Position numbers and translations under genes: made by a program | In this document: in pieces, positions 1 through 35,090 of the stretch | How positions within the stretch are numbered: position 1 is the first letter of the stretch | Layout of the letters: every line of letters begins with the position of its first letter | Assembly: GCA_025359865.1 (NCBI GenBank) | Contig: JANYDH010000056.1 | Span: forward strand, 1 to 35,090 | Direction of reading: 5' to 3' | DNA length: 35,090 nucleotides | DNA from: Actinomycetes bacterium | GTDB taxonomy: Bacteria > Actinomycetota > Acidimicrobiia > Acidimicrobiales > Ilumatobacteraceae | Notes under the pieces: generated by a model | What the model was told of the DNA's origin: nothing | What the model saw: the letters and a program-made list of their open reading frames with translations, nothing else | Databases searched by the model: none

Positions 1-93
1 ACATTGGACGACATTGGCTGTACTGTCGAGATCTCCACACCTGCCCTGAGTAGGTCAAACGACACCCGTCAGTACCGGCTGACATGGGCTGAA

Positions 94-140
94 GCCGACT
101 CTTAATCCGCAGGTTCTGGGTTCGAAACCCAGGGGGCGCA
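94..140 (+). tRNA. 3' half of tRNA-Lys(CTT), probable attachment-site scar
   Basis: The 3' part of a tRNA is clear. It has anticodon loop CTCTTAA (99-105), 3' anticodon stem TCCGC (106-110), a T-arm with 5-bp stem (116-120 with 128-132) around TTCGAAA, acceptor strand GGGGCGC (133-139) and discriminator A140. The 5' half is missing: no GCGCCCC acceptor strand and no D-arm precede it, and the 5' anticodon stem reads GCCGA, mismatched at its centre with TCCGC. This is what remains when an integrase uses the 3' end of a tRNA gene as attB, with crossover near the anticodon loop. The partner full-length tRNA is not in this window. A plain deletion of the 5' half is the alternative. Confidence 0.8.
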
Positions 141-150
141 CAGCAAGGGA

Positions 151-191
151 GCAGATCAGAGGGCATCCGAAAGGATGCCCTCTGATCTTGC
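151..191 (+). terminator. Strong hairpin terminator behind the tRNA fragment
   Basis: Bases 153-168 pair perfectly with 173-188 (16 bp) around a GAAA tetraloop (169-172), and 151-152 can continue the stem past a bulged T189. It starts 13 bases after the tRNA 3' end and is probably the original tRNA terminator. The right arm runs into the next gene remnant. Confidence 0.8.
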
Positions 192-319
192 TGAGCGATG
201 CCGAGATCGCAGCGCGCTTCGTGGAGTGGCTGGGCGGCTTCGACGGTGTCCCTGTCGTTCGGCTTTCGGTCAGCGCTCCGGACGAGCTGCGGAGCGCATA
301 CGCCGTCCAGGACGTCTGA
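191..319 (+). pseudogene. VapB-type antitoxin C-terminal remnant
   Basis: The frame ending at TGA 317-319 encodes LSDAEIAARFVEWL and ends DELRSAYAVQDV. It closely parallels the C-terminus of the antitoxin at 1766-1954 (LSDSEIATRFAEWL ... DELRNAYADDDV). No start codon exists: homology begins directly at the arm of the tRNA terminator, so the N-terminus has been cut away. A toxin frame could begin at the overlapping CTGA, but it loses similarity within a few codons. The antitoxin label rests only on the paralogue's position before a PIN-like fragment. Confidence 0.55.
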
Positions 320-512
320 TCACCAACGTTGACGTCAACGAACCGATGGCAAGCGCTGGGTTCAGAGGGTCAGGTTCGCTCGGCCGGATACCACGGCCAC
401 CCATCGACCTCGTCGCTGAGGACAGGCCGGCGAAGTCTCGAATCTCGGCGAGGACGTCGGCGAGGTCCAGGTACGCCCGACCACCCGGCGTGTCCCGCGA
501 CGGCACGCTCAC
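270..512 (-). pseudogene. AbiEii-type nucleotidyltransferase toxin, internally deleted
   Basis: The GTG start at 512-510 overlaps the TGA of the AbiEi fragment (GTGA), the usual coupling in abiEi-abiEii pairs. The N-terminus PSRDTPGGRAYLDL matches the start of AbiEii-family toxins from memory of the family. After about 15 residues it jumps to a sequence resembling the family C-terminus (ADVLAEIRDFAGL), so the nucleotidyltransferase core is gone. The frame then runs antisense through the VapB remnant. In intact systems AbiEii is the toxin of a type IV toxin-antitoxin system involved in phage abortive infection. This copy cannot be active. Confidence 0.5.
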
Positions 513-967
513 AGCAGCGCATCCAGGGCGCGCTGCAAAGGTGTGGCGGCTCGTGGAAACTGCTGGGCCATCGCCAGCAACTTGCCCGGTTGCGCTCCCC
601 GGCCTTTCAACCACCGGCGCAGCGCTTCATAGGCCTGTTCGTGTCCTTCAATGCCGCGCATCTGGAACGCATCGATGATGCTCCGTTCCGGCGAGTAGAG
701 GCCGATGCGAAGGTGATCGTCGAGAGCAATCGTCTCCCGACCGATCTCGAACGTGTCCGCATCGAAGAAGTGCCAATGGATCGTCGAGGGCGTGGCAGGC
801 CGACGGTGGGCGCGAGGGATAGCGATGTCCGTCAGCGACGGGATGACATCCGACAAGCCATGACGGACGAGGGCCGTCCCCAAGCACAGCGTCGAGGTCG
901 GGATCCGCGCTGCGGCTGCGATCAGATCGAGGTTGCCGATTTCCGCGTCGGCACGGCGATACAGGCG
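509..967 (-). pseudogene. AbiEi-type antitoxin, C-terminal part
   Basis: The frame reads from about 967 down to TGA 511-509. It carries the C-terminal domain of AbiEi-family antitoxins: YRRADAEIGNLDLIAAAA, then a segment with IHWHFFDADTFEIGRETI, then LYSPERSIIDAF and a basic tail (EALRRWLKGRG). The N-terminal winged-helix domain is missing, and an in-frame TGA (970-968) lies just upstream. ATG 883 would give a 124-residue product, but this removes part of the recognisable domain. It overlaps the AbiEii remnant by GTGA, as expected for this type IV toxin-antitoxin pair. The N-terminal truncation makes it a pseudogene. Confidence 0.65.
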
Positions 968-1049
968 TCATTCGGCGCAACGTGCTGAGAGTCCGCAGCT
1001 CCGACCCGTGATCAGCGAGTTCCACCAGGACGGTGAGCAGGTCCCCGTG

Positions 1050-1577
1050 CTACGTGGTTGGACGAAGGTCGGGGGCTCCACCATCGATGTCGGGGGACAG
1101 CAGCATCGGCTCGCCTCCCGCTGCACCGACGACCGCTGGCCTGACATTGCGAACCCGAAAGTCGTCGCTGCTGGCGGTGGCGACAGCGACGACGATCTGT
1201 GTGCCATCGGGCGACCAGTGGGGCTGGCAGATGCGCATGGTCCCGTCGACGGAGGAACTCGTAATCTGCCGGATCGCGGAACCATCTGGCTTGACGGCGT
1301 AGATGTTGGAGGCGTGCTCGGTGGTTTGGATGTTGCCGAGGTCGTACGAATTCATCACGATTTCCTGCCCGTCGGGACTCCAGTCCGGGTGGGCCATGAA
1401 CGTGTCGAACGTGGTCAATCGTTGCTCGGGTCCACCAGCCGATGGCATGACCGCAACGAGCGAGCCGTCGAGGAAGTTGTTGGTGGGGTCCCAGTGAAGG
1501 ATGTCGAACGCGATCGATGAGCCGTCCGGCGAGACATTGGGAGCATTGTCAATGACCACGACGGTTGCTCCCGCCTC
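1050..1577 (-). pseudogene. TolB/PD40-type beta-propeller fragment
   Basis: This C-terminal fragment has three PD40-like blades, each marked by SPDG: NVSPDGSSIAFD, HPDWSPDGQEIVM and QPHWSPDGTQIVV, interspersed with residues such as NIYAVKPDGS. That pattern is typical of TolB-like WD40 propellers, which act in the periplasm or as extracellular sensor domains. The open frame continues to 1772, but upstream of about 1577 it shows no propeller pattern and runs antisense to the VapB-like gene. The N-terminus and most blades are therefore missing. No signal peptide is present. It is probably a decayed remnant of a larger protein. Confidence 0.65.
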
Positions 1578-1765
1578 ACTGCGTTCGTTGGGCTGGCGCC
1601 CGCGCCGCGTTCCGGGTTGCTCACAACGGCGCTCTGTGGCCCTCCGCACCATCCGCACCAACACGGCAATGGTTGCATTCACCGGCAGAGGCTCATGTGG
1701 GCGCAGCACGGAATCGCTGCCGAATGGACCGCACTGGTGCTCGACAAGTCGGTTATCGTTGCGAC

Positions 1766-1954
1766 ATGGCACGCAACGCCGACACTCTCCCTGTGGAGCC
1801 CGTCATCGACCTCGTCGACGACGGGCTGAGCGACTCCGAGATCGCCACACGCTTTGCAGAGTGGCTGTCGGACCTCGAGGTCGTCCCAGTCGTTGTTCTC
1901 CCGGTCAGCGCGATCGACGAGCTGCGTAACGCCTATGCCGACGACGACGTGTGA
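1766..1954 (+). CDS. Small antitoxin-like protein (VapB-type position)
   Basis: This 62-residue acidic protein (MARNADTLP ... DELRNAYADDDV) has a C-terminus that is a paralogue of the remnant at 191-319. Its TGA overlaps GTG 1951, which begins a PIN-like fragment, giving the classic antitoxin-toxin coupling. A TATCGT hexamer (1754-1759) lies 6 bases before ATG, consistent with leaderless transcription. I see no clear DNA-binding fold (no ribbon-helix-helix or AbrB pattern) in the N-terminus, so it may itself carry a deletion. Function is inferred from context only. Confidence 0.5.
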   Translation: MARNADTLPVEPVIDLVDDGLSDSEIATRFAEWLSDLEVVPVVVLPVSAIDELRNAYADDDV

Positions 1955-2025
1955 CAGCCACAATCGTCATCGATGCGTCGGCCGCTGTCGAGATCATCGC
2001 ACGAACTGAGACGGGCGTGGACTGA
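1951..2025 (+). pseudogene. VapC PIN-domain toxin, N-terminal stub
   Basis: Starting at GTG 1951, overlapping the antitoxin stop, the frame encodes VTATIVIDASAAVEII. The VIDASA segment is the first beta strand and first catalytic Asp of PIN-domain ribonucleases. It then departs from the family and stops at TGA 2023-2025 after 24 codons. The remaining three acidic active-site positions are absent. The toxin is therefore dead, while the antitoxin-like frame before it is still open. Confidence 0.6.
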
Positions 2026-2105
2026 CCCATGGCCGGCTACTCCCCCACCACCCGAACAGAGCGCGCCGGAAAGAACAGACAGGTGCCCGCTATGAGGACT
2101 CCCTC

Positions 2106-2477
2106 ATGATCCGGGTGACCACCCTGTACGCATCGACCGCTGCGTCGACGGCGAGGTACTACACCCGTCACCTCACGGACGGGCCCGGGGAGTTTCCCGG
2201 GCAGTGGGCCGGGCAGCAATCCGACCTGCTCGGCCTGAAGGGCACCGTCACTACCAAAGCACCCGAGCGGTTGCTGTCCGGGCGGGACCCGATTTGTGAT
2301 GTCGAGCTGGGTTTGCCGTTGCAGGACCGCACAGTCGCCAACGGCAAGGTCATTCGCGCGGTGGCCGGTTTCGATGCAACGGTGTCGGCCCCGAATTCGT
2401 TGAGCGTGTTGTGGCCACTCACCGGCAACGCCGGGTTCGCGGAGGCGCACGATGTCGCTGTCCGGGCCGTCACCTGA
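2106..2477 (+). pseudogene. MobF (TrwC/TraI-type) relaxase, N-terminal fragment
   Basis: MIRVTTLYAS begins the protein, followed by ARYYTRHL with the adjacent tyrosines Y18/Y19 where MobF relaxases carry their nicking tyrosine. It continues with LLSGRDP, NGKVIRAVAGFDATVSAP and LSVLWPLTG, all hallmarks of the TrwC relaxase domain. Full-length actinobacterial MobF proteins are over 1000 residues. This one ends after 123, with the helicase domain and the His-triad region missing. The 3' end overlaps a DUF402 frame, which marks a deletion junction near 2452-2485. It indicates that a conjugative or mobilizable element once occupied this locus. Confidence 0.75.
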
Positions 2478-2982
2478 GGTTCTCGTCAGCTACATCGCAC
2501 CTGGCGCGCAGTTCGGGTTCCCAAGCGGGCATTGGCCAACGGTGAACGGTCTACATCCGTGGAGCGAACGCGAGTCGTGGTTCGGCCATGGATGCTTGAT
2601 GGTGCAGCGCCCCGGCGACCACTACGCAGTGTGGCATTTCTGGGATGGTCCAGACCGTGAGTTCTCGTGCTGGTATCTGAACCTCCAGACCTCATTCGTC
2701 AGGACTCGGACCGAGTGCAACACACAAGATCTCGAACTCGACATCGTCGTGTTTCCTGACGGCAGCCACATGGTCAAGGACGATATGGTCAAGGACGATG
2801 ACGTACTCGACCATCGCGTCACCGAAGGCCGCTACTCAATCGAGCTCGTCAGATGGATCCGCGACTCCGGCAATGAACTCACCGAGCGGTTGCGATCCGA
2901 AGGACCATGGTGGGATCGGTCGTGGGCACAGTGGCAGCCGCCAGCCGACGATTGGAAAGCCCCGCAACTCCCCGCACCTTGA
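2452..2982 (+). pseudogene. DUF402-family protein, N-terminally truncated
   Basis: The 176-residue frame contains the DUF402 core: VSYIAPGAQFGFP, WFGHGCLMVQRPGDHYAVW, FSCWYLNLQ, TQDLELDIVVFPDGS and a C-terminal WWDRSWAQW. Relatives such as FomD and Ntdp are metal-dependent phosphatases using the acidic residues seen here. The usual N-terminal 30-40 residues are absent; the frame starts within the relaxase remnant and joins family similarity at EVLVSYIAPG. A 15-bp tandem duplication (2770-2784 and 2785-2799) repeats MVKDD next to the acidic motif. It may still be translated from ATG 2452 but is probably non-functional. Confidence 0.6.
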
Positions 2983-3191
2983 TACCGAGAATTCCGTCTC
3001 GAACCGTTGCACCCTTGACGGCCGTGGTACGAGATTGGACTCATAACGCCCGGCGCAGAATGCCGCAGCGGCGGCCGGCGTCGATCGTCAGCCTGAGAGG
3101 CCGCCTCTCGCGATTGGATGGCACAGCGTTGTGTCGCCATTTCGGCGGCCGTTCGCCCGAGAGCCTTCGCCTGAAGTGCACCTGACGGGCG

Positions 3192-3500
3192 TCAAACGTC
3201 CAGCGGGATGCGTCGTCCGTCGTCGAACACGGCGGTCAGTTCAAGATGCGCGCCGAGCGCTTCGACGTAGCGTCGCACCGTTGGGACTGCGGGGCTCTCG
3301 CTCCGTTCGATCTCTGAAACGGACGGCTGCGTGACGAGTAGCCGCTGGGCAAGTTCGACCTGGGTCAGGTCGACGAAGCGGCGGAGCTCGGCGAGCGGGA
3401 TGCCGAGGTCTTCAGCGAGGTTGTCCAGATGTGCGTCGGCGCGCGCCGCCGCCGAGGCCGGGCGTTGCCGTTTGATGTCATTCCAGTTCTTGGTGGTCAT
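3192..3500 (-). CDS. XRE-family HTH antitoxin (HigA-like)
   Basis: This 102-residue protein has a helix-turn-helix in its centre: LTQVELAQRLLVTQPSVSEIER, residues about 45-67. A short C-terminal strand region (ELTAVFDDGRRIPLDV) follows, as in HigA-type antitoxins. It lies 24 bases downstream of the toxin gene on the same strand, the toxin-first order typical of higBA. It would neutralise the toxin and, as a complex, repress the promoter at 3883-3910. Start ATG 3500 is the natural choice. Unlike its neighbours, the gene looks intact. Confidence 0.8.
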   Translation of the reverse strand: MTTKNWNDIKRQRPASAAARADAHLDNLAEDLGIPLAELRRFVDLTQVELAQRLLVTQPSVSEIERSESPAVPTVRRYVEALGAHLELTAVFDDGRRIPLDV

Positions 3501-3524
3501 GTCGTGGCCTTGTCGTCGTGCCCT

Positions 3525-3878
3525 CTATGTGGCGCCCGTGGTCTGCTTGGTTTCGAGGAGGTAGTCGTCGTAGAGGTCGTCGGCCGTGCTGATCGCCGAC
3601 TCGTACCAGGCTCTCCACCGATCGCGCTTGTCGCCGCCGAGCAGGAGAACGGCCGTCGAAATCGGATCGAAGATGAACAGCACGCGCAGGCTCCCCGCTC
3701 GAAGTTCTTTCATGTTGTTGTGGCGGCTGGCTTGGATCGTGTCGACAACCGGACGGCCGAGTGATAATCCGAGCTGTTCGAGCAGGTCGACGCGATCATC
3801 GATTCGAGCGCGATCGGACTCGTCGAGTCCGAGGAACCACTCCTCGAACGAACTCATACCGACGACGCTCCACGCCAT
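3525..3878 (-). CDS. RelE/HigB-type toxin (Gp49-like)
   Basis: This 117-residue protein shows the compact RelE-like fold signature of phage Gp49/HigB relatives: an N-terminal helix pair (SFEEWFLGLDESDRARIDDRV), then MKELRAGSLRVLFIFDP with the basic and aromatic residues of the mRNA-cleaving site, then LLLGGDKRDRWRAWYESA. Members usually cleave ribosome-bound mRNA. Start ATG 3878 is supported by a -10 hexamer TATAGT ending six bases upstream and a TTGCGA -35 at 17-bp spacing. ATG at codon 8 is an alternative but has no ribosome-binding site. The gene is intact and forms a higBA-like operon with the downstream HTH gene. Confidence 0.8.
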   Translation of the reverse strand: MAWSVVGMSSFEEWFLGLDESDRARIDDRVDLLEQLGLSLGRPVVDTIQASRHNNMKELRAGSLRVLFIFDPISTAVLLLGGDKRDRWRAWYESAISTADDLYDDYLLETKQTTGAT

Positions 3879-3882
3879 CCCA

Positions 3883-3910
3883 CGACTATAGGTGTGAGAC
3901 TATATAGTCG
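3883..3910 (-). promoter_or_regulatory. Leaderless promoter and operator of the HigBA-like pair
   Basis: On the minus strand TTGCGA, a 17-base spacer and TATAGT precede ATG 3878 by six bases, so transcripts should begin at or next to the start codon. CGACTATA (3883-3890) and TATAGTCG (3903-3910) form a perfect 8-bp inverted repeat that spans spacer and -10. This is a plausible autoregulatory operator. Confidence 0.65.
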
Positions 3911-3961
3911 CAACCCTATGTCGAGTGGAATGCTGTCGATCCGAGGAAGCAGGGCCGAAGG

Positions 3962-4744
3962 TCACGCAAGATCGAACCCGCCAGCGAACACGGCCGGCTC
4001 CAGCTCGGCCACCATCGCCGCCGCCAGCTCGAGGGCGAGCGGAAGGCCGTCGATGCGACGACAGATCTCTCCCATCAGTCCGACCGCACGATCGGTGTCC
4101 AGCGATGTGTGCATCCTGGCGCCCGCTCGCTCTCGAAACAGGCGAACCGCCGGGCACGCGTCGATCTCGGCGCGGCCCGCGTCGGTGCCCGCCACTGTCA
4201 ACGGTGCCAGTCGGTGGTTCTGCTCATCCATGACCCACAGCGGCTCGCGACTCGTCGCGAGCACGTGCAGGCGAGGGAGCCGAGCCGTGAGCTCCTCGAC
4301 GAGTTGAGCCACCGCCGACATGACGTGCTCGCAGTTGTCGAGCACGAGCAGGAGATCACGGTCCGCCAACCATCTGGTAAGCGCATCCACGTTGGACTCA
4401 CCGCCCGAGCGCTGCAGACCGACCTGTGCGGCCACCTCGCCTACGACGAGGTCCGCTGACCGCAGCGCCGCCAGCCACACGACGAACACGCCATCGGGAA
4501 ACAGCGCCGATGATTCCGCTGCGACCGCGAGCGCCAACGCGGCCTTGCCCACACCACCCGGGCCGGTCACGGTCATAATCGAAACGGACGCGACACTCTC
4601 GGCAACGTCGGCGATTTCGCGGTCCCTCCCAACCAGCCGACGCGAACGCACGGCGATGGTTTGAGGACTCACCCGTCGGACTTCAGGCTGCCCGGGGGCT
4701 CGTTCGTCGCTGGCCGCCAGATTGAAAGTCTCCCAAGCTCGCAC
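3962..4744 (-). pseudogene. NB-ARC/LuxR-type AAA ATPase fragment
   Basis: LVGRDREI, then a P-loop GPGGVGKAALALAVA, Walker B LLLVLDNCEH, a sensor segment VLATSREPLWV and GLPLALELAAA give the order seen in the ATPase core of large LuxR/BTAD/adenylate-cyclase type regulators. The Walker A Thr/Ser is replaced by Ala (AAG GCC), which should impair Mg-ATP binding. Family proteins run to 700-1000 residues with an N-terminal signalling domain and a C-terminal TPR or HTH region. Both are absent here, and the frame stops soon after the ATPase core (FAGGFDLA). It is probably a decayed remnant; GTG 4672 is an alternative start. Confidence 0.65.
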
Positions 4745-4827
4745 GCCTCAACCCAGGTTGCAGCGGAATGGGTCGAAGCTGGCGACGAACCAGTCGCGTC
4801 TCGGTCAATGCGCCTGTTCGTCGAACT

Positions 4828-5676
4828 TCAGAGGCATCGTCGGGCGACTTCGAGGAATGTGGCTCCGTCATCATTGTCGAAGTCGCGAACGTTCGCGAGT
4901 CCGGTGGACACCCGCTCGATGTATCCCCATTCCCAAACGGCCTGGGGATCGACCGAGCAAATTTCGGCGAGCGTCTCGGCACGTTCTCGGACGAGGCGTG
5001 GAGTGTCCCCACTGATGAGGGGCTCGTTGTACTCGCGTATCAGAACGCTTAGATCGTGCTCACGTTCTGAGCACAGGCCCTCGACGTCAACGAACTTGTA
5101 CGTGCCGCCACCGGCAGCCAGCGCGTTCCAGCCGTGAGCGTCGCCGTGCACGAGCACAGCCTTCGCGAGATCGAAACTCGCGATGCGTCTATCGCAGTAC
5201 TCGATCGCCCGATCGATCACCGATCGCTCACACGGCTGCCCAAGCTCAGTCCAGGTAGCGGAGATGTAGCTGGCCAGCCAACGTGCTTGCTCTGGGCCGC
5301 TACGCAGGCCTTCATCGAAAGTGACGGGTCGCCAGAACGATCGAAGCGTCGTGGTGGTCGCTTCGAGGATCTCCGGGACAGTCAGGCCGAGATCTGCGAG
5401 GTTCGGGCCGAGGCGTTCGAGCAGCATTGCCGGCGCTGACGCGTCGTGCGCGAGAAGCTCGGCGCAACCCCGTCCTGCAGCGAGTTCGTGCGCCCGCACA
5501 CTCCGGGTGAAGGCGTCGTGCTCGTCCATGTCCAGCGGCATGGCCACCTTGAGAACGCAAGGCCGGGCGGCGGCGTATATCGAGGCGACATTGCTTCTAC
5601 GCGCTCTCCCACACGCCACCAGCGACGAGCCGATGTGCCGTTCGGAGCGGGTGAACTCGGCACCACCGGCCGTCAT
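4828..5676 (-). CDS. APH(6)-like aminoglycoside/streptomycin phosphotransferase
   Basis: This 282-residue kinase has the aminoglycoside 6-phosphotransferase pattern: CVLKV (K43, ATP lysine), LLERLGPNL (hinge), a catalytic loop LVHGDAHGWNAL (D179, N184) and a metal-binding FVDVEGLCSEREHDL (D197). Known relatives phosphorylate streptomycin or hydroxyurea; the substrate cannot be read from sequence. ATG 5676 is the only start, because TAA lies four codons upstream, and no clear ribosome-binding site is visible. The protein is slightly short at the N-terminus versus the about 300-residue family, but all catalytic motifs remain. It sits as possible cargo between two toxin-antitoxin pairs. Confidence 0.75.
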   Translation of the reverse strand: MTAGGAEFTRSERHIGSSLVACGRARRSNVASIYAAARPCVLKVAMPLDMDEHDAFTRSVRAHELAAGRGCAELLAHDASAPAMLLERLGPNLADLGLTVPEILEATTTTLRSFWRPVTFDEGLRSGPEQARWLASYISATWTELGQPCERSVIDRAIEYCDRRIASFDLAKAVLVHGDAHGWNALAAGGGTYKFVDVEGLCSEREHDLSVLIREYNEPLISGDTPRLVRERAETLAEICSVDPQAVWEWGYIERVSTGLANVRDFDNDDGATFLEVARRCL

Positions 5677-5844
5677 TCTGTGCGCGCGTTATGCATCTCG
5701 AAACGCCGGTTGTACGGGTGATCCTCGGCCGCGCAGGACCCCGCCTCGCCATGGCCGCGTCCCGTAACAGCGGTTCGATGACGCATTCGATCAAACCAAA
5801 AGTCGGTGCTGGGGGGCGATCTCGACGCGGGTCGCGTGCTGGGC

Positions 5845-6168
5845 TCAGTCGCCGTCGGCGAGTGTTGCCGGGATGTCGCGACGGGTATGGAGCACGCGCC
5901 AAATGTCGATTCGATCCTCGGTTCGAACGTAGAAGATCACGTACGGGAACCGCTTCACTCGTACGGCTCGGAGTTCCGGGATGCCAAGTTCGAAAGCGAA
6001 GCGCAGCGACCCCGCGTTCAGTGAACGCGGGGTCTGGTTGATCCCACGCTCCACGGCGTCGATGAGGGCCAACGCGGCCGTGTCGCCGGCGCTGCTGCGA
6101 AGGTACGCAATGGCCTCGTCAAGATCGGATGCTGCGCATCGGCGCAGTTGCGGCCGCTGTTGGGACAC
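5845..6168 (-). CDS. ParE/RelE-superfamily toxin
   Basis: This 107-residue protein has DLDEAIAYLRSSAGDTAALALIDAVERGINQ (the helical hairpin) and then LRAVRVKRFPYVIFYVRTEDRIDIWRVLHTRRDIPATL, the beta-sheet with conserved FPYVIFY and the C-terminal H-x-RRD of ParE toxins. ParE members poison DNA gyrase. It starts eight bases after the antitoxin stop, in antitoxin-first order. The gene appears complete. A role in stabilising the former mobile element is inferred. Confidence 0.85.
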   Translation of the reverse strand: MSQQRPQLRRCAASDLDEAIAYLRSSAGDTAALALIDAVERGINQTPRSLNAGSLRFAFELGIPELRAVRVKRFPYVIFYVRTEDRIDIWRVLHTRRDIPATLADGD

Positions 6169-6176
6169 GGCGACGC

Positions 6177-6410
6177 TCAGCCCGCGGAGTTGACCCGCTG
6201 TCGCAGTCCAGCGAAGTACTTCTGATCTGCGGCCGGACCGACCGGTGAGGATGCGCCGTCGATCAAGAGTGCTTTCAGTTGCTGACGGTCCTGTTCGCGC
6301 CGGATCAGCGCGCGGACGAACTCACTCGTCGAACCGTAGCCACCCTGCTCCGTCTGAGCGTCGACGAACGCCTTCAACGTTTCGGGGAGCGACACATTCA
6401 TCGTCGTCAT
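6177..6410 (-). CDS. ParD-type ribbon-helix-helix antitoxin
   Basis: From ATG 6410 the 77-residue product reads MTTMNVSLPETLKAFVDAQ then GGYGSTSEFVRALIRREQDR, the CC2985/ParD ribbon-helix-helix signature, with an acidic/helical toxin-binding tail. A longer frame to 6446 is disfavoured because it covers the promoter and operator. The start at 6410 sits six bases behind a TACGAT -10 hexamer, so transcription is probably leaderless. ATG 6401 is another possible start. The gene is complete and forms an operon with the ParE-like toxin. Confidence 0.85.
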   Translation of the reverse strand: MTTMNVSLPETLKAFVDAQTEQGGYGSTSEFVRALIRREQDRQQLKALLIDGASSPVGPAADQKYFAGLRQRVNSAG

Positions 6411-6446
6411 GCAGCAATCGTAGACCCGTTTGGCAAAGATTGCCAA
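6411..6446 (-). promoter_or_regulatory. parDE-like operator and leaderless promoter
   Basis: TTGGCAA-AGA-TTGCCAA (6430-6446) is a perfect 7-bp inverted repeat with a 3-base spacer. On the minus strand TTGGCA serves as -35, with 18 bases to TACGAT, which ends six bases before ATG 6410. Operator and promoter overlap, as expected for antitoxin autoregulation. Confidence 0.65.
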
Positions 6447-6749
6447 CCAAGTCGGATCGCTCCGCCTCAGGCGAGGTCGCCGTCACCAGCGTCGACGAGG
6501 TTGATCTCCACTGAACAGCCCGTCCCAGTCGCGTACATTGGTGGAACGTCGATCAGCAGCGGGACCCTACAGTTCACCGTCGCGTCTGCCGTGGACGAAA
6601 CCCTGGCGCCGCGGCTGGTGAGTGCGCAGGGAGCTCGGCCCAGAGTGACATCCGGTCACCGACTGCCCCCGAACGCCGGTTGACAGTCGGGGAGTCTTGC
6701 GTGGCGGGCCGTCGAGTCCGGACCTCGCCGGCACGGGGGTGAGGTACTG
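6447..6749. other. Intergenic stretch without recognisable gene
   Basis: Open frames here show no family resemblance. The region separates the minus-strand parDE-like operon from the plus-strand kinase. A ribosome-binding-like GTGAGG at 6739-6744 belongs to the kinase. Confidence 0.5.
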
Positions 6750-7478
6750 TTGCGGGATGGCACGCTGTGCAGCCGCTGGTACCTGGTGACCGATCTGCCG
6801 TTGATTGGTCGCGGACGTACAGCCGACGTGTTCGACGCAGGCAACGGCCGCGTCCTGCGTCGGTATCGCAGCGCACGTGCCGACTCCGTTGAGCGTGAGG
6901 CGCTCGCAATGCGACACCTGCGTGAGCACGGCGCGCCCGTGCCTGAGGTGTTCTCGGCGGCCGGAACCGACATTGTGATGGAGCGACTCGAAGGCCCGAC
7001 GATGCTCGAGGTCTTGAAGACCACGCCGTGGCGTGCCGCGTCGATCGGCCGACAGCTCAACGCAATCCACACCCGTGTCCATTCGATCGTGGCCGGCGAC
7101 ATCGATCTCCCGAGGTTCAGCGACGGTGACGCGATACTGCACCTCGACCTGCATCCTGACAACGTGATCATCACACCCGACGGTCCGATGATCATCGACT
7201 GGAGCAACGTTGCACTTGGCGACCCATTGGCGGACGTGATGAACACGTGGATGCTGATGGTCACGAGTTCGCCAGATTCGGTACCGCTTATGTTGAGGCC
7301 CGTCATACGTCGGATCAGACGATCGCTTTCCGACGGCTTCATCGATGGCACCACGATCGACGACCACGCTCGTCGGTGGATCGGGCGCGTGTGCGATCAG
7401 CGGCTCCTCGATCCGAACGCTCGTGACGATGAGAAGGCGCGTGTGCTCGATTTCGCCGCGTGCCACACCAACCGATAG
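6750..7478 (+). CDS. APH-fold phosphotransferase (protein-kinase-like)
   Basis: The product has a glycine-rich start LIGRGRTADVFDAGNGRVLRRYR, hinge VMERLEGPTM, catalytic loop HLDLHPDNVII (D133, N138) and metal motif MIIDWSNVALGDP (D150), giving an APH/choline-kinase-type fold. The expected ATP lysine in the VLK strand reads Arg. The substrate is unknown; relatives include aminoglycoside, homoserine and fructosamine kinases. TTG 6750 is preceded by GAGG at 5-base spacing. GTG 6786, which begins VTDLPLIGRGRTADVF, fits family alignment equally well. The gene looks intact and is preceded by decayed DNA. Confidence 0.75.
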   Translation: MRDGTLCSRWYLVTDLPLIGRGRTADVFDAGNGRVLRRYRSARADSVEREALAMRHLREHGAPVPEVFSAAGTDIVMERLEGPTMLEVLKTTPWRAASIGRQLNAIHTRVHSIVAGDIDLPRFSDGDAILHLDLHPDNVIITPDGPMIIDWSNVALGDPLADVMNTWMLMVTSSPDSVPLMLRPVIRRIRRSLSDGFIDGTTIDDHARRWIGRVCDQRLLDPNARDDEKARVLDFAACHTNR

Positions 7479-7637
7479 GCGAGGCGACACCGCCTCCCAT
7501 CGTGAAGCGTGCTAACTCACGCATGCGTGTTGTCGGGTTCGGGAGTGACTGCTCCGAAGAGTCGGGTCGTGTGAGGTGAGATGCCGGCCACGCTGGATTC
7601 AGTGTCGCCCTCGCGTTGTCCTCCCGGACCCACCGGC

Positions 7638-7666
7638 ACCAGCTTGAGCTGCGCACTCAAGCTGGT
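7638..7666. terminator. 11-bp perfect hairpin
   Basis: ACCAGCTTGAG (7638-7648) pairs with CTCAAGCTGGT (7656-7666) around a 7-base loop. It lies immediately beyond the stop of the IS110-type remnant (reading minus) and about 160 bases after the kinase. It may be an insertion-sequence end structure or a bidirectional terminator. Confidence 0.55.
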
Positions 7667-7671
7667 TGATG

Positions 7672-7740
7672 TCAGCGGTGGGTATCGGTGATGAGGCGTT
7701 GGTAGACGGCGGCGCTGATGTGTCGCTTCAGCGCACGGCT
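7672..7740 (-). mobile_element. IS110-family transposase C-terminal remnant
   Basis: The 22 codons ending at TGA 7674-7672 read SRALKRHISAAVYQRLITD. This resembles the conserved tail of IS110/IS116/IS902 transposases (ALKRRxSDVVYRxL). Nothing upstream continues the frame. The identification rests on one short motif. Confidence 0.5.
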
Positions 7741-7838
7741 CTACGTCGGCCAGATCGCTTCTCGTCGTAGTGACCGCCGAGATCGCGATCAGGACGACGG
7801 GCAGTTCCATGTCCGCCGAGTCACTAGTCTGGGACCCC

Positions 7839-8369
7839 ATGGACATCAACGCGCTTGCGGCGCTCTCGCTGACCGATAGTTCGGGAATGCCGCACCAACT
7901 TGGGGATCTCTGGCTCGATCAGTCCGTTGTGATGGTGTTCCTTCGCCACTTCGGTTGACTGCACTGCCGAGAGCACGCCGCGCAGTTGCGCGACAACAAC
8001 GACGAGATTGCCGAACTCGGTGGACGAGTCGTCGCCATCGGTACCGGTGACCAACGTTACGCCGCCGCCTTTGTCGATGAGGAGCGAGTTCCGTTCCTCG
8101 TGCTCGTTGACGATGATGCTGCCGCAGCGAGTGCAGCCTCCGTGCGAACGCTCTCGTGGTTTGAGCTGCTTCATCCGCGCACATGGAAGGCGACCAGAGC
8201 GACCTCCAAGCGGGGGCATCACGTCCACAAGCCCGGAACGCGAGTCAAGCAGGTCGGTGCCACATTCGTAATCGGTGCCGGCGGCAGGGTTCGCTACGAA
8301 CACCTCGATGCCGATAGCACCGATCACGCCGACGTCGACGACATCCTCGACGCGTTACGCCGGATTTGA
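7839..8369 (+). CDS. PRXL2/SelU-type peroxiredoxin-like protein with in-frame TGA at the redox site
   Basis: Reading from ATG 7839 through TGA 7956-7958 gives one 176-residue AhpC-TSA_2 (PRXL2/selenoprotein U-like) protein. Before the TGA it reads VVMVFLRHFG; after it comes LHCREHAAQLRDNNDEIAELG, then VVAIGTGDQRYAAAFVDEERVPFLVLVD and VGATFVIGAGGRVRYEHLDAD. The family motif is FLRxFGCxxCREHAAQL, so the TGA (codon 40) replaces exactly the first Cys of CxxC and gives UxxC. A 5-bp hairpin (7979-7983 with 7988-7992, loop AGTT) starts 21 bases downstream. The rest of the frame is intact. It is either a selenoprotein or a gene killed by one TGC-to-TGA change; decayed neighbours favour neither decisively. 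Confidence 0.7.
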
Positions 8370-8419
8370 TCGACGTCCTACGCCGAGGCGTGAAACGAAT
8401 CGAACGACTGCGCCGCTGG

Positions 8420-9319
8420 TCAGCAGTGGCTCACCACATCAGCGGCGAATTGCTCGATCGATGGCCGGAATATCTCGGCCGAACGGTTCAGGCCGGTCAT
8501 GTCGCCCTTCGACACGTTCTGATCGAGCGCCCACGGCATGCACAGAGTTGCGGTGAGACCCAGTTCTTCCTCTGCTCGCTTGAACAGCTCAGGAGTCGGC
8601 ATCGCATACAACCCGCAGACGATCTCGAACGGATCATCGTCACGCCCGAACTCGTGCAGATACTCCTTCAGCTTAGCAACGTACACCGCCGCCTCTTCGA
8701 CTGGGTAGGCGTTGCCGATCCAGCCATCGCCTACCTGTGCGGCGCGACGCAGTGCTGCATCGGTGTGGCCGCCGATGTAGATCGGAATCGGTGCCTCGGG
8801 AGTCGGCTCCATCATGCACGCCGGCACGTCGTAGAAATCACCATGGAACTCGACCCAGCCCGGCTTCCACATCTCGCGCAGCGCGTGCACCATCTCGGTG
8901 AACCGGCGGCCACGGTTGGTGAAGCTCTGACCCTGCAGGTCGAACTCTTCGCGCATCCAACCCGCTCCGGCACCCAGTGCCACCCGTCCGGCCGAGATGA
9001 TCGACGCGGTCGAGACCTCCTTGGCCACCTGGAGCAGCGGACGCATCGGCGCCACGTAGATGTTGGTCGTGAACTGGAGTTTGGTGGTAACCGCCGCCAT
9101 CGCCCCGATCAGCACCCAGGGATCGGGCCATGCAGTCTCGGGCGCCCACATCGGACGGCCATCGGCGTGCGGTGAGTAGGGATACTTGCTCGTCAGGTGC
9201 TGCGGATAGACGAGATGATCGGACACCATCAGGCCGTGATAGCCGCATGTATCGAGCATCTGGGACACGGCGATCAACTCGCGAGTGTCCATGAACGCGG
9301 TGGCGCACCAGAACTTCAT
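8420..9319 (-). CDS. LLM-class F420-dependent oxidoreductase
   Basis: This 299-residue protein has the luciferase-like TIM-barrel pattern: DHLVYP near residue 35, KLQFTTNIYVAPMRPLLQVAKEVST, SAGRVALGAGAGWMREEFDLQG (cofactor-binding segment) and PIPIYIGGHTDAALRRAAQVGDGW. Actinobacterial relatives use F420 rather than FMN. Length is normal. ATG 9319 has AGGA about seven bases upstream. It is transcribed divergently from the steroid side-chain operon and shares its control region, so it may act in the same pathway; the substrate is unknown. It converges with the peroxiredoxin-like gene, leaving a 50-base gap. Confidence 0.85.
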   Translation of the reverse strand: MKFWCATAFMDTRELIAVSQMLDTCGYHGLMVSDHLVYPQHLTSKYPYSPHADGRPMWAPETAWPDPWVLIGAMAAVTTKLQFTTNIYVAPMRPLLQVAKEVSTASIISAGRVALGAGAGWMREEFDLQGQSFTNRGRRFTEMVHALREMWKPGWVEFHGDFYDVPACMMEPTPEAPIPIYIGGHTDAALRRAAQVGDGWIGNAYPVEEAAVYVAKLKEYLHEFGRDDDPFEIVCGLYAMPTPELFKRAEEELGLTATLCMPWALDQNVSKGDMTGLNRSAEIFRPSIEQFAADVVSHC

Positions 9320-9389
9320 GCTCGGTTCCTAGCAGATCTCCAACTCGCCGCCAGCGCTCGCGGCCGGATGGCGAACTGAATTGCCGGAG

Positions 9390-9432
9390 TCGCGTCGACT
9401 TGTCGACGCTGTGCGACGACAAGTCGACGCGA
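9390..9432. promoter_or_regulatory. 16-bp inverted repeat in divergent control region
   Basis: Bases 9390-9405 pair perfectly with 9417-9432 (core GCGTCGACTTGTCG), leaving an 11-base centre. It lies between the two divergent starts, closer to the LLM gene. It may be an operator for a dimeric regulator or a cruciform/attenuator structure. Confidence 0.6.
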
Positions 9433-9484
9433 TGTCGACCGACGCACTCGGTTCGTATCGGGTCGGCGTCGTACAGGCATTGAT

Positions 9485-9526
9485 CCGGCGGAGACGGGCC
9501 GGCGGAGACGGGCTGGCGGAGACGGT
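9485..9526. repeat. Three 14-bp tandem repeats
   Basis: The unit CCGGCGGAGACGGG occurs at 9485-9498 and 9499-9512, with a third, slightly altered copy at 9513-9526 and a partial fourth after it. It lies between the 16-bp inverted repeat and the operator-like palindrome, upstream of the ChsE2-like gene. Confidence 0.8.
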
Positions 9527-9545
9527 TCGGCGGACGACGGCCGAA

Positions 9546-9580
9546 TCTGACACACTGTCAGAAACCACCATCGGTATAGA
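9546..9580 (+). promoter_or_regulatory. Operator-like palindrome and promoter of the side-chain operon
   Basis: TCTGACA-CAC-TGTCAGA (9546-9562) is a perfect 7-bp inverted repeat, typical in size for TetR-family sites. TATAGA (9575-9580) is a -10 candidate 12 bases before ATG 9593, giving a very short leader. The motif does not match the KstR or KstR2 consensus I know. Confidence 0.55.
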
Positions 9581-9592
9581 GATACGGGGCCC

Positions 9593-10789
9593 ATGCACAT
9601 CGGCGACTCGCCAGAAGAGGCAGAGTTTCGAGCTACTGCGAATGCATGGTTGGGCCAGCACGCGTCACCTCGACCGTCGACACAGACCTCGCACTACGAC
9701 GATCTCAGCGACCACGTTCGAGAGTGCCGCGAGTGGCAACGAACGCTGCACGATCACGGTTGGGCCGGTATCGCCTGGCCGAAGGTATTCGGAGGATGTG
9801 GAGGCTCACCAATCGAGTCGGCGATCTTCAACGAGGAGCAGGCCCGATTCGCCGCTGCCACCGGTGCGTTCGCTGTTGCGATTGGCATGGCCGGCCCGAC
9901 GTTGATGGCTCATGGCACCACCGAGCAGCAACGTGAATTGCTACCCGCCATGCTGCGCGGCGACCACGTGTGGTGCCAACTTTTTTCCGAGCCCGGTGCC
10001 GGCAGCGACCTCGCCTCGCTCGCCACCCGCGCGGTCCGTGACGGCGACGAGTGGGTGGTCACAGGACAGAAGGTGTGGACCTCGCTCGGGCAGTTCGCCG
10101 ACCACGCGATCCTGCTCGCCCGCACCGATCCCGACGTGCCCAAGCATCGCGGCATCACCTACTTTCTGCTCGACATGCGCTCACCGGGCATCGACGTGCG
10201 ACCATTGCGTCAGATCACCGGCACGGCCCATTTCAACGAGGTGTTCCTGACAGATGTGCGCATCCCACACAGCAACGTCGTCGGTGAGGTCGGAAATGGT
10301 TGGAAGGTGGCCCAGACCACGCTCACATCAGAACGCGCATTCATCGGTGGCGGTGGCGGCGCGTGGAGCGTCGACGGACTCATCGCTCTCGCGCAATCCA
10401 ACGGCGCAATTCATGATCTACCGACCCGGCAGGCGCTCATGCGTGCACACTCGCGTGCGGCCACGCTCACCTATCTTGGATACCGGCTACGGACAGCGTT
10501 CTCGCACAAACGGATGCCCGGTGCCGAGATGTTCATCATGAAGCTCGCGTATGCGCGCCACTGGGCCGCCACGGTCGACACGGCCATGGCAGTGCTCGGC
10601 GCCAGCGGGATGCTCACCGACGGCGAGGCAAAAGGGTGGGGGCAGTACCATCTCAGTCAGTTCGCGATCCGCCTCGGCGGCGGCACCGACGAGGTGCAGG
10701 CCAATATCATCGGCGAGCAAGCCCTTGGCTTGCCCCGCGAGCCAAGCATTGATCGAGACACCCCGTGGAAGGACCTGGTGCGGTCATGA
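9593..10789 (+). CDS. Acyl-CoA dehydrogenase, ChsE2/FadE29-like subunit
   Basis: This 398-residue acyl-CoA dehydrogenase has the FAD/substrate segments WCQLFSEPGAGSDLASL (residues 127-143) and WVVTGQKVWTS (154-164). Catalytic Glu247 sits in LTSERAFIGG, the position used by FadE29. The usual C-terminal YEGT glutamate is replaced by LGGGT, also as in FadE29. In mycobacteria ChsE1-ChsE2 is a heterotetramer that desaturates the 3-carbon steroid side-chain CoA ester. This is the first gene of a six-gene run, and its TGA overlaps the next ATG. Substrate is inferred from the operon. Confidence 0.85.
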   Translation: MHIGDSPEEAEFRATANAWLGQHASPRPSTQTSHYDDLSDHVRECREWQRTLHDHGWAGIAWPKVFGGCGGSPIESAIFNEEQARFAAATGAFAVAIGMAGPTLMAHGTTEQQRELLPAMLRGDHVWCQLFSEPGAGSDLASLATRAVRDGDEWVVTGQKVWTSLGQFADHAILLARTDPDVPKHRGITYFLLDMRSPGIDVRPLRQITGTAHFNEVFLTDVRIPHSNVVGEVGNGWKVAQTTLTSERAFIGGGGGAWSVDGLIALAQSNGAIHDLPTRQALMRAHSRAATLTYLGYRLRTAFSHKRMPGAEMFIMKLAYARHWAATVDTAMAVLGASGMLTDGEAKGWGQYHLSQFAIRLGGGTDEVQANIIGEQALGLPREPSIDRDTPWKDLVRS

Positions 10790-11808
10790 CTGAACCAGCA
10801 CAGACGGCCGACACACCGGCGGATGCCCAGTCGGATGCCCAGTCGGATGCCCAGATGGACGCGGCGTTCGACGCCGCGTTGCAACGATTCGTCGGTCGCG
10901 AGGTCGGGTCGGGCCAATTGGCTCCCGACGAGGTGAACGTGCCCATGATCCGGCACTGGTGCGAGGCGATGGGTGACGAGAACCCGGTGTACCTCGACGC
11001 AACTGCTGCCGCTGCATCAGTACACGGACAACTCGTCGCCCCCCCGACGATGTTGCAAGCGTGGGTGATGAGCGGCCTGCGCGGACCACGTCGCGACGCC
11101 GACAGCGCGTACCAGCAGATGAACGAGCTGCTGTTCTCACGTGGGTTCACCAGCGTTGTGGCGACGAACTGCGAGCAGACGTACCACCGTTACCTACACC
11201 CGGGCGACACGCTGTCGATGCGTACCGTGATCGACTCGATCAGCCCGCAGAAAACCACAGCGCTCGGCACCGGTCACTTCGTGTCAACCCGTCAAGACTA
11301 TTTCGACGCTGCCGGCGAACTCGTCGGCTCGATGCTGTTCCGGATCATTCGCTTCCGTCCGGCTGCCAAGGCGCCACCGCCGAGGCCGCTACGTCCCGAG
11401 GCAGCAACAACCCTCGACATCAAGTGGTGGTTCGACGCCCTAAACAGCAGCGAGTTACGAGTACAACGCTGCACCGACTGCAGCCGGCTGCGCCATCCTC
11501 CCGGACCGATGTGCCCGGCGTGCCATTCGTTGGCGTGGGACTGCTTACCGGCAACCCCGACGGGCAGCATCCACAGCTTCGTCGTAGTGCACTACCCCGT
11601 GGTGGCCAGCTTCGACTACCCACTCCCTATCGTGCTCGTCGACCTCGACGCAATGCCGGGTATCCGCATGGTGATGAACGCCGTCGACAGCTCACTCGAA
11701 TCGCTACAAGTAGGAGCGCGCGTGCGTATCGAGATCCGTGAAGCGGACGATCCATCGGCCAAGAGCGGCACACGCCTCCCGTTCGCGATCGTGGAGCCGA
11801 AGTCATGA
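10786..11808 (+). CDS. ChsH2-like MaoC/DUF35 fusion protein
   Basis: The 340-residue protein starts at ATG 10786, overlapping the previous stop (ATGA). The N-terminal half is a MaoC hot-dog domain (MGDENPVYLD, about residues 20-180), in which the catalytic His of D-x-NP-x-H reads Tyr, so this half should be non-catalytic. The C-terminal half is DUF35: zinc ribbon CTDC and CPAC in a CxxC...CxxC arrangement, then an OB-fold (SIHSFVVVHYPVV). ChsH2 in mycobacteria pairs its MaoC domain with ChsH1 as hydratase and its DUF35 domain with Ltp2 as aldolase scaffold. Three 12-bp repeats (10822-10857) give a disordered DAQS-type N-terminal tail. Confidence 0.85.
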   Translation: MTEPAQTADTPADAQSDAQSDAQMDAAFDAALQRFVGREVGSGQLAPDEVNVPMIRHWCEAMGDENPVYLDATAAAASVHGQLVAPPTMLQAWVMSGLRGPRRDADSAYQQMNELLFSRGFTSVVATNCEQTYHRYLHPGDTLSMRTVIDSISPQKTTALGTGHFVSTRQDYFDAAGELVGSMLFRIIRFRPAAKAPPPRPLRPEAATTLDIKWWFDALNSSELRVQRCTDCSRLRHPPGPMCPACHSLAWDCLPATPTGSIHSFVVVHYPVVASFDYPLPIVLVDLDAMPGIRMVMNAVDSSLESLQVGARVRIEIREADDPSAKSGTRLPFAIVEPKS

Positions 11809-12914
11809 ACTTCGACCTCAGCGAAGAACAACAGATCGTCCACGATCTTGCCGCACAGATCTTCGAAGGACAGGCCACCACCGAACGGGTCAAGGCAGCA
11901 GAGGCAGCCGACGGGTTCGATCGCGCACTGTGGCAGGCGCTCGCTGCTGCGAACCTGCTCGGCCTGTGCCTGCCCGAGCGTGACGGCGGAAGCGGGATGG
12001 GTGTCGTCGAGTTGGCGCTTCTCGCTGAGCAGCAGGGCCGACGTGTCGCCCCCGTTCCCGTGGTACCCACGTTGGCCACGGCGATGACGTTGGCCGAGCA
12101 CGGCAGCGACGAACTTCGAGCCGAGTTGTTGCCCGGTGTGATCGATGGGTCGGTGTTGCTGACGAGCGCACTGGCCGAATCCGGGGCGAATGATGTCGCC
12201 GCACCGACCACACGCGCGACGCTGACGACCGGGGGGTATCGCCTCGTCGGATACCGGCCGGCGGTCCCCTACGCACAACATGCGACGCGGATCGTGGTGC
12301 CGGCCCGTTACGACGACGGCGGGATCGCGCTGTTCGTCATTGATCCCACTGCCGTTGGTGTCGGGGTCGAGATCGCCGACACCACCGACCGCCAGCCGGC
12401 AGCGCATGTCACCATCGACACCCAAGTTGCCGCCTCGGCCCGTCTCGGCAACGCGGCTGCGCTTGTCCAACTCCACCAGCGATTCATGGTAGGGTGGTGC
12501 GCGGTGCACCTCGGCGTGGCCGAGGGTTCGCTTGCGCTCACCGCCGAGCATGTGGGCACCCGCCACCAGTTCGGCAAACCGCTCTCGTCGTTCCAGGCTG
12601 TGGGGCAACGGGCCGCCGACGGCTACATCACCACTGAAGCGCTGCGCGTGACCACCATGAACGCCGCATGGCGTCTCGCCGAGGGGCTGGCGGCCCAGCG
12701 CGATGTGCTCGTCGCTGCGTATTGGGCAAGCGAAGGCGGACAGCAAGTTGCGCTGGCGGGTCAACACCTGCACGGGGGCATCGGCGCCGACATCGACTAT
12801 CCCGTGCACCGGTATTTCCAGTGGAGCAGTCAGTTGGCAAACAACCTCGGTACGGCCAGTTCCCACCTCGCTCGCCTCGGCATGCTGATCGCGGATGAAA
12901 CCGAGGTGGCATGA
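11805..12914 (+). CDS. Acyl-CoA dehydrogenase, ChsE1/FadE28-like subunit
   Basis: This 369-residue acyl-CoA dehydrogenase homologue begins MNFDLSEEQQIVHDLAAQIF. It carries HQFGKPLSSFQAV and HLHGGIGADIDYPVHRYF, typical of the FAD-binding C-terminal domain. There is no FSEPxAGSD motif (SALAESGAND instead) and no obvious catalytic glutamate, consistent with being the shorter, non-catalytic partner subunit like FadE28. It is coupled by ATGA to ChsH2 upstream and ChsH1 downstream. Together with the first gene it should form an alpha2-beta2 complex, as in mycobacteria. Function is inferred from similarity and operon order. Confidence 0.85.
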   Translation: MNFDLSEEQQIVHDLAAQIFEGQATTERVKAAEAADGFDRALWQALAAANLLGLCLPERDGGSGMGVVELALLAEQQGRRVAPVPVVPTLATAMTLAEHGSDELRAELLPGVIDGSVLLTSALAESGANDVAAPTTRATLTTGGYRLVGYRPAVPYAQHATRIVVPARYDDGGIALFVIDPTAVGVGVEIADTTDRQPAAHVTIDTQVAASARLGNAAALVQLHQRFMVGWCAVHLGVAEGSLALTAEHVGTRHQFGKPLSSFQAVGQRAADGYITTEALRVTTMNAAWRLAEGLAAQRDVLVAAYWASEGGQQVALAGQHLHGGIGADIDYPVHRYFQWSSQLANNLGTASSHLARLGMLIADETEVA

Positions 12915-13324
12915 TGGCGAGCAGATCATTTGCCGACGCAGTCGTCGGCGAGCAGTTGCCCACGCTTACCGTTGCGCTCACCCGCACGCTCATCATGGCT
13001 GGCGCACTCGCTTCCCGTGACTACCAGGAGGTGCATCACGACGCCGATCTGGCCCGTGAACGCGGGTCGAAAGACGTGATCATGAACATCCTCACGACCA
13101 ACGGTTTCGTCGGACGGTTCGTCACGGACTGGTCCGGGCCCGACTCCATCATCCGGTCGGTGAAGGTCCGCCTCGGCGTGCCCAACTATCCTGGCGACAC
13201 GATGACGCTCACTGGACAGGTGACCGAACTGCGCCCCGCCGATCGCGTTGCGGTGGTTACCGTTCGCGGCTCCAACAGCCAGGGTGATCATGTCAACGCC
13301 ACCGTCGAAATCGCCCTGCGATGA
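12911..13324 (+). CDS. ChsH1-like MaoC hydratase subunit
   Basis: This 137-residue single hot-dog MaoC protein has RDYQEVHHDADLARERG with D37 and H42 in the D-x4-H hydratase arrangement, then DVIMNILTTNGFVGRFVTDW. In mycobacteria ChsH1 carries the catalytic pair and ChsH2 binds the steroid CoA ester; together they hydrate the C17-C20 double bond. ATG 12911 overlaps the previous TGA; an immediately following ATG is the alternative start. Its stop overlaps the Ltp2-like ATG. A His-to-Tyr change in the partner ChsH2 supports this division of labour. Confidence 0.85.
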   Translation: MMASRSFADAVVGEQLPTLTVALTRTLIMAGALASRDYQEVHHDADLARERGSKDVIMNILTTNGFVGRFVTDWSGPDSIIRSVKVRLGVPNYPGDTMTLTGQVTELRPADRVAVVTVRGSNSQGDHVNATVEIALR

Positions 13325-14499
13325 GCAATCGTCTCGGCGGCAAGGCCGCCATCGTCGGTATCGGCGCTACCGAGTTCTCGAAGAATTCGGGACGTAGCGA
13401 GATGAGCCTGGCGTGCGAGGCGGTACTCGCTGCGATCACCGATGCCGGCCTCACCCCTGCCGACATCGACGGCATGGTCACCTATTCCGCCGACAACAAC
13501 CCCGACATCGAGATCGCCCGCAACGTGGGGATCGGCTCCCTTCGTCACTTCAGTCGTGTCCACTACGGCGGTGGCGCGGCATGTGGCACCGTCGTAATGG
13601 CCGCAATGGCAGTGGCCACAGGGGTCGCCGATGCAGTCGTGTGCTACCGGGCGTTCAACGAACGCAGCGGGCGCCGGTTCGGCAGCGGGGTGCAAGACAT
13701 CCCGAGCGCCGCCACCGCAGAGCGCGCCCAGTTCTCATGGACATCGCCATTCGGTCTACTCACGCCCGCGAGTTGGGTGGCGATGATGGCCCGCCGATAC
13801 ATGCACGACTACGGAGCAACGAGCGAAGACTTCGGCCGCGTCGCTGTCGCCGACCGCAAGCACGCTGCCACCAACCCGGCCGCGTGGTTCTTCGAGCAGC
13901 CGATCACCATTGCCGACCATCAGGCCAGCCGGTGGATCGTCGAACCATTGCACCTCCTCGATTGCTGTCAGGAGAGCGATGGTGCTCAGGCTTTGGTGGT
14001 CATGTCGGCTGAACGGGCACGTGACCTTCCTAACAGACCGGCATTCATCACCGCTGGCGCTCAGGGCGCAGCCGTCGATCAGTGGACGATGACCAGCTTC
14101 TATCGTGACGACATCGCCCACCTGCCGGAGATGAAGGTGGTTGCCGACGAACTGTGGTCGTCATCGGGCCTTGGCCCTGCCGACATCCAAACCGCCATCT
14201 TGTACGACCACTTCACGCCGTACGTATTGATGCAGTTGGAGGAGTTCGGGTTCTGCGGTCGTGGCGAAGCCAAGGATTTCGTGCGGGATGGCCGGATCGA
14301 ACTCGGTGGCGCGCTGCCATTGAACACGCACGGCGGCCAACTCGGCGAGGCCTACATCCACGGGATGAACGGCATCGCCGAAGCAGTCCGCCAGATCAGG
14401 GGCACGAGCGTGAACCCGGTCGCCAACGTCGAACATGTACTCGTCACCGCCGGCACGGGCGTGCCCACCAGCGGTCTCATCCTGGGAGCCCAATCATGA
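13321..14499 (+). CDS. Ltp2-like steroid side-chain aldolase (thiolase fold)
   Basis: This 392-residue lipid-transfer/thiolase-superfamily protein begins with AAIVGIGATEFS and has DGMVTYS, VHYGGGAACGTV and PLNTHGGQLGEAYIHGMNG. Tyr295 (AILYDHFTP) and Tyr345 (GEAYIHG) match the two tyrosines reported as catalytic in Ltp2 (294 and 344) with a one-residue offset. Ltp2 catalyses the retro-aldol release of propionyl-CoA, leaving a 17-keto steroid, and requires the ChsH2 DUF35 domain, which is encoded in this operon. ATGA overlaps at both ends suggest tight translational coupling. Confidence 0.85.
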   Translation: MSNRLGGKAAIVGIGATEFSKNSGRSEMSLACEAVLAAITDAGLTPADIDGMVTYSADNNPDIEIARNVGIGSLRHFSRVHYGGGAACGTVVMAAMAVATGVADAVVCYRAFNERSGRRFGSGVQDIPSAATAERAQFSWTSPFGLLTPASWVAMMARRYMHDYGATSEDFGRVAVADRKHAATNPAAWFFEQPITIADHQASRWIVEPLHLLDCCQESDGAQALVVMSAERARDLPNRPAFITAGAQGAAVDQWTMTSFYRDDIAHLPEMKVVADELWSSSGLGPADIQTAILYDHFTPYVLMQLEEFGFCGRGEAKDFVRDGRIELGGALPLNTHGGQLGEAYIHGMNGIAEAVRQIRGTSVNPVANVEHVLVTAGTGVPTSGLILGAQS

Positions 14500-15716
14500 A
14501 TCCACTACTGGCCTACGACACGCTCGACGCGATCAGCACCGAGACATACCGCAACGGTCCCCCGCACGAGCTGTATACGCTCATGCGCCACGAGGCCCCA
14601 ATCATCAAACACCGTGGCATCGACCCTGGTTCACCGCCATGGTTCTGGGCAATCTCACGCCATGCCGACGTGGTCGAAGTGAGCCGAACGTTCCAGACGT
14701 TTTCGTCCGCCCGCAAAGGTGCGCTCGTCAACCAGGACCGTCCCGACCTCGAGATCGCTCGGATGATGATCGACACAGACCCGCCGGATCACACCCGGTT
14801 GCGCAACATCGTCAGCCGGGGATTCACCCCGAAAGCGATGAAGCTGATGGAAGATCATTTCCACGAGGTGGCGACCCGTCTGGTTGATGACGCGCTCGCC
14901 GCCGGCGAGTTGGAGTTCGTCGAATCGGTCGCGAGCGAGTTGCCGCTGGTGGCCATCGCCGAACTCCTGGGCATCCCCTACGAGGATCGGCGCAAGGTGT
15001 TCGACTGGTCGAACCGGATGATCGGTGCGACCGATCCTGACTACTCAGGTGGGGTCGAGGATGCAACGGTTGCGGCTGCTGAGTTGTACATGTACGCCAA
15101 TGAGATGGCTGCCCAACGGCGACTCGAGCCGCGAAACGACCTCGTCACGACGCTCATCTCAGCCGACGGCGGCGACGAGTTGAGCGAGCACGAGTTCGAC
15201 CTCTTCGTGTTGCTGCTGTCGGTGGCTGGCAACGAGACCACCCGCAATGGAATCAGCCATGGGCTGCTCGCGCTCATCGAACATCCTGAGGCATTTGCCG
15301 CGCTCAAATCGGATCCGTCGCTCGTTGCATCGGGTGTCGACGAGATGTTGCGTTGGGGTACACCGGTCAACAACTTCCTGCGGACCGCCACTTGCGACAC
15401 CGTGCTCCACGGCACGCAGATCAGCGAAGGCGATGCCGTGGTGATGCTCTACGCCTCGGCCAACCGCGACGAAGACGTGTTCGCCGACCCATTCCATTTC
15501 GACATCACCCGCCATCCGAACCCGCACGTTACGTTCGGTGGAGGAGGACCGCACCACTGCCTCGGGTTCAATCTGGCCAAGATGGAGATGCGGATCTTGT
15601 TCGAGGAACTGACGGCCCGGGTCGCCAGCATCGAACTCATCGGCGAAGTGACCAAGCTGCGGTCCGCGTTCATCCACGGCATCAAGCAACTGCCAGTTCG
15701 TGTTCGCGCCAGCTAG
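14496..15716 (+). CDS. Cytochrome P450, CYP125/CYP142-like
   Basis: This 406-residue soluble P450 has I-helix AGNETT (244-249), ExxR EMLR (283-286) and a heme loop FGGGGPHHCLGFNLAK with Cys355. FSSARKGALVNQ and ARMMIDTDPPDHTRLRN are typical of sterol 26-monooxygenases of the CYP124/125/142 group. In the mycobacterial igr cluster CYP125 oxidises the terminal side-chain carbon of cholesterol and cholest-4-en-3-one. ATG 14496 overlaps the ltp2-like stop. It is last in this operon; in M. tuberculosis cyp125 is first. The ferredoxin at 17.8 kb is a candidate electron donor. The exact substrate is inferred. Confidence 0.85.
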   Translation: MNPLLAYDTLDAISTETYRNGPPHELYTLMRHEAPIIKHRGIDPGSPPWFWAISRHADVVEVSRTFQTFSSARKGALVNQDRPDLEIARMMIDTDPPDHTRLRNIVSRGFTPKAMKLMEDHFHEVATRLVDDALAAGELEFVESVASELPLVAIAELLGIPYEDRRKVFDWSNRMIGATDPDYSGGVEDATVAAAELYMYANEMAAQRRLEPRNDLVTTLISADGGDELSEHEFDLFVLLLSVAGNETTRNGISHGLLALIEHPEAFAALKSDPSLVASGVDEMLRWGTPVNNFLRTATCDTVLHGTQISEGDAVVMLYASANRDEDVFADPFHFDITRHPNPHVTFGGGGPHHCLGFNLAKMEMRILFEELTARVASIELIGEVTKLRSAFIHGIKQLPVRVRAS

Positions 15717-15796
15717 TGCCCGGTCCACGCGAGCTAGCGCTAGCGACCCCAGGGTGGATCAACTCGGCCCCATCACACGGCCCGGCACCCGTGCAT

Positions 15797-15879
15797 CAGG
15801 GCTGACCTTTGGCGTTTGGTTGTTGCCAACAGGCTGTCGCAAAATGCCCTTTAGTGGTGTGGGGGGTGAGGTTGGCCGT
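15797..15879 (+). repeat. Palindromic intergenic repeat, copy 1
   Basis: It shares ACCTTTGGCGTTTGG (15805-15819) with copy 2 and a GTGGTGTGGGGGGTGAGG block with flanks (15847-15879) that is nearly identical at 17407-17439. The middle (GTTGTTGCCAACAGG) differs from the other copies, and the right arm of the hairpin is lost here. Confidence 0.7.
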
Positions 15880-16042
15880 GACGTCGTCGTCGTTGTGGTA
15901 TCGGTCGCCGACGAAGGCGCCGGGCGGTGGACGGTGCCGCGGTCGTCGTACTGGACCCTGCTGTCCCACCGGAGCACCCAGCCAGGCAGACCACTGCGAG
16001 CACGGTGACCGCCGCACGCGCCTTTGTCCTGAGTCCGCTCAT
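15851..16042 (-). pseudogene. Lipoprotein N-terminal remnant
   Basis: The frame from ATG 16042 reads MSGLRTKARAAVTVLAVVCLAGCSGG, a basic n-region, hydrophobic core and lipobox LAGC (a standard signal peptidase II site). A Thr/Ser/Ala linker of the usual type follows. After about 40 residues it becomes arginine-rich and runs antisense into repeat copy 1, so the mature domain is missing. It may be a real short lipoprotein or a gene truncated by the repeat. There is no family assignment beyond the export signal. Confidence 0.4.
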
Positions 16043-16141
16043 ACCGACCAACCGTTCAACTTGGATCTGCACTCCGTCCAACGGTACAGATACACCGACA
16101 TGCTACGAATGAGCGACAACATCACACCCGGAGGTTCCACC

Positions 16142-17103
16142 GTGTCGAACAAGCCCTTCCGCTTCTCCATCCAGGCATCGACCGCAGTAAGCGGCGCAGC
16201 GTGGCGCGAATTGGCCCACAAAGCAGAAGACCTTGGCTACTCGACGCTCCATGTGTCTGACCACTACGTCGACGCAGCCTCGAACGGCGGGCAGTGCCTG
16301 GCCGCTGTACCGGCAATGGCCGTAGCCGCTGCAGTCACCACCACCTTGCGCGTCGGAGCACGCGTGATGTGCATCGACTACCACCACCCGGCCGTACTGG
16401 CCAAGGAAATGGCCACACTCGACCTGCTCTGCGACGGCCGGCTCGAACTCGGTCTCGGAGCGGGCTGGGTGAAGAGCGAGTACGAGGCGATGGGCCTCAC
16501 CATGGATGATGCACCCACTCGAATTGCCCGCCTGGCCGAGACCGTCGAGTTCATGAAGGCCTTCTTTACGGGCGATCCACTCGACGTGGACGGCGCAAAC
16601 GTCACAGCAAAGGGATTCAAGGGCGAACCGCGGCCGGTACAGCAGCCGCACCCGCCGATCATCATCGGCGGCGGGGCGCGGCGCGGCGCGTACTCACCTA
16701 CGCCGGAAGCGCTGCAAACATCGTCAGCTTCAACTTCAACAACCGTGCAGGTTTCGTCGGTCCCGATGGTGTGCGGTCGTCGTCGGCTGCAGCGATGGAC
16801 GACAAGATCGGTTGGGTCCGCGAGGGTGCCGGCGATCGCTTCAACGAGATCGAACTCGAAGTCGGCGCGTACTTCACCGTCATCACCGATGACCCGAGCA
16901 CCGTCGCCGCAAAGATGGGCGGCATGTTCGGCCTGTCGGGCGACGAGATGGCCGAGCATCCCAATGCACTCATCGGTTCGATTGAGCAGATCTGCGACAT
17001 GCTCCTCGCCCGTCGGGAACGTTACGGGTTCAGTTATGTGAGCGTGTCGGACCGCAACGCCGATGCGTTTGCGCCGGTAGTCGCCCGCCTTGCAGGCCGC
17101 TAG
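16142..17103 (+). pseudogene. LLM-class F420-dependent oxidoreductase, frameshifted
   Basis: GTG 16142 has GGAGG seven bases upstream. The first frame encodes an LLM barrel (FRFSIQASTAVSG, LHVSDHY, LELGLGAGWVKSEYEAMGL, PPIIIGGGARR). The second frame resumes with LTYAGSAANIVSFNF and ends GFSYVSVSDRNADAFAPVV at TAG 17101-17103. The two frames join if five bases are removed from the GGCGC tandem run at about 16675-16690, so a 5-bp duplication caused the shift. Both halves are otherwise well preserved. Intact, it would be an approximately 319-residue F420-type enzyme, possibly serving the same catabolic block. Assembly or base-calling error is a real alternative. Confidence 0.75.
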
Positions 17104-17360
17104 GCCTGCGCCGCAGAAGTTGGTTCAACGTGGGGGTCGACTGATCCGGACGTGCGCGTGACGCAGTTCGCGTACCTCGCCGTCCCTGGCGAACCTGTCG
17201 GCAGCCAATGATCACCACGCCGAGAAGCGTCACAGGTCATGCCGGCGGGGCCCTGGCCAACCGGCGGTGTTCGGATCGCGTCACGCTCCTAGGCAACTGA
17301 CCAGCCGAGTTGCCGCTGACTCCTCCACGATGGGGGCGGGTGATTCGGTTCCCTATGCCC

Positions 17361-17439
17361 AACCTTTGGCGTTTGGCTGTCACTGACAACAACCCAACGC
17401 CAAACGTCCTTTGGTGGTGTGGGGGGTGAGGTTGGCCGT
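17361..17439 (+). repeat. Palindromic intergenic repeat, copy 2
   Basis: TTTGGCGTTTGG (17365-17376) pairs with CCCAACGCCAAA (17393-17404) with one mismatch, around a CTGTCACTGACAACAA loop. The right flank 17407-17439 (CCTTTGGTGGTGTGGG and onward) repeats that of copy 1. Confidence 0.8.
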
Positions 17440-17670
17440 CTGGTCGTGTTATCGGCAACGGTGTCATGGTTGTTGCTGAACTCGTGGTTGTGCCGCAACA
17501 GTCGGCTCAACGTCGGCGACTCACAGCCCGCCGGCCGGGCCTACCCGTTGTTGCGGTACCGAGTCGCGTCGAGATATCGGCGCTGGCGACATGAAAGTCG
17601 ACGCGATCCTGCCCGCGCGACCGCACGGCCAGGATCGGGATCGGGATCGGGTACCGCCAACCCCGCCCGC

Positions 17671-17725
17671 AATGCGCGACAGCTCACTGACAACAACCCA
17701 ACGCCAAACGTCAGCCCTGACCAGC
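17671..17725 (-). repeat. Palindromic intergenic repeat, copy 3 (inverted)
   Basis: Bases 17685-17708 (ACTGACAACAACCCAACGCC...) match the right arm and loop of copies 2 and 4. Read on the minus strand the segment also matches copy 1 (TCAGGGCTGAC, TTTGGCGTT, GCTGTCGC). Only one hairpin arm is present. Confidence 0.7.
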
Positions 17726-17798
17726 GGGCCCGATCACTGACGCGGTCTTCCACCAAACACCGTCTTCATTCAACGAACTCTTGCGTGGATCCAGGCCG

Positions 17799-18086
17799 CT
17801 AAAGCACGAGCGTTTCTACCATGGCTCGCGCGGCAGCCTTGTCGGCGAACCACAGGGCATTCACCGCGATCCACGCGACAGCCGCGGCCGGAGGGCCGGC
17901 CTCGGTGAAGATTGCCCCAACCGGGCACGCCGGGCGGCACAAATCGCACCCGATGCAAGAATCGGGATCGATGTAGCAAACTCGATCCTCGGCGTCGGCG
18001 TGGATGCAATCGACCGGACACACTTCGATGCACGACCGGTCCATGACATCGATGCAAGGGTCGGTGATCACGTAGACAGACGGCAC
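17799..18086 (-). CDS. 7Fe-type ferredoxin (FdxA-like)
   Basis: The 95-residue protein starts at GTG 18086 with GAGGAAG eight bases upstream; the longer open frame to 18302 is not supported. The pattern YVITDPCIDVMDRSCIEVCP followed by CIGCDLCRPACPVGAIF gives one cluster of the C-x7-C-x3-CP type and one C-x2-C-x2-C-x3-CP site. This is as in FdxA ferredoxins carrying [3Fe-4S] and [4Fe-4S] centres. The C-terminal tail (AVAWIAVNALWFADKAAARAM) is typical of actinobacterial members. It is a plausible electron donor to the nearby P450s, though no reductase gene is visible. Confidence 0.85.
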   Translation of the reverse strand: MPSVYVITDPCIDVMDRSCIEVCPVDCIHADAEDRVCYIDPDSCIGCDLCRPACPVGAIFTEAGPPAAAVAWIAVNALWFADKAAARAMVETLVL

Positions 18087-18165
18087 GGCGGTGACTTCCT
18101 CGTTGAAATCGGCGGCCGCAGCGTAGTTGCCATGGCTGTTGATCTCATCCCTGGCGGCGCGGCTA

Positions 18166-20664
18166 CTACAACGGAAGCTGTGCTTGGCCGAGTGGCACGT
18201 GGCTGGGTGCATCGGTCGGCGCTGTGGCGAGTGGACGTGCCTTGCCAGAACCGGGCGGAGACAGCAGATTGACGACGGAGGCGACCACGCCGTCGAAGGC
18301 ACGGATCTTGGCCGGGGCTGCTTCTCGCGCCAACAGCGCGATCGCGCTGCGTGTCACCATCAGCAACTCTCCTTCGGCCGAGCGCCCGAGGATCTCGGTC
18401 TCGGAACTGCCGGACACGGCAACGATCTCGCCCTGCCGACCGGGGGCCACGGAGATCCGTACGCCCTTGCCGGCCCTGCCCTGCACGAAGATCGCCTCGG
18501 CAGGGACACGCTTCGCAGCGCCCCGCGCGTGGAACACCGCGAGTTCACCACCCTCTGGAGCAGTGGTGGCACCAACCACACGATCGGTGCCAGAGAGTTT
18601 GATGCCACGGACACCAGCTGCGGTGCGTCCCATTGGACGAACATCGTCGGGTAGGAACCGGATGACCTGGCCCGCCGCGGTGACCATCGCAATCGGTGTG
18701 CCGGGCTGCGGACACGAGAACGCCGCTACCACTCGCTCGCCGTCTTCGAGTTTGATGATCGAGATGCCGCCCTTGCGATCGCCGCCTGCGAGATCGACGC
18801 CGCTGATTCGCTTGATCGTGCCGAGCGACGTAGCGAGCAACAAGTCGTCCATCGGATCTGGCGGTGACAAGAACAGCAAGATCCGTTCAGTGGGTACCAA
18901 CTGGATGATGTTCTGCAGTGCCGTGGCCTTGTCGGAAGGAATGACATTGCCGAGCACACGGTGGAACTGACCGCTGTCGGTCAGTACGGCAAGGGTTGAT
19001 GCCGTGGACATCGGCACGCGCTGCATGGCGACCTGGCCCTTCACGTCGCGCGCCTTGGTGAGGTCCTTGAATGCCTGGACATACCCCGACGCGGTGAACA
19101 CGACCTCGATCGGGACGTCGATAACGGCAGCCGACGGTAGCGCTGCGGTGACCGAAGCGATCTCGGTCTGACGCTCGATTCCCTCGAACGCCTTGGCCGC
19201 CTCGGCAAGTTCGGTCGACACCTGTCGACGAAGTGCCGCCGGTGAGGTGATGAGCTTGTTCAGTTTGGCTTGCTCGGCCCGCAGCGTCGTCGCTTCCTTG
19301 GCGAACTCGATGCGCGCATCCTCGGTGAGTCGACCAAGACTCAGATCGAGCACCGCATCGGCCTGAAACTCGGTAAGGCCAAACGCCTCGACCAAGTTGA
19401 CGAGCGCCACAGCACGAGATTTGGACGTACGGATGATCGCGATCGCCCGATCGATGTCGAGCAGCACGAGCGCGTAGCCGTCGAGGCGATCGAGACGAAT
19501 GCCGATGAGTTCAAGCCGACGCACGCTGCGTCCGGTGATGACCCGCACACGATGATCGATCCATGCCTGCAGCAACGTGAGCACGTTGTAGAGCCGCACC
19601 CGACCCGTCTCGTCGAGGAAATGCATCTTGACCGTGTTCGACACCTGGAGATCGGTGCACTTCAACAGTGCCACTGCCATTTGATCGGGATCGACACCAG
19701 TGGCAACCCGCACGAAAATGCGAGTCGACCCACCTGCTGACTCGTCATTACAGTCGATGATCCCGGGAAGGTCACCAATGGCCACCGCATCGTCGACGTT
19801 GGTACAGAACTTCGTGATCGAGGCAAGGCCCGAGCCGTTGTGCGGAAGCGCTGTCACCACGATGGCTTGCGAGCCGCGCGTTCCAGTTTCGATCTCCCAT
19901 CGGCCGCGCACGCGGATGGTGCCACTCCCCCGGGCGTAGATCTCGGCGAGTTCGTGGCCGTTGATCACCTGCGACGGACCCGGATAGTCGGGACCCTGGA
20001 TGAAGGTCATCATGTCGGCCGCTGTCGCCTTGGGGTTGGTGAGCAGATGCTGTGCGGCGGCGATGACTTCTGCCGGATTGTGGGTGGGGAGGTGCGACGT
20101 GAGGCCGACGGCAACGCCGAACGAACCGTTGATGAGCGCGTTCGGGAACTCCGCAGGCAGCACCACCGGCTCGAGTTCGGTGTTGTCGTAGTTGTCGCGC
20201 ATGTCGACGGTGCCATCGGTGACCCCGGCGAGCAGTAGCTCAGCGACCGGGCCGAGCCGGGTCTCGGTGTAGCGGCTCGCTGCGGGACCGAAATCGGGTG
20301 ACCCATAGTTGCCATGGAAGTCGAGCAGCGGAGCAAGGAGCGAAAACGGCTGGGCCATGCGGGCGAGCGCATCGTAGATCGAGCTGTCGCCGTGAGGATG
20401 AAACCTGGCCATCGTGTCGCCGACCGGACGCGCCGACTTCACGAACGGACGTGAGGATGCGTAGCCCTGATCGTGCATGTCCCACAGGATCCGGCGGTGG
20501 ACGGTCTTCAACCCATCGGCCGATGACGGTATCGACCGACCCTCGATGACCTCGACGCTGTAATCGAAGTGATCGGTTTCGAGAGCGTCGGCTGCCTCGG
20601 CGAGGTCGATCTGCTCGATGTATGGCGTCTCGTCGACTGGTGACGGCTTCGACTTGCGGGTCAT
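18166..20664 (-). CDS. parC: Type II topoisomerase subunit A (ParC/GyrA family)
   Basis: The 832-residue product has the winged-helix core with catalytic Tyr132 (AASRYTETRLGPV) and the quinolone-resistance region HPHGDSSIYDALARM. Ser94 and Asp98 occupy the wild-type positions of GyrA Ser83 and Asp87. A long coiled-coil segment and a six-bladed beta-pinwheel C-terminal domain follow; a GyrA box is not evident to me, which favours topoisomerase IV-type ParC. It overlaps parE by ATGA (20661-20664) and is translated after it. It cuts and religates DNA to decatenate chromosomes. A gyrase pair elsewhere is assumed, not seen. Confidence 0.85.
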   Translation of the reverse strand: MTRKSKPSPVDETPYIEQIDLAEAADALETDHFDYSVEVIEGRSIPSSADGLKTVHRRILWDMHDQGYASSRPFVKSARPVGDTMARFHPHGDSSIYDALARMAQPFSLLAPLLDFHGNYGSPDFGPAASRYTETRLGPVAELLLAGVTDGTVDMRDNYDNTELEPVVLPAEFPNALINGSFGVAVGLTSHLPTHNPAEVIAAAQHLLTNPKATAADMMTFIQGPDYPGPSQVINGHELAEIYARGSGTIRVRGRWEIETGTRGSQAIVVTALPHNGSGLASITKFCTNVDDAVAIGDLPGIIDCNDESAGGSTRIFVRVATGVDPDQMAVALLKCTDLQVSNTVKMHFLDETGRVRLYNVLTLLQAWIDHRVRVITGRSVRRLELIGIRLDRLDGYALVLLDIDRAIAIIRTSKSRAVALVNLVEAFGLTEFQADAVLDLSLGRLTEDARIEFAKEATTLRAEQAKLNKLITSPAALRRQVSTELAEAAKAFEGIERQTEIASVTAALPSAAVIDVPIEVVFTASGYVQAFKDLTKARDVKGQVAMQRVPMSTASTLAVLTDSGQFHRVLGNVIPSDKATALQNIIQLVPTERILLFLSPPDPMDDLLLATSLGTIKRISGVDLAGGDRKGGISIIKLEDGERVVAAFSCPQPGTPIAMVTAAGQVIRFLPDDVRPMGRTAAGVRGIKLSGTDRVVGATTAPEGGELAVFHARGAAKRVPAEAIFVQGRAGKGVRISVAPGRQGEIVAVSGSSETEILGRSAEGELLMVTRSAIALLAREAAPAKIRAFDGVVASVVNLLSPPGSGKARPLATAPTDAPSHVPLGQAQLPL

Positions 20665-22706
20665 GCGGCGTCTCCGGGACGCGCGGTCGGAGCAGACTCG
20701 TCACCGATTTCGAGTGTCTGCCCGGACCGAGCGAGAAACCAGTCGAGCCGCGGCTCGACCTTCGGGCCGAACAGCAGCCGCGTCATCGAGTCGAGCCGAG
20801 CTGGTTCGTTGACCACGATCTGAGTGACCCGGCGAACCCGCGGATCAATCGCCGTCTTCAGCTCGTGAGCATCCATCTCGCCTAGACCCTTCAATCGGCC
20901 GAACGGCGCTTTGTGCGTGGGATGCTGTTCCAAGAACGCTGTCTTGGCACGGTCGTCGGCGATGTAGATCCGCTCGCCGCGCACCACCGTCGAGTACAAC
21001 GGGGGCTGGGCGACGAAAAAGCGGCCAGCCTCGAGCACACCGGGCATCCACCGGTGAAAGAAGATCGTCAGCAGACCACGAATGTGTTGGCCATCCACAT
21101 CGGCGTCGGCGACAGCGAGGATGCGGTCGTAACGCATCTTGTCGATGTCGAAGTCGTTGCCGATGCCGGCGCCGAGCGACAAGACGAGATCGGCGATGGA
21201 GCCGTCTTTGACGAGCTTGTCGAGGGTCGTACGGATGCTGTTGGCCGGCTTGCCTTTGATCGGCAGCACCGCCTGGATCGACGGGTCACGAGCATCGAGG
21301 GTGGTACCACCGGCCGAGTCGCCTTCGACGATAAGCAACTCGGTTGGACGGCCCAACAGGTTTTTACGGGTGCAGTCACGCAACTTGGCCGGCAGCCCGT
21401 TGGGACGTGCGCTCGACGCCCTCGCCAACAGGGCCTTCGCTGCGTCTTTGTCGGCCGTCGACTTGGTGCGGATACGCATCGTTGCCACCGCCGAGTCGGC
21501 GACCCGTTTGGCATCGACAGGATTCTCCTCGAGCCATGCGGTGAGCTGCGGCAAGATCACGCTGCGAACATGGGCGGCGACCTCGGTGGTCATCAGCTTC
21601 GACTTGGCGTTACCGGCGAACTGCGGCGAGGGGGTCATCACCGAAACGACTGCGACGGCACCTTCGAAGATGTCACGCGTGGTCGGTGCGGACTCTTTCT
21701 CCTTCAGCAGACCCCTATCGGCAATGTACTTCTGCACCGCCTCGGTGACTGCTCGGCGGGTTCCATCGAGATGGGTTCCCCCGTCGGGATTGGCGACCCC
21801 GTTCGCGTACCCGAAGCAGGTGTCACGATCGCTGTCGGCCCACACGATCGACATTGCGACGGTGGTGCCACGCACCTCGCCGTGGAACGACAACACAGGC
21901 GAGATCAGGGCGCGGTCGGTGACGAGTTCGGCGACGAGATCGGCGACGCCACCTGACGAGAACCACGTCTGCTCGGCTTCGCGACCGCGCCGACGGTCGC
22001 GCATGATGAACGAAACGCCCGGGTGGATGAAGCTCTTGTGCCGGAACCGGTCGGCGACGATGCGAGTGGACCACCGCTGCGCGTCGAGCGCCGCACCGTG
22101 TTCGTCGTGGAACAAGGTGATGTCGGGCCAGAACGTGATGATGGTTCCGGTCTGCGGCTTGCCGCCGGGGCCCTTTGGAACACGGCCGGATATCTGTACC
22201 GGGCCGTCGGGCACACCGAGGGCTGGGCCCTTCGACCCCGCACCCTTTGCGTTGGTGACCGCGCGGTACGTCTGGGTGTAGCGCGAGCCATCACGCCACA
22301 CCTCGGCATCGACCCGCGCGGACATCGCTGTAACGACCGACGCGCCGACCCCGTGCAGCCCCCCAGAAACCTTGTAACCGCCATCGCCGAACTTTCCGCC
22401 GGCGTTCGTCTCGGTGAGCACGACATCGAGTGCCGAGCGGCCCTTGTGCGGACCGTCTTTCATCGCATCGACAGGGATACCACGACCGAAATCTTGCACC
22501 GCGACAGAGCCATCGTCGTTGAGGGTCACGATCACCCTGTCACCGTGGCCGGCCATGACCTCGTCAACTGCGTTGTCGACCAACTCCCAGATCAGGTGGT
22601 GGAGGGCTGCGATATCAGTCGCCCCGAGATACATCTCGGGGCGCAGCCGTACGTGGCCGAGCCCGGTCAGCGTCTGGATCTGGGCTGCCGTGTAGTCGGT
22701 AGACAT
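20661..22706 (-). CDS. parE: Type II topoisomerase subunit B (ParE/GyrB family)
   Basis: The 681-residue product has a GHKL ATPase domain (ELVDNAVDE with Glu41 and Asn45; DFGRGIPVD; GGLHGVGASVV), a transducer domain and a TOPRIM domain (LLIVEGDSAGG and VADADVDGQHI, the metal-binding DxD). The C-terminus has LKGLGEMDAHEL, the GyrB/ParE tail contacting subunit A. It starts at ATG 22706 with GAGGAA ten bases upstream. It is the first gene of parE-parC. A GAAC-N4-GTTC box and a TACACT -10 lie about 130-150 bases upstream, suggesting damage-responsive control. Confidence 0.85.
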   Translation of the reverse strand: MSTDYTAAQIQTLTGLGHVRLRPEMYLGATDIAALHHLIWELVDNAVDEVMAGHGDRVIVTLNDDGSVAVQDFGRGIPVDAMKDGPHKGRSALDVVLTETNAGGKFGDGGYKVSGGLHGVGASVVTAMSARVDAEVWRDGSRYTQTYRAVTNAKGAGSKGPALGVPDGPVQISGRVPKGPGGKPQTGTIITFWPDITLFHDEHGAALDAQRWSTRIVADRFRHKSFIHPGVSFIMRDRRRGREAEQTWFSSGGVADLVAELVTDRALISPVLSFHGEVRGTTVAMSIVWADSDRDTCFGYANGVANPDGGTHLDGTRRAVTEAVQKYIADRGLLKEKESAPTTRDIFEGAVAVVSVMTPSPQFAGNAKSKLMTTEVAAHVRSVILPQLTAWLEENPVDAKRVADSAVATMRIRTKSTADKDAAKALLARASSARPNGLPAKLRDCTRKNLLGRPTELLIVEGDSAGGTTLDARDPSIQAVLPIKGKPANSIRTTLDKLVKDGSIADLVLSLGAGIGNDFDIDKMRYDRILAVADADVDGQHIRGLLTIFFHRWMPGVLEAGRFFVAQPPLYSTVVRGERIYIADDRAKTAFLEQHPTHKAPFGRLKGLGEMDAHELKTAIDPRVRRVTQIVVNEPARLDSMTRLLFGPKVEPRLDWFLARSGQTLEIGDESAPTARPGDAA

Positions 22707-23038
22707 CGGTGGTTGGTTCCTCGAAAGCTCCGGGTAAAAAGGCGGGTCGTCGGTTGATCATCTTCGCGGACGGAACGGGCCGAACCGGTGGATGCGGGTC
22801 ACACCGACCGGCGACGGCCCGGCCCGGCCCGAGGTTGCAGTGTAGCGAACATGTGTTCCCAGCGGTGGTACCTGTGACTGCTGGCCGGTTGGCCTCGAAC
22901 CAGCACGTCTGTGAGTTTCGGTGCAGACTGAGCCGCCGGAACCTCACGAACCAGGTGTCCACCCCGATCCTGTGGCGTGGCGGTGGCTAGTTCTTGACCA
23001 GCTAGTGTCGGCCGGACGGACTACTGGGGAGGTCGGCG
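22707..23038. other. Divergent intergenic region, parE / P450
   Basis: This 332-base gap holds the LexA-like box and -10 for parE (22839-22858), a TTGACC hexamer at 22994-22999 and a GGGGAGG ribosome-binding site at 23026-23032 for the P450. No gene is seen. Confidence 0.6.
22839..22858 (-). promoter_or_regulatory. LexA-like SOS box overlapping the parE promoter
   Basis: GAAC-ATGT-GTTC (22847-22858) matches the actinobacterial LexA core GAAC-N4-GTTC. On the minus strand it directly abuts a -10 hexamer TACACT (22844-22839), so LexA binding would block this promoter. One short motif can occur by chance. Confidence 0.5.
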
Positions 23039-24487
23039 ATGGCGATGTGTCCATTCCGTGATGTACTCGACCGGGCGTTGGCCATCAACGTCGGTGCAAC
23101 CATCGAGACCGGTGCCCGCACATCGTTCCCGCTCATGCCCGTCGGACTGGCGGCCGACATGGGGCGCACAGCGGACGGTACACCGCTGTTCGATCCGCGG
23201 ATTTTCGATTCTGCCGAGTTCGCGCGCAACCCGTATCCGTATTACCGGATCCTGCGCGACCACTACCCCGTCTACTTCGACAAGCTGCACAACTGCTACT
23301 ACGTCACGCGCTACGACGACATCACCGCGTGCTACCTCGATGACGAAGGGTTCAACACCATCCCGAAAGGGTCATCGAGCGGCGTACTCGGCAATACCCA
23401 ACTCGAACTGAGCGGCATCGAGCACCGCCGCCGACGCAATCTGTACGGTCGACACCTGGTCGGCCAAGCGCTCGACAAGCGGGTACCCGCCATCCGTCGG
23501 CTGGCGACCGAGATGATCGCCGGATGGAAGACCGACGCGCCGAGCGAGGTCGTGCAGTATGACGCCGGCATGGGCCGGGCGCGCATCGAGCTCGGCGGGG
23601 CATTCGCCAACGAGTTCCCGATCCGCGTGGTATGCCAGGTACTCGGCATCCCCGACGATGCACGCCAGAGCTTCGTCTACTGGTATCACTCGATGATGAC
23701 CGGCTTGGGCGGGTCCGAGACCGCCCAGCAGGGGCTCGAGGCCCGACAACACCTCGAGGACTACGTCGAGGGTCTGGTCGAGCAACGACGCAGTCAACCA
23801 AGCTTTCTCACCGATGACAGCGGCAAGGTGCTCGGGCGCGACATCATCTCCGAGTTGTGCGCCACCAAAGTCGACGGCGACTGGCTGTCGACAGAGGAGA
23901 TCACGTCGAACATCGCCCTCATCGTGGGCGGCGGCGGAGAAACCACCCGCGGCGCGATCTTGAACATGTGGTATCTCCTCCTGCAGCACCCCGATCAGTT
24001 TGCTGCGGTACGCGCCACCCCCTCGCTGTGGGACGCAGCATTCCACGAAACGCTGCGCCACTCCACCTCGATCGGCGGCCAACCGCGGCACAATACGTTC
24101 GACCTTCAACTCCACGGGGTACACATCCCGGCCGGCTCGTTGATGCACATGGTGGATGTGTCGGCGAATCACGACGACCGCGTCTTTGCCGACCCTGGAC
24201 GGTTCGACATCCACCGATCCGACCTGTACGTCGGCAAGCTACTCCGCAGCGGGTACCGGGCCGATGGTCGGGCCAGCCATATGGCCTTCGGGGTCGGCCC
24301 ACACCTCTGTCCGGGTGCCTGGATCTCGCATCAAGAATCGGTTACGGGATCGCGCCTGCTCGCTGAACGATTGGGCGACGTGCAGATCGCCGCCGACCGC
24401 ATGCCGACCGACGTCACTGGAAGTGGGTTGGCGCCCATCGGTCTCGGCGCGATCCGCGCACTCTGGCTCGATGTGGAGCTGATCTGA
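23039..24487 (+). CDS. Cytochrome P450
   Basis: This 482-residue P450 has I-helix GGGGETT (297-303), ExxR ETLR (337-340) and heme loop MAFGVGPHLCPGAW with Cys424. A longer-than-usual N-terminus (about 50 residues before FDPRIFDSAEFARNPYPYY) is present, with no membrane anchor. ATG 23039 is fixed by GGGGAGG seven bases upstream. The substrate class is not recognisable. Its TGA (24485-24487) directly abuts the ATG of a P450-like protein lacking the heme cysteine, so the two are probably translated together and may form a complex. It is transcribed divergently from parE. Confidence 0.85.
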   Translation: MAMCPFRDVLDRALAINVGATIETGARTSFPLMPVGLAADMGRTADGTPLFDPRIFDSAEFARNPYPYYRILRDHYPVYFDKLHNCYYVTRYDDITACYLDDEGFNTIPKGSSSGVLGNTQLELSGIEHRRRRNLYGRHLVGQALDKRVPAIRRLATEMIAGWKTDAPSEVVQYDAGMGRARIELGGAFANEFPIRVVCQVLGIPDDARQSFVYWYHSMMTGLGGSETAQQGLEARQHLEDYVEGLVEQRRSQPSFLTDDSGKVLGRDIISELCATKVDGDWLSTEEITSNIALIVGGGGETTRGAILNMWYLLLQHPDQFAAVRATPSLWDAAFHETLRHSTSIGGQPRHNTFDLQLHGVHIPAGSLMHMVDVSANHDDRVFADPGRFDIHRSDLYVGKLLRSGYRADGRASHMAFGVGPHLCPGAWISHQESVTGSRLLAERLGDVQIAADRMPTDVTGSGLAPIGLGAIRALWLDVELI

Positions 24488-25768
24488 ATGTCGTCGACAT
24501 CAACCGGGTTCCGCACGTACGAGGTGTATCAACGGATGCGCGTCGGCGAGTCGACAGCAAAATTTTCGCCGCGCCACCTCACCTCGCCGGACTTCCTGGT
24601 CGACCCATACCCGGCTATCACCACGCTGCGCGAGCACTATCCGTGTTACCGAGACTGGCCGGGCAACGCGTTCTGGATCACACGTTACGACGACGTCACC
24701 TCGGTCTTCGTCGATGACGCCAACTACGAGGGGCGATCGAAGCGTTGGTTCTATGGCATCGAGTCGTTCGGCCGCGACCTCGGTGACGAACTTCCCGTGC
24801 TCACCTGCCGTGCGGCGCATCTCGATGCCAACGCCCGGCCGGTGGCCGACACCGTCGTCGGCGAGTTCCTTGCCGAAGGTGCGACCGACCTGGCCACCGA
24901 ATTCGCCGCCCGCTTCGCAATGGAACTGTTAGCCCGCGTGCTCGACCTGCCGGCCGCCGACCTCGCCCGCTTCACCGAGCGTTACCTGCGAATGCAGCGC
25001 GGGTGGCTGTGGGAGCCGCGCGCCCAACGCGACGGGCGAGCTGCGATCGACGAACTCGTCGACTACTTCGCCCCGATCCTGGCCGCACGGCGGCACGAGC
25101 CAGGCGACGACCTGATCTCGGTCATCGGTGCTCTCGAGCTGCCGGGCGGCCCCGCCACCGCCGACGACCTTGTCATCACGCTGCTCGAGCAGGATCACGA
25201 GACGCTGCATGGTTCGCTCGCCAACCTGTGGTTCTTGCTGCTCACCCATCCCGATCAGTTGGTGACGGTGGTCGGCGACCGACGCCGGGTGAAGCTGGCA
25301 TGGCTCGAAGCAATGCGGCATTCACCCCCGGTGTTGGCGGCTCGTTGCTTCGCTCGGCACGAAGTCGAACGGTTCGGACGCCTGATTCCCGAGGGTGCGC
25401 TCCTGATCTGCTCGGCCGCCGCAGCAAACCGCGACCCGAGGGCGTTCGATGCTCCCGACGAGTTCAACGTCGCACGCAAGGACCTGTGCGCTCGCGAGCC
25501 TCGCGGCCACTACCGTGCCGATGGCCTTCCGACAGGAATTTCGTTCGGCACGGGCAAGCCGTCAAGGTTCCCGGCCCTACCCGAGGACCGGCCGCGCTCG
25601 GCCTACGCCATCACCCGCGATACGGCGGTTGCGGCATCGAATGCACTACTCGACGCGGTGGTCGGCCTTCGCCTGTCCCCCGGCACAACCCCGCAGCTAC
25701 GTTCCCTGCGCCTGGGTGAGATGCGCACGTGCTGGCAGTTGCCAGTGCACTTCACCGCATCGAGTTGA
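24488..25768 (+). CDS. P450-like protein lacking the heme-ligand cysteine
   Basis: This 426-residue protein is P450-fold throughout: LVDPYPAITTLREHYPCYR, WITRYDDVTSVF, I-helix-like LLEQDHETLHG (232-242), ExxR EAMR (274-277) and AAANRDPRAFDAPDEFNVAR. The heme loop reads ISFGTGKPSRFPAL, where the Cys position is Arg360, the conserved His/Arg is Pro and the following Gly is Pro. It should not bind heme as a thiolate. The rest is too well conserved to be a fresh pseudogene. It abuts a normal P450 with zero spacing. By analogy to EryCII/DesVIII, heme-less P450 homologues that assist partner enzymes, it may be an accessory subunit; that is inference. Confidence 0.8.
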   Translation: MSSTSTGFRTYEVYQRMRVGESTAKFSPRHLTSPDFLVDPYPAITTLREHYPCYRDWPGNAFWITRYDDVTSVFVDDANYEGRSKRWFYGIESFGRDLGDELPVLTCRAAHLDANARPVADTVVGEFLAEGATDLATEFAARFAMELLARVLDLPAADLARFTERYLRMQRGWLWEPRAQRDGRAAIDELVDYFAPILAARRHEPGDDLISVIGALELPGGPATADDLVITLLEQDHETLHGSLANLWFLLLTHPDQLVTVVGDRRRVKLAWLEAMRHSPPVLAARCFARHEVERFGRLIPEGALLICSAAAANRDPRAFDAPDEFNVARKDLCAREPRGHYRADGLPTGISFGTGKPSRFPALPEDRPRSAYAITRDTAVAASNALLDAVVGLRLSPGTTPQLRSLRLGEMRTCWQLPVHFTASS

Positions 25769-25794
25769 CATCCTCAGGAATCTCCTCAATCTCC

Positions 25795-26583
25795 TTAATC
25801 CTCGGAAATCTCCGCAATCGCGGCGATGCCGGCCAGATGCTCGGCGCGTGATGCTCGGCTCATCCCGAATGCATAGGTCCGTCCTGTTGGGCCACCCCGA
25901 CCATGCTCCAACACGTTCGCGACCGCTTGCGCGATGTCGGAGGGTCTCATCCCGGCATCGGCCATGGCCGGTGATACGCCGCGTAGCATCGGAGTGTCGG
26001 TGGCGCCGAATGCGAGGCCGTTGACCCGGATGCCGAAGGGCGCGAGTTCCACCGCCCAACTCTCGGTGAGGCGCCACAAACTGAACTTCGCGCAGTCATA
26101 GCCGGTGGCGGGGAGTCCCGTGATGAAGTGGCCGGCAAGCACGTGATCGGTGAGAATGTTGACGATGTCGCCGCCGCCCGCCTCGCGCATTGCCGGCACG
26201 AGTGCAGTAGCGCAATGGAACGCGCCGGAAGAGCATGCCCCGAGCGCATCGCTGAAGGCACGCACTTGTGTGTCATACGACCCTGCGGTGAGCCGGGTGT
26301 CGTTCCAGACGGCGGCGTTATTGATGAGCACATCGACGCGACCGAATCTTTTGATCGCCTCGTCGGCAGCGCTTCTCACCTGCGCTGCGTCGCCGACATC
26401 GCATGTGAGCGCCAGTACATCTCGGCCGACGCTACGAACCAGGTCGGCCATCTCGGCGTTGCCGTCGGCATCTACATCGAACCCGACGATGTCGTAGCCC
26501 CGCTCGGCGAGGCCCACACACAACCCGCGCCCGATTCCGGCCGCTGACCCCGTCACCACTGCTGCACGCTTGCCCAGTTCCAT
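25795..26583 (-). CDS. Short-chain dehydrogenase/reductase (SDR)
   Basis: The 262-residue classical SDR has TGSAAGIG (11-18) for NAD(P), Asp36 favouring NAD(H), NNAAV (88-92) and active-site Tyr162 and Lys166 (YDCAK). The catalytic Ser position lies in NILTDH and reads Thr145, with a loop about four residues longer than typical, so activity may be modified. The substrate is unknown; proximity to the P450 pair suggests an alcohol or steroid-like substrate. It converges with the P450-like gene 26 bases away. A TAGAAA hexamer six bases before ATG 26583 suggests a leaderless transcript. Confidence 0.8.
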   Translation of the reverse strand: MELGKRAAVVTGSAAGIGRGLCVGLAERGYDIVGFDVDADGNAEMADLVRSVGRDVLALTCDVGDAAQVRSAADEAIKRFGRVDVLINNAAVWNDTRLTAGSYDTQVRAFSDALGACSSGAFHCATALVPAMREAGGGDIVNILTDHVLAGHFITGLPATGYDCAKFSLWRLTESWAVELAPFGIRVNGLAFGATDTPMLRGVSPAMADAGMRPSDIAQAVANVLEHGRGGPTGRTYAFGMSRASRAEHLAGIAAIAEISED

Positions 26584-26632
26584 AGTTGGTTTCTACCTCA
26601 TCGACGCGCCCCCACCACCGCCGGCCCACAGT

Positions 26633-26661
26633 GCTCATGTGCTACATTGAAGCACATGAGC
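26633..26661 (+). promoter_or_regulatory. Palindromic operator spanning the VapB start codon
   Basis: GCTCATGTGCT (26633-26643) and AGCACATGAGC (26651-26661) form a perfect 11-bp inverted repeat with a 7-base centre. The -10 hexamer TACATT (26643-26648) sits in the centre and ATG 26656 in the right arm. Transcription would therefore be leaderless and directly blocked by a bound VapBC complex. Confidence 0.7.
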
Positions 26662-26919
26662 GAAGTTGGGATTCGATTACTCAAGCAAAACGCCTCTGCG
26701 GTCGTCGCCGATGCGGCTGCCGGCCACACGATCACCATCACGGACCGAGGCCGACCGGTGGCGCAGATGACCCCGATCCCCACATCGCGGCTGCAGGGGG
26801 TGCTCAACGCGGGCTATGGGCGACGAGCACGCCGCCCAATCGCTACCCTGCCGGCACCCGAACCAGGTCCCAGTCTGTCGGCCGCCATCTCAGCAATGCG
26901 CGGCGACGAACGCTTCTGA
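26656..26919 (+). CDS. Phd/YefM-type antitoxin (VapB-like)
   Basis: From ATG 26656 the 87-residue product reads MSEVGIRLLKQNASAVVADAA then GHTITITDRGRPVAQMTPI, the Phd/YefM DNA-binding fold. A toxin-binding tail (GPSLSAAISAMRGDERF) follows. An ATG at 26647 is in frame, but it would place the start inside the -10 element, so 26656 is preferred. The PIN toxin starts two bases after its stop. It neutralises the toxin and probably represses the promoter through the overlapping palindrome. Confidence 0.8.
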   Translation: MSEVGIRLLKQNASAVVADAAAGHTITITDRGRPVAQMTPIPTSRLQGVLNAGYGRRARRPIATLPAPEPGPSLSAAISAMRGDERF

Positions 26920-26921
26920 TC

Positions 26922-27314
26922 ATGGCGCACTACCTCGACACCTCGGCGCTGGCGAAGCTCGTCGTGGCCGAAGCCGAGACCGATGCATTGCGGGCATGGC
27001 TTGCCCAGGCCGACCGAGAGCCGGTGTCATGCGACCTCACCCGCACCGAACTCGCCCGGGCTGTGCGACGCGTTGCCCCGGACCGTGCAGTACTGGCGCG
27101 CAATGTCCTCGACGCCGTCACGCTGCTCGCGGTCACGACGTCGACGTTCGAGGCCGCCGGACGATTGGAGCCGACGATGCTGCGAACGCTCGACGCGATC
27201 CACATCGCGGCTGCTCTCGAACTCGGTGACGAGCTCGACAGCATCGTGACCTACGACGAGCGAATGGCTGACGCCGCACGTGCAAACGGGCTACCTGTGA
27301 CGGCACCCAACTGA
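26922..27314 (+). CDS. VapC-type PIN-domain toxin
   Basis: This 130-residue PIN ribonuclease carries all four acidic active-site residues: Asp6 (YLDTSALAKL), Glu43 (LTRTELARA), Asp91 (LRTLDAIHIAAAL) and Asp112 (VTYDERMADAA). VapC toxins cleave tRNA or rRNA when the antitoxin is degraded. The gene starts two bases after the antitoxin stop, and the protein is intact, unlike the VapC stub at 1951-2025. A strong hairpin (27347-27386) follows and probably terminates the operon. Confidence 0.85.
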   Translation: MAHYLDTSALAKLVVAEAETDALRAWLAQADREPVSCDLTRTELARAVRRVAPDRAVLARNVLDAVTLLAVTTSTFEAAGRLEPTMLRTLDAIHIAAALELGDELDSIVTYDERMADAARANGLPVTAPN

Positions 27315-27344
27315 GCCCCTGCCCGTTGCAGCAAAACCGCCCGA

Positions 27345-27388
27345 CCTTTGGCGTTGGGCTGTCATTGACAACAACCCAACGCCAAAGC
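27345..27388. repeat. Palindromic intergenic repeat, copy 4, likely bidirectional terminator
   Basis: TTTGGCGTTGGG (27347-27358) pairs perfectly with CCCAACGCCAAA (27375-27386). The loop itself contains a nested TGTCA-T-TGACA palindrome. It lies between the convergent vapC-like and rpsA genes and shares arms and loop with copy 2. Confidence 0.8.
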
Positions 27389-27403
27389 TCAGCCCTCGAA
27401 CGA

Positions 27404-28819
27404 TCAGGCGCTCGGCACGTCTTGCACGACCGGCGCTTCGGCTTCGGCTTCGGCTTCGGCCGCGGATGCTTCTACGACGGCGGACTCGCCCGCCGGTGCC
27501 TCGCCCGCCGGTGCCTCGCCCGCCCGTGCCTCGCCCGCCGGTGCCTCGCCGCCCTCTTGGAAGTACTCGGCCCACGCGGATTCGCGCTCGGAGTCGTCGG
27601 CACCGGCGGTCCAGTTGCCGTGCTCGTCGACCTCGAAGTGCTCACGGTACTCCTGTGCTAGCTCGCCACCCTCGGCGGCCTGCTTGATCGACAGGCTGAT
27701 CCGCCGGCGAGCAAGGTCGAGATCGATGATCTTGACCCACAACTCTTCGCCCGGCGTGACGACCTGCTCGGGAGAATCGACGTGATGGGTCGACATCTCG
27801 GAGATATGCACCAACCCCTCGATGCCGTCGCCGACCTGCACGAATCCGCCGAACTGAACGAGCTTGGTGACACGGCCGTAGACCAGTTGGCCAACCTCGT
27901 GACTGCCCGCGAACTCTTGCCACGGATCCTGCTGGGTCGCCTTCAGCGACAGGCTGATCCGCTCACGATCGAAGTCGACATCGAGCACCTGCACGGTGAC
28001 CGGATCGCCAACGGCGACCACAGTGCCCGGGTGGTCGACGTGCTTCCACGACAACTCGCTGACGTGGATGAGTCCGTCCATACCGCCGAGATCGACGAAC
28101 GCACCGAATGACACGACGCTCGATACGACACCCTCGCGAATCTCGCCCGGCTTCAAGTTGGTGAGGAAGCTGTCGCGGCTCTCCTTCTGGGTCTCTTCGA
28201 GATACGCACGACGACTGAGCACAACGTTGTTGCGGTTCTTGTCGAGTTCGATGATCTTGGCTTGCACGATCTTGCCGACGTATGGAGCCAGGTCGCGAAC
28301 GCGACGCAGTTCGACCAACGACGCCGGCAGGAAGCCACGCAGACCGATGTCGACGATGAGTCCACCCTTGACCACCTCGATGACAGGTCCTTCGACCACA
28401 CCGTCTTCTTCCTTGACCCGCTCGATGGTGCCCCACGCCCGCTCGTACTGCGCCCGCTTCTTGGACAGCAGCAGCCGGCCTTCCTTGTCCTCCTTTTGGA
28501 GGACGAGGGCTTCGATCTGCTCGCCCAGCTTGACGATATCGGCTGGGTTGACGTCGTTACGGATGCTCAGTTCGCGAGCAAGGATCACACCTTCGCTCTT
28601 GTAACCAATGTCGAGAAGCACTTCGTCACGGTCGATCTTGACGACGATGCCATTGACGAGCTGTCCGTCTTCGACGGTGACGAGCGTGCCATCGATCGCA
28701 TCGGCAAACGACATGCCGAGGTCATCGAACGTGATCTGGCGGGGGGTGTAATTGCCCTCAGCGTCGAACGAGCCTTCTACGGCTGCGCTGGCGATGACGG
28801 GAGTTGAGGTATCGGACAA
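27404..28819 (-). CDS. rpsA: 30S ribosomal protein S1
   Basis: The 471-residue product has four S1/OB repeats, about residues 52-120, 140-205, 226-293 and 311-379. The last two carry the strong RNA-binding pattern (VVSFGAFVDLGGMDGLIHVSELS; VQFGGFVQVGDGIEGLVHISEMS). Four-repeat S1 is the normal actinobacterial form. It binds mRNA at the ribosome. The TTG start at 28819 has AGGAAAG nine bases upstream. The acidic C-terminal tail contains 15-bp tandem repeats giving GEAPA units, then Ala-Glu repeats. This tail is probably disordered and variable in length. Confidence 0.9.
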   Translation of the reverse strand: MSDTSTPVIASAAVEGSFDAEGNYTPRQITFDDLGMSFADAIDGTLVTVEDGQLVNGIVVKIDRDEVLLDIGYKSEGVILARELSIRNDVNPADIVKLGEQIEALVLQKEDKEGRLLLSKKRAQYERAWGTIERVKEEDGVVEGPVIEVVKGGLIVDIGLRGFLPASLVELRRVRDLAPYVGKIVQAKIIELDKNRNNVVLSRRAYLEETQKESRDSFLTNLKPGEIREGVVSSVVSFGAFVDLGGMDGLIHVSELSWKHVDHPGTVVAVGDPVTVQVLDVDFDRERISLSLKATQQDPWQEFAGSHEVGQLVYGRVTKLVQFGGFVQVGDGIEGLVHISEMSTHHVDSPEQVVTPGEELWVKIIDLDLARRRISLSIKQAAEGGELAQEYREHFEVDEHGNWTAGADDSERESAWAEYFQEGGEAPAGEARAGEAPAGEAPAGESAVVEASAAEAEAEAEAPVVQDVPSA

Positions 28820-28922
28820 TGGGCTGAGCTTTCCTAGGGATGGGGAACTCGTCCGGTGAGATCCGGACCAGAAAACAATAGCAGCTCAAGACCGGTCTTC
28901 ACGCCCTACGGGTGATCGCGCG

Positions 28923-29663
28923 TCACCCCGCTCGACGGGTGGCCAGCACCAAGTACTCGGGCGATTCGGTGGTCGCAGGCTCTACGCCGTATCGGCCCGG
29001 TTCGACGCTCGACACCGAATCAACCTCCAACTGGTGACGGTCGAGCAACAGGCGCAGCTCACGTGGCGTGTAGCAGCCAGTCCACAGATCGACCTGACGG
29101 GCCTCGCCGGCGCCGCTGCGTACCTCGGTCACCTCGTGGCTGATCCCGCGGTCGGCATCGAAACTGGCTGCGTCATGGTACTTCACCGCGAAGTAGGCGT
29201 TGAATGCGCTCAGCGCGACACGCCCGCGGGGCCGTAAGGCACGCGCAATCGCGGCGACCACCTGTGCGTCTTCGCCACTGGCAGTCATCAGCCCAAACGC
29301 TCCCTGGCACAGACAAACGACAGCGTCGAACTCACCCTCGAAGGTCATCAGCCTGGCATCGAGCCGCTCGAATGTGGCTCCAGCGGGCGCATCACGTTGG
29401 GCGATCGCGATGAACGGTCGGCTGATGTCGATGCCGTGCACGATCATACCCCGGCGAGCCAATTCGTTCGAATGGCGGCCTGGACCGCACCCGACGTCGA
29501 GCACACGCTGGCCTGGTCGTAGGTCGAGAACGGTCACGAGGTGATCAACCTCTTGGCGCGTGCCCTTGGTGAACGAATACCGCAAATAGGCCTCACCGAG
29601 ATGCTCGGCCACCGGCTCGAACCAGTGTTGGTGGTCGGGACTGGCCTCCGCTGCGTTGGTCAT
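28923..29663 (-). CDS. Class I SAM-dependent methyltransferase
   Basis: This 246-residue methyltransferase has motif I VLDVGCGPGRHSNELA (residues 54-69), an acidic motif II HGIDIS, FDAVVCLCQGAFGLM (motif IV) and LRPRGRVALSAFNAYFA (motif V/VI). These are typical of methyltransferase-25/41-like enzymes acting on small molecules. The substrate is unknown. ATG 29663 overlaps the polA stop by ATGA, so it is translationally coupled to DNA polymerase I. No reason for this pairing is visible. Confidence 0.8.
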   Translation of the reverse strand: MTNAAEASPDHQHWFEPVAEHLGEAYLRYSFTKGTRQEVDHLVTVLDLRPGQRVLDVGCGPGRHSNELARRGMIVHGIDISRPFIAIAQRDAPAGATFERLDARLMTFEGEFDAVVCLCQGAFGLMTASGEDAQVVAAIARALRPRGRVALSAFNAYFAVKYHDAASFDADRGISHEVTEVRSGAGEARQVDLWTGCYTPRELRLLLDRHQLEVDSVSSVEPGRYGVEPATTESPEYLVLATRRAG

Positions 29664-31252
29664 CCTTTGGCGTCGGCCCAGGTGGCGCCCCAGGCGACGT
29701 TGACCTCGAGTGGCACGACCAGTTCGGCCGCGTGGCGCATGATCTCAATCACCATCGGGCCGACCTCAACGCGCTCCTCGTCGGGCACTTCGACCACAAC
29801 TTCGTCGTGAACCTGCAACACGACCCTGCTTCGGTGGCCGCCACGAACCAATGCCTCGTCGATGCGCACCAGCGCGACTTTGAAGATGTCGGCAGCCAGC
29901 CCTTGGATACCGGCATTCATCGCCTGACGCTCACCGGCTTGGCGCACACGGAAGTTGGAACTCATCAATTCGGCGATGGGCCGCCGACGGCCGAACAAGG
30001 TTTCGGTGTACCCACGCTTGCGGGCCTCGACCACGGTGTGCTCCATGTAGGCCTTCACATTGGGGAACGCCAGGAAGTAGGCGTCCAGAATGACGGCCGC
30101 CTCGTCGGTCGGGATGCCCAGCCGCTGACCAAGCCCGTAGGCCTCCATGCCATAGGCCAGGCCATAGCTGACCATCTTGGCCTTCGACCGTTGCTCAACG
30201 GTGACATCGGCCGCCAGGACCCCGAAGATTCGCTCCGCCGTTGCGCTGTGGATGTCGCGTCCACCGATGAACGCCTCGATGAGTCCCGGGTCGTTGGCGA
30301 GGTGGGCGATGCACCGCAGCTCGATCTGGTTGTAGTCGGCCACCAGCAACATGCATCCGGTAGCTGGTACGAAGGCCTTGCGAAATCGACGCCCCTCCTC
30401 GCTACGCACCGGAATGTTGTGCAAGTTCGGTTGGTCGCTGCTCAACCTTCCCGTGCGGGCCACAGTCTGGTTGAAGGTCGCATGAATGCGGGCGTCGGGG
30501 CCAACCTCGGCCAACAAGCCGGCACCGTAGGTACTGCGCAGCTTTTCGACCTCGCGATACCTCAGCAGCGGTTCGATGAACTCCGGCCACTGATCGCGTA
30601 ACTTCTCGAGCGTTGCGGCATCGGTGGAGAAGCCGGTCTTGGTCTTCTTGCCAGGTACCAGACCGCGCTCGGTGTAGAGGATCTCTCGCAATTGAACCGG
30701 GGAGTTGATGTTGAACGGCCTGCCGACGACAACTTGCAGTTCGGTGCCCAGTCGCTCGACATCGGCGGTGAGCGAGGCGTTCAACTGCCGAAGCTCATCG
30801 GTCGCGACCGCAATACCGACGTGTTCCATCTTGGCCAGCACTCGCACGAGGGGATTCTCGATGGTCGCGTACAGTTCGGCCATTCCCTGCTCGCGCAGTT
30901 CCCGGTCGAGCGCGTCCGCCAGATGAGTGACCGCGAGAGCTTCGGCCGAAGCAGCACCGCGGCCATCGCCATGATCTCCGAAGTCCAACTGGCCTGACGC
31001 CGTTGCACCGTCGATGGACATTTCGAACGGCGTGTACTTGGCAAGCAGTTCGCCAACCGAGTAACGGGTCTCGGCGGGATCGATCAGATACGCGGCAATA
31101 GCCGTATCGAGATGCAGGCCGGCGAGTTCGACACCCGATTGCAAGAGGGCACGCATGATCGGCTTCGCATGATGGGCTCGCACCCGTGGGTGGCCACCGA
31201 TCGCGGCGGCGACAAGGGGATCGTTCATCAAGCGGTCGTCGAGCCATACCAC
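29660..31252 (-). CDS. polA: DNA polymerase I, 3'-5' exo-like plus polymerase part
   Basis: This is the in-frame continuation of the upstream polA half after TGA 31258-31256. GTG 31252, two codons later, could restart translation. It holds the rest of the degenerate 3'-5' exonuclease-like domain (HHAKPIMRALLQSG, LHLDTAIAAYLIDP), then palm/fingers/thumb. Motif A is LLVADYNQIELR, motif B is RSKAKMVSYGLAYGM (Tyr at the E. coli Phe762 position) and motif C is VVLQVHDEVVVEV. It fills gaps after primer removal and repair. Motifs are all intact, so the polymerase would work if made. The split is either real, with reinitiation, or a recent nonsense change or sequence error. Confidence 0.85.
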   Translation of the reverse strand: MVWLDDRLMNDPLVAAAIGGHPRVRAHHAKPIMRALLQSGVELAGLHLDTAIAAYLIDPAETRYSVGELLAKYTPFEMSIDGATASGQLDFGDHGDGRGAASAEALAVTHLADALDRELREQGMAELYATIENPLVRVLAKMEHVGIAVATDELRQLNASLTADVERLGTELQVVVGRPFNINSPVQLREILYTERGLVPGKKTKTGFSTDAATLEKLRDQWPEFIEPLLRYREVEKLRSTYGAGLLAEVGPDARIHATFNQTVARTGRLSSDQPNLHNIPVRSEEGRRFRKAFVPATGCMLLVADYNQIELRCIAHLANDPGLIEAFIGGRDIHSATAERIFGVLAADVTVEQRSKAKMVSYGLAYGMEAYGLGQRLGIPTDEAAVILDAYFLAFPNVKAYMEHTVVEARKRGYTETLFGRRRPIAELMSSNFRVRQAGERQAMNAGIQGLAADIFKVALVRIDEALVRGGHRSRVVLQVHDEVVVEVPDEERVEVGPMVIEIMRHAAELVVPLEVNVAWGATWADAKG

Positions 31253-31255
31253 TGA

Positions 31256-32317
31256 TCACGCGTCCGCGTCGGTGACGATGGCGAGACCGCGCAGCGTCGA
31301 CCGTCCCGGCTCGCCTGACCACGACGCGCCAAGATCCAATTGTGCGAGCCCGCCGATCAGCGTCACCGTCTCATCGGTCGAGGTGGCCACCGACACCTCG
31401 GGGTGCAGCACTTCGCCAACGACCGTCGCAGGGGCAGCACCGAGAGTGCCGAGCGCCTCGACCAACCTGGTGTACAGCGAAGAGAACTCGAGGAAATCGA
31501 ACAGCCGACGAACTTCGGCGTGATCGGGATCGATCGTGCTCGTGACAAACTCGACTTCGACCTCGATGGGGGCGTCACGGCGCAGCAGCATCAACGCAGA
31601 ATTGTTCCGTGCCCGCGCTTCGTTGTCGATGAGAGACTGACGCAGCTTCGGGGTTTGAGCATCGACGTTGGCAAAGATTCCGTCCAACCCTCCGTACGTG
31701 GTGATCAGCTTGGCGGCGGTCTTCTCGCCGACGCCGGGGACACCCGGAAGGTTGTCGCTCGGGTCGCCGCGCAACGCTGCGTATTCGACGTACTGGGCTG
31801 GCGTGACCCCGGTCTTGTCGATGATGCCTGCTTCGTCGTACAGCGCATAGTCGCTTACGCCGCGCTTGTTGTAGAGCACCTTCACGTGCGGATCGTGCAC
31901 CAACTGGTAGCTGTCGCGATCTCCTGTGACGATGACCACGTCGTGGCCTTCTGCCTTGCCTCGTTCGGCGAGGGTGGCAATGATGTCATCCGCCTCCCAG
32001 CCGGACAGGTCGACCGAGGTGATCCGCAACGCCTCGAGCACTTGGCGCACGAGCCCCATCTGCTGGCGGAGGATGTCGGGTGCCGCCACTCGTTGAGCCT
32101 TGTACTCCGGGTTGGCTACGTGACGAAACGTTGGCTCCGGACGATCGAAAGCGGCAATGATCTGGTCGGGATGCTGATCTTTGAGGAGGTTGATCAACAT
32201 CGACGTGAAGCCGAACACGGCGTTGGTCACCTGTCCGCTTGCGGTCGACATGTCGGCTGGCAAGGCAAAAAACGCACGGTACGTGAGGGAGTTCCCGTCG
32301 AGCAGGAGGATCTTCAT
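31256..32317 (-). CDS. polA: DNA polymerase I, 5'-3' nuclease part (interrupted by TGA)
   Basis: From ATG 32317 the product begins MKILLLDGNSLTYRAFFALP, the canonical PolA start; the upstream in-frame codons to 32380 are not. It has the FEN-type 5' nuclease core with acidic residues in LSGWEADDIIATLA and VVIVTGDRDSYQLV, and the helix-hairpin-helix GDPSDNLPGVPGVGEKTAAKLI. It continues into the exonuclease-like domain until TGA (31258-31256) after TDADA. The next codons in the same frame (S-V-VWLDDRL) continue PolA, so one gene is interrupted by one stop, for example CGA to TGA. It starts 19 bases after the response-regulator stop. Confidence 0.85.
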   Translation of the reverse strand: MKILLLDGNSLTYRAFFALPADMSTASGQVTNAVFGFTSMLINLLKDQHPDQIIAAFDRPEPTFRHVANPEYKAQRVAAPDILRQQMGLVRQVLEALRITSVDLSGWEADDIIATLAERGKAEGHDVVIVTGDRDSYQLVHDPHVKVLYNKRGVSDYALYDEAGIIDKTGVTPAQYVEYAALRGDPSDNLPGVPGVGEKTAAKLITTYGGLDGIFANVDAQTPKLRQSLIDNEARARNNSALMLLRRDAPIEVEVEFVTSTIDPDHAEVRRLFDFLEFSSLYTRLVEALGTLGAAPATVVGEVLHPEVSVATSTDETVTLIGGLAQLDLGASWSGEPGRSTLRGLAIVTDADA

Positions 32318-32336
32318 GTGAGTGCAGCCTGTCCGC

Positions 32337-32912
32337 TCACGGGCGAAGCGCGCCTGCAATGATGCGGTCGGCCACCTCACGCATCCGTGATCGCTCGCTC
32401 ATTGCTGTGCGCTGGATGAACGTGAAGGCGTCCTGCTCGCGCAGCCCGCAATCGTCCATCAAGACGCCTTTGGCGCGTTCGATCACCTTGCGCGATTCGA
32501 GTTGTTCGCCCAGTGAATCAATTTCGCCTGTGAGGTTCTGCAGTTCACGGAACCGACCGATTGCGACCTCGATCGCCGGAATGAGGTCACTCTTTTGGAA
32601 TGGCTTGAGCAGATACGCCAATGCCCCAGCGTCGCGCGCCTGCTCGATCACTTCACGTTGGCTGAACGCGGTGAGCATGAGCACGCCACAGATACGGTCG
32701 GCCGAGATTATCCGTGCGGCTTCGATGCCATCGAGACCCGGCATCTTGACATCGAGGATGACGAGATCGGGTCGCAACTCGCGGACAAGTTCGATCGCCT
32801 TGTCGCCGCGCCCGGTCTCGCCTACGACCTCATAGCCCTCCTCCTCGAGGGTCTCTTTGAGGTCGAGCCGGATGATTGCTTCATCTTCGGCGATCACTAC
32901 TCGGATCGTCAT
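32337..32912 (-). CDS. pdtaR: ANTAR-domain response regulator (PdtaR-like)
   Basis: The 191-residue protein has a receiver domain (AEDEAIIRLDL with acidic pocket; LVILDVKMPGLDG with phospho-acceptor Asp54; LLKPFQKSDL with the conserved Lys). A C-terminal ANTAR domain (about 130-190: RKVIERAKGVLMDDCGLREQDAFTFIQRTA) binds paired hairpins in mRNA to prevent termination. PdtaR of M. tuberculosis (Rv1626) has this architecture. ATG 32912 is preceded by AAAGGA at 8-base spacing. It is upstream of and probably co-transcribed with polA; no histidine kinase is visible. Confidence 0.85.
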   Translation of the reverse strand: MTIRVVIAEDEAIIRLDLKETLEEEGYEVVGETGRGDKAIELVRELRPDLVILDVKMPGLDGIEAARIISADRICGVLMLTAFSQREVIEQARDAGALAYLLKPFQKSDLIPAIEVAIGRFRELQNLTGEIDSLGEQLESRKVIERAKGVLMDDCGLREQDAFTFIQRTAMSERSRMREVADRIIAGALRP

Positions 32913-33031
32913 GACTGGCGTCCTTTCAGGTTCGGCCCACTGCCATTCAAGCAGGTACGACCGACGTTGGATACCAGGACCCAGACCGTGCTCTGCGAAT
33001 CAGCTGCCGGCGGGGCACGCGGCAGCCCTGT

Positions 33032-33319
33032 TCATCTGTCTGTCAGCGCATCGAGGAGTTCGTCCTGACGCGCTTGGAGTTCCACGATCGAGCGAGTCAC
33101 GTGCGACCGGTGCACCGCCATCGCATCAGCGTGCTCCTGTGCCTGCCGGAACTCGCGCCCCACTCCAGGCGACTCTGACACCAAGGAACGAATCCGCGTC
33201 TCGTCGGCGTCGTCGGACAAGTGCATCAATTGCTCGTCGATCACCGACAGCTCATCGCGCAGACCGCGCAGACGGCTATTGATCTGACGAAGACGGCGCT
33301 CGATCAGTCGTTTGCCCAT
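33032..33319 (-). CDS. Small coiled-coil protein, unknown function
   Basis: From ATG 33319 the 95-residue protein is highly charged and almost entirely helical: RLIERRLRQINSRLRGLRDEL, then DEQLMHLSDDADETRIRSLVSES and AVHRSHVTRSIVELQARQDELLDAL, with heptad-like hydrophobic spacing. I do not recognise a family. Longer upstream codons are unsupported; a TACACT -10 seven bases before ATG 33319 indicates a leaderless transcript. It diverges from the glucanotransferase gene with starts 40 bases apart and precedes the response-regulator gene on the same strand. Confidence 0.7.
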   Translation of the reverse strand: MGKRLIERRLRQINSRLRGLRDELSVIDEQLMHLSDDADETRIRSLVSESPGVGREFRQAQEHADAMAVHRSHVTRSIVELQARQDELLDALTDR

Positions 33320-33359
33320 GTCTCGCAGTGTACGTAACGGGATCGGCCAGACTGGATGG

Positions 33360-35036
33360 GTGAACGACGAATGGGGCATCAGCGACGGATACTGGGACAT
33401 CACCGGCAACTGGCACCAAACGTCCGATGCGACTCGGGCGCTACTCCGTGCAGCGATGGGCGAACCACAAGCGGGCCCAGGGATGTGGTTTGTGGCACAT
33501 GGATCATCTGAACCGCTGTGGAACGCGTGCGACATCGTGCTGGAGGACGGCCGGCGATGGGCCGGTATGACCTCACTACCACCCGAACTTCCGCTCGGCT
33601 ATCACACGCTCCATCCCGTCGATGGTTCACCTCCCACCGATGTGGTGGTGTATCCAACAGCGTGTCCCGAGTTGCCGCGGATGTGGGGCGTCGCCGTCCA
33701 GACCGCGTCGCTGTGGAGCGATGCCTCGTGGGGAATCGGAGACCTTCGTGACCTCGCCGCGCTCGCCACCCAGGTGCTCGCCGCTGGCGGCGGCGCGCTG
33801 CTGATCAGTCCGCTGCACCAACCAGCGCCCACGTTTCCGGTGGAGCCGAGCCCCTACTATCCGAGCACCCGTCGGGCTTGGGGCCCACTTCTGCTGGCGA
33901 TGGATGGTCCCCCGCCGGCAGTGTTACGTTGCACCGGCGACACCCTCATCGACCGTGACGCAGTTTGGTTGGCCAAGCGCGCGGCCCTCGAAACGTTGTT
34001 CTCGGCCGATGACGCTGCTGCTGCTGGCGGTGCGGCTGGCGGTGACGCTGCGGCTGGCGCTGGCGCTGCTTCGCTGGAGCCGTCGCCGATTTCGTGGTGG
34101 AACGCCCGTCGTGAGGCAATCGGCCTGGATCCTGAGGTCGACATCGCCAGACTCGCCCGCTTTCACGAGTGGCTGCAGATCCGGCTCGAGATCCAACTCG
34201 CAGCAGTAACAGCCACCGGGATCGCACTCATCGGCGACCTGGCAGTCGGCTTTGCCCCCGATGGCGCCGACGCCGACGCCTATGCCGATGTGCTCGCGCT
34301 GGATCTCCGGCTTGGAGCGCCGCCCGATCCGTTCAACGACCAAGGACAAGATTGGGGGATCCCACCGTTCGTCCCGTCGAAGTTGCGCGCGGCGCGGTAT
34401 CAACCCTTCATCGACACAGTCAGGGCGGCCTTTCACGGCGTGAATGGGTTGCGGATCGATCACGTCATGGGTCTGTTCCGCCAGTTCCTCATCCCGACCG
34501 GCGGCTCGCCCGCCGACGGTGCCTACGTCCAGTTCCCGGCCGAGGAGTTACTGTCGATTCTTTGCCTGGAGGCGGTCCGCGCAGGCGCCTTCGTGATCGG
34601 TGAGGACCTCGGGACCGTGGCACCCGAAGTTCGGGCGATGCTCGCTCAACGTCGCATCGCAGCGACCAAGGTGCTGTGGTTCGAACCCGGTCTCCCCGGC
34701 ACCTGGCCCCAACAAGCACTGGCCACCATCACCACTCACGACCTCCCGACGATCACCGGTGTGTTCCAGAGCGCCAACAGTGTTGACGGTGATCAGGCAA
34801 TGCGCGACCGACTCAGCGCCGTAGCGCCCAACGCGGTGACTGCAGCAGAAGCGATCCACGCGGCCCACGACGCATTGCTCGCCTCCCCCGCCGGCATTCG
34901 TCTGCTGGCGGCCGAGGACCTCTGCGGTTCACCGCGCCGGCCGAATCTTCCCGGCCTCAACGATTATCCGAGCTGGCGTACCCGACTGCCGGTGCCGGTC
35001 GCCCACCTCAGCATCAACGGCGACTCGACCGGCTGA
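33360..35036 (+). CDS. malQ: 4-alpha-glucanotransferase (GH77, amylomaltase)
   Basis: The 558-residue GH77 enzyme has SWGIGDLRDLAALA and ISPLHQPAPTFPVEPSPYYPSTRR near the N-terminus. The catalytic nucleophile is Asp367 (GLRIDHVMGLF), the acid/base Glu415 (IGEDLGTV) and the third acid Asp461 (TTHDLPTITG). It transfers alpha-1,4-glucan chains in maltodextrin/glycogen metabolism. A low-complexity Ala/Gly insert (about residues 217-238) is probably a surface linker. GTG 33360 is chosen; ATG 33312 would overlap the divergent gene. The product is complete, and a strong hairpin follows 30 bases after the stop. Confidence 0.85.
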   Translation: MNDEWGISDGYWDITGNWHQTSDATRALLRAAMGEPQAGPGMWFVAHGSSEPLWNACDIVLEDGRRWAGMTSLPPELPLGYHTLHPVDGSPPTDVVVYPTACPELPRMWGVAVQTASLWSDASWGIGDLRDLAALATQVLAAGGGALLISPLHQPAPTFPVEPSPYYPSTRRAWGPLLLAMDGPPPAVLRCTGDTLIDRDAVWLAKRAALETLFSADDAAAAGGAAGGDAAAGAGAASLEPSPISWWNARREAIGLDPEVDIARLARFHEWLQIRLEIQLAAVTATGIALIGDLAVGFAPDGADADAYADVLALDLRLGAPPDPFNDQGQDWGIPPFVPSKLRAARYQPFIDTVRAAFHGVNGLRIDHVMGLFRQFLIPTGGSPADGAYVQFPAEELLSILCLEAVRAGAFVIGEDLGTVAPEVRAMLAQRRIAATKVLWFEPGLPGTWPQQALATITTHDLPTITGVFQSANSVDGDQAMRDRLSAVAPNAVTAAEAIHAAHDALLASPAGIRLLAAEDLCGSPRRPNLPGLNDYPSWRTRLPVPVAHLSINGDSTG

Positions 35037-35066
35037 AACGAAGCAACATCAGCAGCGTTTGGTAGG

Positions 35067-35090
35067 TCGAGCCCCTCAGAGGGGGCTCGA
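35067..35090 (+). terminator. 9-bp perfect hairpin after malQ
   Basis: TCGAGCCCC (35067-35075) pairs with GGGGCTCGA (35082-35090) around TCAGAG. It lies 31 bases after the malQ stop. The window ends at the hairpin base, so a T-run or longer stem cannot be checked. Confidence 0.75.

Follow-up and report, generated by a model that had tools for sequence, protein, structure and literature searches.

SelL proper has a UxxU motif. Among peroxiredoxin-like (Prx-like) selenoproteins, a family with UXXC in place of TXXU was described in 2005 (available text of PMC1088965), Prx-like proteins 1-3 with UxxC appear in the list given in part of PMC2398784, and the available parts of PMC9312934 and PMC13188914 describe a Prx-like thiol:disulfide oxidoreductase with UxxC or UxxU as well as an AhpC/TSA form with UxxS. 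UxxC Prx-like selenoproteins are already known, and the gene analysed here adds another member to them. Within one limited collection of papers, no literature naming the NCBIfam family NF040769 (SelL-related redox protein) or the term "SelL-related" was found.

The gene is located at 7839-8369 of the window, i.e. the whole stretch of DNA that was analysed (35,090 nucleotides). As judged by comparison with its homologues, it very probably (about 93%) encodes a SelL-related, peroxiredoxin-like selenoprotein, in which the UGA at 7956-7958 would be read as selenocysteine (Sec) by means of SECIS and SelB. This reading is based on a UGA conserved where the family has its redox Cys, on the sel machinery in the genome, on a covarying stem with fixed loop codons and on coding conservation past the UGA. 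The initial annotation had called the gene a candidate selenoprotein, which the sel machinery, the conserved TGA, the covarying stem and the fixed loop codons all support.

Reading frame, protein family and fold

The reading frame starts with the ATG at 7839 and runs to its own stop codon, the TGA at 8367-8369, over 176 residues, and translation confirms the earlier claim that it is broken only by the TGA at residue 40, in the context RHFG-U-LHC-REHAAQLR (Table 1). A gene finder that takes this TGA for a stop would shorten the gene, e.g. to a 127-residue ORF at 7986-8369, and the public annotation of the relatives is likely to be wrong. Only Arg-36, residue 40, Cys-43 and Asp-91 are invariant among 42 aligned homologues.

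Table 1. Positions in the window of the candidate selenoprotein gene, its predicted elements and the neighbouring ORFs
Feature	Position	Strand	Details
Predicted selenoprotein gene	7839..8369	+	176 residues, putative Sec at residue 40; open save one TGA; Pfam/NCBIfam matches
In-frame TGA of residue 40, probable selenocysteine codon (U of UxxC)	7956..7958	+	TGA at the aligned codon in 53/58 homologues
Codon of partner Cys-43 (C of UxxC)	7965..7967	+	Invariant in 42 aligned homologues; position counted on the sequence
Predicted bacterial SECIS hairpin	7979..7992	+	Stem 7979-7983 CGCGC / 7988-7992 GCGCG, loop AGUU (AGTT) 7984-7987
Gln-Leu codons CAG-TTG, predicted to form SECIS loop and closing pair	7983..7988	+	Codon choice across homologues
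APH-family ORF	6750-7478		Open frame, Pfam match
Luciferase-like ORF	8420-9319		Open frame, Pfam match
Acyl-CoA dehydrogenase ORF	9593-10789		Open frame, Pfam match

The surroundings of the gene had been described as decayed, but the three neighbouring ORFs that were tested contradict this, all of them being open frames with Pfam matches (Table 1). A BLAST comparison of flanking ORFs, limited for most loci to about 1.5 kb or less on either side, found among its 25 largest groups no neighbour gene common to eight close loci, and thus provides no operon clue. Elsewhere in the window, a small ORF on the minus strand (5845-6168) matches Pfam ParE_toxin with 45.5 bits, and a luciferase-like monooxygenase gene at 16103-17103 is apparently split into two frames with a break near 16.65-16.7 kb, a Pfam match being present in the first part only; the break appears to be a frameshift or an assembly error.

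The window protein matches the Pfam families AhpC-TSA_2, AhpC-TSA (PF00578) and Redoxin, and its score for AhpC-TSA_2 (PF13911) of 53.6 bits, against a gathering cut-off of 27, places it in that family. With Sec entered as Cys, the match to NF040769 spans residues 8-172 of the 176 (E 1.1e-33), but the score of 116.3 bits lies below the curated cut-off of 120; we therefore call the predicted protein SelL-related by resemblance and do not file it as a full member of NF040769 by the curated rule. All 42 homologues scanned match NF040769 at E <= 1e-5, and all of them match AhpC-TSA_2 at the threshold used. The sequence of the human prostamide/prostaglandin F (PGF) synthase is matched weakly (phmmer E 0.0049), with its FGCVVC aligned with FG-U-LHC, and its structure (9us9_A) is a fold match over 101 columns with 24% identity. 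Given that this synthase is presumably PRXL2B, the SelU/PRXL2-like label proposed initially retains a distant link to PRXL2, while the nearest curated family is NF040769 and not SelU itself.

The AlphaFold2 model of the window protein resembles Bcp/PrxQ peroxiredoxins, which come first among the fold matches, the human prostamide/PGF synthase and ResA. Whether the predicted selenoprotein acts mainly as a thiol-disulfide oxidoreductase of the ResA/TlpA type, and not as a peroxidase, is a question to which we would give slightly less than even odds of a positive answer: the CxxC of PGF synthase aligns with the UxxC, and ResA chains are found among both the sequence and the fold matches, but the top rank among the fold matches belongs to peroxiredoxins of the Bcp/PrxQ type. 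This ranking does not decide the function, because the model was built from two sequences and has a mean pLDDT of 74, with residues 105-133 (as well as 154-160) under 50.

Conservation of the TGA codon and the selenocysteine machinery

Among the 397 genomes searched within the same order (including the one that contains the window), 97 gave matches. Exactly one TGA is present in each of the best 23 rows, and in the best eight, comprising the window gene and seven others, it is found at the same residue; these seven closest relatives exhibit 47-60% identity to the window protein over the full length. Many of the lower rows have no TGA, and most of them cover the N-terminal half only. The phylum was searched with a profile (A1) of nine close sequences against 396 genomes at E <= 1e-20, which matched 28 genomes, with one TGA in 25 of the 29 rows and none in four. 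After two duplicates were dropped, the codon at the Sec site is TGA in 53 of 58 loci and TGC or TGT in the other five; these Cys forms agree with the earlier placement of the TGA at the redox Cys of the family. The closest relatives have TGA as well, so the situation envisaged by the initial annotation as contrary evidence, in which they would show TGC and this strain alone a stop, is not what was found. Downstream of the TGA, 10 pairs of homologues remain 44-62% identical over 133-136 codons, with dN of 0.30-0.52 versus dS of 0.99-1.88, where dS is near saturation and only the direction of the difference counts.

The A1 profile found no relative in a scan of viral contigs and one, L048, in a scan of genome contigs. 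This copy, 61% identical, is carried by a 3366-base contig (VGTG01000302.1) titled as a Deltaproteobacteria MAG, and is a case of horizontal transfer or misbinning. At another locus (G421:C130:56122-57215), two genes of the family (L052 and L079) are neighbours, each with one TGA and with CAG-TTG.

The genome from which the window comes (4.99 Mb in 219 contigs, 96.6% complete) encodes selA (399.8 bits, cut-off 267.9), an adjoining selB (281.6 bits, cut-off 242.25), whose ORF overlaps that of selA, selD (309.8 bits, cut-off 125) and tRNA-Sec (64.7 bits, cut-off 47), identified by ARAGORN as tRNA-SeC with the anticodon TCA (UCA). All four score above their cut-offs and are located on contigs other than that of the window, and the absence of sel genes that had been considered as possible counter-evidence was not observed. 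The two matches to tRNA-Sec are identical, lie at the ends of two contigs and agree in their flanks, and so probably represent one gene.

Co-occurrence with selA was assessed in 50 chosen genomes of the order. Of the 29 genomes with a fetched TGA homologue, 27 gave a match, that in G172 being split into two pieces which score below the cut-off; of the other 21, 10 did. A tRNA-Sec is found in G018 as well as in G063, the two TGA genomes of the order that gave no selA match, and this points to gaps in the draft assemblies. Among the TGA genomes of the phylum, selA was matched in 21 of 23, in two of them below the cut-off, and no match was obtained in G464 and G563. A tRNA-Sec match is present in seven of eight close TGA genomes, the search of G047 giving none, and in none of the six genomes given as negatives. 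Four homologues in the phylum (L054, L072, L075 and L076) are Cys forms of the family, and selA is matched in three of their four genomes; the loss of Sec in this family is therefore not always tied to the loss of the machinery. A telling pair from the same genus comprises G538, which has TGA, CAG-TTG and selA, and G518, which has TGC, CAG-CTG and no selA match; it offers a natural comparison for studying the benefit of selenium to the enzyme.

The predicted SECIS hairpin and codon choice in its loop

The limits given for bacterial SECIS (bSECIS) elements in the available part of PMC13188914 are a loop of 3-9 nt with G in one of its first two positions, a stem of 4-16 bp, a spacing of 16-37 nt and a minimum free energy of at most -7.5 kcal/mol. 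A scripted scan recovered the hairpin of the window gene at the position noticed initially, with 25 nt between the TGA and the loop (the distance of 26 given earlier includes the first loop base). Its 5-bp stem, its loop of 4 nt with G at position 2 and its offset all conform to these rules, as had been claimed, and its energy of -7.5 kcal/mol is exactly at the published limit, which puts it within the bSECIS definition. However, when the same loose rules are applied to control codons from 20 ORFs of the window, 581 of 7395 (7.9%) are followed by a hairpin of -7.5 kcal/mol or better, as are 7 of the 71 Cys codons of these ORFs, in line with the caution expressed at the outset that GC-rich DNA easily makes such stems; the window hairpin by itself is therefore not significant, and we rejected it as a single proof of a selenoprotein. 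The Rfam model SECIS_1 matches nothing in the genome, but it is also silent in all 14 control genomes and hence uninformative, and the three matches in an Rfam scan of 7900-8100 each fall under the gathering score of the respective family.

The case for a SECIS is made instead by covariation and codon choice across the predicted homologous genes, and not by the window hairpin alone. In a gap-free alignment of 32 TGA genes with CAG-TTG, 94.2% of the cells of a seven-pair stem are paired, a value not reached in any of 500 shuffles, whereas shifting the stem model by 1 to 3 columns lowers the paired share to 14-58%. Both sides are altered in five of the seven pairs (reached in 10/500 shuffles), there are 24 double-changed cells against a shuffled mean of 7.8 (0/500 shuffles with as many), the covariation score is 0.374 against 0.158 +/- 0.021 (0/500), and the observed value for pair types is reached in 1/500.

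The Gln-Leu of the loop is spelled CAG-TTG in all 31 TGA genes that have Gln-Leu there, and CAG-CTG in both Cys homologues that have it; elsewhere in these homologous genes TTG accounts for 45 of 551 Leu codons, and in the ORFs of the window for 113 of 729. An AGUU hairpin of -7.5 kcal/mol or better is formed in 26 of the 31 CAG-TTG genes, while L024 and L065 reach only -5.6 kcal/mol and a simple scan found no hairpin in L029, L032 and L059. The same energy is attained by 10 of the remaining 22 TGA homologues and by none of the five Cys homologues. The CAG-TTG signature combined with the covarying hairpin provides a simple marker for such genes.

Several TGA homologues of the HRHLxULPC type have stems of 7-8 bp around CGUGC. 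The genome of the window itself contains a second Prx-like gene (L080:1434-2015, on G000:C13) with one in-frame TGA at L080 1614 in the context HRHLAULPCQEH; the TGA is followed by GTGATCGC-CGTGC-GCGATCAT, a good SECIS candidate, and the product is 27% identical to the window protein.

These comparisons also bear on two readings without a selenoprotein. That the gene is decaying, with the TGA a nonsense mutation of what was once a CxxC cysteine, would be in keeping with the TGC and TGT of the Cys forms, one or two base changes away from TGA. However, 53 of 58 loci share this one TGA, the frame is intact past it, the genome has the sel genes and the hairpin covaries, and we rejected such a pseudogene as very improbable. 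General readthrough or reassignment of UGA, which would place Cys, Trp or some other amino acid at residue 40 with no SECIS, has only the frame open on either side of the TGA in its favour and was rejected as hardly credible, since TGA serves as a stop, at the end of this gene and of many relatives, and fixed CAG-TTG codons with a covarying stem would not be expected.

Proposed mechanism and comparison with known systems

If the gene encodes a selenoprotein, as we consider very probable, the hairpin, with its loop 25 nt past the UGA, would recruit SelB with Sec-tRNA(Sec), and we infer that Sec is actually inserted at residue 40. The product would be an oxidoreductase of the thioredoxin fold, SelL-related and peroxiredoxin-like, with UxxC as its active site. 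Its selenolate would most likely attack a peroxide or disulfide substrate, Cys-43 would resolve the intermediate as a Sec-Cys selenylsulfide, and a cellular thiol system may then reduce the latter, a redox cycle and choice of substrate that we propose for the UxxC protein.

More tentatively, at somewhat worse than even odds, Sec may be the standing state in this clade of SelL-related proteins and Cys the derived one, with the SECIS loop fixing Gln-Leu and the uncommon TTG, and with a concerted reversion of Sec site, loop codon and hairpin on loss of the Sec machinery. Such joint reversion is suggested by the pair of G538 and G518; on the other hand, selA is present in three other Cys genomes.

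As compared with the described systems, the window protein differs from SelL proper in having UxxC where the latter has UxxU. The human prostamide/PGF synthase (9us9) resembles it in fold and has a CxxC that aligns with the UxxC, but is distant and has Cys in place of Sec. With the UxxC selenoproteins of the Prx-like type listed in marine and bacterial surveys, compared by description only (available text of PMC1088965, PMC2398784, PMC9312934 and PMC13188914), it has both UxxC and PF00578 in common. The PF13911/cd02970 AhpC/TSA selenoprotein, as far as described in the available text, likewise has the AhpC-TSA_2 domain, but there the motif is UxxS, whereas the window protein has UxxC.
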